A DNA stretch of 64,000 nt, taken from Melioribacter roseus. GTDB taxonomy: Bacteria; Bacteroidota; Ignavibacteria; Ignavibacteriales; Melioribacteraceae. Made by a program: the position numbers and the translations under genes. Shown piece by piece: positions 1-64,000 of the stretch (position 1 is its first letter; every line of letters begins with the position of its first letter). The notes beneath the pieces are model-generated. The model searched no databases. It saw only the letters and a list, made by a program, of their open reading frames with translations, and had not been told where the DNA came from. The stretch is taken from positions 1 to 64,000 of the forward strand of contig DYLN01000003.1 of assembly GCA_020722085.1 (NCBI GenBank), given 5' to 3'.

Positions 1-833
1 AGCAAAATCAAAACTTATCGGTTGATCGTATAGACATAAATTAAATCCGAATCCTAAATCAACCAGATTATACTTTTCAGTTGAGCAAACACCGAAAGGT
101 ACATCCGGACAAATCCTGTCATCGGATTGTCCGAAAGGCTCATAAATTCCCGCAGCGTTTTTACTTGATACAAATTTTGAATTTATCTATAGATAATTCC
201 AACCCGGTTATTAATGCATCTGCTTGATCGTGTGCAAAAACGAAGACAGCATTTGCCGTTGCAAGAGGATGATTCGGTGCGTTGTAAAGGAAAATATAAT
301 TATTGGTTATGTTATTAAATAGAGCAGTATTCGCATTAACAGTTTCATTTTTAAAACGAAAAGACGTACTCAAATCGAGTGACGTTTCGTTCTTCAAATT
401 TGAATTCCCTATTTGAAAAGCAAAAACGCCGCCATGTTCACCGTAAACATATAGGTTAAAAAAACTCGGCGTTCTAAATCCGCAACCAATATTTCCAGTT
501 GCTGTTAATTGCTCTGTCAATATATAAGCTGCTTCAAAAGAACCGGAAACGTTAAAATAATTGCGGCTGTTGTCTCTTGTTAAAAGTGGATTTGTTGTTG
601 TTCCATAAAATAATTGATCTCTAATCCAGCCGAACGCCAAAGTTTAGAATAAGTTTATTCCTTTGCCATTCTTCAAAGAGAAATAAAGAATAATTTGTAA
701 AATGTCCGGTCGGCTGTAATGGAACTTTACCAACGTTTTCATGCTCGTAATATTTTACTTTGGCGCCAATTGCTCCGGATAAATTAAGTACATCCACATT
801 CATTTTAGCCCCAGTAGTTAACCAGATGACTTA
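1..833 (-). pseudogene. TonB-dependent outer-membrane receptor remnant (C-terminal barrel part), frameshifted and 5'-truncated; continues off left edge
   Basis: ORFs 621-803(-) and 161-640(-) are consecutive pieces of one TonB-receptor barrel (GNIGCGFRTPSFFNLYVYGEHGG...). A third frame at 1-165(-) continues with SSKNAAGIYEPFGQSDDRICPDVPFGVCSTEKYNLVDLGFGFNL. No plug domain or signal peptide upstream; in-frame stop near 833. Confidence 0.75.
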
Positions 834-950
834 AGCATTTTTTGTGTATAGACTCCATATGAAAATGACAAGCATTTATAATCCTTTTACAGTTACACAC
901 TCTGTGTCATAGCTGCTAGCAAATTGATTAATATAATTCTCAAGATTCAA

Positions 951-988
951 TGCTTGCCTCGCTTCGCAGTCGGAGCGGGCTCAACTTT
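951..988. repeat. Hairpin-containing dispersed repeat, copy 1 (TGCTTGCCTCGCTTCGCAGTCGGAGCGGG...)
   Basis: Near-identical to 2224-2261; stem CGCTTCG/CGGAGCG with CAGT loop (one T-G wobble). Confidence 0.7.
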
Positions 989-1142
989 CAGTGCTCATGT
1001 TTTTCAGTGCAATTGAACATTGAAAATTGCTTGTTGATTATTGAACATTTCGCTTATATTTTTTTGAAAAAAATTTATCCTACAAATGCGGTTAATTATT
1101 AACTTGCTGCTGTAAATAATTCCTTTTTTATTTAAGTATTCT

Positions 1143-2123
1143 ATGGCACAAATGAAAAATATTTTGGTAACCGGGGGAGCCGGTTATATCGGCAGTCACA
1201 TTGTTCACGATCTGATTGATGCAGGTTTCAATGTAACGGTATTTGATAATTTCTCAACAGGATTGGAAGAAAACATTCATCCCGCCTCAAGAGTGGTCAA
1301 AGGTGATGTGCGTAATACGTCCGATATAGAAAAAGTTTTTTCAGATAATATTGATGTGGTATTCCATTTTGCTGCATTAAAAGCTGCTGGTGAGTCAATG
1401 GATGAGCCAGCTAAATATGCCGAAAATAATATTTGCGGCACATTAAATCTGCTCAACAGGATGCTGGTTCATAAAATAAAATATTTTGTCTTTTCCTCTT
1501 CGGCGGCTGTTTACGGTGAACCGGAATATCTGCCCATAGACGAAAACCACCCGAAAAATCCAACCAACTATTACGGTTACACAAAACTTTCCATCGAGCA
1601 AAACCTTGAATGGTTCAGTAGATTAAAAGGAATTAAATATGCTGCACTCAGATATTTCAATGCAACTGGTTACGATGTTAAGGGAAGAATAAAAGGGAAA
1701 GAAAAAAATGTAGCTAATCTTTCTCCCATAGTAATGGAAACTGCTGCGGGCATCAGAAAGCAAATGGAGGTATACGGAAATGATTACGACACTTCTGACG
1801 GTACATGCATACGGGACTACATCCATGTAAATGACCTTGCATCGGCGCACATTCTTGCAATGAATTATTTGATTGAAAAGGATGAGAATCTTGTTGTTAA
1901 TCTTGGTACAGGTTACGGCAGTTCTGTACTTGAAGTTATCCGAGCCGCTGAAAAAGTAACGAACAAAAAGATAAATTACACAATAGCTGCAAGAAGAAAA
2001 GGTGACCCCAAAGAACTTGTTGCAGGCTGTAAATTGGCTAATAAGTTATTGGGATGGGAAGCGAAACACTCCGATCTGGAAACTATTTTTAGTTCGATGA
2101 AAGGGGTGTATGGTATTGAGTAA
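1143..2123 (+). CDS. galE: UDP-glucose 4-epimerase
   Basis: N-terminal GGAGYIGSH Rossmann motif, FSSSAAVYGEP, YYGYTK catalytic YxxxK, RYFNATGYD. Confidence 0.93.
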   Translation: MAQMKNILVTGGAGYIGSHIVHDLIDAGFNVTVFDNFSTGLEENIHPASRVVKGDVRNTSDIEKVFSDNIDVVFHFAALKAAGESMDEPAKYAENNICGTLNLLNRMLVHKIKYFVFSSSAAVYGEPEYLPIDENHPKNPTNYYGYTKLSIEQNLEWFSRLKGIKYAALRYFNATGYDVKGRIKGKEKNVANLSPIVMETAAGIRKQMEVYGNDYDTSDGTCIRDYIHVNDLASAHILAMNYLIEKDENLVVNLGTGYGSSVLEVIRAAEKVTNKKINYTIAARRKGDPKELVAGCKLANKLLGWEAKHSDLETIFSSMKGVYGIE

Positions 2124-2223
2124 TCGCATAGCACATCCATTCTTGTTAAAAGTAACTTTGCTCGCAGAGTCAGGCGACTAAACTTTCCACTCTCAACTTT
2201 CAATCATCCTGGCAGTTGAACAT

Positions 2224-2261
2224 TGCTTGCCTCGCTTCGCAGTCGAAGCGGGTACAACTCT
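2224..2261. repeat. Hairpin-containing dispersed repeat, copy 2
   Basis: Perfect 7-bp stem CGCTTCG-CAGT-CGAAGCG (2233-2250); matches copy at 951-988. Confidence 0.7.
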
Positions 2262-2475
2262 CAATTTTCAACTCATTACTTTCTACTCACAACCCTCAAC
2301 TTTCTAAAAATCGACTCACCTATCATAATTGAGCCATTTGCAGAAGGAACAAATGTCCTTTATTATTGTAATAATTTCCATGTTGAATTAGCTGAAGATA
2401 ATTAATCTAATTGCTTATTTTATGATGTCTAATTCATGACGAGAACCAAATTTATTAACAACGAAGAAATAACCC

Positions 2476-5400
2476 ATGAAAAAATATTTTTTTGCAGTAT
2501 CGATTTTTGTATCTGTCCTTTTCGTTCCCATCGAATCTTTTCCTCAATATTTTGGGCGTAATAAAGTCAACTACGAAACACCAGATTTCAAAATCATAAA
2601 AACAAAACACTTCGATATTTATTATTATGATGAAGAAAAAGAAGCAGCCGTATATGCGGCACGGATGGCTGAAAGATGGTATGAACGTCATTCGAAATTG
2701 ACCGGTGATACGTTAAAAGGAAGACAGCCGCTGATTTTGTATTCGAGCTTCCCGATGTTCAGTGTTACCAACGTTTTGGGAGGCGAAAGTATTGGAATGG
2801 GCACCGGCGGCGTTACCGAACCGACGTTAAGAAGAATTGTAATGCCTTTTGCAGGTCCGTTAAAGGAAACCGACCATGTGTTGGGACACGAACTTGTACA
2901 CGCTTTTCAATTCGACATTGCTGCTAAAGCCGACAGCAGTGCACGCACCGGATTAAATAATATCAATCGTTTGCCGCTCTGGTTTATTGAAGGTATGGCT
3001 GAATATTTTTCCATTGGACCGGTGGACCCTTTTACTGCAATGTGGATGAGAGATGCGGTTCAGGATACTATTCCGACAATTGATGATTTATCAAATCCTA
3101 AATTTTTCCCTTACCGCTACGGCGAAGCGCTGCTCTCTTATATCGGCGGAAAGTACGGCGATGATAAACTTGTTGATATCCTGAAAGTAGCGGTTAGAAA
3201 AGGAGATCTTAATTTGGCAATTGATACAGTGCTTTCTACAAAAGTCGATACTCTTTCAAAACAATGGCAGCAGGCAATGCGGGATAATTTTAGCTCGTTG
3301 AAAAAAATGACCGACTCCGCTTCGGCTTACGGACCGGAATTAATCAGTGGAAAAAATTACGGGGAAGACTTAAACATCTCTCCAGTTATTAGTCCGGATG
3401 GTAAATATGTTTTATTTTTTTCCTCAAGGGATCTTTTCTCAATAGATCTTTTTCTTGCAGATGCACAGACAGGAGAAATAAAGAAGACAGTCTTAAGAAC
3501 AGTGTTGAATACTCATCTTGAAAATCTTGAATTCATAAATTCAGCCGGTGCCTGGGATCCATTGGGAGAAAAATTTGTGTTCAGTTCGGTGGTTGACAGC
3601 AGACCGGTTTTATCTATCTTAAATGTGAAAACAGGTGAAGTCGAAAAAGAAATAAAATTCAAAGAGCTTGGAGAAATATTTTCTCCTTCATGGTCACCCG
3701 ATGGAAACGAAATTGTATTCTCGGCTTTGAGCGGAGGATTTACCGATTTATTTATTTATAACTTAACAGACGGTAGGATAAAAAGAATTACTGATGATCC
3801 CTATGCCGATTTGCAGCCGGCATGGTCGCCTGACGGCAGCAAAATAGTTTTTTCTACCGACAGATTTTCAACGAATTTACAAAATATTACTTACGGCAAT
3901 TATGAACTCGCACTTTATAACACTAAGACAGGTAAAATCTCCGAATTAAGTACGTTTAACAAAGGGAAAAATATAAATCCGCAATGGTCATCGGACAGCA
4001 AGCATATTTTCTTTGTCTCAGATGCCGACGGTATTTCGAATATCTATCGTTATGACCTCGGTAAAAAAAATGTAGAAAAAATTACATCCTTGTTTACTGG
4101 TGTTAGCGGAATTACAAGTTTGAGTCCTGCAATATCAACCGCATCTAAAGCAGATAAATTAGTTTACAGTGTGTACGAAAAAGGTAAATATAAAATTTAT
4201 TCGATCGATCCGGATAAAATGTTTAAAAATATTCCGATGAAAGAAAATTATAATTCGGCTTTTGTGCAGACACTCCCGCCAGTGGACAGAGAAAGTAATG
4301 TTCTGGTTGATGGTCTGAAAAATATTAACATCAGCGAGAGTGATACTTCTTCGTATAAATATACTGACTACGATGCTTCTTTTCATCTTGTTGGATTTGC
4401 ACAGCCTTCCGCCGGTGTCGGAATAGATAGATTCGGAACTTACGTTGGCGGCGGTATAGCTTTGTACTGGAGTGATATTTTGGGCAACCGTAATTTAGCA
4501 ACTGCATTTCAGCTTCAGGTAGGAGGCGGGTTTACTAATATAGGCGGTCTGCTGAGTTATGTTAATACGGCACATAGAATAAATTGGGGAGCAGCCATTC
4601 AGCAAATTCCATACTTTAACAGCGGCTATATTGCTGGCTACGATACGGTGAATAACCAGCTTGCGTATGTTGAACAAGACTACACCTTTAAACAGACTAA
4701 TAGATCGGTCAACGGAATGGTGATGTATCCTTTCAGCGAAACATTCCGTGCGGAGTTTGGAGCCGGTTTTACAAATGTTAGTTTTACCAATAAAGTGAGA
4801 ACAATAGCAATATCGTTGAACACGGGAAACATTTTACGCGATGATATGCATGATCTTCCAAATGAGTCTGACATTAACTTAGGACAAATTGATGCGGCTT
4901 TGGTTTATGATAACAGCATGTTCGGCGCTACAAGTCCAATACTTGGCTCAAGATGGAGAGTCGAAATCACACCTTCTTTCGGCACTTTATCTTTTACCAA
5001 TCTGCTGCTGGATTACAGACAATATTTTATGCCGGTTCGCCCTTTCACATTAGCATTTAGAATTTTACATGCAGGCAGATACGGTTCTGATGCAAGCAAT
5101 TACCGGCTGCTTCCTTATTATTTGGGGTATCCCGGATTGGTACGCGGCTATGATTACAATTCTTTCAGCAATTCCGAATATGCTGCAGAATTATATTCGC
5201 CCGATCCGCTTCTCGATAGACTTCAGGGAAGCAAAATTCTGGTTGCAAATTTTGAACTGCGTTTCCCGCTTCTCGGCTTATTTGGAGTTGGAGAAGGTTA
5301 TTATGGATTTTTCCCGATTGAATTTGGAGGATTCTATGACGCCGGTTTAGCATGGGACAACGGGATGAAGCTTGCTTTATCCGGTCCGGGAAGAAAACCT

Positions 5401-5532
5401 GTGAGAAGTGTTGGGTTAACATTACGTGTTAACCTGCTCGGCTATGCTATAGGTGAAGTTGACTATGTTAAACCGCTTGATAGAATAGATAAAAGCTGGG
5501 TATGGCAGTTTAATATTGCTCCGGGGTTCTAA
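2476..5532 (+). CDS. Zincin (HExxH) + TolB/PD40-like beta-propeller + C-terminal outer-membrane beta-barrel protein
   Basis: HELVH (2887-2901) with EGMAEY downstream (peptidase MA-like), repeated SWSPDGNEIVFS / AWSPDGSKIVFST propeller motifs, C-terminal barrel-like region with BamA/D15-like RGYDYNSFSNSEYAAEL and terminal F. Confidence 0.8.
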   Translation: MKKYFFAVSIFVSVLFVPIESFPQYFGRNKVNYETPDFKIIKTKHFDIYYYDEEKEAAVYAARMAERWYERHSKLTGDTLKGRQPLILYSSFPMFSVTNVLGGESIGMGTGGVTEPTLRRIVMPFAGPLKETDHVLGHELVHAFQFDIAAKADSSARTGLNNINRLPLWFIEGMAEYFSIGPVDPFTAMWMRDAVQDTIPTIDDLSNPKFFPYRYGEALLSYIGGKYGDDKLVDILKVAVRKGDLNLAIDTVLSTKVDTLSKQWQQAMRDNFSSLKKMTDSASAYGPELISGKNYGEDLNISPVISPDGKYVLFFSSRDLFSIDLFLADAQTGEIKKTVLRTVLNTHLENLEFINSAGAWDPLGEKFVFSSVVDSRPVLSILNVKTGEVEKEIKFKELGEIFSPSWSPDGNEIVFSALSGGFTDLFIYNLTDGRIKRITDDPYADLQPAWSPDGSKIVFSTDRFSTNLQNITYGNYELALYNTKTGKISELSTFNKGKNINPQWSSDSKHIFFVSDADGISNIYRYDLGKKNVEKITSLFTGVSGITSLSPAISTASKADKLVYSVYEKGKYKIYSIDPDKMFKNIPMKENYNSAFVQTLPPVDRESNVLVDGLKNINISESDTSSYKYTDYDASFHLVGFAQPSAGVGIDRFGTYVGGGIALYWSDILGNRNLATAFQLQVGGGFTNIGGLLSYVNTAHRINWGAAIQQIPYFNSGYIAGYDTVNNQLAYVEQDYTFKQTNRSVNGMVMYPFSETFRAEFGAGFTNVSFTNKVRTIAISLNTGNILRDDMHDLPNESDINLGQIDAALVYDNSMFGATSPILGSRWRVEITPSFGTLSFTNLLLDYRQYFMPVRPFTLAFRILHAGRYGSDASNYRLLPYYLGYPGLVRGYDYNSFSNSEYAAELYSPDPLLDRLQGSKILVANFELRFPLLGLFGVGEGYYGFFPIEFGGFYDAGLAWDNGMKLALSGPGRKPVRSVGLTLRVNLLGYAIGEVDYVKPLDRIDKSWVWQFNIAPGF

Positions 5533-5890
5533 AGACGCAGATACATAATTGTGTGCATGACTGCATCGATGCATGAGAAAAGATGCATGGATTTATCGAT
5601 GGTAGAATTAGTACAAATAGACCTCCGTCAACTGAACATTGTCCTTTGATCTTTGTGCTTTTGTATCAATGATAATCAGTTATAGTCATTTGCTTCACGT
5701 CATTAGGTCATTTATTGTAAGGTAATAGTCTGTTAGCTCATCCATCAAATATCAACTATCATACGTCTTCCATCTAACAGATTTCAATTTCCATCTTCCT
5801 CCCATCTTTTATAAATTAGTAATAAGAGTAAATATCTTTTTCGGAATTTAGTTGATCAATTTTGCAAAGCTGCTAAAGATTTTTAATTGA

Positions 5891-7417
5891 TTGGAATTCT
5901 ATTACATTATGAATAAACCTCAAGATTTAATCTTGGTGATTTTTGGTGCTTCGGGTGATCTCACCGAAAGGAAACTGGTCCCTGCCGTCTATGAGTTGTT
6001 TAAAAGAAACTTGCTGCCGGATAAATTTGCAGTTGTTGGTGTAAGTCGGACTAATTTTACAGATGAAGCTTTCCGTGCTAAATTAAAGAATGCAGTTGAA
6101 AAGCAAGGCGACGGAGAAAAAATTGGAGAATTTCTGAAGCTGCTTCATTATATAAAAATTGATACTGCCGCTGAAAGCGAATATTCTAAAGTGAAAGAAA
6201 GATTAAATGAATTAAAAAATGAAATGTCAATCGGAGCAAACTACATTTTCTATTTGTCAACACCCCCCAAATTTTACGGCATAATTCCAAAATATCTTGC
6301 TGATTTAGGGCTTAACTCGCAGTCAGATGGATTTAAGAGAATTATAATCGAAAAACCTTTCGGATATGATTTAGAATCGGCAAAGCAATTAAATAAAACT
6401 TTATCACAAGATTATGAGGAAGATCAATTATACAGAATCGACCATTATCTTGGCAAAGAGACAGTACAAAATGTTTTGGTAACAAGATTTTCAAACGGCA
6501 TTTTTGAACCGCTGTGGAACCGCAATTACATACATCACGTTGAAATAACAGCAGCGGAAGAGATTGGCGTTGAAAACCGCGGCGGATATTATGACGAGTC
6601 GGGCGCTCTTAGAGATATGCTGCAGAATCACCTTTTACAGTTAGTCGGTTTGGTTGCAATGGAACCTCCGGCATCTCTCGATTCCGAGTCGTTAAGAAAT
6701 GAAGCATTAAAGGTTTTCCGTTCACTGCGACCCATCAAACCTGAAGAGGTAAACAAATATTCAATTAGAGGACAATATATTGCATCGAAGATAAAAGGAG
6801 AATTGGTCAAGGGTTACAGGGAAGAAAAAGGAGTTAATTTTGAGAGCAGAACCGAGACTTATGTTGCTCTGAAATTTTACATTGATAACTGGCGCTGGGG
6901 CGGAGTCCCGTTTTATATTCGAACAGGAAAAAGACTGCCTACGCATGTCACGGAAATTGTAATTCATTTTAAGCCTACGCCGCATTATTTATTTAGTATA
7001 AGCGGACAATCGGATACCTGCAACCAGCTTATTATTAGAATTCAACCCGACGAAGGGATACTGCTGAAATTCGGGATGAAAGTACCGGGACAAGGATTTA
7101 ACGTTCAGACAGTTAACATGGATTTTCACTATGCTGATTTGGCAAACGTATCTTTACCTTCGGCTTACGAGCGGCTTCTGTATGATTGCATGATGGGCGA
7201 TTCAACCCTTTTTACACGCGGCGATGCTGTTGAAACTCTTTGGAAATTTTTGAGACCGATCCAGATTGCCTGGGCAGATGATTCTAAAATTCCGATTTAT
7301 GGTTATCCGGCGGGCACGTGGGGTCCGGAAACCGCAGATAGTTTGATCGAACAAAATATGAAATGGCACTACCCATGTAAAAATCTTACTAATGACGGAA
7401 ATTACTGTGAGTTGTGA
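5891..7417 (+). CDS. zwf: Glucose-6-phosphate 1-dehydrogenase (start probably ATG 5909)
   Basis: IFGASGDLTERKLVPA, RIDHYLGKETVQN, long G6PDH C-terminal domain with RTGKRL. Confidence 0.96.
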   Translation: MEFYYIMNKPQDLILVIFGASGDLTERKLVPAVYELFKRNLLPDKFAVVGVSRTNFTDEAFRAKLKNAVEKQGDGEKIGEFLKLLHYIKIDTAAESEYSKVKERLNELKNEMSIGANYIFYLSTPPKFYGIIPKYLADLGLNSQSDGFKRIIIEKPFGYDLESAKQLNKTLSQDYEEDQLYRIDHYLGKETVQNVLVTRFSNGIFEPLWNRNYIHHVEITAAEEIGVENRGGYYDESGALRDMLQNHLLQLVGLVAMEPPASLDSESLRNEALKVFRSLRPIKPEEVNKYSIRGQYIASKIKGELVKGYREEKGVNFESRTETYVALKFYIDNWRWGGVPFYIRTGKRLPTHVTEIVIHFKPTPHYLFSISGQSDTCNQLIIRIQPDEGILLKFGMKVPGQGFNVQTVNMDFHYADLANVSLPSAYERLLYDCMMGDSTLFTRGDAVETLWKFLRPIQIAWADDSKIPIYGYPAGTWGPETADSLIEQNMKWHYPCKNLTNDGNYCEL

Positions 7418-7420
7418 AAA

Positions 7421-8149
7421 ATGAATTACGAAATAAAGATTTTCAAAAATGCGAAGTTATTGGCTGAACAGCTTGCAAAAGATTTTCAGTCCCTTTCACA
7501 AAAATTTATCTCATATAAAGGGAATTTTAACGTAGCACTTTCAGGAGGGAATACACCCAAATTGTTTTTTCGGGAGTTAGCTGAAAATTACAGAAATAAA
7601 ATTGAATGGAGTAAAATAAATTTTTTTTGGTCTGACGAGCGGTGCGTTCCGCCTGAAGATAAAGAAAGCAACTACGGAATGGCTAAAATAGAACTGCTTG
7701 ATAAGGTCCCCGTTAGTAAAAAAAATATTTTTAGGGTTCATGGCGAGGGAAATCCTCAGATTGAATCGGAAAAATATTCTTCTGCCATTCAAAAAATATT
7801 ACCAAACGATAACGGCAAACCTATATTTGATTTAATAATACTCGGTGTGGGAGAAGACGGGCACACAGCATCAATTTTTCCTCAGAATATTGAACTGATA
7901 AATTCAGATAAATTATGTGAAGTTTCTGAACATCCAGTAACAAAACAAAAGCGAATTACATTAACTGGTAAAGTGTTAAACAGCGCACGATTTATTTTTA
8001 TTGCTGCCACAGGAGAAACAAAAGCTAAAAAGCTTAAAGAAGTTTTTAACGAGAGAAAAAATAATGCAAGTATCCCTGTGAAGTTTATTAAGAATGAATC
8101 CGGCAAACTTTACTGGTATCTTGACAGAGAAGCCGCAAAGTATTTATAA
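7421..8149 (+). CDS. pgl: 6-phosphogluconolactonase
   Basis: NVALSGGNTPKLFFREL, FFWSDERCVPPEDKESNYGMA, LGVGEDGHTASIFP; directly follows zwf. Confidence 0.95.
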   Translation: MNYEIKIFKNAKLLAEQLAKDFQSLSQKFISYKGNFNVALSGGNTPKLFFRELAENYRNKIEWSKINFFWSDERCVPPEDKESNYGMAKIELLDKVPVSKKNIFRVHGEGNPQIESEKYSSAIQKILPNDNGKPIFDLIILGVGEDGHTASIFPQNIELINSDKLCEVSEHPVTKQKRITLTGKVLNSARFIFIAATGETKAKKLKEVFNERKNNASIPVKFIKNESGKLYWYLDREAAKYL

Positions 8150-8167
8150 ATAAAAAAAGGGAAATTT

Positions 8168-9925
8168 ATGCCCGCAAAAACAAGTATTGAAACCGATATA
8201 ATGAAAATTGAACTGCACGGTTATTACGAAAATGTAGCAAGCAGAATCGATTTATTAAAGTCGGAAGATATTATTAAAAGAATTTTAACGAATGATTACA
8301 CGATTTGGAGCAATAAACCGGAAGAAATTTCTGACAGACTAGGCTGGCTCGATTCGCCCGAAAAAAGTATGTCCGAAGTCCATTCACTAAATAACTTTGC
8401 AACAGAAATAATAAACAATGGTTTTACCCACGCTTTATTAATGGGAATGGGCGGCTCGAGTCTTGCACCGGAAGTATTCAGCAAATCGTTTGGAACAAAG
8501 AAAGGATATCTTCAATTATTTGTTTTGGACTCAACTCATCCTGAAGCAGTTCTTAGATTTGAAAAAGAATTAGATCCGGGGAAAACACTTTACATTGTGT
8601 CGACTAAATCCGGCGGAACAATTGAAACTATTTCTTTTATGAAATACTTTTTTACAGCCGCTGCCAAAAAATTGGGAACCTCGGCGGCTGCAAAACATTT
8701 TATTGCTATCACCGACCCCGGCAGCGGTCTGGAAGAAACTGCAAAGCAGTTAAATTTCAGAAAAATATTCTTGAACGATCCCAACATCGGCGGCAGATAT
8801 TCGGCACTTTCGCTGTTTGGGATCGTACCTGCAGTGTTAACCGGTGTTGATCTCCGAAAACTTTTAAATACCGCCTTGAACGGAGTGAACAATTTTTCCG
8901 ATGATAAAAATGTATACCTTAATAATGCTGCAGTGTTGGGCTCTGCTGTTGGAGAACTGGCTTTGCATGGAAGGGATAAACTGACATTTATTCTTTCGAA
9001 AGAAGTAGAGTCATTCGGATCGTGGATTGAACAGTTGATTGCCGAAAGCATGGGGAAATCCGGCAAAGGAATTTTACCTGTTGAATGTGAAACCGTTCTT
9101 GCTCCTTCCGATTACGCGAACGATAGAGTGTTTGTTCAGATAAAATTGTCCGAAAGGACTTCTTCGGAGAAGAAAGACAATTCAAAAGAAAGAGGACTGA
9201 AACTGCTTGAAGAAAATGGGAACCCTGTAATAAAAATTGAATTGAATAATATTTATGACTTGGGTGAACAATTTTTTATGTGGGAAGCGGCAACGGCAAT
9301 AATGGGATGGGTAATCGGTGTTCATCCTTTTAATCAGCCGAATGTAGAAGCTGCAAAAGTTTCTGCCCGTCAAATGATGAAACAATACGAAGAAAACGGC
9401 GAGCTCCCGCAGCTAAAACTTTCCACGAAAGAAAAAGGCATAGAGGTTTTTGCTGACAAAGAATATCCTTCCTTAAAGCATGCAGTGAATGATTTTTTCA
9501 AAAAATTTAACGAAGGGGGAAATGCCGGTTCGCCGAGAAGTTATATTGCAATTCATGCATATTTGAATCAAACAGAAGAATTGAATACAGCACTGCAAAA
9601 TCTTAGGACAAAGCTTCAGAAGAAATTCAAATCCGCCGTGACTGTAGGTTACGGTCCGCGCTTTCTACATTCTACCGGTCAATTGCACAAAGGGGACGCC
9701 GGGAAAGGTTTATTTATTCAATTTACGGATTCGATTAACCGTGACGCTGCTGTACCCGAAAAAACCGGTTACGATAAAACTTCATTTACATTTGGAATTT
9801 TGATTTCGGCTCAGTCGCTTGGAGACAGGCAGGCTTTGTTAGATAATGAAAGAAACGTTCTTAAAATTAATTTTAATGGAGATATTATCGCTGGCTTGAA
9901 TAAATTAACTTCTTCAATTGGTTGA
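8168..9925 (+). CDS. pgi: Glucose-6-phosphate isomerase of the type found as the PGI half of Tal-Pgi fusions
   Basis: LLMGMGGSSLAPEVF, STKSGGTIET, GVHPFNQPNVEAAK, VGYGPRFLHSTGQLHKG. Confidence 0.88.
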   Translation: MPAKTSIETDIMKIELHGYYENVASRIDLLKSEDIIKRILTNDYTIWSNKPEEISDRLGWLDSPEKSMSEVHSLNNFATEIINNGFTHALLMGMGGSSLAPEVFSKSFGTKKGYLQLFVLDSTHPEAVLRFEKELDPGKTLYIVSTKSGGTIETISFMKYFFTAAAKKLGTSAAAKHFIAITDPGSGLEETAKQLNFRKIFLNDPNIGGRYSALSLFGIVPAVLTGVDLRKLLNTALNGVNNFSDDKNVYLNNAAVLGSAVGELALHGRDKLTFILSKEVESFGSWIEQLIAESMGKSGKGILPVECETVLAPSDYANDRVFVQIKLSERTSSEKKDNSKERGLKLLEENGNPVIKIELNNIYDLGEQFFMWEAATAIMGWVIGVHPFNQPNVEAAKVSARQMMKQYEENGELPQLKLSTKEKGIEVFADKEYPSLKHAVNDFFKKFNEGGNAGSPRSYIAIHAYLNQTEELNTALQNLRTKLQKKFKSAVTVGYGPRFLHSTGQLHKGDAGKGLFIQFTDSINRDAAVPEKTGYDKTSFTFGILISAQSLGDRQALLDNERNVLKINFNGDIIAGLNKLTSSIG

Positions 9926-9936
9926 TAAAACAAATA

Positions 9937-11499
9937 ATGGCATCGCTAAAATTTAAGATAGCTAAACCAGACTCGGAAATATTGACTGCTTTTGTTTTAG
10001 CTTTAATCACTCTTCTTACCAGGTTAATTTACACCGAACATTATTTTGTAGATGCTGATACCGTTGGCTTTGCTCTCGGCTCAGTTTCATATTCACTTGA
10101 ATTTACACGCCCTCATCTTCCGGGATATTTTTTGCACGTAGAAATTATTGCCTTTCTTAGAAAGATTTTCGGTAATGTGCATACTGTTATGCTGCTGCTC
10201 TCCGTTTTCTATTCTTCGTTAGGAGCGTTCTTTACTTATTTATTGTTAAGAAAATGGCTGAATAAAATTACGTCCGTTATAATTTCTTTTCTTGTTATTA
10301 CCAATCCTATGGTCTGGTATTACGGTTCGGTAACGGATTCATATACTTTTGACTGGTTCTTTTCCGTGTTTATAGTCTATTTAATGCTCGATAAAAAGTA
10401 TGTTTTATTTATTCCGCTGCTTATTGCATTAGGTGCAGGAATAAGACAGTCAACAGGATTCTTTTTAGCTGTGATATTTTATTTGTTTTTTTTCTGGGAG
10501 AAACTTTATAAAAATTTTAAATTTTCCCGTTTATTGATTTCTCATATTATTGCTGCAGCAGCTGGATTAACATGGTTAATCCCTATGGTAAATTCGGCAG
10601 ACGGCATTGAAAATTATTTAAAACTCTATTCTGCCAACAGTCCCTTGCCACGGATTTCAATATTTCAAAATTTCTATCAGATGTCGTCTTATCTTGTTTT
10701 TGTAATTGTTCCCTATGCAGCCGCAGCAGTAGAAATATTATTTCAGTGGAAAAGTTTAAAGAGAATCCATTTACAGATCGACTATAAAATGCTCAAATTA
10801 ATTTTGATTTGGTTAATTCCGCCGCTTCTGTTTTTTATTTTCATTGTGTACTCAAAGGGGTATTTCCTATTAATAATTGTACCGTTTTACATTATCTTAG
10901 GGATATTCCTTAAAGATGGATTAATATCACCTGCGCCGTTAATCATTTCTGTTTTTATTAACGTGCTGATATTTTTTTACTTCCCATACAACACGCCTTC
11001 AATTGAAAGCATGTTAAATCCTATGATAAGAACAATTAAAAATTACGAAGTATGGTATGAGCGTACCACCTCTTCATATTTAATGGCAAAATCAAGAATT
11101 GAATATAATGATGTATCGATGGAAGAAATTTCTTTTCTTATTAACCAATATAGCGGTTCGAAAGGAAGAGGAGATATATCTTACTTTTTTCTGGATCCGA
11201 CTTCATCATACTTTGCACGAGGATTGCAGTATGAATTTCCTAAATTAAAATTAATTACTATGAACCAGCTAAGTATGGGTAAATATGTTTTGTATGAAAA
11301 TCTTGACATAACCGAAAAGAGAGGATTACAGGATGTGTTAAAAAATTGTGTTATAATTTCCAGAAGCGATTTTTATTCTGAATATCTATTCAAATATTCC
11401 GGCAGCTCTTTTTCTTCATCGAAGTATGAATTAATGATTCCAGATGAGAAGTTTATTAAAAAAATTTTTGATCAATATAATTTTCTTTTTCTTCGTTGA
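9937..11499 (+). CDS. Polytopic membrane protein, GT-C-like glycosyltransferase family
   Basis: Many hydrophobic segments; early acidic luminal motif YTEHYFVDADTVGFALG and TRPHLPGYFLHV typical of GT-C/DUF2723-like proteins. Confidence 0.6.
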   Translation: MASLKFKIAKPDSEILTAFVLALITLLTRLIYTEHYFVDADTVGFALGSVSYSLEFTRPHLPGYFLHVEIIAFLRKIFGNVHTVMLLLSVFYSSLGAFFTYLLLRKWLNKITSVIISFLVITNPMVWYYGSVTDSYTFDWFFSVFIVYLMLDKKYVLFIPLLIALGAGIRQSTGFFLAVIFYLFFFWEKLYKNFKFSRLLISHIIAAAAGLTWLIPMVNSADGIENYLKLYSANSPLPRISIFQNFYQMSSYLVFVIVPYAAAAVEILFQWKSLKRIHLQIDYKMLKLILIWLIPPLLFFIFIVYSKGYFLLIIVPFYIILGIFLKDGLISPAPLIISVFINVLIFFYFPYNTPSIESMLNPMIRTIKNYEVWYERTTSSYLMAKSRIEYNDVSMEEISFLINQYSGSKGRGDISYFFLDPTSSYFARGLQYEFPKLKLITMNQLSMGKYVLYENLDITEKRGLQDVLKNCVIISRSDFYSEYLFKYSGSSFSSSKYELMIPDEKFIKKIFDQYNFLFLR

Positions 11500-11536
11500 A
11501 ACGTGCAGTATAAATTTTTTGGTTTAAAAAGAAGGG

Positions 11537-11575
11537 GCGGTTATAAAACTTTCACCTCCGAAGCTTTATAACCGC
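11537..11575. other. Perfect 11-bp inverted repeat (hairpin) upstream of tRNA-Glu
   Basis: GCGGTTATAAA (11537-11547) and TTTATAACCGC (11565-11575), 17-nt loop; no T-tract follows. Confidence 0.7.
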
Positions 11576-11722
11576 ATAAGATTGGTGAGTCTTGGCGCTA
11601 TATTTTCTGCTTTTGATATTCTTTTTGACGGATCAAATTTTGTTTTGTTCCCTTACAAATGTGAACTTTAATTTGAAAATGTAGTTGGATTAAGATTAAT
11701 TTTGTGTTGAAATAATAATCAC

Positions 11723-11796
11723 GGCGCATTCGTCTAGCGGTTTAGGACGCCGCCCTCTCAAGGCGGAGATCACGGGTTCGAATCCCGTATGCGCTA
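11723..11796 (+). tRNA. tRNA-Glu (anticodon CTC)
   Basis: Acceptor GGCGCAT/ATGCGCT, anticodon arm CCGCC-CTCTCAA-GGCGG (anticodon CTC), T-arm ACGGG-TTCGAAT-CCCGT; CCA not encoded. Confidence 0.95.
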
Positions 11797-11818
11797 CTAA
11801 TGAGTTTATAAAGTCGAG

Positions 11819-12478
11819 ATGAATAAACAATCCGAAAAAACGAGAGCAAAAAAAATTTTTGATCTGCTTGATAGAGAATACCCTGATGTGAAACCGGCTC
11901 TGGAATATACTAATGCTTTCGAACTGCTGATAGCTACTATTTTATCCGCACAATGCACCGATGCAAGAGTGAATATTGTTACTAAAGATCTTTTTAAAAA
12001 GTATAAAAAGCCTGCCGATTATTTAAAGGTATCGGATGAAGAATTAGAAAAGGATATTTTCTCAACCGGTTTTTACAGACAGAAAGCAAAATCAATAAAA
12101 AATTGCTGTGAGGAATTGGTTGCAAAATATAACGGTAAAGTCCCCGCTGATTTTGAAGCACTTACAAATCTGCCCGGCGTCGGAAGAAAAACTGCTTCTG
12201 TTGTTGCCGGTAATGCTTTCGGCATTCCATCAATTGCCGTTGATACTCATGTAAAAAGGCTTTCAAATTTACTTGGATTTTTAAAATCGTCCGATCCTAT
12301 TAAAATTGAATTTAGACTCAAAGAACTTTTACCGGAATCCCGCTGGATAAATACAGCGCACTGGCTCGCATCTCACGGCAGGAAAGTTTGCATTGCAAGA
12401 AGACCAAAATGTTATGAATGTGTAATTGGTCAATTGTGCCCATCGTTTAACCCGTCTTCTCAAAAGAAAGGAAACTGA
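11819..12478 (+). CDS. nth: Endonuclease III
   Basis: LLIATILSAQCTDARVN, LPGVGRKTASVV, VDTHVKRLSNLLG, Fe-S loop C-x6-C-x2-C-x5-C (CIARRPKCYECVIGQLC). Confidence 0.96.
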   Translation: MNKQSEKTRAKKIFDLLDREYPDVKPALEYTNAFELLIATILSAQCTDARVNIVTKDLFKKYKKPADYLKVSDEELEKDIFSTGFYRQKAKSIKNCCEELVAKYNGKVPADFEALTNLPGVGRKTASVVAGNAFGIPSIAVDTHVKRLSNLLGFLKSSDPIKIEFRLKELLPESRWINTAHWLASHGRKVCIARRPKCYECVIGQLCPSFNPSSQKKGN

Positions 12479-12479
12479 T

Positions 12480-13049
12480 ATGGAACAAAATCCGGAAAGA
12501 AATAGAGATTACTGCTTGAGTATTTTAAGAGAATATACAAAGAGCGATAGCCTGTTGAAACATGCATTTGCTGTTGAAGCCTGCGTTAAAGCTTATGCGG
12601 AAAAATTTAATGAAGATGCGGAATACTGGGGCAATGTTGCCCTACTGCACGATTTTGACTATGAAATGTATCCAACAGCGGAGGAGCATCCATATAAAGG
12701 AAATGAAATTTTAAAAAAGAAAGGGTTCTCTGAGGATTTCAGAAACAGTATAATGTCGCATGCCGATTATACGGGTATATTAAGAGAAACTAAACTGCAG
12801 AAAGTTCTTTTCGCCTGCGACGAACTCGCCGGATTTATTACTGCGGTGACTTATGTTCGTCCCAGCCGATCTATAGATGAAGTTGAGGTAAGATCAGTAA
12901 AGAAAAAAATGAAGGATAAAGCTTTTGCGCGTGCCGTCAGCAGGGAAGATATTCAAAAGGGAGCGGAAGAATTAGGAATTCCGCTGGATGACCATATTAA
13001 TTTTTGCATCGATGCGATGAAAAAGAATAAAGGATTACTTGGTTTGTGA
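12480..13049 (+). CDS. HD-domain hydrolase-like protein
   Basis: VALLHDFDYEMYPTAEEHPYKG HD motif; ATG at 12480 follows nth stop directly. Confidence 0.8.
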   Translation: MEQNPERNRDYCLSILREYTKSDSLLKHAFAVEACVKAYAEKFNEDAEYWGNVALLHDFDYEMYPTAEEHPYKGNEILKKKGFSEDFRNSIMSHADYTGILRETKLQKVLFACDELAGFITAVTYVRPSRSIDEVEVRSVKKKMKDKAFARAVSREDIQKGAEELGIPLDDHINFCIDAMKKNKGLLGL

Positions 13050-13238
13050 GTGAAAGAAAAATATGCCCCAAACTTCGAGTATGATTAAAATCAATAAAAT
13101 CGCTTGACTTTAGTACCTTTACTTCTCTAAATTAACATATACAATTGGAGAAATTTTATAGAGTATTTGGCTACATTAGAAAATTAAATTATTATTTGCG
13201 GCAGCAAATTAAATTTCTTAAATAATTTGTATATCTAA

Positions 13239-16200
13239 ATGAAAGCCAAACCTTCTATAATGTTTCTCTTTTTTATTTTAAATCTTGCTTTAGATGCGCA
13301 GGATTTAAAAATTCTTTCATCAACACCGCAGTCGTTGACAATCTTATATACCCCTCAGATTTTAGATACTGCTGTAGTTACAATTTCAGGACAAACCTTT
13401 TACAATTTTAATCTTGCCAATGGTGCATTAAATCCAAGAATAGATGTTGGCAGTCCGCTGCTTCCATTTAGAGAAATAAATGTGGGTGTTCCTAACGAGA
13501 TGGGAAACACAATCAGTGTTAATTCTTCTGAATTTACTACGATGCAGGGCAGGGTAATGCCTGCTTTAGTTGACAGAGGTACGCTTAATCTGTCATTGAC
13601 CGAAGAATACTTGAGGACAAGATATGGTGAACTTGTTGGTTTTGGAGATTATGGACTTGTGCGCGAACTGCCCGTTCAATCAATAAAAATTTTCCCGATT
13701 CAATTTGATGCTGGGGCTAATCAAATTAAAATTTATTCAAGGGTTATTTTTACAATTAATTTTGGCAGCATACCTTCACAGGTTTCTCAAATAAAAGATA
13801 ATAATCTTTCTGGCATAGTGTTAAACTGGAACGTTGCAAAAAATTGGGGTGTAACACCCAAAAAATTACAGAAAGCTTCAGATGATCCTTTTTTCAATCA
13901 AAACAATTGGTACAGATTCGAAGTACCAGCCGAAGGAATTTATAGAATTGACAGAACAATGCTCCAATCAATGGGGATTGATCCAAATACTGTCGACCCG
14001 CGAACGATAAAGATTTATAACAATGGCGGTTATCAACTGCCGGAAAATCCTGCGGCACCAAGACCTGAAGAATTAAACGAAATAGCTGTTTATGTTTCTG
14101 GTGAAGACGACAGCAAATTCGACCAAGACGATTACATCTTATTTTATGGACGCCCGACAGAATTTTGGGAATACAATAAATCATCCAGACAGATTAACCG
14201 AATAAAAAATCCATTCTCTAAGAAAAATTACTACTGGATAACAGCCGGGGGCAGCAACGGTAAAAGAATGGTCCCCGAACCCTCGTTAAATGCATCGAAT
14301 TTTTATTCGCAGCAGACAACACTTGCGTTTGGACAAAATGAGAAAGACAGCGTCAATATCGGTGGTACAGGCAGAGAGTATTTTGGAGATGAGCTTGACT
14401 ACAACACTAAGTCCAGAACATACTTAGTCACTTTAAACAGCATTGTACCGGGAATGCCAATTACTTATCAATTTAGAATAGCAAATGTTGGACCTGTTCC
14501 GATAAATTTTTTCTTGAGTGAATCCAATAACCAAATTTATTCAAGGACTTCTTTAGCCGGCAGTTCAACGTCTGCTTATAGTTTAGGAACCGCTCTTTCT
14601 GGAATCGCAGTTTATAGAGGAAATTTAACAGACGAAAGAAGTGCATTAAAATTTGCAATTGAGACAAACGCTGCAAACGCCCGCGTTGCCATAGATTATT
14701 ATGAAATTAAATACACAAAATATTTGCAGGCTGTAGGAGATGAACTTTTGTTTTTTTCGAAAGATACAACCGCCAATATTCAAATGAATCTTTCTAATTT
14801 TTCCAACAGCAGTATATTTGTGTTTGATATTACGGATTATGCGAACGTAAAACAAATAACCAATGCCGACATAACCGGCGGACAGTGTAATTTTCAAATA
14901 GCCGGACAAGCAGGAAGAGTAAGAAAATTTTTGGCAGTTTGCAGTTCTGCTTTCAAAACCCCCGAAAACATTGCTAATGTTCAAATTACTAACCTAAAAG
15001 CTGATTTGACAGGCACTGAATTTATAATTATCACGGACAAAGTTTTTAAAGATCAAGCGGAAAGACTAAGAGATTATAAGGCAAATCAATCACTGTCGAA
15101 ATTATCGACTTCACTTTTTTATATTGATGATATCTATAATCAATTTTCCGGCGGTTCTTTGGACCCTTCGGCAATCAGAGATTTTTTGAAATTTGCTTAC
15201 GATAATTGGCAGACAAAACCTTTCTATGTACTTCTGTTTGGGGACGGTACTTATGATTATTATAATGTAACCAAGAGATCGAACAATTTTATCCCAGCCT
15301 ATGAAACCGAGGAATCTTTATATGAGATAAGCTCTTATCCGACAGATGATTTTTATGCCAGAATATCAGGCAATGATATAAAACCTGACCTCGCATTAGG
15401 AAGATTGTGTATTCAAAATACGGATGATGCAAAAAACGTAGTTGACAAAATTATTACTTACGAAACTCAATCTGATAAAGGCTTGTGGAGAAACACTGTA
15501 ACATTAGTAGCTGACGATGGACCTGCCGGAACTGGAAATGATGATGGCAGCCTTCACACTGCTCAATCTGAGATTTTATCGCGGAATAAAGTTCCTAAAT
15601 TTTTTGACCAAAATAAAATTTATCTTGCAATGTATCCTACAGTTTATACCGGTTTGGGAAGAAGGAAACCGGCAGTAAATCAGGCAATTATTGATGCAGT
15701 AAATAATGGTACGTTGCTGTTAAATTTTATTGGTCATGGTAGCCCCAATGTATGGACGCATGAATCTGTGTTTGAAAAAGCTACTACAATACCACAGCTA
15801 AAAAACAACAACTATTTCTTTGTAACTGCAGCCACCTGCGATTTCGGAAGATACGACGACCCTTTCGATCAAAGTTCAGCAGAGATTTTAGTTAATAAAG
15901 GCAATTCCGGTGCTATCGGTGCTTTTACAGCAGCAAGACTAGTCTACTCCAATTTGAATGAAGCCATTAATGATTCTTTTTATACTAATTTGTTTAAATA
16001 TCAAGATGGGTTTGGTTTGCCGGTCAGAATTGGCATGGCGTACTTTTTAACAAAGCAGTTTAGGACTTTTGAGAACGATGAAAAATACAACTTGTTTTGC
16101 GATCCGACTTTAAGGTTAGACCAGCCGAGAATACCTGCCAGCATTGATTCTGTTAATCACATGGTTCTCAACAATGATGTTCAAATAAATGCCTTGGGCG

Positions 16201-17189
16201 AAGTTAATATTAAAGGCGCGGTACGAAACGAAGATAATTCAATAAATAATAATTTTAATGGCAATGCAATTATTAGTGTGTATGATTCAGACCGGCAGGT
16301 TTATATAAAAGAAATGAATTATACGGTTACGATGCAAGGTGGGTTAATTTACAGAGGACGTGTTAATATAAATGACGGCACGTTTCAAACCGGATTTGTT
16401 GTGCCAAAAGATATTTCTTATGAAAATAAAAACGGAAAAATTATTACCTACATTTATAATGATAATAATGATGGTGTAGGATCAACCAATAAAATAATTG
16501 TTGGCGGAACAAATCAAAATATACCTAACGACGGCAACGGTCCGGATATAGAAATTTATTTTGACAATTTTTCAAATTCCGTATCTTACATGGTCAATCC
16601 GGATTTTACATTGCTTGTAAAGCTTTCAGACCAGACAGGACTAAATACAACCGGAACTGGAATCGGTCATAAACTCGAAGGAATACTTAACGACGATGAG
16701 AACAATCCGATAGACTTTTCTAATTTTTTTGTGGGGGACCTTAACTCAAACGGCAAGTCTGGTGTTATCCAGTATAAATTTACGGGTTTTGAACCGGGCG
16801 ACTACAATATAAGAATTAAAGCCTGGGACGTGTTTAATAATTTATCCATGAAGGAAGCAAATTTTACTGTGGTGCATGGAAATGATCTTGTTGTAAAGGA
16901 TGTGGTAAATTACCCGAACCCCTTTGCAACCAACACAACTTTTACGTTTCAGCATAATCTAACAAAACCGATAAATGTAAGAATTAAGATTTACACAATT
17001 GCAGGAAGAATGATTAAACAAATTGAAGAAGATTACGTAACCGATAAGTTTGTAAAAATTGATTGGGACGGCAGAGATGCCGATGGGAATTCAATAGCAA
17101 ATGGAACATACCTTTATAAATTGGTTGTTGACTCTTCGGATGGTGAGTACCACCAAAATGTACTTGGAAAATTGGCTGTAATTAGATAA
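13239..17189 (+). CDS. porU: Type IX secretion system sortase PorU-like C25 peptidase carrying its own C-terminal domain
   Basis: C25 catalytic His in FIGHGSPNVWTHE (CAT 15735) and Cys in TAATCDFGRYDDP (TGC 15837); C-terminal YPNPF...GTYLYKLVV...GKLAVIR; porV directly downstream. Confidence 0.88.
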   Translation: MKAKPSIMFLFFILNLALDAQDLKILSSTPQSLTILYTPQILDTAVVTISGQTFYNFNLANGALNPRIDVGSPLLPFREINVGVPNEMGNTISVNSSEFTTMQGRVMPALVDRGTLNLSLTEEYLRTRYGELVGFGDYGLVRELPVQSIKIFPIQFDAGANQIKIYSRVIFTINFGSIPSQVSQIKDNNLSGIVLNWNVAKNWGVTPKKLQKASDDPFFNQNNWYRFEVPAEGIYRIDRTMLQSMGIDPNTVDPRTIKIYNNGGYQLPENPAAPRPEELNEIAVYVSGEDDSKFDQDDYILFYGRPTEFWEYNKSSRQINRIKNPFSKKNYYWITAGGSNGKRMVPEPSLNASNFYSQQTTLAFGQNEKDSVNIGGTGREYFGDELDYNTKSRTYLVTLNSIVPGMPITYQFRIANVGPVPINFFLSESNNQIYSRTSLAGSSTSAYSLGTALSGIAVYRGNLTDERSALKFAIETNAANARVAIDYYEIKYTKYLQAVGDELLFFSKDTTANIQMNLSNFSNSSIFVFDITDYANVKQITNADITGGQCNFQIAGQAGRVRKFLAVCSSAFKTPENIANVQITNLKADLTGTEFIIITDKVFKDQAERLRDYKANQSLSKLSTSLFYIDDIYNQFSGGSLDPSAIRDFLKFAYDNWQTKPFYVLLFGDGTYDYYNVTKRSNNFIPAYETEESLYEISSYPTDDFYARISGNDIKPDLALGRLCIQNTDDAKNVVDKIITYETQSDKGLWRNTVTLVADDGPAGTGNDDGSLHTAQSEILSRNKVPKFFDQNKIYLAMYPTVYTGLGRRKPAVNQAIIDAVNNGTLLLNFIGHGSPNVWTHESVFEKATTIPQLKNNNYFFVTAATCDFGRYDDPFDQSSAEILVNKGNSGAIGAFTAARLVYSNLNEAINDSFYTNLFKYQDGFGLPVRIGMAYFLTKQFRTFENDEKYNLFCDPTLRLDQPRIPASIDSVNHMVLNNDVQINALGEVNIKGAVRNEDNSINNNFNGNAIISVYDSDRQVYIKEMNYTVTMQGGLIYRGRVNINDGTFQTGFVVPKDISYENKNGKIITYIYNDNNDGVGSTNKIIVGGTNQNIPNDGNGPDIEIYFDNFSNSVSYMVNPDFTLLVKLSDQTGLNTTGTGIGHKLEGILNDDENNPIDFSNFFVGDLNSNGKSGVIQYKFTGFEPGDYNIRIKAWDVFNNLSMKEANFTVVHGNDLVVKDVVNYPNPFATNTTFTFQHNLTKPINVRIKIYTIAGRMIKQIEEDYVTDKFVKIDWDGRDADGNSIANGTYLYKLVVDSSDGEYHQNVLGKLAVIR

Positions 17190-17236
17190 AATTATTAAAC
17201 ACTAAATAAGATAATACTCTCAGGAGGTAAAAATAA

Positions 17237-18403
17237 ATGAAACGCATTTTGGTAATTGCATTCGTATTATTATTGATTTACGGAAAGGTAGGAAGGATTT
17301 TCGGTCAGGGTGTTGGTGAAACGGCAGTACCTTTTCTTCTCTTAGCTCCAGACTCAAGGGCAGGTGGCATCGGAGAATCCGGCGGCGGTTTGGCTGATAA
17401 TTCTGCTGCAATTTTTTGGAACCCTGCCGGTATAGCATTTCAATCCGGCTCCGAAGTTTCCATCACTCACAGTAACTGGCTTCCGCAGTTCAACCTTGAC
17501 TTATTTTACGATTATGCAACATACCGCCAATACATTGATGACTTAAGCGGAAGTGTTACTGCAAGCGTCACTTATATGAACTTTGGCGAGTTTGTTAGAA
17601 CAGGCTCAAACAGTCCTGAGCCACTCGGTACATTCCGCTCTTTTGATGCAGCGCTAACGGTTGGATATGCTACAAAACTGAGCACCGATTGGGGTCTCGG
17701 CTTCAATTTTAGACTTATTCACAGCCGCCTTTCGGATAAACCGACTGAATCCGAACAGGGCAAGGGTGTAGCAACTTCGGTTAGTTTTGATATTGGTGCA
17801 ATGTGGCGGCCCGAACATCTTAACCTTCCCCTTATAGGAGATTTCGGCAACCAACTCAGTATTGGAGTTAATCTCAGTAATATCGGTCCTAAAATATATT
17901 ACATCGATCAGGCACAAGCAGATCCTATCCCTACAAACTTCAGACTGGGTTTTGCAGTAAGACCGTTTGAAGATGACTATAATTCGCTAACATATACATT
18001 AGATTTTTCTAAGTTGCTTATTGGTAAGCAGGATACAGTCAACGGAAGAGACGAATTTTATAAAGCAATATTTACCTCCTGGGCTGACGAACCGATTAGT
18101 CAGGAACTGCGCCAGGTGCAGACTTCAATGGGGCTGGAGTATTGGTACGGACGTCCGGAAGATTTTATGTTTGCTATAAGAGCAGGCTTCTTTTATGAAG
18201 ATCCTTCCTATGGCAATAGAAAATTCGTTACACTCGGTGCCGGTATAAGGTACGATTTGTACGGATTCGATTTCAGTTATATTACTACGGATGTGTTTAA
18301 AAACGGTGCAAATCATCCGCTCTCAAACACACTTAGATTCACTTTATTAATTGGCTGGGGCGGCAAACCTAAAGTTGAAAAAGGCTTTCCACGCGGAATA
18401 TAA
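17237..18403 (+). CDS. porV: PorV/PorQ-family outer-membrane protein (T9SS)
   Basis: N-terminal FLLLAPDSRAGGIGESGGGLADNSAAIFWNPAG typical of PorV; downstream of porU. Confidence 0.87.
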   Translation: MKRILVIAFVLLLIYGKVGRIFGQGVGETAVPFLLLAPDSRAGGIGESGGGLADNSAAIFWNPAGIAFQSGSEVSITHSNWLPQFNLDLFYDYATYRQYIDDLSGSVTASVTYMNFGEFVRTGSNSPEPLGTFRSFDAALTVGYATKLSTDWGLGFNFRLIHSRLSDKPTESEQGKGVATSVSFDIGAMWRPEHLNLPLIGDFGNQLSIGVNLSNIGPKIYYIDQAQADPIPTNFRLGFAVRPFEDDYNSLTYTLDFSKLLIGKQDTVNGRDEFYKAIFTSWADEPISQELRQVQTSMGLEYWYGRPEDFMFAIRAGFFYEDPSYGNRKFVTLGAGIRYDLYGFDFSYITTDVFKNGANHPLSNTLRFTLLIGWGGKPKVEKGFPRGI

Positions 18404-18409
18404 AAATAA

Positions 18410-21400
18410 ATGAATATGAAAATTATCTCTCTCTTTTTCTTGATAGGATTGGGCAGTTTATCTGCCCAATCTTTTACAGGCAAATTAAATTATTTCCCTC
18501 AATCGCATCCGAAATTAATTTCATCTCAGGATACCGTGCGTATTCTTGCTGTGATGGTGGACTTTCAACAGGATGATGATGCTAATACATACGGCAACGG
18601 CAAGTTTGGTTCTATCTATTCAAAAAATTACGGTAATACAATTATTGACCCGCCGCCTTTTAATGCTGATTATTTTTCCAATCACCTGGAATTTGCAAAA
18701 AATTATTTCAGAAAAGTTTCCAACGGTAAACTGAACATATCTTATAATATTCTGCCTAATGTAATAACTGTTTCTAAAATAATGAGGGAATATTCTCCTC
18801 CTCCAACTGCTCCTAACCAGTTAACAAATCTTGGCACTTTCGCTCAGGAAGTCTGGCAGCTTGCTTCACAGCAGAATCCCTCATTTGATTTTAGCAGGTA
18901 CGATTTGTTTGTAGTTTTTCATGCCGGCGTTGGAAGAGATATTCAATTGCCCGGCAGTTTGGGTACCGAACGTGATCTCCCTTCGGTTTATTTGGGGCTT
19001 AGATCTCTCCGGTCAATTTTCGGCGAGCAGTTTGATGGGTTCCCTATAAGCGGCAATTTCAAAATTAGAAATACTGTTATTCTCCCATCAACTGAATCAA
19101 GAGAAGTAAAACAATTAAATACTACTGTTTTATTTCAGATGAGCATTAATGGTTTAATTGCAGCAAGTATCGGCAGTTATCTTGGACTGCCCGATTTATT
19201 CAATACGGAGACCGGAAGAAGCGCAATTGGCAGATTCGGTTTAATGGACGGCGCTTCTATCTTTGCTTACAGCGGAGCTTTCCCTCCAGAACCGTCTGCC
19301 TGGGAAAAAATTTATCTCGGATGGCTTGATCCGGTAACGGTAAGTATTCCATCTGCAGAAAAAAATATTAATCTCGTTACCCGACTTGCCGGAAATTTGT
19401 CGGATACCACTATTCTTAAAATACCTATTAATTCGACTGAATATTTTTTAATAGAGAACCGCCAGCGTGATGTTAATAAAGACGGCTCTATTGTCAGTTA
19501 TATTATTAACGGACAAACATTGCAATTCAGGTCCACAACCGACCAGCAAGGATATGAATGGTTCGCAGCAGATACTTTAAAAGGAGTAGTAACGGATGTA
19601 GATGAATTTGATTGGGCAGTGCCCGGACAGATTGACGATACCTCACATTACACCGGCGGGATAGTTATCTGGCATATTGATGAAAATGTTATTGCCAACA
19701 AAATATCGGATAACAAAATAAATACGGATATTTATCACCGCGGAGTCTCCGTTGTTGAAGCTGATGGTATTCCCGATATCGGTCAATTGTTTACAGATAT
19801 TTTCGGCGAACAGGTAGAAGGTCAGGCAACTTATGAAGATATGTGGTATAAAGGTAATCCTGCTAAGTTTTATACAAATAAATTTGGACCTAATACTAAA
19901 CCGAACTCAATGTCATATTCCGGGGCTAATAGCTTAATCACGTTGTATGACTTTTCTGTTTCGAGCAATAAAATGTCATTTAAGTTGAGTTTTTCCGACA
20001 GTAATTTGATTTTAAGAGCTGGTACAAAACTGAATTTGAGCGGTAAACTTAATGCGATTGTAGCTCCATTCAACGGAACCGGCGATCATTTATATTTGAT
20101 GACAGGAAATATTTTGGCTAAAATCGATAATTCAGGCAACCTAATAAAAACTTTTGACGATTTTAGTAATCAATATCCTGCTGCTGTGCAGGTAGGAAAT
20201 ATTGAATATGTGGTTGGCTCGTTAAATGGAAAACTTAATCTCCTTATTTCTGACGGCTTAATCGATAACCTAAAAACTTATGATTTGACTTCGCAGGCAG
20301 CTTCACCAATTACACTTAATGAAAACAATAATAGATGGTATATTATTTTTGGCACACAAGATGGGAATATAGTCAAGATGGATTTGGAAGATTTGGCGAA
20401 TAAAGCGGAGTTAACTTCCGCTGACTACACTAAAGTATCTGATCAACCTGTACTTCAAGTGTGCAGCAGCCCTGGTGATACTTATTTTTCGTTTATTACA
20501 CTGCATACCTTTTCGGATGCAAATAAAGCTCGTATTAATTTTTCTGCTGAACTGAAAAAATGTGCGCTTAGCAAAGATGCAGACGGCAGCTATGCTAATA
20601 TTGTTTTAGCAGGTGATAATACTTTTTTCGTTATACAAAATGGTATAGTAGCAACTCTTTTTAATATACGAACTGACTCGGCTGTTTCCGATTTTTCTGT
20701 TGCAAACTTATTCGATGATGGTTCGAATTATATTCTTTTTAATAACGGCAGCAAACTCGAGGCTTATAATCTTGAAGGAGCAAAAGCCGATTTTTTCCCT
20801 TTTACCGAACCATCTAATTCTAATTTTACAGGTTTGCCGTTGACTATTAAATTTGGAGATCAATCCCGAAACTACATTTTAGCATTTGCCGAGAATGGAA
20901 ATATATATGCTGTAAATCCCGCGACGGGGAAAACAGTTTTACCTTTCCCTTTATCCACGGGTATTTCAGTATCGACCGTGCCGATTTTATATAGGTATTT
21001 GTTAACTTCATTTCCTCCGACAGACCAGACTTTATTGAGTCTGGTGGACGATTCAAATAATTTTTATACGTGGTCATTAGGCAAATACTCTGAAGCAAAT
21101 ATTTGGGCAGGTAAATTTTCAAACTCTTTGAATAATAGTTTTGCTGAAGCTGCTGGTAGATCGAATCAGCCGACAGATTTTTTCCCGTCTGAACGGGCTT
21201 ATAATTGGCCTAATCCGGTTTACGGTAATCGAACAAACATCCGTTACTATGTTGCCGAGGATTCGAATGTAAGAATTAAAATATTTGATCTGGGAGGCGA
21301 CCTTGTTGCGGATTTAACAGATAATGCAGCCGGCGGTTTTGACCACGATACAATATGGGATGTTTCCAATGTTCAAAGCGGAATTTATTTTGCTCACTTG

Positions 21401-21463
21401 GAAGTGACTTCTGCAAGCGGAAAAACTGCAAGTAAAATTATTAAGGTGGCTGTTGTTAAGTAA
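18410..21463 (+). CDS. M6 (immune inhibitor A)-like secreted protein with degenerate active site; T9SS C-terminal domain
   Basis: M6 context LGLPDLFNTETG...GRFGLMDG, but expected HExGH reads ASIGS; C-terminal YNWPNPVYGNRTNIRYYV...GIYFAHLEV...KIIKVAVVK. Confidence 0.8.
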   Translation: MNMKIISLFFLIGLGSLSAQSFTGKLNYFPQSHPKLISSQDTVRILAVMVDFQQDDDANTYGNGKFGSIYSKNYGNTIIDPPPFNADYFSNHLEFAKNYFRKVSNGKLNISYNILPNVITVSKIMREYSPPPTAPNQLTNLGTFAQEVWQLASQQNPSFDFSRYDLFVVFHAGVGRDIQLPGSLGTERDLPSVYLGLRSLRSIFGEQFDGFPISGNFKIRNTVILPSTESREVKQLNTTVLFQMSINGLIAASIGSYLGLPDLFNTETGRSAIGRFGLMDGASIFAYSGAFPPEPSAWEKIYLGWLDPVTVSIPSAEKNINLVTRLAGNLSDTTILKIPINSTEYFLIENRQRDVNKDGSIVSYIINGQTLQFRSTTDQQGYEWFAADTLKGVVTDVDEFDWAVPGQIDDTSHYTGGIVIWHIDENVIANKISDNKINTDIYHRGVSVVEADGIPDIGQLFTDIFGEQVEGQATYEDMWYKGNPAKFYTNKFGPNTKPNSMSYSGANSLITLYDFSVSSNKMSFKLSFSDSNLILRAGTKLNLSGKLNAIVAPFNGTGDHLYLMTGNILAKIDNSGNLIKTFDDFSNQYPAAVQVGNIEYVVGSLNGKLNLLISDGLIDNLKTYDLTSQAASPITLNENNNRWYIIFGTQDGNIVKMDLEDLANKAELTSADYTKVSDQPVLQVCSSPGDTYFSFITLHTFSDANKARINFSAELKKCALSKDADGSYANIVLAGDNTFFVIQNGIVATLFNIRTDSAVSDFSVANLFDDGSNYILFNNGSKLEAYNLEGAKADFFPFTEPSNSNFTGLPLTIKFGDQSRNYILAFAENGNIYAVNPATGKTVLPFPLSTGISVSTVPILYRYLLTSFPPTDQTLLSLVDDSNNFYTWSLGKYSEANIWAGKFSNSLNNSFAEAAGRSNQPTDFFPSERAYNWPNPVYGNRTNIRYYVAEDSNVRIKIFDLGGDLVADLTDNAAGGFDHDTIWDVSNVQSGIYFAHLEVTSASGKTASKIIKVAVVK

Positions 21464-21493
21464 ACTTTTCTTCAATGCTCAATCAGGAAATAA

Positions 21494-24400
21494 ATGAAAA
21501 AGGTCTTTATTTTTCTTTTTAGTCTTCCAATAATTACTGCTGCGCAGTTCAATGACTATAATCCAAATTACGAGTGGCTTACAATTAAGGGAAAACACGT
21601 TTATGTTCATTTTCATCCCGAAGCCGAAAGAACTGCTATGACGGTTGCTAAAATTGCAGATGAAGTTTGGGGACCGATTACATCATTATATCGTTATGAA
21701 CCCGAGCCGGTGCACTTTGTAATAAAAGATATTGATGATTACTCAAACGGCGCCACTTATTTTTTTGATAACAAAATAGAAATCTGGGCTTCGGCATTGG
21801 ATTTTGATTTACGCGGTTCTCATAACTGGCTGCGTAACGTAATTTCTCATGAGTTTACTCACATGGTGCAGATACAAGCCGGAATGAAAATGGCTAGGAC
21901 TCTGCCCGCTTTCTATTTCCAGTTTCTGAATTATGAAGAGAAAAGAAGACCGGACATACTCTACGGTTTTCCAAATGTAATTGTTACTTACCCGGTTCCC
22001 ACCGTAAATATACCGGCATGGTTTGCTGAAGGTACTGCTCAATATATGCGTAAAGAATTTAACTACGATAACTGGGATACACACCGGGATATGATTTTGC
22101 GCTGTTATGCGCTCGATAATAAACTGCTTACATGGAATCAGATGGGAGTATTTGGAAAGACAAGTCTGGGCAATGAATCCGTCTATAATGCCGGCTTCGC
22201 GTTGACAAGATATCTTTCACAAAAATACGGTGAAGATAAACTAAGAGAAATAACATATAAGCTGGGGAGCATTTTTAATTTTACAATTGATGCTGCTTTC
22301 AAGGATGTTCTCGGCAAAGACGGAAATGAAATTTATGATGAATGGGCATCCTTCTTAAAATCCGATTATCAAAAAAGAATTAAAGATGTCGAAGCAAATA
22401 AAATTGAAGGTGAATTAATAGAAGACGAGGGTTTTGGCAATTTCTATCCAGTCTTTTATAAAAACGACAAAATTATTTATGTGAGCAATAAAGGCAATGA
22501 TTACCTGTCGTTATCTTCAATATATTTGAAAGATTTGAAAACCAAAAAAACAAGAAGGCTCGTTAGTCTTGTTAATTCAACTGTCAGCCCTATTCCTGGC
22601 ACAGATAAAATTATTTACTCTAAATTAAGCGACCGTAATCCTAAGTGGGCAAACATTCATGATATTTATGTTTACAACATTCAAAACGATGAAGAAACCC
22701 GGCTTACTTTTGGCTTGAGAGCAAATAATCCTTCCGTTTCTTACGATGGGAAAAAGATTGTATTTATTTATCAAAAGGACGGCACAACAAACGTGGGAAC
22801 TGTTGATATTAACGGGAAGAATTTTAAAAGGCTTACTTTTTTTGAACACGGCGAACAAGTATTCAATCCTAAATTTTCACCGGATAACAAGTACATAATT
22901 TTTGATTATTCTTATGCTAACTCAAGAGACATTGTAAAAGTAGATACCTCCGGTTCTGATTATTCCGTTGTCATCAAAAACGGGTGGGATAACCGAAATC
23001 CTTCGTTTACAAAAGACGGCAATTTTGTTTATGCATCCGACATAACAGGCATATTCAATATTTATAAATACAATTGGATGGATAAAAAAAGTACCCAATT
23101 GACAAATGTTATTGGCGGAGCTTTTATGCCCGCTGTAGATGAGGATAATAATTTAATGTATTCAGGCTATACCTCTGACGGATTTAAGTTGTTCTATTTA
23201 TCAGCAGAAAATCAGAAGTCGGTTGACAGTACGAAGAAATATATTTGGAAAAAAGATCCCCCCTTGGGTGAGGATAAACCAAACGGCGATATTGATAACT
23301 TCAACTTAAAATCTCTTGTTAATTATAACGATTACGATGCGCCGGATTATAAACCAGAGAAATACACAGGCTTCTTTTCAAAAATGAGCTTCTTTCCGTT
23401 CATTAGATATGATAATTATATCACTACAAATACATTTGCCGATAGAATCAAACCTGGACTTTACGTGGCTTCAAGCGATTATTTGAATCGTTTTAGTCTG
23501 TTTGCCGGCGGATCAATAAATAAAAAATTCGAGAGGGATTTGTTTTTAGAATTTGATTATCGCGATCGCCTACCGCTGTTAAGCAGCTTTGGAATTTATC
23601 CTGAAATGTCGCTCGAATTATACAGCTTAAGCAGAAAAACAACTACTCCGTTAATATTTGATCCGTTCGACCCGACTCAAAATACGACCACGGATGTTAC
23701 TTACAATTTGTTTGAAGTTGACCTTGCCGCAAAAAATAAAATTTTTACTGAAGGTAACAAACTGGAAACCAGATTCATCTTTAGTCAATATTCTGCTACA
23801 ATCGGTAGTTTTATTTTTCCGAATACAAGCATTCTTTACCCGACAACAAACGATACATATTTAATCGGAAGGGATATTCAAATAAAATTTAACCATGACG
23901 GAGTTACTCCTACTGCTGACAGCGATATTAATCCGATCGGCAGACGATTCGAAATAAAATATGATTATGAATTTAACAGATACAATAAAGACAACACATA
24001 CGAAGTTGTAGACGGAATACTTAAACCCGTCTATCAAAATTATGATTTTCATAGATTCGAGTTGAACTGGAAAGAATTTATTGAATTGACTAAGGATCAC
24101 ACGTTAAATTTTACATTTAGAGCGGCAACAATTTTTGGGCCTGCGGTTCCCGACTTTTTTGATTTCTATCTTGGCGGGTTGGTCGGTATGAAAAGCTATC
24201 CTTTTTATTCGGTCAGTGGCAATGAACTTGGCTGGCTGAATGTTTCATACAGATTTCCTTTATTTAAGAATATCGATTCACGGTTCGGGCAGTTATATAT
24301 TGACAAGGTTTTCCTTTCAGTCTACGGCGATTTCGGCGATGCATGGACAGGCGATTTTCCTTCTCTCAAGAGTTTTAAGAAAGGATTCGGCACCGAAATA

Positions 24401-24559
24401 CGCGTTAAAATGAATTCGTTTTATCTTTTTCCAACAAGCTTTTTCTTCGATGCTGCTTATTCGTTCGACAAATTCAGCAGAACTATTCTTAATGAGAATG
24501 TAACCTACGGCAAGGAATGGAGTTTCTACGGGGGCATTTTATTCGACTTTAGCTTTTAA
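21494..24559 (+). CDS. Zincin (HExxH) + TolB/PD40-like propeller + outer-membrane beta-barrel protein, paralogue of 2476-5532
   Basis: HEFTH (21848-21862), PAWFAEGTAQY, propeller repeats (NPKFSPDNKYIIFDYS), C-terminal barrel ending GGILFDFSF. Confidence 0.8.
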   Translation: MKKVFIFLFSLPIITAAQFNDYNPNYEWLTIKGKHVYVHFHPEAERTAMTVAKIADEVWGPITSLYRYEPEPVHFVIKDIDDYSNGATYFFDNKIEIWASALDFDLRGSHNWLRNVISHEFTHMVQIQAGMKMARTLPAFYFQFLNYEEKRRPDILYGFPNVIVTYPVPTVNIPAWFAEGTAQYMRKEFNYDNWDTHRDMILRCYALDNKLLTWNQMGVFGKTSLGNESVYNAGFALTRYLSQKYGEDKLREITYKLGSIFNFTIDAAFKDVLGKDGNEIYDEWASFLKSDYQKRIKDVEANKIEGELIEDEGFGNFYPVFYKNDKIIYVSNKGNDYLSLSSIYLKDLKTKKTRRLVSLVNSTVSPIPGTDKIIYSKLSDRNPKWANIHDIYVYNIQNDEETRLTFGLRANNPSVSYDGKKIVFIYQKDGTTNVGTVDINGKNFKRLTFFEHGEQVFNPKFSPDNKYIIFDYSYANSRDIVKVDTSGSDYSVVIKNGWDNRNPSFTKDGNFVYASDITGIFNIYKYNWMDKKSTQLTNVIGGAFMPAVDEDNNLMYSGYTSDGFKLFYLSAENQKSVDSTKKYIWKKDPPLGEDKPNGDIDNFNLKSLVNYNDYDAPDYKPEKYTGFFSKMSFFPFIRYDNYITTNTFADRIKPGLYVASSDYLNRFSLFAGGSINKKFERDLFLEFDYRDRLPLLSSFGIYPEMSLELYSLSRKTTTPLIFDPFDPTQNTTTDVTYNLFEVDLAAKNKIFTEGNKLETRFIFSQYSATIGSFIFPNTSILYPTTNDTYLIGRDIQIKFNHDGVTPTADSDINPIGRRFEIKYDYEFNRYNKDNTYEVVDGILKPVYQNYDFHRFELNWKEFIELTKDHTLNFTFRAATIFGPAVPDFFDFYLGGLVGMKSYPFYSVSGNELGWLNVSYRFPLFKNIDSRFGQLYIDKVFLSVYGDFGDAWTGDFPSLKSFKKGFGTEIRVKMNSFYLFPTSFFFDAAYSFDKFSRTILNENVTYGKEWSFYGGILFDFSF

Positions 24560-24574
24560 CATGGGAGTAGAGTC

Positions 24575-25441
24575 ATGGGAAAATTTTTGTTTTTTATTTT
24601 TACTTTATTTGCATTGATTGTGCATGCACAGGAAAATAATATTACACAATTAACCGGGATTCTGAGCTTTGATTCTTACACTGCATTTCAGAACAGCGAA
24701 AAAGTTCATCTTGAAAATAAGGAGATGAACCCAAAATTAAAATCTCCTTTTTTAGGTGGTCTTCTCTCTGCGGTAGTGCCGGGCACCGGTGAGTTTTACG
24801 CAGACAGTTATTTAAAGGCGGGAATATTTTTTGCCGCTGAAGTTACCGCAATTACAATTGGATTAATGTATGATAAGAAGGGAGACGATCAAACGGTTTT
24901 CTTTCAGAATTATGCAGACGAACATTGGAGTGTGGTTAGGTACGCACAGTACGCATTGGATCATTTAGTCCCTGAAGATCAACGCGGTTCTTATCAATTG
25001 TTTTATTCCGACAGGCAAAATCTGCCGCCGTGGGAACAAGTTAATTGGTCAGAACTCAATAGAATGGAACGCGATATAGGCGGCTATTACTCGCACACTC
25101 TGCCGCGGCACGGCGATCAACAGTATTATGAAGAAATAGGGAAATACCCGCAGTTTAATCAAGGATGGGATGATGCCCCTTCCCAATTTAATTATGGGGA
25201 TCCGCTTACTGCTAATTTTCACTACTATTCTGGACTTCGCGGCAAAGCGAATGATTATTATAATGTAGCTGCTAAAGCAGTCATAGTAATTTTTGTAAAC
25301 CATATAATAAGCACAATTGATGCTGTCTGGACAGTACATCGTTATAACAGTCATGTCAAAATCTCTGCCGACCTCGGAAAAACAACTTTTGGAATTAGGA
25401 CGGAATATTATCCTAAATTAAATTTGCAGTATCAGTTTTGA
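24575..25441 (+). CDS. DUF5683-like membrane-associated protein
   Basis: Signal peptide; KSPFLGGLLSAVVPGTGEFYADSYLKAGIFFAAEVTAI. Confidence 0.55.
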   Translation: MGKFLFFIFTLFALIVHAQENNITQLTGILSFDSYTAFQNSEKVHLENKEMNPKLKSPFLGGLLSAVVPGTGEFYADSYLKAGIFFAAEVTAITIGLMYDKKGDDQTVFFQNYADEHWSVVRYAQYALDHLVPEDQRGSYQLFYSDRQNLPPWEQVNWSELNRMERDIGGYYSHTLPRHGDQQYYEEIGKYPQFNQGWDDAPSQFNYGDPLTANFHYYSGLRGKANDYYNVAAKAVIVIFVNHIISTIDAVWTVHRYNSHVKISADLGKTTFGIRTEYYPKLNLQYQF

Positions 25442-25463
25442 GTAAATGGTTAAGATTCCGTAA

Positions 25464-26777
25464 ATGAAAACACCGTTGGTAGTAATTGTAGGCAGACCTA
25501 ATGTGGGAAAGTCTACGCTTTTCAACCGGCTTACAAAAAGCAAAAATGCTATTGTTGATGATGTAAGCGGAGTAACCCGTGATAGAATTTACGGTGAAGT
25601 AGATTGGAACGGTAAAGTTTTTAGATTGATTGATACCGGCGGTTATGTGCCGAACTCCAATGAAATATTTGAGTCAGCAATTCGTGAACAAATTCAAATA
25701 GCGTTAGATGAAGCCGATGCAATATTTTTTGTAGTTGACGGGAAAGCGGGGCTTAATCCTATCGATAATGAAATTGCCGGAATTTTAAGAAAATCTTCAA
25801 AGCCGATTTATACGCTTGTCAACAAAGCCGATGCACCTCATTTAGAAAGTTATAAAGCAGAATTTTATAAACTCGGTATGCAAAATGTTTATGATGTCTC
25901 AGCAATCAACGGACGCAATCTTGGTAACTTGTTAGATGATTTGCTTGAACATCTTGAATTTAGCGAAAATGAAGTAAGGACGGATAACAGACTAAAAGTG
26001 GCAATAATTGGAAGACCGAACGTAGGAAAATCGTCTCTTGTTAATTCGCTTATTGGCTTTGACAGAAGCATCGTTACTGATATTCCCGGAACTACGCGAG
26101 ATAGTATCGATACAATCCTTAAATATTACGGCGAAGAAATAGTGTTGGTCGATACTGCCGGCTTGAGGAAAAAATCTAAAATAAAAGAAAACATAGAATT
26201 TTATTCAAATGTCAGAACCTATAGAGCAATCTGGAATTCCGACGTTGCCGTACTCTTAATTGATGCCCGGCAAGGACTTGATGTGCAGGATCAAAAAATT
26301 ATTCAAGAAGCGGTAAGACGAAGGAAAGGGATTATTCTTGCAGTTAACAAATGGGATTTAATAGAAAAAGAAACAAACACAGCCAAGCTGTTTGAAGATG
26401 CTATTTATAACAAGCTCGGTTCTTTAGATTATATTCCTGTAATTTTTATTTCTGCCTTAACAAGACAGCGGATATATAAACTGATTGAAACGGCAAAAAA
26501 AGTCTTCGAAGAAAGAAAGAAGAAAATTCCAACCAATGAATTAAACGATATTTTATTGCCGGAAATACAAAAAAATCCACCGCCTGCCACCCCAACCGGC
26601 AAAGAAATAAAAATTAAATATATTACACAGGCTGCTGGGTATTACCCGATCTTTATTTTTTTTGCGAGTCATCATAGATTCATTCCCGAGCACTATAAGC
26701 GCTTCATCGAAAAAAAAATTAGGGCACACTTCGGCTTTGAAGGTGTTCCTATAACTCTCTCATTCCGGGAAAAGTAA
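25464..26777 (+). CDS. der: Ribosome biogenesis GTPase Der (EngA)
   Basis: Two GTPase domains: VGRPNVGKSTLFNRL ... IGRPNVGKSSLVNSL, DTAGLRKK, C-terminal KH-like domain. Confidence 0.97.
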   Translation: MKTPLVVIVGRPNVGKSTLFNRLTKSKNAIVDDVSGVTRDRIYGEVDWNGKVFRLIDTGGYVPNSNEIFESAIREQIQIALDEADAIFFVVDGKAGLNPIDNEIAGILRKSSKPIYTLVNKADAPHLESYKAEFYKLGMQNVYDVSAINGRNLGNLLDDLLEHLEFSENEVRTDNRLKVAIIGRPNVGKSSLVNSLIGFDRSIVTDIPGTTRDSIDTILKYYGEEIVLVDTAGLRKKSKIKENIEFYSNVRTYRAIWNSDVAVLLIDARQGLDVQDQKIIQEAVRRRKGIILAVNKWDLIEKETNTAKLFEDAIYNKLGSLDYIPVIFISALTRQRIYKLIETAKKVFEERKKKIPTNELNDILLPEIQKNPPPATPTGKEIKIKYITQAAGYYPIFIFFASHHRFIPEHYKRFIEKKIRAHFGFEGVPITLSFREK

Positions 26778-26855
26778 CATTCCTTAATACGATTTCGTAT
26801 CTAATAACATAAAAAATCTTTATATTTCTTTCGTTTTTTTGCCATTACCTTAAAA

Positions 26856-28226
26856 ATGTATTTAAAGCAAAGAAAAAAAATAATTGTTGTCGGCGGCAAT
26901 GCGGCAGGACCAAGTGCGGCAGCAAAAGCAAAGCGTGTTGATCCTTCTGCAGATGTTTTTTTAATTGAAGCCGGCGAATTTATTTCAACCGGTACATGTG
27001 AGCTTCCGTATGTTCTTTCCGGTGAAATTAGTAACTATAAAAATATTATTTTTTATGACCCGGAATCATTTGAAAGTGAAAAAGGAGCGAAGGTTTTTAA
27101 TTTTCATTATGTGGAAAGAATTGATAAAAAGGGGAAAAAAATAATTGTCAAAAATCTTAGGTCAAATACATATCGTGAATTTGAATATGATTCGTTGATT
27201 TTAACTACCGGTTCGAAACCAAAAACTTTACCTGCACTTCCTGCAAGTCTAAAAAACGTTTTTACATTAAAATCCGTCTCCGATTTTCTGAAGATCAAAA
27301 ATTATCTCGAAAATAATTCCGTCCGAAATGTGCTGATTATCGGCGGGGGATATATAGGCGTTGAGTCTGCTGAAGCATTTGTAAAATTAGGGTGCAATGT
27401 TACAATCATTGAAAAAGAAAGCCTTCCTTTTCCCGGTTTGGAAGAAGAAACGCGTCGCCTTGTCTTAGAAGAGCTGAAACAAAACAAAGTAGAATTTTTC
27501 GGAAATATCGATAATCCCAAATTTAATTTACAGCTAGATAAAGTTGTTAGTGTTAATATAGATGGAAGACTTCTCGATTTTGATCTTGTGTTAGTTGCTG
27601 TTGGATTTATTCCAAATGCTGATTTAGCCGTAGGTTCGGGTTTGACAATCGGTGCATTCGGAGGAATAAAGACTGATAATAGATTGAAAACAAGCGATCC
27701 CAATATTTATGCTGCTGGAGACAACATCGAAGTAATTAACCGGATAACCAAGCAGCCGGATTATATTCCGCTGGCTACAATTGCGCATGAATTTGGACAC
27801 GTTGCAGGTGAAAATGCTGCCGGCGGTAATAACAAAACTGAACCTGTCATAAAAAATATAGCAGTCAAAGTTTTTGATAGAGTGTTGGCTGCGGTTGGAA
27901 TAAGTTCGGTAGAAGCAGAAAGGGCGAAAATTAGATTTTCCCATCACTCCGCTGTTGCTCCCAATCTTGTAAAAGTAATGCCTGCAAGCAAAAAAGTTTT
28001 TGGTAAGATACTCTATGACAAAGCGACAGATCGGATTTTGGGAGCAAACTTTTTTGGCGGAAGTGAGGTAACTGGCTACGGAGATCTTATTTCTTCACTT
28101 ATTTACAGCAAAAACAGTATTTCTGCTCTTGCGTATTTAAATCATAATTATACTCCTCCGGCTTCACCGTTTGTTAATATATTAACTATTTTAGGGAGAA
28201 AAGCAATTAAGAATGCCATATTATAA
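26856..28226 (+). CDS. FAD-dependent pyridine nucleotide-disulfide oxidoreductase (CoA-disulfide reductase/NADH oxidase family)
   Basis: VVGGNAAGPSAAAKAKR, redox Cys in STGTCELPYVLSGE, IIGGGYIGVE, YAAGDNIEV. Confidence 0.85.
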   Translation: MYLKQRKKIIVVGGNAAGPSAAAKAKRVDPSADVFLIEAGEFISTGTCELPYVLSGEISNYKNIIFYDPESFESEKGAKVFNFHYVERIDKKGKKIIVKNLRSNTYREFEYDSLILTTGSKPKTLPALPASLKNVFTLKSVSDFLKIKNYLENNSVRNVLIIGGGYIGVESAEAFVKLGCNVTIIEKESLPFPGLEEETRRLVLEELKQNKVEFFGNIDNPKFNLQLDKVVSVNIDGRLLDFDLVLVAVGFIPNADLAVGSGLTIGAFGGIKTDNRLKTSDPNIYAAGDNIEVINRITKQPDYIPLATIAHEFGHVAGENAAGGNNKTEPVIKNIAVKVFDRVLAAVGISSVEAERAKIRFSHHSAVAPNLVKVMPASKKVFGKILYDKATDRILGANFFGGSEVTGYGDLISSLIYSKNSISALAYLNHNYTPPASPFVNILTILGRKAIKNAIL

Positions 28227-28845
28227 TTTAACCATAGTGGATAACTCCTTTATTAAAAGAGACTTAACAATTTTACGCGACAAAAATACTTTGCCCAATG
28301 AATTCCGACTGGCTCTTCGAAGAATCAGCTTTTCATTGGCAATTGCCATGTGTAAGGATATTGAATTGCTTGAGATTCCAGTTGAAACGCCACTTGAAAC
28401 AGCAAAAGGATATAAATTCAAAAATGAAGTGATTTTGGTCCCCGTACTTCGGGCAGGTTTAAGTCTGGTTGAACCTTTTTTGGAAATGTTCCCAGATGCA
28501 AATGTAGGACATATCGGGTTGCAGCGCGATGAGAAAACCTTAAAGCCAGTTGATTATTATTATAAAACTCCCAAATTCTCGGATTCGTCTTTAACAATCC
28601 TACTTGATCCGATGCTTGCTACAGGAGGCAGTGCGGTAGCTGCATTTAATTTTTTAAAGGAAAGAGGCGCTAATAAAAGTGTTCTTGTAAGTTTAATCGC
28701 TGCTCCCGAGGGTGTACGAAAACTAAATAACGAACATCCTGATGTATCGATTTATACTACAGCATTAGACAGACAATTAAATGAAAATGGTTATATACTT
28801 CCGGGACTTGGAGATGCTGGGGACAGGACATTCGGCACTTTTTAG
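28213..28845 (+). CDS. upp: Uracil phosphoribosyltransferase
   Basis: LVPVLRAGLSLVEPFLEMFP, LLDPMLATGGSA, GLGDAGDRTFGT. Confidence 0.96.
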   Translation: MPYYNLTIVDNSFIKRDLTILRDKNTLPNEFRLALRRISFSLAIAMCKDIELLEIPVETPLETAKGYKFKNEVILVPVLRAGLSLVEPFLEMFPDANVGHIGLQRDEKTLKPVDYYYKTPKFSDSSLTILLDPMLATGGSAVAAFNFLKERGANKSVLVSLIAAPEGVRKLNNEHPDVSIYTTALDRQLNENGYILPGLGDAGDRTFGTF

Positions 28846-28929
28846 AACTTCCCAAAAGAATAAGTTGTTAAATATCTAGAATTTTATTATAGTTTGTTTT
28901 AATTAGATTGGTTTATTTATTAATGCATT

Positions 28930-31110
28930 ATGGATACAGCAACTGCAATAGGTATTCGTCATGAAAGGATGCTGGATGATTTACTGAAAACGTGTAAAGC
29001 CAACCTTCTTTCGGTAGACGAAAATCTTATTAAGAAAGCGTTTCAATTCAGTTACGAAACGCATAAAAACGATTTTCGTGCTTCCGGCGAACCATACTTT
29101 AACCATCCTTACGAAGTAGCTATGATAATTGCTCGCGAAATTCCGCTCGATGATATTTCGGTTGTAAGTGGTTTACTGCATGATGTTGTTGAAGATTCAG
29201 ATACAAGCTTGAATTTTATTTCAAAAGAGTTCGGAAAAGAAGTTGCTGAAATTGTTGACGGGGTAACAAAAATCGGCGGTGTATTTAAAGGACAGGAAAT
29301 TACCAAAGCAGAAAATTACAGGAAACTGCTTCTTTCAATGGTGAAAGACGTTAGAGTTATCCTTGTAAAATTTGCCGATAGACTTCACAACATGCGTACC
29401 CTTGAATTTGTCCATCCCCAAAAACAAAGAAGAATCGCTAAAGAGACTCTGGAAGTTTACGCACCTTTTGCTCATAGGTTTGGTCTTGGAGCCATAAAAT
29501 GGGAATACGAAGACCTTGCTTTTAAGTACTTAAATAAAGAAGCCTATGAAGATATTGCAAGGAAAATAAAAAATACCCGTAAAGAGCGCGAAAGTTTTTT
29601 GAACAAGTTTACCAGACCGATAAAAGAAAAACTAAAAGAACACAAAATAGAATATGAACTTGTATCACGCCCCAAGCATCTTTACAGTATTTATCGAAAA
29701 ATGATTAAGCAGAACCGACCCTATGAAGATATTTATGATCTTTTAGCTGTTAGAATTATTCTCACAAAAAATGATCCGAATGAATGTTATTATGTTTTAG
29801 GTATAATTAATCAGCTTTATAAACCAATTCCAGATCGTTTCAAAGATTTTATTTCTATTCCGAAAAAAAATAATTACCAGTCAATTCATACTACAGTTAT
29901 AGGACCGGAAGGCAAACTGGTAGAAGTTCAAATACGTACGAGGAAAATGCACGAAATTGCCGAAAAAGGCGTTGCTGCACATTGGAAATATAAAGAAGAA
30001 CTTGTTACTAATGATAAAGACCTTGAAGAATGGGTCAACTGGGTGCGTGATATTTTTGAAAATGCCTCTAAAGATGAGGCAACTAAAGAAATACTTGCCA
30101 GTTTTAAATTAAACCTTTACCAGGATGAGATTTATGTTTTTACTCCCAAAGGTGATTTGCGCAGACTCCCAATTGGTTCAACTCCGGTTGATTTTGCTTT
30201 TGATATTCATTCGAACGTGGGGTATTCATGCATAGGGGCAAAAGTTAACGGTAAGATCGTTCCTTTAGATACTGTTCTTCACAGCGGTGATCAGGTTGAA
30301 ATAATTACCTCAAAGAATCAGCATCCCAATAAAAGCTGGCTGCAGTTTGTTGCCACCCACAAAGCTAAAAGCCAGTTAAGAAAGTATCTTAACAAAGAGG
30401 AAGAGAAGCTTGTTGAACTCGGTAAAGAAATATGGGAAAAGAAATTAAAAAAACTAAAACTTTCTTTTTCAGCCGATGAGCTTACCAAACTTGTAAGAAA
30501 GCTTAAGTTCGACAACAACAAACAATTTTACACAGCCGTTTCGCTGGATAAAGTAAATTTAGATCAGGTATTAAACCCATCTTATGATTCGGAAGAAAAA
30601 GAAGAAGCAAAAATTGAATTTGAGAAATTTGCTCAAATTGCACGCAGTACTGCAGGCGGAATACTTGTTGAAGGCAATATAAAAGGTTTTGCATACAGTT
30701 ATGCCAAATGCTGCAACCCGATTCCAGGTGATCCGATTATCGGGTATGTTACTATCGGTGAAGGTATAAAAATTCACAGAAAAGACTGCAGTAATTTAAT
30801 TAATATGATTAAGAACGGAGAAAGCCGCCTTGTTCCGGTTCAATGGCCGAAAACAAACGGCTCGTTTTACGTTGCCGGCATTAGTATCCGCGGTGATGAT
30901 TCGCCCGGAATCTTGAAAGATATATCGAACAGCATTACTACTTATAAAAATACTAATATAAAATCGGTTAATATTACAACAGGTGATTCGATGTTTAAAG
31001 GAGCAATAACTGTTTATGTTAATGATTTAGACCATCTTAATAAATTGATTGAACGTCTGAAAAAAATTCACGGCGTTTTTAATGTTGAGAGATTCGACAC
31101 AGATGCTTAA
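28930..31110 (+). CDS. RelA/SpoT family (p)ppGpp synthetase/hydrolase
   Basis: HD hydrolase (GLLHDVVEDSD), synthetase (SRPKHLYSIYRKM), TGS (YVFTPKGDLRRLPIGSTPVDFAF), C-terminal ACT. Confidence 0.95.
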   Translation: MDTATAIGIRHERMLDDLLKTCKANLLSVDENLIKKAFQFSYETHKNDFRASGEPYFNHPYEVAMIIAREIPLDDISVVSGLLHDVVEDSDTSLNFISKEFGKEVAEIVDGVTKIGGVFKGQEITKAENYRKLLLSMVKDVRVILVKFADRLHNMRTLEFVHPQKQRRIAKETLEVYAPFAHRFGLGAIKWEYEDLAFKYLNKEAYEDIARKIKNTRKERESFLNKFTRPIKEKLKEHKIEYELVSRPKHLYSIYRKMIKQNRPYEDIYDLLAVRIILTKNDPNECYYVLGIINQLYKPIPDRFKDFISIPKKNNYQSIHTTVIGPEGKLVEVQIRTRKMHEIAEKGVAAHWKYKEELVTNDKDLEEWVNWVRDIFENASKDEATKEILASFKLNLYQDEIYVFTPKGDLRRLPIGSTPVDFAFDIHSNVGYSCIGAKVNGKIVPLDTVLHSGDQVEIITSKNQHPNKSWLQFVATHKAKSQLRKYLNKEEEKLVELGKEIWEKKLKKLKLSFSADELTKLVRKLKFDNNKQFYTAVSLDKVNLDQVLNPSYDSEEKEEAKIEFEKFAQIARSTAGGILVEGNIKGFAYSYAKCCNPIPGDPIIGYVTIGEGIKIHRKDCSNLINMIKNGESRLVPVQWPKTNGSFYVAGISIRGDDSPGILKDISNSITTYKNTNIKSVNITTGDSMFKGAITVYVNDLDHLNKLIERLKKIHGVFNVERFDTDA

Positions 31111-31127
31111 AAAATTCATTTCGTAAA

Positions 31128-31562
31128 TTGATAAAAGAAAAAAGAATTTTAGCTTTAGATTTTGGTGAAGTAAGAATAGGGCTGGCAATTACCGACCCAT
31201 TGAATTTATTTGCTTATCCGCTTAAAACCATTTCTAACGATGAAAATACCCTTCAGGAGCTTGATAAAATTATAAAAGAGAATAACGTTGTAAAGATAGT
31301 GTTAGGTAATCCCTTAAAAGAAAATGGTACCGAATCAAAAATCTCGACTCTTGTAAGAAAATTCAAAGCAAAACTTGAATCTAAATTCCTCTTGGAAGTT
31401 GAACTGGTTGATGAACGGTATTCCTCCGAAATTGCAAGACAAAATATCATTCAAACCGTAGTTTCAACCAAAAAAAGGAAGGATAAATCACTGGTTGATA
31501 TGAATGCGGCATACGTACTGCTTCAGGATTACCTAAGAAAAAAGTTAAGTGAGCACGGCTAA
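31128..31562 (+). CDS. ruvX: Holliday-junction resolvase-like protein / pre-16S rRNA nuclease YqgF (TTG start)
   Basis: ILALDFGEVRIGLAITDP, VDERYSS, KKRKDKSLVDMNAAYVLLQDYL. Confidence 0.92.
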   Translation: MIKEKRILALDFGEVRIGLAITDPLNLFAYPLKTISNDENTLQELDKIIKENNVVKIVLGNPLKENGTESKISTLVRKFKAKLESKFLLEVELVDERYSSEIARQNIIQTVVSTKKRKDKSLVDMNAAYVLLQDYLRKKLSEHG

Positions 31563-31639
31563 ATGCAACTTTTAAATTGACATTTTTATCTATATAAATT
31601 ATTTTCAGTAAGAAATTCAATAAAATTGGGAGCAATTAT

Positions 31640-31924
31640 ATGACACTTGATGCACTAGGCATGATCGAAACCAAAGGTTTAGTCGGTGCAATCGAAGCAG
31701 CCGACGCCATGGTTAAAGCAGCAAAAGTAGAACTAATTGGAAAAGAAACTATTGGCGGCGGTTATGTTACTGTTATGGTTCGCGGCGATGTTGGCGCTGT
31801 AAAAGCTGCCACCGATGCCGGCGCAGCAGCAGCACAGCGTGTTGGCGAACTAGTTTCCGTTCATGTTATTCCTCGTCCTCACTCAGATGTTGAATTGATA
31901 CTTCCCAAACGTCCAAAAGCTTAA
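31640..31924 (+). CDS. Bacterial microcompartment hexameric shell protein (BMC-H, PduA/EutM-like)
   Basis: [81 protein letters not shown]. Confidence 0.97.
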
Positions 31925-31933
31925 GAAGTAATT

Positions 31934-32710
31934 ATGCAGCAAGCTCTCGGATTAATAGAGACGAAAGGTCTGGTCGGTGCTATAGAGGCTGCCGACGCTA
32001 TGGTGAAGGCAGCCAATGTTAAGCTTATAGGGAAAGAAAAAGTTACTGGCGGATTGATTACTGTTAAGGTAATAGGAGAAGTTGCTGCAGTAAAATTTTC
32101 TGTTGATGCGGGAGCTGCAGCAGCACAGAGAGTCGGAGAGTTAATATCAACCCACGTTATTCCGCGCCCGGATAATCAAATTGACGCTATCGTTTACGAC
32201 GGAGGTAGCGTTATCTCAGACGAGGCAGAAGAAAAGCCGAAACAACAGCCCGCGAAAAAAGAAACATTGGACACAGAAGAATTATTATCGTCTGAAGAAA
32301 GCAGAGAAGAAGCCCAAGCCAAAAACGAAAAGGTTGAAACACGAAAAGAAGAGTACGAGGACAAAAAAGAACAAAAACCCCTTTCACTTAAAGCCCCAAC
32401 CAGAAGAGGCAGACCAAAGAAAATAACATCGGAAAGAGAATTTATTTCTCCCACCCTTTCCAAGTTAACTTCTGAAATCAAGAAAGAACTGGGAGGTGAA
32501 TACTCCGAAGAACCGGCGAAAGTAACTAAGAGTACAGAAAAAGAGTCCACTCCTCGCTCGGATGTTCCTTCCGATGAAGAATTACTGAAATTAAATGTTC
32601 ATGAGCTCCGAAGGCTTGCCAGAAGCTTCGTGAGCTTTCCAATTAAGGGACGGGAAATTTCCAAAGCCAACCGGGAAATTTTAATGGATTATTTCGATCA
32701 AATGAGATGA
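31934..32710 (+). CDS. BMC-H shell protein with long charged linker and C-terminal Rho_N/SAP-like segment
   Basis: Residues 1-85 BMC domain ([47 protein letters not shown]...HVIPRP); then Glu/Lys-rich linker; C-terminal DEELLKLNVHELRRLARSFVSFPIKGREISKANREILMDYF. Confidence 0.92.
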   Translation: MQQALGLIETKGLVGAIEAADAMVKAANVKLIGKEKVTGGLITVKVIGEVAAVKFSVDAGAAAAQRVGELISTHVIPRPDNQIDAIVYDGGSVISDEAEEKPKQQPAKKETLDTEELLSSEESREEAQAKNEKVETRKEEYEDKKEQKPLSLKAPTRRGRPKKITSEREFISPTLSKLTSEIKKELGGEYSEEPAKVTKSTEKESTPRSDVPSDEELLKLNVHELRRLARSFVSFPIKGREISKANREILMDYFDQMR

Positions 32711-32773
32711 TTGCACGATAACCGTACCCTCCAGTTATCCTTCTACTGAAATAAGTTTTTTTTATATTTAAGC

Positions 32774-33685
32774 ATGAAGAAAAAAATTATTACAATAACA
32801 TTTATTACGCTTTTTTCAATTGGGCTATGGGCTTCGGTTTCACTGTCCGGAGAATATTTTACCTCGATAACAGTCCCGGTTAATATTGTTGATTTGCCGG
32901 AAAGCTATACTGTAAGCAATATCAGCCCTAAGGAAATTACACTCACGATAAAGGCTCAGGGATGGGAAATATCCAAACTAACTCTCGGCAGAAAAATTCA
33001 ATTTGATATTTCTGCTGAGTCCAAAGCCGGCAGCCATAAGGTGACAGTTAAGAATTTTGTTAATAATAATTCATGGATTTCATCTACAATTCAGGTTATA
33101 GAAATTGTCCCGCATGAAATTACATTCAGCGTAGAAAAATTAAAAAGCAAAAAAGTAGTTATCGTTCCGCGTTTGGATTTGCATTTTAAGCAGGGCTACG
33201 ATCGGACCTCGAATATTTTTGTAGAGCCTGACACAACTGTTATTTTCGGTGCTGAAAGTATCGTAAAAAATATAGATACGGCAAAAACAGTTTTCAAATT
33301 AATCGACGAAATTGAAGAGCCGTTTTTACAAGAAATCCCTCTGCAAAATATAGAAGGAATTACGTATAAGGCAAAAAATTGTGCGGTAAAATTTGACGTT
33401 CAAAAAATTGCTGATAAAACTTTTGATGATATTCCTGTCGAGGTAATCAATGTTCCAAGAGGGAAAGAATTAACTTTATATCCTTCAAAAATTAGTATTG
33501 TTCTACGCGGCGGACTCAACCTACTCGGGAAAATGTCGAATGACGACTTAAAACCTTTTGTTGATTTTTGGACAGCTTACAAAGACGAAAGCGGTACCGT
33601 CGAACCGAAATTAAAAATACCTGAGTACACAAAATTAATTGCCAAAATACCATCTAAATTACAATACGTTATTAAACAGTTATAA
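32774..33685 (+). CDS. YbbR-like domain protein
   Basis: N-terminal TM then YbbR-type repeats (TVPVNIVDLPESYTVSNISPKEITLTIKAQG; IPVEVINVPRGKELTLYPSKISIVLRG). Confidence 0.75.
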   Translation: MKKKIITITFITLFSIGLWASVSLSGEYFTSITVPVNIVDLPESYTVSNISPKEITLTIKAQGWEISKLTLGRKIQFDISAESKAGSHKVTVKNFVNNNSWISSTIQVIEIVPHEITFSVEKLKSKKVVIVPRLDLHFKQGYDRTSNIFVEPDTTVIFGAESIVKNIDTAKTVFKLIDEIEEPFLQEIPLQNIEGITYKAKNCAVKFDVQKIADKTFDDIPVEVINVPRGKELTLYPSKISIVLRGGLNLLGKMSNDDLKPFVDFWTAYKDESGTVEPKLKIPEYTKLIAKIPSKLQYVIKQL

Positions 33686-33687
33686 AT

Positions 33688-34320
33688 ATGTTCATAACTT
33701 TTGAAGGACTGGATTTCTGCGGTAAGTCCACTCAAGTAAAACTTCTTGTGGAATACTTGAAAAAGAAAAACGAGAAGGTAAAAGTTTTTCGTGAGCCGGG
33801 GGGGACAAATATTTCCGAAAAGATAAGAAGTATTTTACTTGACAAGAATAATAGTGAAATGATTTTTGAAACGGAACTTCTTTTATTTGCAGCAAGCAGA
33901 TCGCAGCTAGTAAATGAAAAAATTATTCCTCTGCTGGCTGAGGGATATTATATTATATCCGACCGCTTCCACGATTCTTCAATTGCCTACCAAGGTTATG
34001 GCAGAGGAATTGACTTGGAATTTGTGATTACTTTGCAAAATTTTGTAATTAAATCGGCTGTACCGGATATTACTTTTTTTATCGATATCCCGATTGAGGA
34101 AGTATTACTGAGAAAATCTAAAATAAAACATATCGAACTTGATCGTATTGAAATTTCTGAAAGATTGTTTTACGAAAAAGTTAGAGAAGGGTATCTGATA
34201 CTGTCAAAGAAAGAAAAAAGGTTTATTAAGATAGACGGCACAAAATCTATTGATGAAGTGTATCAAAAAATAATTAAAGAGATTGAAATCTATGAAACCA
34301 AAAAAGAAAACCTTGTATAA
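33688..34320 (+). CDS. tmk: Thymidylate kinase
   Basis: FITFEGLDFCGKSTQVKLL, FREPGGTNISEKIRSILL, DRFHDSSIAYQGYGRG. Confidence 0.96.
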   Translation: MFITFEGLDFCGKSTQVKLLVEYLKKKNEKVKVFREPGGTNISEKIRSILLDKNNSEMIFETELLLFAASRSQLVNEKIIPLLAEGYYIISDRFHDSSIAYQGYGRGIDLEFVITLQNFVIKSAVPDITFFIDIPIEEVLLRKSKIKHIELDRIEISERLFYEKVREGYLILSKKEKRFIKIDGTKSIDEVYQKIIKEIEIYETKKENLV

Positions 34321-35950
34321 AACTTTTGCCACTGTTGCTGTATTTTTTATCAGTACCGGCTTTTTACGAAGCGATGATGATATCTACCTGCAAATTAACA
34401 AATCAATTGAGATTTACGGAAAAGTCTATAAGGAAGTTACACTGAATTATGTCGACCAGATTGATCCTCATGAATTTATGCTTGCCGGAATAAGGGGTAT
34501 GCTGCAGTCGCTCGACCCGTACACAAATTTTATTGACGAATATCAGCAGAAAGATATTGATGTAATTACTACCGGAAAATACGGCGGAATCGGGGCAACT
34601 ATTGGAGTCCGTGATGATAATGTTACAATAGTCGATTTGATTGAAGGTTACTCGGCACAAAGACAGGGATTAAGGATTGGCGATATAATTACAAAAATAA
34701 ACGATACACCGATTTCGAAAGAAAATTACCATGATATATCCGAGCTGCTTAAAGGAGACGTGGGGACAACTCTTACAATAACAATACAACGCGAAGGCGT
34801 TGATCACCCCATGAATTTTGATCTTGTCCGTGAGGAAGTTGAAGTAAAAAATTTAACATATTATGGATTTGTGCCGGCGAGCAGCAACAATGCATACTTA
34901 AAATTAAGCGGGTTTACAAGAACTGCCGGCGATGAAGTAAAAAAAGCTCTGCTCGATTTGAAATCCCAGAAAGAAATAAAATCGTTAATTCTTGATTTAA
35001 GAGGGAACCCAGGCGGACTGTTGGATGCAGCGATTGATGTTGCCGAAAAATTTTTGAAGAAAAATCAGCTTATCGTATCGGTTAAAGGCAGAGATTCTTT
35101 GAGCGAAAGAAGATTCACTTCGAATGAGGAACCGATTTTGCCAGATACTAAAATGGTTGTACTAATTGACGGGGGTACGGCTTCTGCTTCAGAGATTGTC
35201 GCCGGCGCTTTGCAGGATCATGACCGCGCAGTGATTCTCGGTACTCCTTCTTTCGGCAAAGGTCTGGTTCAAAGTGTTATTCCTCTTTCATACAACACTT
35301 CTTTAAAAATTACCAACGGGAAATATTATACCCCTTCTGGTAGAAGCATCCAAAAAATAGATTATACTGCCAACAATAAAGTGATAGTCGATAAAGACGA
35401 TTCTTCCAAAGAAAAATTTTATACCGATAATAAAAGATATGTCTTTTCTCATGGAGGAATTACACCGGATACAATAATACAAAGTATTTCGGAATCCAAG
35501 CCAGTGCAGAAACTTTTAGCAGAAGGCATGTTCTTTAAGTTTGCAACCAATTATTACAACAAAAATTCCAATCTTGATTTAAAGAAAATTTCTTCCCAAA
35601 AGTTATTTGATGATTTCATGAAATATGTTCATGAGCAGAAATTTGAGTTTACTTCGCAGCAGGCTGATCTGGCTGCCCGTCTTAAAGAAATGCTTCAAGA
35701 GGATAGTTATTCGGCTGAAATTATAAATGAAATAGATTCACTGCAAAAATCGATTGAGAATTTCGATAACAAAGAATTAAAAAATTACAAAAATGATATT
35801 GTAGCCGAATGCAAAGAAGAATTAGCCGCCAGAATTAACGGCAGGCTGGGCAGAATTATGGAATCACTCGAATACGATAAACAGTTTGATGCTGGATTGT
35901 CTCTTTTACGCAACGAAAAAGTTTATAACGCACTGCTTTCCGTAAAATAA
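34292..35950 (+). CDS. S41-family C-terminal processing peptidase
   Basis: PDZ (GIGATIGVRDDNVTIVDLIEGYSAQRQGLRIGD), LRGNPGGLLDAAI, VLIDGGTASASEIVAGALQDHDRAVILGTPSFGKGLVQ. Confidence 0.93.
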   Translation: MKPKKKTLYKTFATVAVFFISTGFLRSDDDIYLQINKSIEIYGKVYKEVTLNYVDQIDPHEFMLAGIRGMLQSLDPYTNFIDEYQQKDIDVITTGKYGGIGATIGVRDDNVTIVDLIEGYSAQRQGLRIGDIITKINDTPISKENYHDISELLKGDVGTTLTITIQREGVDHPMNFDLVREEVEVKNLTYYGFVPASSNNAYLKLSGFTRTAGDEVKKALLDLKSQKEIKSLILDLRGNPGGLLDAAIDVAEKFLKKNQLIVSVKGRDSLSERRFTSNEEPILPDTKMVVLIDGGTASASEIVAGALQDHDRAVILGTPSFGKGLVQSVIPLSYNTSLKITNGKYYTPSGRSIQKIDYTANNKVIVDKDDSSKEKFYTDNKRYVFSHGGITPDTIIQSISESKPVQKLLAEGMFFKFATNYYNKNSNLDLKKISSQKLFDDFMKYVHEQKFEFTSQQADLAARLKEMLQEDSYSAEIINEIDSLQKSIENFDNKELKNYKNDIVAECKEELAARINGRLGRIMESLEYDKQFDAGLSLLRNEKVYNALLSVK

Positions 35951-35982
35951 TTATTTTGTTTATTGAAACACCTGTTCGCATG

Positions 35983-37680
35983 TCATGGCAAAATCATAAC
36001 AGGGTGATCTCCGCTGTTCTCTTGCCTGTAAAAAATATTTGCACCCAATTCTTCAATTGAACCGTAATCCTTTAGGTAATGGACACGAACCGATTCTTTA
36101 TTTCTTATCAGCCAGCCTAAAGCAATTTTTAATCTTTCTAAATCATTTTCATCCAGTTTTTCAAATAAGGAAATGCTGCCGTTAAAATAATCTTCAAGTG
36201 TTCTAGAAAAAGCGTCACTTTCAACTTCCAGGTTATTTTTTATTATCATTTTACCGTCAAGAAGCAGAATGTAATCTGGCTCACTGTAACCCGAAACTTC
36301 AAACATTACTTTGGCTTTGTTTATTGGTTCTGATAATATTGACGATTTGTGTATTTGTTGTAGAATTTTATTTACGAGATCTCTTACCCGTGCAGCGTCT
36401 TCATATTTTTGTTTTTCGGAAAGTTCTTTCATTTTGTTAAGCAGTCTGTTTACAGCCCATTGATTTTCACCGGCTAAAAATTCGTAGACAAAATCCAGTT
36501 CGTTTTTGTAGTCATTGTCGATATTCATTTGGACACACGGTGCTAGACATCGGTCAATATCAGCCAGATAACATTTTTTCTTTTTGCTGAGTTCTTTATC
36601 GCTGCATTCTCTCAGCTTAAAAGTTTTATCAATAATTTCTAATAAAGCTCTTGCTGTTTCTCTGCTTGAATAAGGTCCGAAATAATCGTTTCCGTCAAAA
36701 TCAAAATCGTTTGATTGAACAGCAGCCGGTACATCGTGTGTCAATAAAATCTTGATGAAGTAATTTTTGGAATAATGTTTAAGCATTGTGTTATATCGGG
36801 GAGAATGAACTTTAATCAGCTCGGCTTCTTTAAGCAAAGCGGTTAGCTCGGAATTAGCCGGCAAAAAACCGATTCTTTCTGCCTTCCTTATAATTTCTTT
36901 GGATTTACGCGGCGCATTATTCAAAAAGTAATTTGATACGCGCTGCTTTAACGATTTTGCTTTCCCGATATAAATTATTTTTTCGTTTTTATCTTTAAAG
37001 AAATAAACACCCGGACTGGCAGGCAAACTGCTTAAATCATTGGAGAGTTTCTTTTTTATTATCCTGTAAACGAGTGCAGAGCCCGGCGTTTTCTGAAAAT
37101 TAATTAAATCGCTTATGGTGTCGACATTGTGTTCGTTGCGCAGGCGGTCGAACATTCTTATGAAAATTTTTGCTGTTGCAGTTGAATCGCCCAAGCCTCG
37201 GTGAACATTCCTGTGCCGGATTTTAAGGTATCGTACTAAATTTCCGAGTGATTTGCTTCTGAGTTCGGGATAAAGTCTGCGCGCAAGTTTTAGCGTGCAC
37301 AAAGACGGATTTTGAGGAACGCTTAAGAACAAATTTTGACATTCATTTTTTAGAAACGAATAATCGAATTGAAGATTGTGAGCAATTAAAACCGAGCTGC
37401 CGAAAAATTTCTCAATCTCGGGAAATATGTTTTCAAAGGACGGAGCATTTACAACATCTTCATTCGATATACCCGTCATCTGCGTTATGAAATACGGTAT
37501 GTACATGCCAGGATTAATAAACGATTGAAATGTATCAACAATTTTACCTTTTTTTATTTTTACAATTCCAATCTCAATTACGCGGTCGCGAAGTGCGGAA
37601 GTACCGGTAGTTTCAAAATCAAATACACAATACTCGCCGTCTTCAAAAGGGATTTCGTTTATGTTTATTTCTGTTTTCAT
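35983..37680 (-). CDS. DnaQ-like DEDDh exonuclease fused to UvrC-type GIY-YIG endonuclease
   Basis: FDFETTGTSALRDRVIEIG, LIAHNLQFDYSFL, HRGLGDSTAT; then LPASPGVYFFKDKNEKIIYIGKAKSLKQRVSNYF and UVR-like QKYEDAARVRDLV. Confidence 0.88.
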   Translation of the reverse strand: MKTEININEIPFEDGEYCVFDFETTGTSALRDRVIEIGIVKIKKGKIVDTFQSFINPGMYIPYFITQMTGISNEDVVNAPSFENIFPEIEKFFGSSVLIAHNLQFDYSFLKNECQNLFLSVPQNPSLCTLKLARRLYPELRSKSLGNLVRYLKIRHRNVHRGLGDSTATAKIFIRMFDRLRNEHNVDTISDLINFQKTPGSALVYRIIKKKLSNDLSSLPASPGVYFFKDKNEKIIYIGKAKSLKQRVSNYFLNNAPRKSKEIIRKAERIGFLPANSELTALLKEAELIKVHSPRYNTMLKHYSKNYFIKILLTHDVPAAVQSNDFDFDGNDYFGPYSSRETARALLEIIDKTFKLRECSDKELSKKKKCYLADIDRCLAPCVQMNIDNDYKNELDFVYEFLAGENQWAVNRLLNKMKELSEKQKYEDAARVRDLVNKILQQIHKSSILSEPINKAKVMFEVSGYSEPDYILLLDGKMIIKNNLEVESDAFSRTLEDYFNGSISLFEKLDENDLERLKIALGWLIRNKESVRVHYLKDYGSIEELGANIFYRQENSGDHPVMILP

Positions 37681-37780
37681 TTTCTGTAAAAGCAAATTTA
37701 ATAAAATAGAATTATTGTAAGGGGCATTTTTATTATGATATGGGTCGATTCAACAAAGCGATTATTAATTAAGAAAACGA

Positions 37781-37832
37781 GGTCGGGACGGTCTGGCTAT
37801 CGTACAAAATTCTTTGGGAGACCGGCGTTCTA
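37781..37832. repeat. Candidate dispersed repeat with short inverted arms (GGTCT...AGACC)
   Basis: ggtcgggacggtctggctatcgtacaaaattctttgggagaccggcgttcta; GC-rich block in the AT-rich divergent intergenic region; single copy in window. Confidence 0.3.
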
Positions 37833-37903
37833 ATCAACTTTTCACTATTCACCCGATTTTCAATATATTTCACATCCTAAGAAAAAATTATGATTAAAGA
37901 TTA

Positions 37904-38713
37904 GTGAACATAAATATTTTATTCATAGGCGACATTGTAGGCAAGCCCGGAATGGATATCGTTCAGATGTATCTGCCCGGACTTCAAAAAAAATACAAAG
38001 CAGATATAACAATAGTGAATGGCGAGAACGCATCCGACGGTAAAGGATGCACAGATAAAGAAGCCAAACAGCTTTTTGAATTAGGCGTAGATACAATAAC
38101 CGGCGGTAATCATACATGGGATAAACCGCAGTCCCAAGAATTTTTGAAGAAAGAACCGCGCTCAATTAGACCTATGAATTATCCGAAAGGAACTCACGGA
38201 AACGGTTATTATATAATTCCAAATCATAAAGGAAAAGTTGCTGTATTAAACTTGCAGGGCAGAGCTTACATGGCTGCAATCGATTGTCCTTTTAGAACAT
38301 CGGACTGGGTTATATCAAAGCTTAAAAATGAAACGAATATTATTGTTGTCGATTTTCATGCCGAAGCAACTGCAGAAAAACTTGCACTTGCAAATTATCT
38401 TGATGGAAAAGTCTCGGCAATTATCGGGACGCATACTCATATACAAACTGCCGATGAAAGAATCTTAGCCAACGGAACAGGCTATATCACGGATGTTGGA
38501 ATGACCGGTCCGTACGATTCGGTAATAGGCATGAAAACAGATGCTGCAATAAACAGGTTTTTATATCAAACTCCTCAGAAATACCAGACCGCAACAGATA
38601 ATGTTCATCTCTGCGGTTTATTTTTTAAGATTGATATGCAATCCGGCAAGACTGTAGAGATAGAAAGAATATTTTTACCCGAATTTGATAAATTGATTGT
38701 TGAACCGGAGTGA
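37904..38713 (+). CDS. YmdB-family metallophosphoesterase (GTG start)
   Basis: ILFIGDIVGKPGMDIV, NGENASDGKG, TGGNHTWD, DFHAEATAEK, GTHTHIQTADERIL. Confidence 0.93.
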   Translation: MNINILFIGDIVGKPGMDIVQMYLPGLQKKYKADITIVNGENASDGKGCTDKEAKQLFELGVDTITGGNHTWDKPQSQEFLKKEPRSIRPMNYPKGTHGNGYYIIPNHKGKVAVLNLQGRAYMAAIDCPFRTSDWVISKLKNETNIIVVDFHAEATAEKLALANYLDGKVSAIIGTHTHIQTADERILANGTGYITDVGMTGPYDSVIGMKTDAAINRFLYQTPQKYQTATDNVHLCGLFFKIDMQSGKTVEIERIFLPEFDKLIVEPE

Positions 38714-38719
38714 GATGAA

Positions 38720-39610
38720 ATGGCAGTAATTATTGATGGCAAAAAAATAGCTTCGGAAATTAAAGAAGAACTAAAGCAGAAAATTGAATTACTGAAGACA
38801 AAGTATAACAAAATACCAGGTTTGGTAACTATACTTGTCGGAGATAATCCGGCTTCTCAAAGTTATGTTAATTCTAAAGTGAAAGCGTGCAGTGAAATCG
38901 GAATGAATTCGATGCTTGAGAGACACGATGATAAAATTAGTCAGAACGATTTGCTGAGAATTATAAATAAATATAATAACGATAATCGATTTCACGGCAT
39001 ATTGGTGCAGCTTCCTCTGCCGAAAAATATTAATGAAGATACAGTCATTGAATCAATTGATCCCCGGAAAGATGTAGACGGATTTCATCCTGTTAATGTT
39101 GGCAATCTTGTTATTGGCAAAGATACTTTTTATCCGTGTACGCCTTACGGTATTTTTGAACTTTTTAAGAGATATTCAATCGATCCGAAAGGTAAACATG
39201 TTGTTGTTGCCGGAAGAAGTAATATTGTCGGTAAACCGGTTGCAAATATTCTGCTTCAGAAAAAAGAAGGCGCAAATGCAGTGGTGACTGTCTGCCATTC
39301 TGCTGCAAAAGATTTGAGCGTTTATACAAAGCAGGCAGATATTCTTATTGCAGCAATCGGTAAGCCGAATTTTATTAAAGAGAACATGGTTAAGGAAGGC
39401 GTTGTTGTGATTGATGTCGGCATAAACCGCATTGAAGACAAGACGAAAGCAAAGGGATACAGAATAGTTGGCGATGTTGATTTCGAAAATGTCTCCCGGA
39501 AAGCTTCTTTTATTACGCCTGTGCCCGGTGGAGTGGGACTAATGACGGTTGCCATGCTGATGAAAAATACTTTAGAAGCTTTTGAAAGAATTGAATCACA
39601 AAAAAATTGA
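38720..39610 (+). CDS. folD: Methylenetetrahydrofolate dehydrogenase/cyclohydrolase
   Basis: [61 protein letters not shown]. Confidence 0.97.
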
Positions 39611-39615
39611 AGAAT

Positions 39616-40482
39616 ATGAACTCATCAATAATTGACAAAGTTGTATCTCAAGTATTCATAGAGAAGGCTCTTCATGATTTTTATTGCAAAGGAAATACGT
39701 GCGAAGGATGGGAGAGAAACATAGTAGATCAGCCGAATGCTGTACACAATATCATTAATAACGGTGCAGATCGAATTGCAGCAGGCTTGGGAATAGGAGA
39801 TGATCTTCACGATAGAAACCTTGCAAAATATATAGACCACACTTTGTTAAAGCCGGAAGCAACAATAGAAGACATAAAAACCTTATGTGCTGAAGCAAGA
39901 GAATACGGTTTTGCCTCTGTTTGTATTAACCCGTGTTTTGTTCCTCTTTGCAGAGATCTATTGAAAGGTTCTTCGGTAAAAGTTGGTACTGTTATTGGGT
40001 TCCCCCTCGGAGCTACTACCACAGAGGTGAAAAGAAACGAAGCCGAACAAGCTTTGAATAACGGTGCACAGGAAATTGATATGGTTATTAACATCGGGAT
40101 GCTGAAAAGCGGCAATTATGAATATGTTTTTAACGATGTAAATCAAGTTGTTCTTGCAGCAAAAAAACATAATGCGCTTTGCAAAGTAATTATTGAGACT
40201 GCTCTGTTAACAGATGAAGAAAAAATAAAAGCTTGTTTGATCAGCAAGGAAGCTAAGGCTGATTTTGTGAAAACTTCGACAGGTTTTAGCAAAGGTGGTG
40301 CAACTGCCGGTGACGTTGCATTAATGAAGTACGTTGTTGGAAGTACTGTTGGTGTTAAAGCTTCAGGTGGAATTAGAACTGCCGAAGATGCTGCTATAAT
40401 GATTGAGAGCGGTGCCGATCGTATTGGCGCAAGTGCAAGTGTTAAAATTGTTAAAGGTGAAAAATCATCTGGTGGTTATTAA
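39616..40482 (+). CDS. deoC: Deoxyribose-phosphate aldolase with N-terminal extension (possible encapsulation peptide)
   Basis: [35 protein letters not shown] (Schiff-base Lys), [10 protein letters not shown]; ~66-aa extension before the DERA core. Confidence 0.94.
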
Positions 40483-40713
40483 GTGGTACTCGATCTAATT
40501 GTTATAAAAAGCGACGACGGTTTTACTGCAGAGGTCCCTTCTGTAAAAGGCTGCGAAAGCTGGGCTCATAAAGAGGAAGATGTAATTAATAAAACGCTGG
40601 AACTTATCCGTTTCTACCTGAAAATTCCCGGCGGAAGAAAAATTCTTGTGGATAGAGCAAGAAAAACTGGAAACACAACTGTGTATAAACTTGTCTTTGA
40701 AAAGTATCTATGA
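40483..40713 (+). CDS. HicB-like small protein (UPF0150-type fold)
   Basis: 76 aa; GFTAEVPSVKGCESWAHKEEDVINKTLELIRFYL matches the HicB pattern; GTG start immediately after deoC stop. Confidence 0.6.
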   Translation: MVLDLIVIKSDDGFTAEVPSVKGCESWAHKEEDVINKTLELIRFYLKIPGGRKILVDRARKTGNTTVYKLVFEKYL

Positions 40714-41300
40714 GAAGGTTTAAATCACAGAAACGCCTCGAAAAAATTATTAGGGCAGCTTCTGCAACGCAATTTTCCTTAAGACTCGTACTGGAAAATA
40801 TTCATGATCCTCATAATGTGAGCGCAATCTTACGGTCGTGCGACGCCGTTGGTGTTCACAAGGTGTCTTTAATTTATAACATAGAGAAATTTCCGAAAAT
40901 TGGCAGAGTATCTTCGGCATCTGCAAATAAATGGGTTGAGCAGGAAAAATATAAAGATGTAAAATCATGTTATGACGAGCTGCGCAGTGAAGGGTTTAAA
41001 ATTTTTGCCAGCATACTGAATGAAAAGGCAAAAAATCTTTATTCGCTCGATCTTACACAGAAAACCGCAGTAGTTTTTGGTAATGAACACAGAGGAATTT
41101 CGGATTCAGCCGCCGGGCTCGCAGACGAACTTTTTTATATCCCGATGAATGGAATGATTCAGAGCTTAAATGTTTCTGTGGCTGCTGCAGTCGCACTTTA
41201 CGAAGCGTACAGGCAAAGGTTTGAAAAAGGCATGTATGAAAACAATACTTTATATCAGAGCGAAATTGAAAACTTAATTGATAAGTGGTGCCAAAAGTGA
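40710..41300 (+). CDS. TrmH/SpoU-family tRNA/rRNA 2'-O-methyltransferase
   Basis: LVLENIHDPHNVSAILRSCDAVGV, VFGNEHRGISDSA, IPMNGMIQSLNVSVAAAVALYE. Confidence 0.94.
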   Translation: MRRFKSQKRLEKIIRAASATQFSLRLVLENIHDPHNVSAILRSCDAVGVHKVSLIYNIEKFPKIGRVSSASANKWVEQEKYKDVKSCYDELRSEGFKIFASILNEKAKNLYSLDLTQKTAVVFGNEHRGISDSAAGLADELFYIPMNGMIQSLNVSVAAAVALYEAYRQRFEKGMYENNTLYQSEIENLIDKWCQK

Positions 41301-42574
41301 TAAAAGAATTTACTTCAATTAATAGAGTTAACGGCGAGTTAATATTACCGGGTGATAAATCGATCTCTCATCGTGCGGTTATGTTCGGCAGTATGGCTGA
41401 TGGGGTTTCGGTTATTGGAAATCTTTCAACTTCCGAAGATGTTAAATCAACTATGAATTGTTTTAAGGAATTGGGATGTGAATTTGAAATCGGTGAATCA
41501 ATTATTAAAATAAAAGGAAAAGGTTTTAAAGGATTTAATAAACCTAAGAAATCATTAGACTGCGGAAATTCTGGCACAACTGCAAGATTGATTTCGGGCA
41601 TTCTTGCTGCCCAGGATTTTGAGACTGAACTGATAGGTGATGAGTCGTTATCCAAAAGACCGATGATGAGAATTGTAGAGCCGCTGAGAAAAATGAATGC
41701 AAAAATTTTCACTTCGGATAAAGCAACACTTCCAATTAAAATTAATCCGTCTGCCTTAAATCCTATTAACTATGAGATGACAGTAGCAAGTGCGCAGGTT
41801 AAAAGTTCAATACTCCTTGCCGGGCTTCATCTGGTGGACGAAACAATTGTAACTGAAAAAGTTTTTACACGCAATCATACGGAAAAAATGTTAGGTTTAA
41901 AAACTGTTGATACCGGCAACGGGGTCAGCATTTATTCTTCAAAAAAAAAATATCCTATACATTTTCAAATTAATGTGCCTTCCGATATTTCAACTGCTTC
42001 TTTTTTTATTGTGCTTACACTATTGTTACCAGACTCGGAACTAGTTCTTAAAAACGTTTCTCTGAATCCTACGAGGACAGGTGTTTTAAGAGTACTAAAA
42101 AATATGAGCGGCGATATTCAAATTCTGAATAAGCGAAGCGAAATGAATGAAGAGACCGGTGATATTCTTATACGAAGCAGCAGACTAAAAAATGTCGAAA
42201 TAGATAAATCTATTATTCCCAATATTATAGATGAAATCCCGGTTATTTCTGTTGCGGGCATTTTTGCCGAAGGAAATTTTCAAATAAACAATGCCGAAGA
42301 ACTACGCTATAAAGAGTGTGACAGGATTTCTGCTTTATGCGAGAACTATAAAAAGCTCGGTTTAAAAGTCGATGAATTTAATGACGGTTTCAGTTTGAGC
42401 GGTGGAATATCAAGCAAAAATGTTTTGTTTGAAAGCTTCGGTGACCATAGAATTGCTATGACTTTCGCAGTTTTATCATCTCTGCTAAAAAGCGGCGGCA
42501 GAGTAGAAGATTTTGACTGTGTGAAAATTTCCAATCCGGATTTCTTAGGTCAGCTACGGTCAATCTCATTCTAA
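41297..42574 (+). CDS. aroA: 3-phosphoshikimate 1-carboxyvinyltransferase
   Basis: LPGDKSISHRAVMFGSMA, LDCGNSGTTARLISG, DESLSKRPMMR, RYKECDRISAL, FGDHRIAMTFAVLS. Confidence 0.96.
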   Translation: MIKEFTSINRVNGELILPGDKSISHRAVMFGSMADGVSVIGNLSTSEDVKSTMNCFKELGCEFEIGESIIKIKGKGFKGFNKPKKSLDCGNSGTTARLISGILAAQDFETELIGDESLSKRPMMRIVEPLRKMNAKIFTSDKATLPIKINPSALNPINYEMTVASAQVKSSILLAGLHLVDETIVTEKVFTRNHTEKMLGLKTVDTGNGVSIYSSKKKYPIHFQINVPSDISTASFFIVLTLLLPDSELVLKNVSLNPTRTGVLRVLKNMSGDIQILNKRSEMNEETGDILIRSSRLKNVEIDKSIIPNIIDEIPVISVAGIFAEGNFQINNAEELRYKECDRISALCENYKKLGLKVDEFNDGFSLSGGISSKNVLFESFGDHRIAMTFAVLSSLLKSGGRVEDFDCVKISNPDFLGQLRSISF

Positions 42575-44196
42575 AGTTCAAGTATTTGATGCTCAAATTT
42601 ATTGATTGTCAGCTCGTTAAAGATTCTTTTTAAAATATCCAATCCGTATTTATTCGCGAAGAAGAAAAAGTTTATTTCTCTTTCCTGCAAATTTCCATTG
42701 GGAAACAAAATGTTGCGCGCTTTTTTAATCTGTCTGATTGCAACCTCATGTTTTCTCTTTTCTGCGTCCAACGCTTTAGCTCTAATTGAATCAACTATTT
42801 GTGATATTTTTTCTTTCGACTTGTCCGTTACATCAAAAAGTGTCTTATCAATTTGGAGCAGATACTGATTTAATCTGTCCATTGTTGAATTCAGTTCTGC
42901 CGATGCATTTTCAAAAATAGTTTCAAGATTTAACTCGGAAAGGGAGTTAATGACCATGTTAATCAATTGTTCTTCATCATGGAAAAAATCTGTGTGTTTC
43001 AGATTATATTTTTCTATAATATTTTTAATCCCTTTTTCGACGATTGTAACAGAAGACCTTGGATAAATATAAGGCTGCTGGATTCCATAAAGTTCATACA
43101 TTGGTGTAATTTGAGCAAAGTAACTTATTTCACTGGGTCCGGCTACGTAAAATGCGGTTGGGAATAGGTAATCCTGGCAAATCGGACGCAGAATAACATT
43201 CGGACTGAATTTTTCCGGCTGAAAATTTAACTGTGCAAGCATTTCATCCTGCGTAAATTTTTTTCTTTTTCCTTTAAGTCTGTATTCGTTTTCCGCTGGC
43301 TCGATTAAAAGGCGCTCGTTGTTGTCGATATAAAATAGATTTATCGGTTTTACTTTTACTTGTGCGTGATAGGTATCTTCCAGTTCTGCGCTTCGTTCAA
43401 CGAGCTTGCCGGAATGTGATCTGAATTCAGTGATTTCTTTCTTGAATATTGGCACTAATAATTTTTTAACCGCCGTGTCGAGTGGGTTAAAAATTACAAG
43501 TCCGTATTCATCAAACAAACTGAAAAGCAGCTCACGAAAGCTTTGTGCAAAAGTTTTGCCTTCGGCATAGACGGATCTTAATAAATCCATTAGTTGCGGT
43601 TTAAACTCGCTGTCCCGTAAATTTTGATCTAATTTTTCCAGCAAATTCGAAAGGCTGCTTCCAAAAAGCAATTTACCAACAGAACCTCGGTTGTCATCTT
43701 CGGTTAGTCCATCTTCATATTTCAGGACTGAAACATTGTTATCGTTATCAACAATACTTACACTGCTTGCTTCATCAAAATCATGATCATCGCCCTCCAT
43801 CCAAAAAACCGGAACGAAATTGAAACTGTCGTAATTTTCTTTTAAGTAATTGCATAGCTTTATTGCTGTGATAATTTTATATAACGTGTAAAGAGGTCCG
43901 CCTAATATTCCTAACTGTTGTCCGGTTACAACAGCTAAGGTTTTGGCTGAAGTTAAAAGTTCGATGTTGTTTTCTGTTTGTTTGGAAAGTTCAGCGCCGG
44001 AATACTGATGTCTGATTATTTCTACGAGACCCTCCCGATGGGGTCTGTTTTCCGAAATAAGTGAATTAAAAAATTCAGGATAGCTTTCAACATTCCTGAA
44101 ATTTCTGTGATAGTATTTTTCAACATTCTCGTATTCCTGTATGTAGTCTAAAAACAGATTTTGATTGAAGGGGATATCCGCAAATTTAATATACAT
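42571..44196 (-). CDS. bshC: Bacillithiol biosynthesis cysteine-adding enzyme BshC
   Basis: TGQQLGILGGPLYTLYKIITAIKLC, VPVFWMEGDDHDFDE, NVILRPICQDYLFPTAFYVAGPSEISYFAQ, YPRSSVTI. Confidence 0.94.
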   Translation of the reverse strand: MYIKFADIPFNQNLFLDYIQEYENVEKYYHRNFRNVESYPEFFNSLISENRPHREGLVEIIRHQYSGAELSKQTENNIELLTSAKTLAVVTGQQLGILGGPLYTLYKIITAIKLCNYLKENYDSFNFVPVFWMEGDDHDFDEASSVSIVDNDNNVSVLKYEDGLTEDDNRGSVGKLLFGSSLSNLLEKLDQNLRDSEFKPQLMDLLRSVYAEGKTFAQSFRELLFSLFDEYGLVIFNPLDTAVKKLLVPIFKKEITEFRSHSGKLVERSAELEDTYHAQVKVKPINLFYIDNNERLLIEPAENEYRLKGKRKKFTQDEMLAQLNFQPEKFSPNVILRPICQDYLFPTAFYVAGPSEISYFAQITPMYELYGIQQPYIYPRSSVTIVEKGIKNIIEKYNLKHTDFFHDEEQLINMVINSLSELNLETIFENASAELNSTMDRLNQYLLQIDKTLFDVTDKSKEKISQIVDSIRAKALDAEKRKHEVAIRQIKKARNILFPNGNLQEREINFFFFANKYGLDILKRIFNELTINKFEHQILEL

Positions 44197-44513
44197 TTAT
44201 TCTCCACTTAAAAAGTTTCTGGATTGCTGCCCTCGAAATTGTTTTAATTTTTCATTAATACTGTGTATAAATTTAACAAATTTTCCTTTCACTTTACTGA
44301 AGTTACATAATATTCATCATCAGAATAAATCTTTAAAACCGTCTCATTGAAGTTGAAATGCCGCTGTACACTGCTACCTAAATTAGGTAATCCTAATACC
44401 AAAATCTTTTAAAATAATTTACTAAATCATGTGTATTGCACCGGCATACAAGAGCTGATATTTTTCTTATCAAGATTTAGTCTAAATATCAATTACAATT
44501 TACAGAGGGTAAA

Positions 44514-45317
44514 ATGCACATTTCAAATAAATCTTTTCCTATAAATTTAGTCATGTTTTTGCTGATCTTATTAGTCATTTCTTCGCCGCTTAAAGCCGAC
44601 AAGAAATATTTTGCGAGGTCATACACTTCATATACTCTTCCAGCGAGAGCATTTGAACTGGAAATATGGCAGACCGGCAGACTTTCTAAAGGATTGGGTT
44701 TTTATTCCAGATGGCAGCCAAGAATTGAATTCGAATACGGAATTACAGATCGGTTTACCGGCTCAATGTACCTGAACTTTAATGAGGTGAAATCTTCTGA
44801 CAATAATTTTTCTTCCAAACCGCTAAGTTTATCTTCGACATCATTGGAATTCAGATATCGACTTTCCAATCCGGAAGAATGGTTTGTTGATCCGGCGTTG
44901 TATTTTGAATTAGCTTACGGCGGGGATCATGTTGAATACGAACCGAAAATATTACTTACAAAAAGATTTGACCGTTTTGTCTCTGTTGTAAATCTGAACT
45001 CTGAAATAGAGAGAGAAATTGCAGAAAGTGAGAATGAATCTGCATTTGAATTGACTTTGGGTTTGGCTTACGAACTGAGCAATAGTTTTTTTGTCGGTGT
45101 CGAATTTAGAAATGATAGAAATTATAAGGAAATTTACGAGAAGCAGCTTAACCAGGCAAATTTTATCGGACCCACTGTTGGTTTTCAAACTGAAAGATTT
45201 TACATCGTTTTCAATTTTATTGCACAAATCAGCGGTACACCTGCCTCGAATAAGAACATGGATCTTATCGGACATGAAAAATACGAGCTGAGAACGATCC
45301 TTGGTGTAGAATTATGA
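44514..45317 (+). CDS. Predicted outer-membrane beta-barrel-like protein
   Basis: Signal peptide; alternating amphipathic strands; no family recognised. Confidence 0.5.
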   Translation: MHISNKSFPINLVMFLLILLVISSPLKADKKYFARSYTSYTLPARAFELEIWQTGRLSKGLGFYSRWQPRIEFEYGITDRFTGSMYLNFNEVKSSDNNFSSKPLSLSSTSLEFRYRLSNPEEWFVDPALYFELAYGGDHVEYEPKILLTKRFDRFVSVVNLNSEIEREIAESENESAFELTLGLAYELSNSFFVGVEFRNDRNYKEIYEKQLNQANFIGPTVGFQTERFYIVFNFIAQISGTPASNKNMDLIGHEKYELRTILGVEL

Positions 45318-45550
45318 AATATCTTCTTTTCCTTTTTTTGATCGCAGCTATTGCCTGCAGTTCAGGTAAATATTTTAGCAGCAATGGAGAAAAACTTTAT
45401 TATGATAAATGCAGCGGCTGTCATAGAATACACAATAAAAATGAATATGATTCTGAAAAATGGGCAAAAGTTCTTGAAGAGATGAAAAAGAAAGCAAGAT
45501 TAACTACCGAAGAGGAAAAAGCAATATTAAATTTTCTTGTTGAGAAGTGA
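45314..45550 (+). CDS. Small monohaem c-type cytochrome-like lipoprotein
   Basis: 78 aa; lipobox-like AIAC near N-terminus, CSGCH haem motif, downstream Met in VLEEMKKKA; 4-nt overlap with upstream gene. Confidence 0.75.
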   Translation: MKYLLFLFLIAAIACSSGKYFSSNGEKLYYDKCSGCHRIHNKNEYDSEKWAKVLEEMKKKARLTTEEEKAILNFLVEK

Positions 45551-45664
45551 AGAAAAAGAGTAATGTGGCTGATCAACTAGTAAGAAACTTCTTTGTTGGT
45601 CAGCCCAACAAATTATTGGAGCCTATCAGCAGACTGGTTATTTCTATTTATTTTGTTCCCAGAC

Positions 45665-47602
45665 TTAAAAAAGCCTTTCGATCTTTTCCAACTCATGGTT
45701 AAGTTCCGCCCATTCATTTATGAGTTTTTCTAATTTGTCTTTTGTTTCGTTGTAGCTGATATTTTTTTCTTTTGCTAAAATGGGATTGGAAAAAACATCA
45801 GGGTCAGCGAGTTCTTGTTCTAATTGTATTTTTTTACTTTCCAATTTTTCAATCTCTTTTTCAACTTCATGTATTTTTTCTTTTATTCCTTTTGTAGCAT
45901 TATACTTTTTTTGTCTGAGTTCTGCTTCAATGCGTTTTTGATCTTTTTTAGTTTCTTTTTTTGCCTCTTTTAAAGTGCCGTCATTACTTTGAACGGAGTC
46001 ATCATTTTTCTTACTGAGATAATATTCAACATTCCCGTTATAAATATTTAACTCGTTTTTTCTCAACTCAAAAATTTTATTTACAATAGGATTCACAAAA
46101 TCAATATCATGGCTTATTATTACCAAAGTTCCTGCAAAATCGACAAGTGCCTTCTGCAGAATAACTTTCGAAGAATAATCGAGATGATTTGTCGGTTCGT
46201 CCATTACAATTAAATTTGCTCTGGTTAAAAGAAGTCTGGCAAGGGCTACTCTGCTTTTTTCTCCCCCGGAAAGTACTTTAACTTTCTTAAATACATCGTC
46301 ATTCCTGAATAAAAACGATCCAAGTATTGACCGCAGATGCCCGATAGTCAGTTCTTCGTTCATTTCTGAAACGGAATCAAGAATGTCTTGTTCTGTATCC
46401 AGTTCTTCGGCTACTTCTTGAGAATAATAAGAAGTAAAAACGTTTTGACCGTAGGTAATTTCACCGGAATCTGGCAGAAGTTTCCCGGCAATTAATTTTG
46501 AGAGCGTAGTTTTACCTGCTCCGTTGGGACCTATTACCGCAATCTTATCCCCCCGTTCTATTTGAAAAGATAAATTGGTAATTACTTTATTTTCACCGAA
46601 AAATTTGTAAACGTTACGAAATTCAACAGGCACAGCACCGCTTCTTCCAGGTTCCGGAAACCTTAAATTAATTTCCTTTTCCTCTTCTTCTATTACAATC
46701 TCGTCCATTTTTTTGAACTGCTTAATTCTGCTTTGCACCTGTTTTGATTTTGTGGCTTTGTATCTGAAACGTTCAATAAATTCCTGTGTTTGTTTTATTT
46801 TTTTCTCACGGTCCTTAGCCAGTTTTTTTAATGCTTCATCGCGATCTTTCTTGTAGTTTAAATATTCGCTGTAGCTGCCATTGTAGAAACGGAAGTTTCT
46901 ATTGTAAATTTCTAACGTTTTATTTGTTACCTGGTCGATAAAATACCTGTCATGTGATACAACAATTAATGCAGCTTTGCTGTTTTTCAAAAACTCAATT
47001 ACCCATTGAAGTGTATCGATATCAAGATGGTTTGTAGGTTCGTCTAAAAGTATAAGATCATTTTCCTGCAATAGAATTTTTGCAAGTTGAATTCTCATCT
47101 GCCATCCGCCGGAAAATTCATCAATTATTTTGAAAAAATCTTTTTCGTCGAATCCCAGCCCTGTTAATGTTTTTTCAATTTTTGAATCAATTGAGTAAAA
47201 ATCAATTTTTTCTTTTTTGTGTGTTATCTCTCCCAATTCATGTACGATTTTTTCTTTTTCTTCTGAATAGAGATTTTCATTTTCCAATTCTTTTATCAAT
47301 TTCTTTTCTTCGGTAATTATATCATCGATTATATTGAGGGAAGATTTGATCTCATTAAATAAGGATTTGCCTTTTATTGCGATTAGTTCTTGCGGCAGAA
47401 ATCCGATTTTGATTCCTTTTTGTTTGACAATGATACCGGTTTCAGGCGGAAGTATGCCGGCAAGAATTTTAAGAAAGGTTGATTTGCCTGAACCGTTTGA
47501 ACCGACAAGGGCAATTCTGTCATTTTTATTGATCCGGAGATTGACATTTTCGAATAAATTTTCTCCGGTGAATTGAATTGATAAATTGTTAATGTCAATC
47601 AT
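45665..47602 (-). CDS. ABC-F family ATPase
   Basis: Two ATP-binding domains (GSNGSGKSTFLKIL, GPNGAGKTTLSKLI), signature FSGGWQMRIQLA / LSGGEKSRVALA, LLDEPTNHLD, no TM. Confidence 0.93.
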   Translation of the reverse strand: MIDINNLSIQFTGENLFENVNLRINKNDRIALVGSNGSGKSTFLKILAGILPPETGIIVKQKGIKIGFLPQELIAIKGKSLFNEIKSSLNIIDDIITEEKKLIKELENENLYSEEKEKIVHELGEITHKKEKIDFYSIDSKIEKTLTGLGFDEKDFFKIIDEFSGGWQMRIQLAKILLQENDLILLDEPTNHLDIDTLQWVIEFLKNSKAALIVVSHDRYFIDQVTNKTLEIYNRNFRFYNGSYSEYLNYKKDRDEALKKLAKDREKKIKQTQEFIERFRYKATKSKQVQSRIKQFKKMDEIVIEEEEKEINLRFPEPGRSGAVPVEFRNVYKFFGENKVITNLSFQIERGDKIAVIGPNGAGKTTLSKLIAGKLLPDSGEITYGQNVFTSYYSQEVAEELDTEQDILDSVSEMNEELTIGHLRSILGSFLFRNDDVFKKVKVLSGGEKSRVALARLLLTRANLIVMDEPTNHLDYSSKVILQKALVDFAGTLVIISHDIDFVNPIVNKIFELRKNELNIYNGNVEYYLSKKNDDSVQSNDGTLKEAKKETKKDQKRIEAELRQKKYNATKGIKEKIHEVEKEIEKLESKKIQLEQELADPDVFSNPILAKEKNISYNETKDKLEKLINEWAELNHELEKIERLF

Positions 47603-47616
47603 TGATTAAAGAAAAA

Positions 47617-49836
47617 TTATTTTTTAATGACGGCAAGTTTTGCAGTGGCTACATTATTTGCTTCTTCATCGAATGCGGTGATTATGTAGATCCCGGAAGG
47701 AACCGATCTGCCTTCTAGGTCCTTGCCGTTCCAGAAAGCAACTCTGCCGCCGGGTGAAGCAAAGTCCGCAATCAGTTTGCCGCTCATATTAAAAATTTTG
47801 ATCTGACTGTTTTTTACTAATCCGTCGATAGTGATTGTAACAGTATTTTCATTTTGCAGAAGAACGGGATTCGGGTAGACAAATAATTCACTGAAACTCT
47901 CTTGCGGCTGCATTGAAGAAGTTGTGACTGAAGACAAACCAAAGTCGGTACCAATATAAACGATGCCGTTTTTCTGGTCTATGGCAAGGCTTTTGATATT
48001 ATCGTTCGCAATAGGACTGTTTGAAGCAGTATAATGCTCTAACAATTGAATTCCATCCTGTGAGAGCAAATAAACGCCGTTGTTCGTTCCGACCCATTTT
48101 TGGTTTAAGGGATCGACAGCTATTGATGATATTGTTTGATTTCTGAGTGCAAACCCTACCGAATTTGTAATTGATGATGCCGGTTTGGAAACATCAGTAA
48201 TCAAACTTATTCCCTGATTTGTTCCTACCCACAATTGTCCGCGCTTGTCCACAGCTAATGCGGTAATTGCATTGCTTATTAAACCATTGCTTTCAGTTAA
48301 ATAACCCTGAGTATCATCATTCAGATTTGTAAGCGTTCCGTTCTCATTAAAATAATATAAGCCTAAGGTGCCTTTAGTTACAGCGAACCATTTTGTATCA
48401 AATTGGTCAACAGCCAGCTTTCCAATTAATGAACTTTCTGTAATGGGAAGATTTGTAAAGGTGTAATTGATTAAATCTCCTGAAGTTGTGAGTACACTCA
48501 GCGGAGTTTTTGAAACAGACAAAAGATTAGTCATCCATGCATTCCCTTTCGAGTCGGCTTTCACATCATAAATTACCACAAAATTAGGATCATCAGGAAT
48601 TCCGGTTAAGGAAGAATTAAATGCACTGTAGGTCTGAAACGTTCCGTTCTTAAATACGGTTACACCCTTACCCCAATTGCAAAAATATTTTGTATTATCC
48701 GGTGCTGCGTAAACATTATGAAATGCATTTGATAAGAAGGCATCCGTATTGTTGACGTTGTATACCTTCCAGGTGGTGCCGTCAAATTCAAAAACTCCTA
48801 CGCCGTAAACATCGCTTCCCGTACCAACCCATAATTTGCCGTCGTTGTCAACGGTAAGACTTGCAAAATTGTTGGTTTCGGGTCCATTCGGAAACAAAAA
48901 AGAAACACTGCCGTTTTTGTATTTTAAAATTCCGCTTGATGTGGCACAATAAATCGTTCCATCATCTTTTACCCTAATTGATTTTATTTGAATATTGTTG
49001 GCGGAATAAACTTCTGTCGCGATATTATTTTTCAGGGAATATATTTTTTGATTTGCAACGGCGTATAAGGTTGAACCTAAAGAAGCAAAATCATTAATAT
49101 TTATTCCTGTCAATGAATAAGTATTCCAGATATTTCCGACAAGTTCGAACAATCCGTTATTTGTAGCAGCCAAAATTTTATTACCGAATTTTCCTACGGA
49201 GTTTACTGTGGATGCACCTATTTGAGAATTTGTATAATAGTTATCCCAGGATTCCGGTGCTGATAAATTATTCTGTCCTTCTTTTTGAACAGCTATTCCG
49301 AGTTCGGTTACTGCATATATCAATTTATCTTTGTAAGCATATTTAATTTTTGTCTCTGAAGGAAAGGTGCCGAGTTTCAAAAAAGAATCGTAAAAAGAGC
49401 CGTTAGCGGTATTAATTAAAGAAATTCCAAAATCGGTTGAAACGAAAGCAGTATCGTTAATTATAAAAATCTGATTGATTTGTTTTTGACTTTTTGCGCT
49501 GTTATAAATCTCAAATACTCTAAGTAAGCTATTATACAGGGGATTGTATGCGTTTATATAACCTTCCTGTGAGCCGACCCATATTTTGCCGCTGCCGTCA
49601 ACAGCAATCGATGTTAAAATCTGGCTGTTCAACCCGTCAGCTTTATTTAGAATTTTATAAGTGCTGTCGGAATTACTAAACCGGAATATGCCGCCGGAAG
49701 CAACAGCCCAAAACCCGTTGTCTGTGATTGCAACTGCGCTGGTAGTTTTCATATCTGAATAATTTTTCCATATCCCGATTTTCTGTGCAAAAAGCGGTAA
49801 AGAAATAAAGAATAACAGGACTGATTTTCTAATCAT
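47617..49836 (-). CDS. Two-component-regulator-type propeller protein with T9SS type A sorting domain
   Basis: Repeats KIWVGSQEGYINAYN / KLWVGTGSDVYGVGV / QLWVGTNQGISLITD; C-terminal FVYPNPVLLQNENTVTITI...GIYIITAFDEEANNVATAKLAVIKK. Confidence 0.85.
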   Translation of the reverse strand: MIRKSVLLFFISLPLFAQKIGIWKNYSDMKTTSAVAITDNGFWAVASGGIFRFSNSDSTYKILNKADGLNSQILTSIAVDGSGKIWVGSQEGYINAYNPLYNSLLRVFEIYNSAKSQKQINQIFIINDTAFVSTDFGISLINTANGSFYDSFLKLGTFPSETKIKYAYKDKLIYAVTELGIAVQKEGQNNLSAPESWDNYYTNSQIGASTVNSVGKFGNKILAATNNGLFELVGNIWNTYSLTGININDFASLGSTLYAVANQKIYSLKNNIATEVYSANNIQIKSIRVKDDGTIYCATSSGILKYKNGSVSFLFPNGPETNNFASLTVDNDGKLWVGTGSDVYGVGVFEFDGTTWKVYNVNNTDAFLSNAFHNVYAAPDNTKYFCNWGKGVTVFKNGTFQTYSAFNSSLTGIPDDPNFVVIYDVKADSKGNAWMTNLLSVSKTPLSVLTTSGDLINYTFTNLPITESSLIGKLAVDQFDTKWFAVTKGTLGLYYFNENGTLTNLNDDTQGYLTESNGLISNAITALAVDKRGQLWVGTNQGISLITDVSKPASSITNSVGFALRNQTISSIAVDPLNQKWVGTNNGVYLLSQDGIQLLEHYTASNSPIANDNIKSLAIDQKNGIVYIGTDFGLSSVTTSSMQPQESFSELFVYPNPVLLQNENTVTITIDGLVKNSQIKIFNMSGKLIADFASPGGRVAFWNGKDLEGRSVPSGIYIITAFDEEANNVATAKLAVIKK

Positions 49837-49959
49837 TTTACACCTTCGTTTTATGGCGCATTGTATTTGAAAAGTCTAAAAACAAATTTAGTATTTTATT
49901 TTTGAACTGAAAGGTAAAATAAAAGAGTAGAAATTTTTCGATAGGGTCCTGTTTAACAT

Positions 49960-50847
49960 TTATGAATTGTTCTTAATAAGCATTTTCCGCATTGCTTCCA
50001 CTTGTACTGACGAAATATAATACTTCCCGAGGTTATCTTCATCTTCTTTTTTGCCTCCGTGAAAATCGGAGCCGCCTGAGCCGAGCAAACAATATTGGCT
50101 GACGATCCCGTTAAAAAAACGAATTTGGTTTTCAGTATGACTGGGATGAATTATCTCGATACCGTCAATTCCAGATCTTATCAGATAATAAAGAATCGAA
50201 TCTTTTATATTGCCAGGATGTGCAATAAAGGAAAGTCCGCCGGAATCGCTAATTAATTTTAATGCGCTGATTGGAGAAACATGGATTTTTTTTTCGTAAG
50301 CCGGACCGTAATCGCCGATGTATTTGTGAAAAGCTTCGTAATAATCATTAACAAAACCTAAATCAATCAATGCATAGGCAATATGCGGTCTTCCAACTGC
50401 AGAGTTTTGTGCTTTTTCCATAACGTTGTCTATTGTAATTGGCAGTCCAAGCTTTTGCAATTTTTGAACGATTCTTTTTGCCCGATGATAGCGCTCGTCA
50501 CGAAAAAATTTAAGGTATTTTTGAAGTTCATCATTATTGATATCAATAAAGTATCCGAGAAGGTGAATTTCCTTGTCTTCAAGGTCGGTGCTGATTTCAA
50601 GTCCAGGGATAACTTCGACTTTTAAATCTTTGCCACACTCAATTGCTTCTTTGAGCCCGTTTACATTATCGTGGTCGGTGATGCTGATAATGTTGAGTCC
50701 TATAGCTGCAGATTTTTGAACAACGGTGCAAGGATCGTAGACGCCGTCTGATAGGTTTGTATGAATGTGCAGGTCTGCTTTCACGTCAAAATTCTCAACT
50801 GTAAGTTTCCCGGAATTTTTCGTAATCGAGTATTCTAAGTTTGGCAC
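49960..50847 (-). CDS. PHP-domain phosphoesterase (alternative GTG start at 50784 gives MKADLHIHTNLSDG)
   Basis: DLHIHTNLSDG, SITDHDNVNG, VIPGLEIST, FIAHPGN, GSDFHG. Confidence 0.9.
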   Translation of the reverse strand: MPNLEYSITKNSGKLTVENFDVKADLHIHTNLSDGVYDPCTVVQKSAAIGLNIISITDHDNVNGLKEAIECGKDLKVEVIPGLEISTDLEDKEIHLLGYFIDINNDELQKYLKFFRDERYHRAKRIVQKLQKLGLPITIDNVMEKAQNSAVGRPHIAYALIDLGFVNDYYEAFHKYIGDYGPAYEKKIHVSPISALKLISDSGGLSFIAHPGNIKDSILYYLIRSGIDGIEIIHPSHTENQIRFFNGIVSQYCLLGSGGSDFHGGKKEDEDNLGKYYISSVQVEAMRKMLIKNNS

Positions 50848-51472
50848 CCTCTAATTCGATAAGACCTTTTTTTGCAAATGTGTGAAGTGTTCTTGAGATT
50901 GTCTCCCGCGAAGTTCCAGCCATATTTGCCAGATCATGCTGCAGTGGCAGCTTTTCAATCTCAACAATGCCCTGTTTAATTTTACCTATATCGTCAGCAA
51001 TCTGCAGAATTACTGTTGCAACTTTGCCTTCAGCATCTTTTAGAGATAACGCTTTTATTTTCATGTCGGCATTTCTTAATCTTTGAGTTAATTCCTCCAG
51101 AAGGGCAATTGATATTTCCGGATGTTCCAGCAAAAGATTTATGAAATCGTTACGCTGAATTATAAATAATTCGGAATTATCCATTGCTGTGACGGTTGCC
51201 GAGCGTGTCAGTCCGTCTAATAGTGCCATTTCTCCGAAAAAATTACCGTCAGAAAGGGTAGTCAAAATAACTTCTCTGCCATCGCTGCTTCTGCGGGCAA
51301 CTTTAACTTTGCCTTTGATAATCAGAAAAAGTGCAGAACCAACCTCATCTTCCATCAAAATAACACTTTCTTTTTTATAGGACTTTTTAAATCCGATTTG
51401 TTCGATTCGTGTAAGTGTTTCATCGGAAAGCTCAGAGAAAATAGGTACATATTTTAAAAAGTCAGATGGCAT
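50795..51472 (-). CDS. Crp/Fnr-family transcriptional regulator
   Basis: cNMP-binding domain (GDGNFFGEMALLDGLTRSATVTA equivalent), C-terminal HTH HDLANMAGTSRETISRTLHTFAKKGLIEL. Confidence 0.93.
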   Translation of the reverse strand: MPSDFLKYVPIFSELSDETLTRIEQIGFKKSYKKESVILMEDEVGSALFLIIKGKVKVARRSSDGREVILTTLSDGNFFGEMALLDGLTRSATVTAMDNSELFIIQRNDFINLLLEHPEISIALLEELTQRLRNADMKIKALSLKDAEGKVATVILQIADDIGKIKQGIVEIEKLPLQHDLANMAGTSRETISRTLHTFAKKGLIELEGAKLRILDYEKFRETYS

Positions 51473-51612
51473 TTATAACTCCTTATATTTTTTAGCGCCG
51501 TGGATGGTAGAAAACTTATAATTTTTATACCATTTGTAATATAAATACATTTTCGGTAAAAAATTAGTAAAATTTATTTTTGCAGTAAAATTGAATGGGC
51601 TTTATAATTTAG

Positions 51613-52731
<1,119 letters not shown>

Positions 52732-52761
52732 ATAAATAAGTAAAACGAAAATCTTTAAACG

Positions 52762-52796
52762 GACGCAGAAACCCCAATAGGTCTGCGTCTTTTTTT
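52762..52796 (+). terminator. Rho-independent terminator after gap
   Basis: GACGCAGA...TCTGCGTC followed by TTTTTTT. Confidence 0.88.
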
Positions 52797-52834
52797 ATAT
52801 GTTATCTTAAAAGCCAATTAATTGGAGGATAAAA

Positions 52835-54034
52835 ATGAATAAACTGACTATTGACAGTGTTGACTTAAAAGATAAGCGGGTTTTGGTACGTGTTGATTTC
52901 AACGTTCCCCTTGATGAAAATTTAAAGATTACCGATGACATTAGAATTACTTCTGCATTACCAACGATTAAAAAAATAATTAACGACGGCGGCAAAGCTA
53001 TTTTAATGAGCCATCTCGGCAGACCAAAAGGCGTCGTAAATCCCAAATACAGCTTGAAACCTGTTGCTGTTCGGCTGGGTGAATTGCTAACATCTGAAGT
53101 AAAGTTTGCAAGAGATTGTATCGGCGAACAGGTGGAGGCTATTGTGAATTCTCTGAAAAGCGGAGAGGTGCTGCTGCTCGAAAATCTCAGATTTCATTCT
53201 GAAGAAGAGAAAAACGATCCCGAATTTGCAAAAAAACTTGCTGCGTTGGGAGATGTTTATATTAACGATGCTTTCGGCAGTGCTCATAGAGCGCATGCTT
53301 CTACAGAAGGAGTTACAAAGTACATTAAAATATGTGCAGCCGGCTATCTTATGCAGAAGGAACTGGATTACTTGGGCAAGGCAGTAACATCGCCTGTGAG
53401 ACCTTTTACTGCCATATTGGGCGGAGCGAAAATCTCAGGTAAAATTGATGTAATCGAAAATTTGCTTCCCAAAGTAGATTACCTTTTAATCGGCGGGGGA
53501 ATGGCATATACTTTTTATAAAGCAATGGGTTATGAAATAGGTAAATCACTTCTCGAAGAGGAGAAAGTTTCACTTGCAAAGGAAATGCTTGAGAAATTTA
53601 AAAACTCTAAAGCAAAAGTAATTTTACCGCAGGATGTTGTAACTGCGCCAGAGTTTAAGAATGAATCACCGTCGAGAGTTGTTGATGTAACAAAGATTCC
53701 TCAAACGGAAATGGGGCTTGATGTCGGTCCAAGAACAATTGAGGAATTTAAAAGTGTTATACTTAACAGCAAAACAATTCTCTGGAACGGACCGATGGGC
53801 GTTTTTGAATTTGAAAATTTTGCAAAAGGTACCGATGCTGTAGCTGAATCACTCGCTGAGGCTACTGAAAAAGGAGCAGTTACAATTATCGGCGGCGGCG
53901 ATTCGGCAGCGGCAATTAAGAAAGCGGGATTCGAAGATAAAGTTTCCCACGTCTCAACCGGAGGAGGCGCTTCTCTCGAATTTTTGGAAGGCAAGATTCT
54001 TCCCGGCGTTGCTGCTTTGAATGATATCAAATAA
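52835..54034 (+). CDS. pgk: Phosphoglycerate kinase
   Basis: [61 protein letters not shown]. Confidence 0.97.
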
Positions 54035-54083
54035 AAAGGGAAAAAGATCTCCGTTAACGGACAGTTAAATACGCCTTTTTATT
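54030..54083. terminator. Candidate terminator after pgk (stem includes pgk stop codon)
   Basis: AATAAAAAGG (54030-54039) pairs with CCTTTTTATT (54074-54083); internal palindrome TCCGTTAACGGA (54050-54061). Confidence 0.5.
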
Positions 54084-54133
54084 CTCATTAAAATACTTTA
54101 ATTTGTATTTAAGATTGAGCAAAGGATAGTTAG

Positions 54134-55039
54134 ATGGGTTTAGATTCAAGAGATTATTATAGACCGACCGGATTTGGAGGTTTTTCTTTTTTTCCGCCGG
54201 TAATAAAAAATCTTATTATTATTAATGTTGCAGTTTTTTTTCTCCAAATGATTTCCGATAGTATTTCCTTCGGCGGGATTTCCGGCTCTTTAATACTTGA
54301 GAGATATTTTGCATTAAATCCTATAGGTTACGGCTTCCAGATATGGCAATTAATATCGTATCAATTTATGCACGGCGGGTTTACACATATATTGTTCAAT
54401 ATGTTTTTTCTATGGATGTTCGGGATGGAAATTGAAAATCTAATGGGGTCAAGAAAATTTTTGTTCTTTTATCTTCTGTGCGGTTTAGGCGCAGGATTGG
54501 TGCAGTTATTAATACCGCCTTTGTTTGCTAGTGCGCTTGGACCTACAATAGGAGCTTCTGGAGCAGTATTTGGTGTTATGATTGCTTTTGCAATGTTTTT
54601 CCCAGATAGATACATTTATATATATTTTCTGATACCGGTCAAAGCTAAATATTTAATTGCTTTTTTGGTTGTTATAGAATTTATGTCGGTGGGCAATCAA
54701 AGTCTCATTGCACATTTTGCACATATCGGTGGCGCTTTAACTGGGTTCATCTTTATTTTGATGGATAGAAAAAACAATTACAACTTCGACAAACTTTTCA
54801 ATAAGTTTAAACGCAGCAGCAGTGAAATTCGTTCTCCATTCGGCAAAAAAAGAAGCACAATTTATGATTACGATAATAATGTTCAGGACGCCAAATTTTA
54901 CGATATTGACAGAAAAGATGATGACTCAATTTCTCAGGAAGAAATCGACAAAATTTTAGATAAAATCAGTCAAAGCGGGTATCAGAATTTAACCGAGCGT
55001 GAAAAAAGAATTTTATTTGAAGCCAGTAAGAAGAAATAA
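54134..55039 (+). CDS. Rhomboid-family intramembrane serine protease
   Basis: HGGFTHILFNMFFLWMFG, TIGASGAVFGVM (GxSGxxxG), HFAHIGGALTGF. Confidence 0.94.
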   Translation: MGLDSRDYYRPTGFGGFSFFPPVIKNLIIINVAVFFLQMISDSISFGGISGSLILERYFALNPIGYGFQIWQLISYQFMHGGFTHILFNMFFLWMFGMEIENLMGSRKFLFFYLLCGLGAGLVQLLIPPLFASALGPTIGASGAVFGVMIAFAMFFPDRYIYIYFLIPVKAKYLIAFLVVIEFMSVGNQSLIAHFAHIGGALTGFIFILMDRKNNYNFDKLFNKFKRSSSEIRSPFGKKRSTIYDYDNNVQDAKFYDIDRKDDDSISQEEIDKILDKISQSGYQNLTEREKRILFEASKKK

Positions 55040-55184
55040 TAAGCTCGAATTGCCAGCTTATTTTAAAACATAATTTAGCCGCTTCCGTAGGGAATGCCTT
55101 CGGCAGAATTGCGCTAATTTTCGCTGATTAAACCCCGGCATAGATTTTCTCTTGGGTTAAATTTTTATATTTTTAAGACGGTTT

Positions 55185-55571
55185 GTGTTTATCAGCGTAA
55201 TTAGCGGCTTATTTCAAAGAATTTTTTATTTGACGATCAATGTGAGCAATAAGACTACTTTTATCTTTCATACTTGTCTTCTTATTCTTCTTATTACTGC
55301 TGCGTGTGGAGGCAAAAAACATTATGATGATAAACTGCTCGCAAAAGTGTACGTGGAAAATCTAATTGCCCGTGAGAAATATTTGGGCAGTAAAGATTCC
55401 CTCGATTTAGTACTCAACAATATTTTTAAAGAAAGCGGCATCTCGCAGCAAGAGTATGAAAATGAATTAAAGTCTTTCGCAGATGAATACGATAGATGGA
55501 AACAGTTTTTTAGAGAAGCTGAATCCTATCTTACAGAACGGCAAGAATCTATGAGCAGCCACAACAAATAA
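55185..55571 (+). CDS. Hypothetical small lipoprotein
   Basis: Hydrophobic segment ending LITAACGGKK lipobox; then helical charged domain. Confidence 0.5.
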   Translation: MFISVISGLFQRIFYLTINVSNKTTFIFHTCLLILLITAACGGKKHYDDKLLAKVYVENLIAREKYLGSKDSLDLVLNNIFKESGISQQEYENELKSFADEYDRWKQFFREAESYLTERQESMSSHNK

Positions 55572-55604
55572 ACTGAGTATATGAATGGTAGTACATTTAT
55601 CCAT

Positions 55605-58256
55605 TCAACAATTCTCCGAAGGATTCCAATTGACATTCTGTCGCTTATGCTTTGCGAGCACAACGCGGATTTTTCCGTAACTGATTTTATTTGGCATAGA
55701 TTTTTTCAACTCTTTTAAATCGGTAATGCCTTCGGAAATTTTTTTGAGTATTAAATCTAATTCTTCTTTTGTAATTAGTGAAGTGATATCTGTCTGAGGA
55801 AAAAGCTCAATAATTGTTTCTATCTGCATAGAAACCACGGCTTCAGGAAGTTTTATCAATCTGGAAATATCTTCGAGCAGGTATTTTTTATTAACCAATT
55901 CGTAAATCTGCCTGATATTCGGTGGCAGTGATTTTCCCTCTAATTTTTTTTCTGCTTTAATATTTGATTGAAAATCTTTTATTGCGGCTAAAAAATTTTC
56001 TCCGGCTTTGTTAAACATTCTTAAAGAGAAATTTTTTATTGCGAGCAGTTCACTTGGAGTTTTTGGTTTCACCTTAACAATTTCCCGCAGAACTTCATCC
56101 GCACATATCATATACGGCGGCTGGTTGAATTTTTCTGAAGCTTCCTTTCTGATCATTCTTAACTTATTGAAAAGTTCTAAATCAGATTCATAGTTATATG
56201 CTCCTGAATCTTTTTCAGCGAAAGTGATATTGTCAAAGATTTCTTCCTCGCCGGTAAACGTCAAATTTCCGTTGGTATTTTCAATCAATTTCATGCGTGT
56301 CATATTGTCGATTGTGATTAAGATTTCTTCTTCCGTAAAATGTTCACAGCTTCCGAATGAACTTAGACTAATGTATTGTCTTTTTTTTGTAATGCCTCTA
56401 AGTATTTTGATAAGGTTCTTACTGCTTATTTGTGAATTCAATTCGCCGAGGGTTTTGAGGATTATTTCCTGCAGGTATTCAGATTTGACTTCTTTGCCTC
56501 CGGGACCTTTGCCTCTACAATTGTCGCACTTTCCGCAATTATAATCTTGAGCGTCCTCTCCAAAATAATTAATGATAAATTTGAATCTGCAGTCGTCGTA
56601 GTTGATAAATTCAACCATTCTTTGCAGCTTCTCTCTTGCGTTGTTCATCAGTAATATGCTCTTTTCCATTTTTAGTTGGAGACTTTCGCTTTTTACTCTG
56701 CTTTTTAAAAGTTTTACCGAAGGAATTTTCAACGGCTTTTCATACTCAAGGATGCCGGCATTACTCATCATTTCTAAATTGTTGTCCACAGTAGAAAATG
56801 TTGTATCAAGTTTTGCTGAAATTTTCTCAAGGTTAACTGCTGATTTGGAGGAAAGCAAACTGCTTCCATATTCACGCAAAAGATAAATAATAATTTCACG
56901 AAAGAAGTCGTTTGATGTTTTCTTTAGATAATTTTTTAGCTGTGATTCGTTTACGGTAAAGCGGACGTAATGCCGTTTGTGGTCGCTGTCGTTTAATGTA
57001 AGATAACCCGAATCGGCTAATATTTTAATTACCGGCAGCAGCAGATTTCTGCTGACTCCCTTTAATTCAAGGAGCTTGATAAAGTTATCATCAAGCGGAA
57101 TTTCCTTGTTTGTAATGCTTCCTAAGGAAACCTTCGCGTAATCGCAAATTAAATTGTACGTCAGCGCTGTCTGCTCGAATGCCGGGTAGGAATTTGAAAT
57201 CAGAAATTCTTGAATTGTTTTATCCGAGTTGTTGTAAAGTAAACAAACGTTAGCTTCAAGATTGTCTCTGCCCGCTCTCCCTATTTCCTGATAATAATTT
57301 TCGACAGAACCCGGCATATTGTAATGGATAACGGTGCGGATGTTGCTTTTGTCTATTCCCATACCGAAAGCATTCGTAGCAGCGATTACATTTAATCTGT
57401 CGTTTATAAAATCATCCTGAATTATTCTGCGCATCTCAGGATTTAAGCCTGCATGATAAAAAGCAGCGTTAATTTTATTCATTGTTAAGTATGCAGATAA
57501 TTCTTCGGTGTTTTTTCTTGTAGCCGCATATACTATCGCCGGCAATTTTTCTTTCTTAAGAATTTCAAGGCATTTTTCTTTTTTATTGTTTGTTTGAATT
57601 ACGTTAATTGACAGATTGTTTCGTTCAAAGCCGCGTACAAATACTTTTGGATTTTTTAAGTTCAATTGCTCGATTATGTCCTGCCTGACTTCCGGTGTTG
57701 CCGTAGCGGTGAATGCAGAAATTTTTTCGAGGGAACAGTATTCGGCAAATTCTTTAATTCTTCTGTAACTTGGTCTGAAGTTATGTCCCCATTCACTGAT
57801 GCAGTGCGCTTCATCGATAAATAAATACTCCGGTCTGAGTTTTTTTATTCTTTCAACGAATGATTGGTTGGTTAATTTTTCCGGTGAAACGTAAAGTAGT
57901 TTTATTTTACCGCTGGCGACTTCATTCAAAACTTTTTCGCTCTCTGTATAGTCTAATGAGCTGTTGATAAAAGCAGCAATGTTCTCATTTATGTCGGATT
58001 GATGTGCTGCCAAATTTAATGAATCAACCTGATCTTTCATTAAAGAAATTAAAGGTGAGATAATAACAGCAAATGAATTACAAATTAAAGCCGGGATTTG
58101 ATAACAAATGGATTTGCCGCTGCCCGTGGGCAAAATTGCTACAACATTTTTGCCGCTTATTATGCTTTCTATTATTTCTTCTTGTCCTGGTCTAAATTTT
58201 TCGTAGCCGAAATATTTTTTTAAGGCATCGTTTAATGGTAAATTAATTTGTTCCAT
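55605..58256 (-). CDS. recQ: RecQ-family ATP-dependent DNA helicase
   Basis: LPTGSGKSICYQIPAL, IDEAHCISEWGHNFRPSY, QEIGRAGRDN, Zn motif YNCGKCDNC, RQC and HRDC-like C-terminus. Confidence 0.94.
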   Translation of the reverse strand: MEQINLPLNDALKKYFGYEKFRPGQEEIIESIISGKNVVAILPTGSGKSICYQIPALICNSFAVIISPLISLMKDQVDSLNLAAHQSDINENIAAFINSSLDYTESEKVLNEVASGKIKLLYVSPEKLTNQSFVERIKKLRPEYLFIDEAHCISEWGHNFRPSYRRIKEFAEYCSLEKISAFTATATPEVRQDIIEQLNLKNPKVFVRGFERNNLSINVIQTNNKKEKCLEILKKEKLPAIVYAATRKNTEELSAYLTMNKINAAFYHAGLNPEMRRIIQDDFINDRLNVIAATNAFGMGIDKSNIRTVIHYNMPGSVENYYQEIGRAGRDNLEANVCLLYNNSDKTIQEFLISNSYPAFEQTALTYNLICDYAKVSLGSITNKEIPLDDNFIKLLELKGVSRNLLLPVIKILADSGYLTLNDSDHKRHYVRFTVNESQLKNYLKKTSNDFFREIIIYLLREYGSSLLSSKSAVNLEKISAKLDTTFSTVDNNLEMMSNAGILEYEKPLKIPSVKLLKSRVKSESLQLKMEKSILLMNNAREKLQRMVEFINYDDCRFKFIINYFGEDAQDYNCGKCDNCRGKGPGGKEVKSEYLQEIILKTLGELNSQISSKNLIKILRGITKKRQYISLSSFGSCEHFTEEEILITIDNMTRMKLIENTNGNLTFTGEEEIFDNITFAEKDSGAYNYESDLELFNKLRMIRKEASEKFNQPPYMICADEVLREIVKVKPKTPSELLAIKNFSLRMFNKAGENFLAAIKDFQSNIKAEKKLEGKSLPPNIRQIYELVNKKYLLEDISRLIKLPEAVVSMQIETIIELFPQTDITSLITKEELDLILKKISEGITDLKELKKSMPNKISYGKIRVVLAKHKRQNVNWNPSENC

Positions 58257-58318
58257 GTTTTGAATAACGCCTGCTGACTGTTATTTTTTATAATCAAAAA
58301 TAAAAATAGAAAATTATT

Positions 58319-59275
58319 ATGAATGTTATCGAAGTTAATGATGTTACAAAAATTTATAACGGGGGTATTAAAACTCCGAAGGTAACTGCACTTAAAAATC
58401 TTACTCTAAACGTATCTGAAGGAACAATATTCGGTCTGCTAGGTCCCAATGGCGCTGGTAAAACCACACTAATCAAGATTTTGCTTGGAATTACTTTTCA
58501 AACAATAGGCACTGCGAAAATATTAGGACAGGACATTTCAAATTACAGAGTAAAAAGCAAAGTCGGCTATCTGCCCGAAAATCATAAATTCCCGCCGTAT
58601 TTAACCGGCGAGCAGCTATTGAAATTTACTGCGCAGTTAACCGGCACTTATGAAAAAAATGTAAATAAAAAAATATATGAACTTCTTGATCTGGTTAAAA
58701 TGACAAAATGGGGAAAAACAAAAATCAAAAAATATTCGAAGGGGATGATGCAAAGGCTGGGACTTGCACAGGCGCTGGTAAACGATCCTGCTTTAATTTT
58801 TTTAGATGAACCTACAGACGGCGTTGACCCGATAGGGAGAAAAGAAATAAGAGATATTCTCCTTGACCTGAAATCGAGAGGTAAAACAATTTTCTTGAAC
58901 AGCCACTTACTTTCTGAAGTTGAACTTGTTTCCGACCGTGTGGCAATTTTAAATAAAGGGCAATTGATTCAAGAAGGCACAGTGGAAGAACTAACAACAG
59001 CGAAAGAAGTTTATAAAATCACTTTCGATGACGAACTAAATAACGAACAGGTCAACGGCTTTAGCGATTATTCGTTGAAGCCTGAAGGCAATAAATCTTA
59101 TTCGGTTAAAGTATCCGATCCCGAAAAGCTTAACAAGCTAATAGACGATATAAGGAAGAAAAACATAAATATTAAGTCTATTGTTCCTCTTCGTAAATCG
59201 CTAGAGGATATGTTCATTTCATTAATAAAAGAATCCGATAAAGAAAATAAAAAATATTTTAACAATAACGGCTGA
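58319..59275 (+). CDS. ABC transporter ATP-binding protein
   Basis: LLGPNGAGKTTLIKILLG, YSKGMMQRLGLAQAL, LIFLDEPTDGVDP. Confidence 0.94.
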   Translation: MNVIEVNDVTKIYNGGIKTPKVTALKNLTLNVSEGTIFGLLGPNGAGKTTLIKILLGITFQTIGTAKILGQDISNYRVKSKVGYLPENHKFPPYLTGEQLLKFTAQLTGTYEKNVNKKIYELLDLVKMTKWGKTKIKKYSKGMMQRLGLAQALVNDPALIFLDEPTDGVDPIGRKEIRDILLDLKSRGKTIFLNSHLLSEVELVSDRVAILNKGQLIQEGTVEELTTAKEVYKITFDDELNNEQVNGFSDYSLKPEGNKSYSVKVSDPEKLNKLIDDIRKKNINIKSIVPLRKSLEDMFISLIKESDKENKKYFNNNG

Positions 59276-59313
59276 TACCGCTCCACAGCGTTTCGTCGTG
59301 ACAGGGCAATAAA

Positions 59314-60138
59314 ATGAAAAACATTTTAACAATTACTCGCTTAACAATTAACGAAGCACTTGCAAGAAAAAATTTCATTATGTTTTTTATAATTTCTACG
59401 CTTGTGCTGCTTGTAATACTTGGAGTTTTTGTCTCAACAGATATCGAGGAGTTGATTGGTTCCATTCAATTGAAGGGTGAGAAATTTCATGGCGATATTT
59501 TAAGTCAATTATCTCAATTTTTCAGATTAATAATCGTGATGCCGTTATATGCCGGTGGTTTGTTTATATCTATATTTTCCGTTTCGAGTTTTATCCCGCA
59601 TTTACTCGAAAAAGGTACGGTTGACATATTTCTTTCCAAGCCAATTTCAAGACCTCAATTGATTCTCGGAAAGTATTTAGGTGGCATTGTTGTTGTATTG
59701 ATTAATGTTCTTTATCTTGTTGTTGGTATCTGGATTTTAACCGGATGGAAATTCGGCAACTGGGACCCAGCGTTTCTTTCTACTGCTTTTTCAATAACTT
59801 TTGCTTTTTCGGTTTTATATGCGCTTATAATTTTTATCGGAATACTTACTCAAAGTTCCGTCCTGGCAATGATGCTCTCTTATCTAATATTTTTTGTACT
59901 TTCCCCGCTGCTTGTAAACCGGGAAAAGATTGCCGTGTTCTTCGGCGGGAAAGTTCTTTCGGTAATTCTGGACGGATTGTATTATTTAATTCCTCAAACG
60001 TCCGAACTCGGTACAATTACAAGCCGCATTGCAGGTGCAGATTCCATCGAGTCTTTCACACCGATTTATGTCTCCTTTGCATTTATTATTCTTGTTCTTG
60101 CTGTCAGTATTATTATATTTAATAAAAAAGACTATTAG
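59314..60138 (+). CDS. ABC transporter permease (ABC-2 type)
   Basis: Six or so hydrophobic segments; HLLEKGTVDIFLSKPISRPQLILGKYLGG; follows ATPase gene. Confidence 0.88.
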   Translation: MKNILTITRLTINEALARKNFIMFFIISTLVLLVILGVFVSTDIEELIGSIQLKGEKFHGDILSQLSQFFRLIIVMPLYAGGLFISIFSVSSFIPHLLEKGTVDIFLSKPISRPQLILGKYLGGIVVVLINVLYLVVGIWILTGWKFGNWDPAFLSTAFSITFAFSVLYALIIFIGILTQSSVLAMMLSYLIFFVLSPLLVNREKIAVFFGGKVLSVILDGLYYLIPQTSELGTITSRIAGADSIESFTPIYVSFAFIILVLAVSIIIFNKKDY

Positions 60139-60245
60139 CCCTTCGTATTTAATCTCTATTCGCAGTAATTTTGTGGTATATATTTTGTCATATTTAGCAG
60201 TTAAAATGAGTAAAGACTAATTTTCAGCATGAAAGAGAGGCGGTT

Positions 60246-61181
60246 ATGGCAAATGAAAAGTTAAAACTGGAAGATCTTTTAACCGGCGTTCAAAAAAACG
60301 GCGAAACCGGAAGAATAAATTATGTGGCAATAATCGGCGGCGGACAAATGGGGCAGGGCATCGCACATACTATTTCGTCTGCTGGATTGGATGTGCTACT
60401 TATTGAAAAAGATGACGAGCATATTCAGAAAGCTCAGGAAAATATTAAAGCGGAGATGGAAAGGGAAATTGCGCGTTGGGCAATGACTCAAAGTGAAATG
60501 AAATCAATATTAAATAAAATTAAATGGACTACCGACAAAAGCGAGGTTCCCGAATGTGACCTTATTATTGAAGCCGTTGATGAAAATCTGGAATTAAAGA
60601 AAAAGGTTTTCAGAGAACTTGATGAAATTGCGCGTCCCGATACAATTTTTATTTCGAATACATCCACCCTCAGTTTAACTAAAATTGCAGAGGCAACAAA
60701 ACGAAAAGATAAAATTATCGGAATGCATTTCCTGAATCCGGTTCCTAAGGTTCCGCTGGTTGAACTTGTTCGTGCGCTTGATACTTCCAACAAAACAGTC
60801 GAAATCATTAAAAAATTTGCCGAAAGGATTGGCAAGACACCTGTTGAAGTTTATGAATATCCTGGATTTGTTACAACGCGTGCAATTGTTCCTTTGCTGA
60901 ATGAAGCAATGCACATTTTGTTGGAAGGGCTTGCATCTGCAAAAGATATTGATACGGCGATGAGACTTGGCTACAATTTTAAATCTGGTCCGCTTGAAAT
61001 GGCAGATGCAATGGGGCTGGACGAAGTACTAGCCTGGATGGAATCGCTTTGGGCAACATTGGGTGAACCAAGGTATAGACCCTGCCCGATACTCAGAAAA
61101 TTAGTACGGGAAAGAAAACTTGGCAGAAAAACCGGTGAAGGTTTTTATAAATACGATTCAGAAGGAAAAATTATTGAATAG
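60246..61181 (+). CDS. 3-hydroxyacyl-CoA (3-hydroxybutyryl-CoA) dehydrogenase
   Basis: VAIIGGGQMGQGIAHTISSAGLDVLLIEKD, SNTSTLSLTKIAEATKR, GMHFLNPVPKVPLVELV. Confidence 0.93.
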   Translation: MANEKLKLEDLLTGVQKNGETGRINYVAIIGGGQMGQGIAHTISSAGLDVLLIEKDDEHIQKAQENIKAEMEREIARWAMTQSEMKSILNKIKWTTDKSEVPECDLIIEAVDENLELKKKVFRELDEIARPDTIFISNTSTLSLTKIAEATKRKDKIIGMHFLNPVPKVPLVELVRALDTSNKTVEIIKKFAERIGKTPVEVYEYPGFVTTRAIVPLLNEAMHILLEGLASAKDIDTAMRLGYNFKSGPLEMADAMGLDEVLAWMESLWATLGEPRYRPCPILRKLVRERKLGRKTGEGFYKYDSEGKIIE

Positions 61182-61197
61182 AGATTCGGAGAAACAA

Positions 61198-62421
61198 ATG
61201 AAAGTTCTTGTATTAAACTGCGGCAGCTCCTCAATTAAATATCAGTTCATTGACACAGAAACAAAAGTTGCATTAGCAAAAGGGATGGTTGAAAGAATCG
61301 GGATGTCAAGTGCCGTCTTAACACACACGCCGCACGGCAAAGAAAAAATTAGAATAGTCGGAGAAATTCTTGACCATTCTGTTGCCATAGAATATGTGAT
61401 TGCCGTTTTGTTAAGTCCTAATCATGGTGTTATCAAAGATAAAAAGGAAATTGATGCTGTTGGTCATAGAGTTGTTCACGGCGGCGAAACATTTTTTAAG
61501 TCCGCTCTTCTAACAGATCGGGTTATGCAGGCAATTAAAGATAATATTGAATTAGCTCCGCTGCACAATCCGTCAAACATTAAAGGCATCAGGGCAACAA
61601 AAGAACATCTGCCGGATACACCTCAAGTTGGAGTGTTCGATACCGCTTTTCATATTAAGATGCCTGCGCGTGCTTATTTATACGGTATTCCCTATGAGCT
61701 TTATAAAAAATATAAAATCCGGCGGTACGGTTTTCACGGCACATCTCACAGTTATGTTTCTCATAGAGCCGCAGCTTTAATGGGCAGACCGATTGAGGAG
61801 TTAAAAATAATTACTGCACATCTCGGCAACGGATGCAGTATGGCAGCAGTTGACGGCGGCAGGTCTATTGATACAACAATGGGGTTTACACCGCTTGAGG
61901 GTCTTCTGATGGGAACACGAAGTGGCGATATGGACCCGTCAGTAATTCTTTATATCATGGGTAAAGAAGGTTTGTCATTGGCAGAGGCAAACACGCTGCT
62001 TAATAAACACAGCGGTTTAATAGGTTTGAGCGGAGAAAGCAGCGACATGCGGGAAATTGAAGAGGCGGTTAAAGAAGGAAATAAAAAGGCAGCTAATGCA
62101 GTTGATGTTTTTTGTTATCGTATTAAAAAATATATTGGCGCTTATACTGCTGCAATGGGAGGTCTGGATGCAGTTGTTTTTACCGGCGGAATAGGTGAGA
62201 ATTCTGTGATGATTAGAAAAATGTCGTTGTCAAATCTGGAATATCTTGGGATTGAACTTGATGATCACTTAAATGAAAATGCAACGGGTGAAGTTGACAT
62301 TTCTAAAAGTTCTTCCAAGGTAAGAGTATTCAGAATCCCAACAAATGAAGAATTGGTTATTGCACTGGATACGGAACAAATAGTTCGGGAAGAAGCGCTT
62401 GTAAAAAATAATAATCTGTAA
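61198..62421 (+). CDS. ackA: Acetate kinase
   Basis: MKVLVLNCGSSSIKYQFID, GHRVVHGGETFF, RYGFHGTSHSYVS, TAHLGNGCSMAAVDGG, VFTGGIGENS. Confidence 0.97.
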   Translation: MKVLVLNCGSSSIKYQFIDTETKVALAKGMVERIGMSSAVLTHTPHGKEKIRIVGEILDHSVAIEYVIAVLLSPNHGVIKDKKEIDAVGHRVVHGGETFFKSALLTDRVMQAIKDNIELAPLHNPSNIKGIRATKEHLPDTPQVGVFDTAFHIKMPARAYLYGIPYELYKKYKIRRYGFHGTSHSYVSHRAAALMGRPIEELKIITAHLGNGCSMAAVDGGRSIDTTMGFTPLEGLLMGTRSGDMDPSVILYIMGKEGLSLAEANTLLNKHSGLIGLSGESSDMREIEEAVKEGNKKAANAVDVFCYRIKKYIGAYTAAMGGLDAVVFTGGIGENSVMIRKMSLSNLEYLGIELDDHLNENATGEVDISKSSSKVRVFRIPTNEELVIALDTEQIVREEALVKNNNL

Positions 62422-62432
62422 TTTATTGATGG

Positions 62433-62467
62433 AAAATCCCCTTTATAAGATCGGGATTTTTTATTTT
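62433..62467 (+). terminator. Rho-independent terminator after ackA
   Basis: AAAATCCC (62433-62440) / GGGATTTT (62453-62460) followed by TTATTTT. Confidence 0.75.
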
Positions 62468-62504
62468 AAAGTGGTTAATAAAAATCTTTTTAGGAAACGA
62501 CCCG

Positions 62505-62620
62505 CTCCGCTGAAGGACCTGCATCGGCAAGCCGACTCACCACGCCGAATTAAGTCGAGCCTGCTCCGCCGAAGTAAGGCGAAAGGCGGAACGACGAAGC
62601 AAGGCGAGCCACTTCGCGGA
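62505..62620. repeat. GC-rich repeat-like insertion abutting marC start
   Basis: Marked GC rise; internal repeats CGAAGTAAGGCGA (62570-62582) / CGAAGCAAGGCGA (62595-62607); inverted TCCGCC/GGCGGA (62565-62570 / 62585-62590). Confidence 0.55.
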
Positions 62621-63216
62621 TGGATATAAATATTTTTCTTCTGACTTTCATTCCATTGTTTGTTGCAATGGATATTATCGGAACGACGCCGATTTTTATT
62701 GGGTTTACTAACGGAATTTCTTCTTATCAAAGAAAAAAATTAATAATAGAAGCTTGTGTGACTGCTTTTATTGTAGCGATTACTTTTTTGTTCGGTGGTA
62801 AAGCAGTTCTCAGATTTTTGGGAATTACAATAAATGATTTCCGAATTGCCGGCGGATTGGTTTTGCTGACATTAAGTATTTACGATATTCTTTCTACAAC
62901 ATCTGAAAGCAGAAGAGACCCGCATACCAATGTCGGCATAGTTCCTCTAGGAATTCCTCTTATTATGGGCCCGGCTGCTCTTACTACAATTTTAATTTTG
63001 GTTGATAAGTATGGCTATATGCCGACAATAATTTCGATGTTAAGCAATTTTATAGTTGTAGTTTTTGTTCTTGTAAATGCAAAATGGGTTTCGAGAGTAT
63101 TGGGTGACGGCGGCTCAAAAGCGTTTGCCAAAATTGCATCTCTTTTTTTAGCTGCTTATGCAATAATGATGATCCGCGAAGGAATCAGTATTGTAATAGA
63201 AAATTTTAAGGGGTAA
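62620..63216 (+). CDS. MarC-family integral membrane protein
   Basis: FIPLFVAMDIIGTTPIFIGFTNG, GIVPLGIPLIMGPAALTTILIL; multiple TMs. Confidence 0.92.
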   Translation: MDINIFLLTFIPLFVAMDIIGTTPIFIGFTNGISSYQRKKLIIEACVTAFIVAITFLFGGKAVLRFLGITINDFRIAGGLVLLTLSIYDILSTTSESRRDPHTNVGIVPLGIPLIMGPAALTTILILVDKYGYMPTIISMLSNFIVVVFVLVNAKWVSRVLGDGGSKAFAKIASLFLAAYAIMMIREGISIVIENFKG

Positions 63217-63218
63217 TT

Positions 63219-64000
63219 ATGAAGTTTAATCTAAAAAACAAGACAGTATTAGTTACGGCTTCAAGTTCCGGTATAGGCAGAGCTACTGCCGAATTATTTA
63301 TAAAAGAAGGAGCTAAAGTTGCAATCTGCTCAAGGAATAAAGAAAATCTTCTTAAGACCGCAGCAGAAATTAAAGCTGCGTTAAATATTGAACCGATGTG
63401 GGTGGTTTGCGATATAAATAAATTGCCGGATATTGAAAACACGGTTAAAGTTGTAAAAGACAGCTTGGGCGATATTGATGTTCTTGTTAATAACTGTGGA
63501 GGACCTGCGGCGGGCTATTTTGAAGATATGAAAGATGAAGACTGGGAATACGGATTTAACCAGGTCCTAATGAGTGCAGTTCGATTTACAAGATTGGTGC
63601 TGCCCGGCATGAAAGCAAAAAATTGGGGACGAATAATTAATATTACCTCTGTTTCCGTAAAGCAGCCGATTGATAATTTGCTTTTGTCGAATGTCTTTAG
63701 AAGTGCAGTAACAGCGTTTGCAAAAACCATCAGTTCACAAATTGGGAAGTATAATATTACCGTAAATAATGTTGGACCCGGATTTACGCTTACATCAAGG
63801 TTGTATGATCTTGCCGTCATTAAAGCAAAGCAGTCGGGCGAATCTCACGAACATGTTTTAGCTTCGATGGCGAATGATGTCCCGATGAAAAGATTAGCAC
63901 GCCCGGACGAAATTGCTTCTTTAATTGTTTATTTAGCATCAGAGCAAGCCGGCTTTATTACAGGTTCAACAATAATGGTAGACGGCGGAATAGTAAAATC
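63219..64000 (+). CDS. Short-chain dehydrogenase/reductase (FabG-like), truncated by window end
   Basis: VLVTASSSGIGRATAELF, VNNCGGP, GRIINITSVSVKQP, VNNVGPGFTLT, GFITGSTIMVDGG; YxxxK position reads SNVFR. Confidence 0.9.
   Translation, partial: MKFNLKNKTVLVTASSSGIGRATAELFIKEGAKVAICSRNKENLLKTAAEIKAALNIEPMWVVCDINKLPDIENTVKVVKDSLGDIDVLVNNCGGPAAGYFEDMKDEDWEYGFNQVLMSAVRFTRLVLPGMKAKNWGRIINITSVSVKQPIDNLLLSNVFRSAVTAFAKTISSQIGKYNITVNNVGPGFTLTSRLYDLAVIKAKQSGESHEHVLASMANDVPMKRLARPDEIASLIVYLASEQAGFITGSTIMVDGGIVK

Follow-up and report, generated by a model that had tools for sequence, protein, structure and literature searches.

A predicted M6-like pseudo-metallopeptidase encoded beside porV in a type IX secretion gene cluster

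Why would a bacterium keep, among genes of its type IX secretion system (T9SS), an intact reading frame for a peptidase-like protein whose zinc motif has been erased? The question is posed by one gene, here called M6i, in the window (the whole stretch of 64,000 nucleotides analysed). An initial annotation had described it as an open frame of 1017 amino acids for an M6-like protein next to porU and porV, with HExGH replaced and a T9SS-type C-terminus. The frame is indeed uninterrupted, both neighbours were identified by NCBIfam models, and 6 bases separate the porV stop from the M6i start.

13239 to 17189, + strand: porU, T9SS sortase (NF033707, 969.6 bits, cut-off 420)
17237 to 18403, + strand: porV, T9SS shuttle (NF033710, 259.4 bits, cut-off 250)
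18410 to 21463, + strand: M6i, putative T9SS-exported M6-like pseudo-metallopeptidase, 1017 aa (NCBIfam NF052323)

M6i belongs to NF052323, a curated equivalog model named "T9SS-dependent M6-like inactivated metalloprotease", which it matches along its full length (residues 6-1017); its score of 1087.7 bits is well above the cut-off, 600. Nothing in the sequence sets it apart from that family, whose name already says that it is inactivated and T9SS-dependent. The pseudo-peptidase family itself is thus known from NCBIfam, and since its core fact, the inactivation, was already familiar to curators, the novelty of that part is low. What is added here is the genomic context of M6i, namely its linkage to porV, the pairing of a live with a dead protease, and its persistence without PorU. 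In the open-access literature we found no paper naming the family, an absence that does not prove that none exists, and no paper on an M6 protein together with PorU or PorV.

18410 to 18469, + strand: signal-peptide-like N-terminal segment MNMKIISLFFLIGLGSLSAQ, judged by eye from the translation
18551 to 19480, + strand: M6 peptidase fold region (TIGR03296, residues 48-357, E 1.1e-19)
19163 to 19201, + strand: erased zinc motif ASIGSYLGLPDLF, residues 252-264, with the HE..H sites now A252, S253 and S256, and D262 retained
19235 to 19252, + strand: Met-turn-like segment FGLMDG, residues 276-281 (M279 in 96% and D280 in 100% of orthologues)
20030 to 21190, + strand: weakly conserved region, about residues 541-927 (BamB chains in a profile search, E 0.006)
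21206 to 21442, + strand: type A T9SS C-terminal domain (CTD), residues 933-1011 (PF18962 and TIGR04183)

The N-terminus reads as hydrophobic with SLSAQ at its end, and the CTD scores above threshold with both models (PF18962, 34.5 bits, cut-off 27; TIGR04183, 32.1 bits, cut-off 23). The M6 domain profile TIGR03296 reaches 71.4 bits against a cut-off of 110.8; judged from its sequence, M6i is homologous to M6 peptidases, yet it is no member of that profile under the curated rule. Mean pairwise identity among orthologues is 50% over residues 40-310, 42% over 311-530, 21% over 540-925 and 44% in the CTD. The variable region, in which a Pfam search gave no significant match, is probably a PQQ/BamB-type beta-propeller. 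Solved structures searched with the M6i protein alone gave no match, and with an M6i profile the matches were limited to BamB propellers (weak) and the PorZ CTD. Single-sequence AlphaFold2 on residues 21-540 gave an unusable fold (pLDDT 30, pTM 0.20).

The replaced motif can be placed with some precision. At this site M6i can be aligned with six active M6-domain proteins of related genomes, two of them gap-free and four with one additional residue following the motif (for example, HEYGHIFGLPDLYD against ASIGSYLGLPDLFN). Relative to these active proteins the first His is Ala, the Glu is Ser and the second His is Ser, so that ASIGS stands where a catalytic M6 peptidase carries HExxH, and the position proposed in the initial annotation was upheld. 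M6i otherwise has the same motifs in the same order as active M6 proteins of the immune inhibitor A type (HAG, GxPDLxD, the Met-turn, ENRQR, IWHID and EADG), including the GxxD and Met-turn positions expected of M6 peptidases, which MEROPS places in the Met-zincin subclan (PMC3890501). It differs from them in the erased HExGH, in several tens of extra residues that separate ENRQR from IWHID, and in the added CTD and propeller-like part. From the HExxHxxGxxD spacing, D262 would be the former third zinc ligand. A scan of the whole protein found no other HExxH, and M6i appears to have lost zinc binding.

The loss is old and shared. The orthologue set (n=124, one per genome) comprises 57 sequences from the same family and order and 67 from the rest of the phylum. 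Among the 58 genomes searched in that family and order 57 carry M6i; in the exception (G025, 98% complete) only a CTD match was seen. HExxH at the M6i site was found in 0/124 orthologues, and a single orthologue (L062) has one elsewhere, HEMAH at residue 139, which is not common to the others. Instead, position 252 is Ala in 96, Ser in 23, Gly in 4 and Thr in 1; position 253 is Ser in 75, Asn in 24, Thr in 14, Gln in 7 and other residues in a few; position 256 is Ser in 105, Asn in 18 and Gly in 1. As all 124 orthologues lack the motif while N247, G248, P261, D262 and L263 are invariant (100%), the loss is not due to chance or base-calling error. Whole-gene dN/dS in close pairs is 0.04-0.10, and within residues 245-285 dN is 0-0.011 against a dS of 0.29-1.30; between the window M6i and the relative closest to it, which are 66% identical, dS has reached saturation and no ratio is given. 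M6i is under strong purifying selection. The view that the replacement reflects recent decay or a sequencing error in the window genome, for which we found no point in favour, was rejected on the universal loss, the open frame and a dN/dS far below 1, and its probability is practically nil. A tree built from six active M6 proteins and 29 M6i sequences, rooted by midpoint only, places M6i in one clade (support 100/100) with no active member within it, a topology that would fit one old inactivation event.

Could M6i still be a peptidase, through another metal site or by catalysis without a metal? M6i has kept D262, the Met-turn and the surroundings of the cleft, and a His stands at position 257 in 59/124 orthologues, but Tyr or Phe also occurs there, and the HE..H sites are nearly always small or polar (A/S, S/N/T/Q and S/N), with His or Glu in 0/124. 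The conserved H171 (HAG) and H422 (WHID) offer no new site either, and other conserved histidines were rejected as an alternative metal site, since active M6 proteins have the same ones. Continued peptidase activity is therefore very improbable. The initial annotation had proposed selection for a non-catalytic role, to be checked by alignment and dN/dS and to be doubted if orthologues kept the motif or a second HExxH occurred; the alignment and rates above support the proposal, and neither a motif-bearing orthologue nor a second conserved HExxH turned up in M6i or the 124 orthologues.

The gene order offers two candidate partners of M6i, the shuttle PorV upstream and, directly 3' of M6i, a second metalloprotease-like protein.

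21494 to 24559, + strand: "PMA", metalloprotease-like protein with an intact HExxH (HEFTH at residue 119, WFAEG 57 residues further), a TolB-type propeller and a C-terminal Phe
24575 to 25441, + strand: DUF5683-like membrane protein, fifth gene of the conserved cluster (PF18935, E 4e-4, under the cut-off)

Gene order was compared in 21 wider neighbourhoods, the window included, and in 60 short loci, two overlapping sets drawn mainly from the window's own order and one other family. In these overlapping sets porV adjoins M6i upstream in 20/21 and 59/60, respectively, which establishes their genetic linkage; PMA follows next after M6i in 14/21 and 60/60. The T9SS link of M6i claimed at the outset is real, and it is tighter to porV than to porU.

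The neighbour PMA raises the possibility that M6i is its regulator or substrate adaptor in a pair of dead and live proteases. In every one of the 60 short loci the adjoining PMA has an intact HExxH, in full-length PMAs a second motif, W(F/L)(A/S)EG, follows at the constant spacing of 57 residues, and pseudo-enzymes among metallopeptidases are known as regulators of active relatives (PMC11266112). However, M6i and PMA are different types of metallopeptidase, and M6i stands without an adjoining PMA in 7/21 wider neighbourhoods. A role specifically for PMA is rather unlikely.

Whether M6i depends on the sortase can be judged from its distribution. M6i was counted in 117 and PorU in 200 of 298 genomes from the phylum; 108 have both, 92 have PorU without M6i and nine have M6i without PorU. 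M6i and PorU co-occur (Fisher p 5e-15), though the genomes are related and the value is no test of independent events. Given the 92 genomes with PorU and no M6i, M6i is not a core T9SS part.

The nine genomes with M6i and no PorU (L166-L171, that is G307, G248, G157, G130, G315 and G113, together with G168, G219 and G277) all belong to one family (f30). As they are 97-100% complete, loss of PorU is likelier than an assembly gap. Against the PorU model they gave CTD-type matches at most, and a PorZ search found none. PorU2 as a hidden partner was rejected after no match in the seven PorU-less genomes tested. All nine retain Sov; the six whose 20-kb neighbourhood was checked keep the porV-M6i-PMA-DUF5683 cluster, and the four in which type A CTD matches were counted have 7-32 each. 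These genomes apparently encode a type IX system without its sortase. The idea that M6i is a partner dependent on PorU is weakened by them; since the nine lack both PorU and PorZ while keeping Sov and M6i, with porV adjoining in the six checked, M6i follows PorV rather than the sortase. Two further PorU-less genomes of the same family with Sov (G197 and G270) have lost M6i too.

In known T9SSs the PorV shuttle serves all type A CTDs (PMC12618676); two barrels of the outer membrane, PorV and PorQ, anchor PorU and PorZ (PMC8545088). Where the gene of a type B substrate adjoins that of a shuttle, the two form a cognate pair (PMC12618676), and by analogy the porV-M6i adjacency may be read as a cognate pair as well, although it could also reflect mere co-expression. 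We favour the reading that M6i is a surface scaffold or adaptor held by PorV, with a probability of about 0.5. From its domains, M6i would be exported by Sec and then pass the Sov translocon by means of its type A CTD. PorV would capture it and hold it as it does PorU, with no release, as suggested by the gene linkage and the persistence without PorU. More speculatively, the M6 cleft, now empty, and the variable propeller-like part might bind a partner or substrate that stays uncut, and M6i might serve as a scaffold or adaptor, perhaps for the adjoining intact metalloprotease PMA. The 92 genomes with PorU and no M6i, the loss of M6i in G197 and G270, and a locus in which M6i has no adjoining porV (L176, in G185) are points against this scaffold model.

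A comparable fate is known from the eukaryotic pseudo-metzincins ADAM22 and ADAM23, which have lost the zinc motif, kept the Met-turn and act as receptors or scaffolds (PMC11266112). They come from unrelated organisms and have another domain layout, and the likeness is one of analogy only. Like PorU and PorZ, M6i is T9SS-linked and carries a CTD, and porU lies in the same gene cluster; unlike these, a C25 sortase and a double propeller, it has a different fold and persists where both are missing.

An alternative is that M6i is just one more cargo protein of the T9SS, in which a dead M6 domain has been put to new use as part of a surface adhesin or binding protein, with its place after porV a matter of co-expression only and no role in secretion. 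Its CTD is of the standard type A, of which the window genome has about 60 matches, M6i is absent from the 92 PorU-positive genomes noted above, and the variable propeller-like part (21% identity) resembles ligand-binding surface proteins. On the other hand, the position after porV is kept across many families and outlasts the loss of porU, and conservation is good in both the M6 part (mean identity 50%) and the CTD (44%). Cargo status is a real possibility, albeit on balance an unlikely one.

A similar layout of propeller-like part plus CTD, together with the position beside porU and porV, could also suggest that M6i stands in for PorZ in its own lineage and supplies the attachment complex with a propeller-plus-CTD protein.

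47617 to 49836, - strand: PorZ (PF21544, 63.6 bits; PDB 5m11, E 5e-43, residues 21-737)

A true PorZ, matched by 5m11 along its whole length, is, however, encoded in the same window, far from porU and porV, and since the window genome has its own, M6i is no PorZ substitute there. PF21544, the PorZ N-terminal propeller, was searched for in M6i and not found, and M6i, PorU and PorZ occur together in 105/298 genomes. Replacement of PorZ is refuted for the window genome and hardly credible as a general account.

The linkages of M6i and its survival without PorU and PorZ provide a testable handle on a T9SS surface role outside the well-studied lineages, and the PorU-less genomes with M6i a handle on how a T9SS works without a sortase. 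As a side observation, the TIGR04183 scores of the M6i CTD (35.5 bits in this comparison) and the PorZ CTD (36.1 bits) are below those of most cargo CTDs in the same genome; low scores might mark the CTDs of retained components. Contigs C139 and C158 of G000 show identical match scores at a constant offset, which suggests a duplicated stretch in that assembly.
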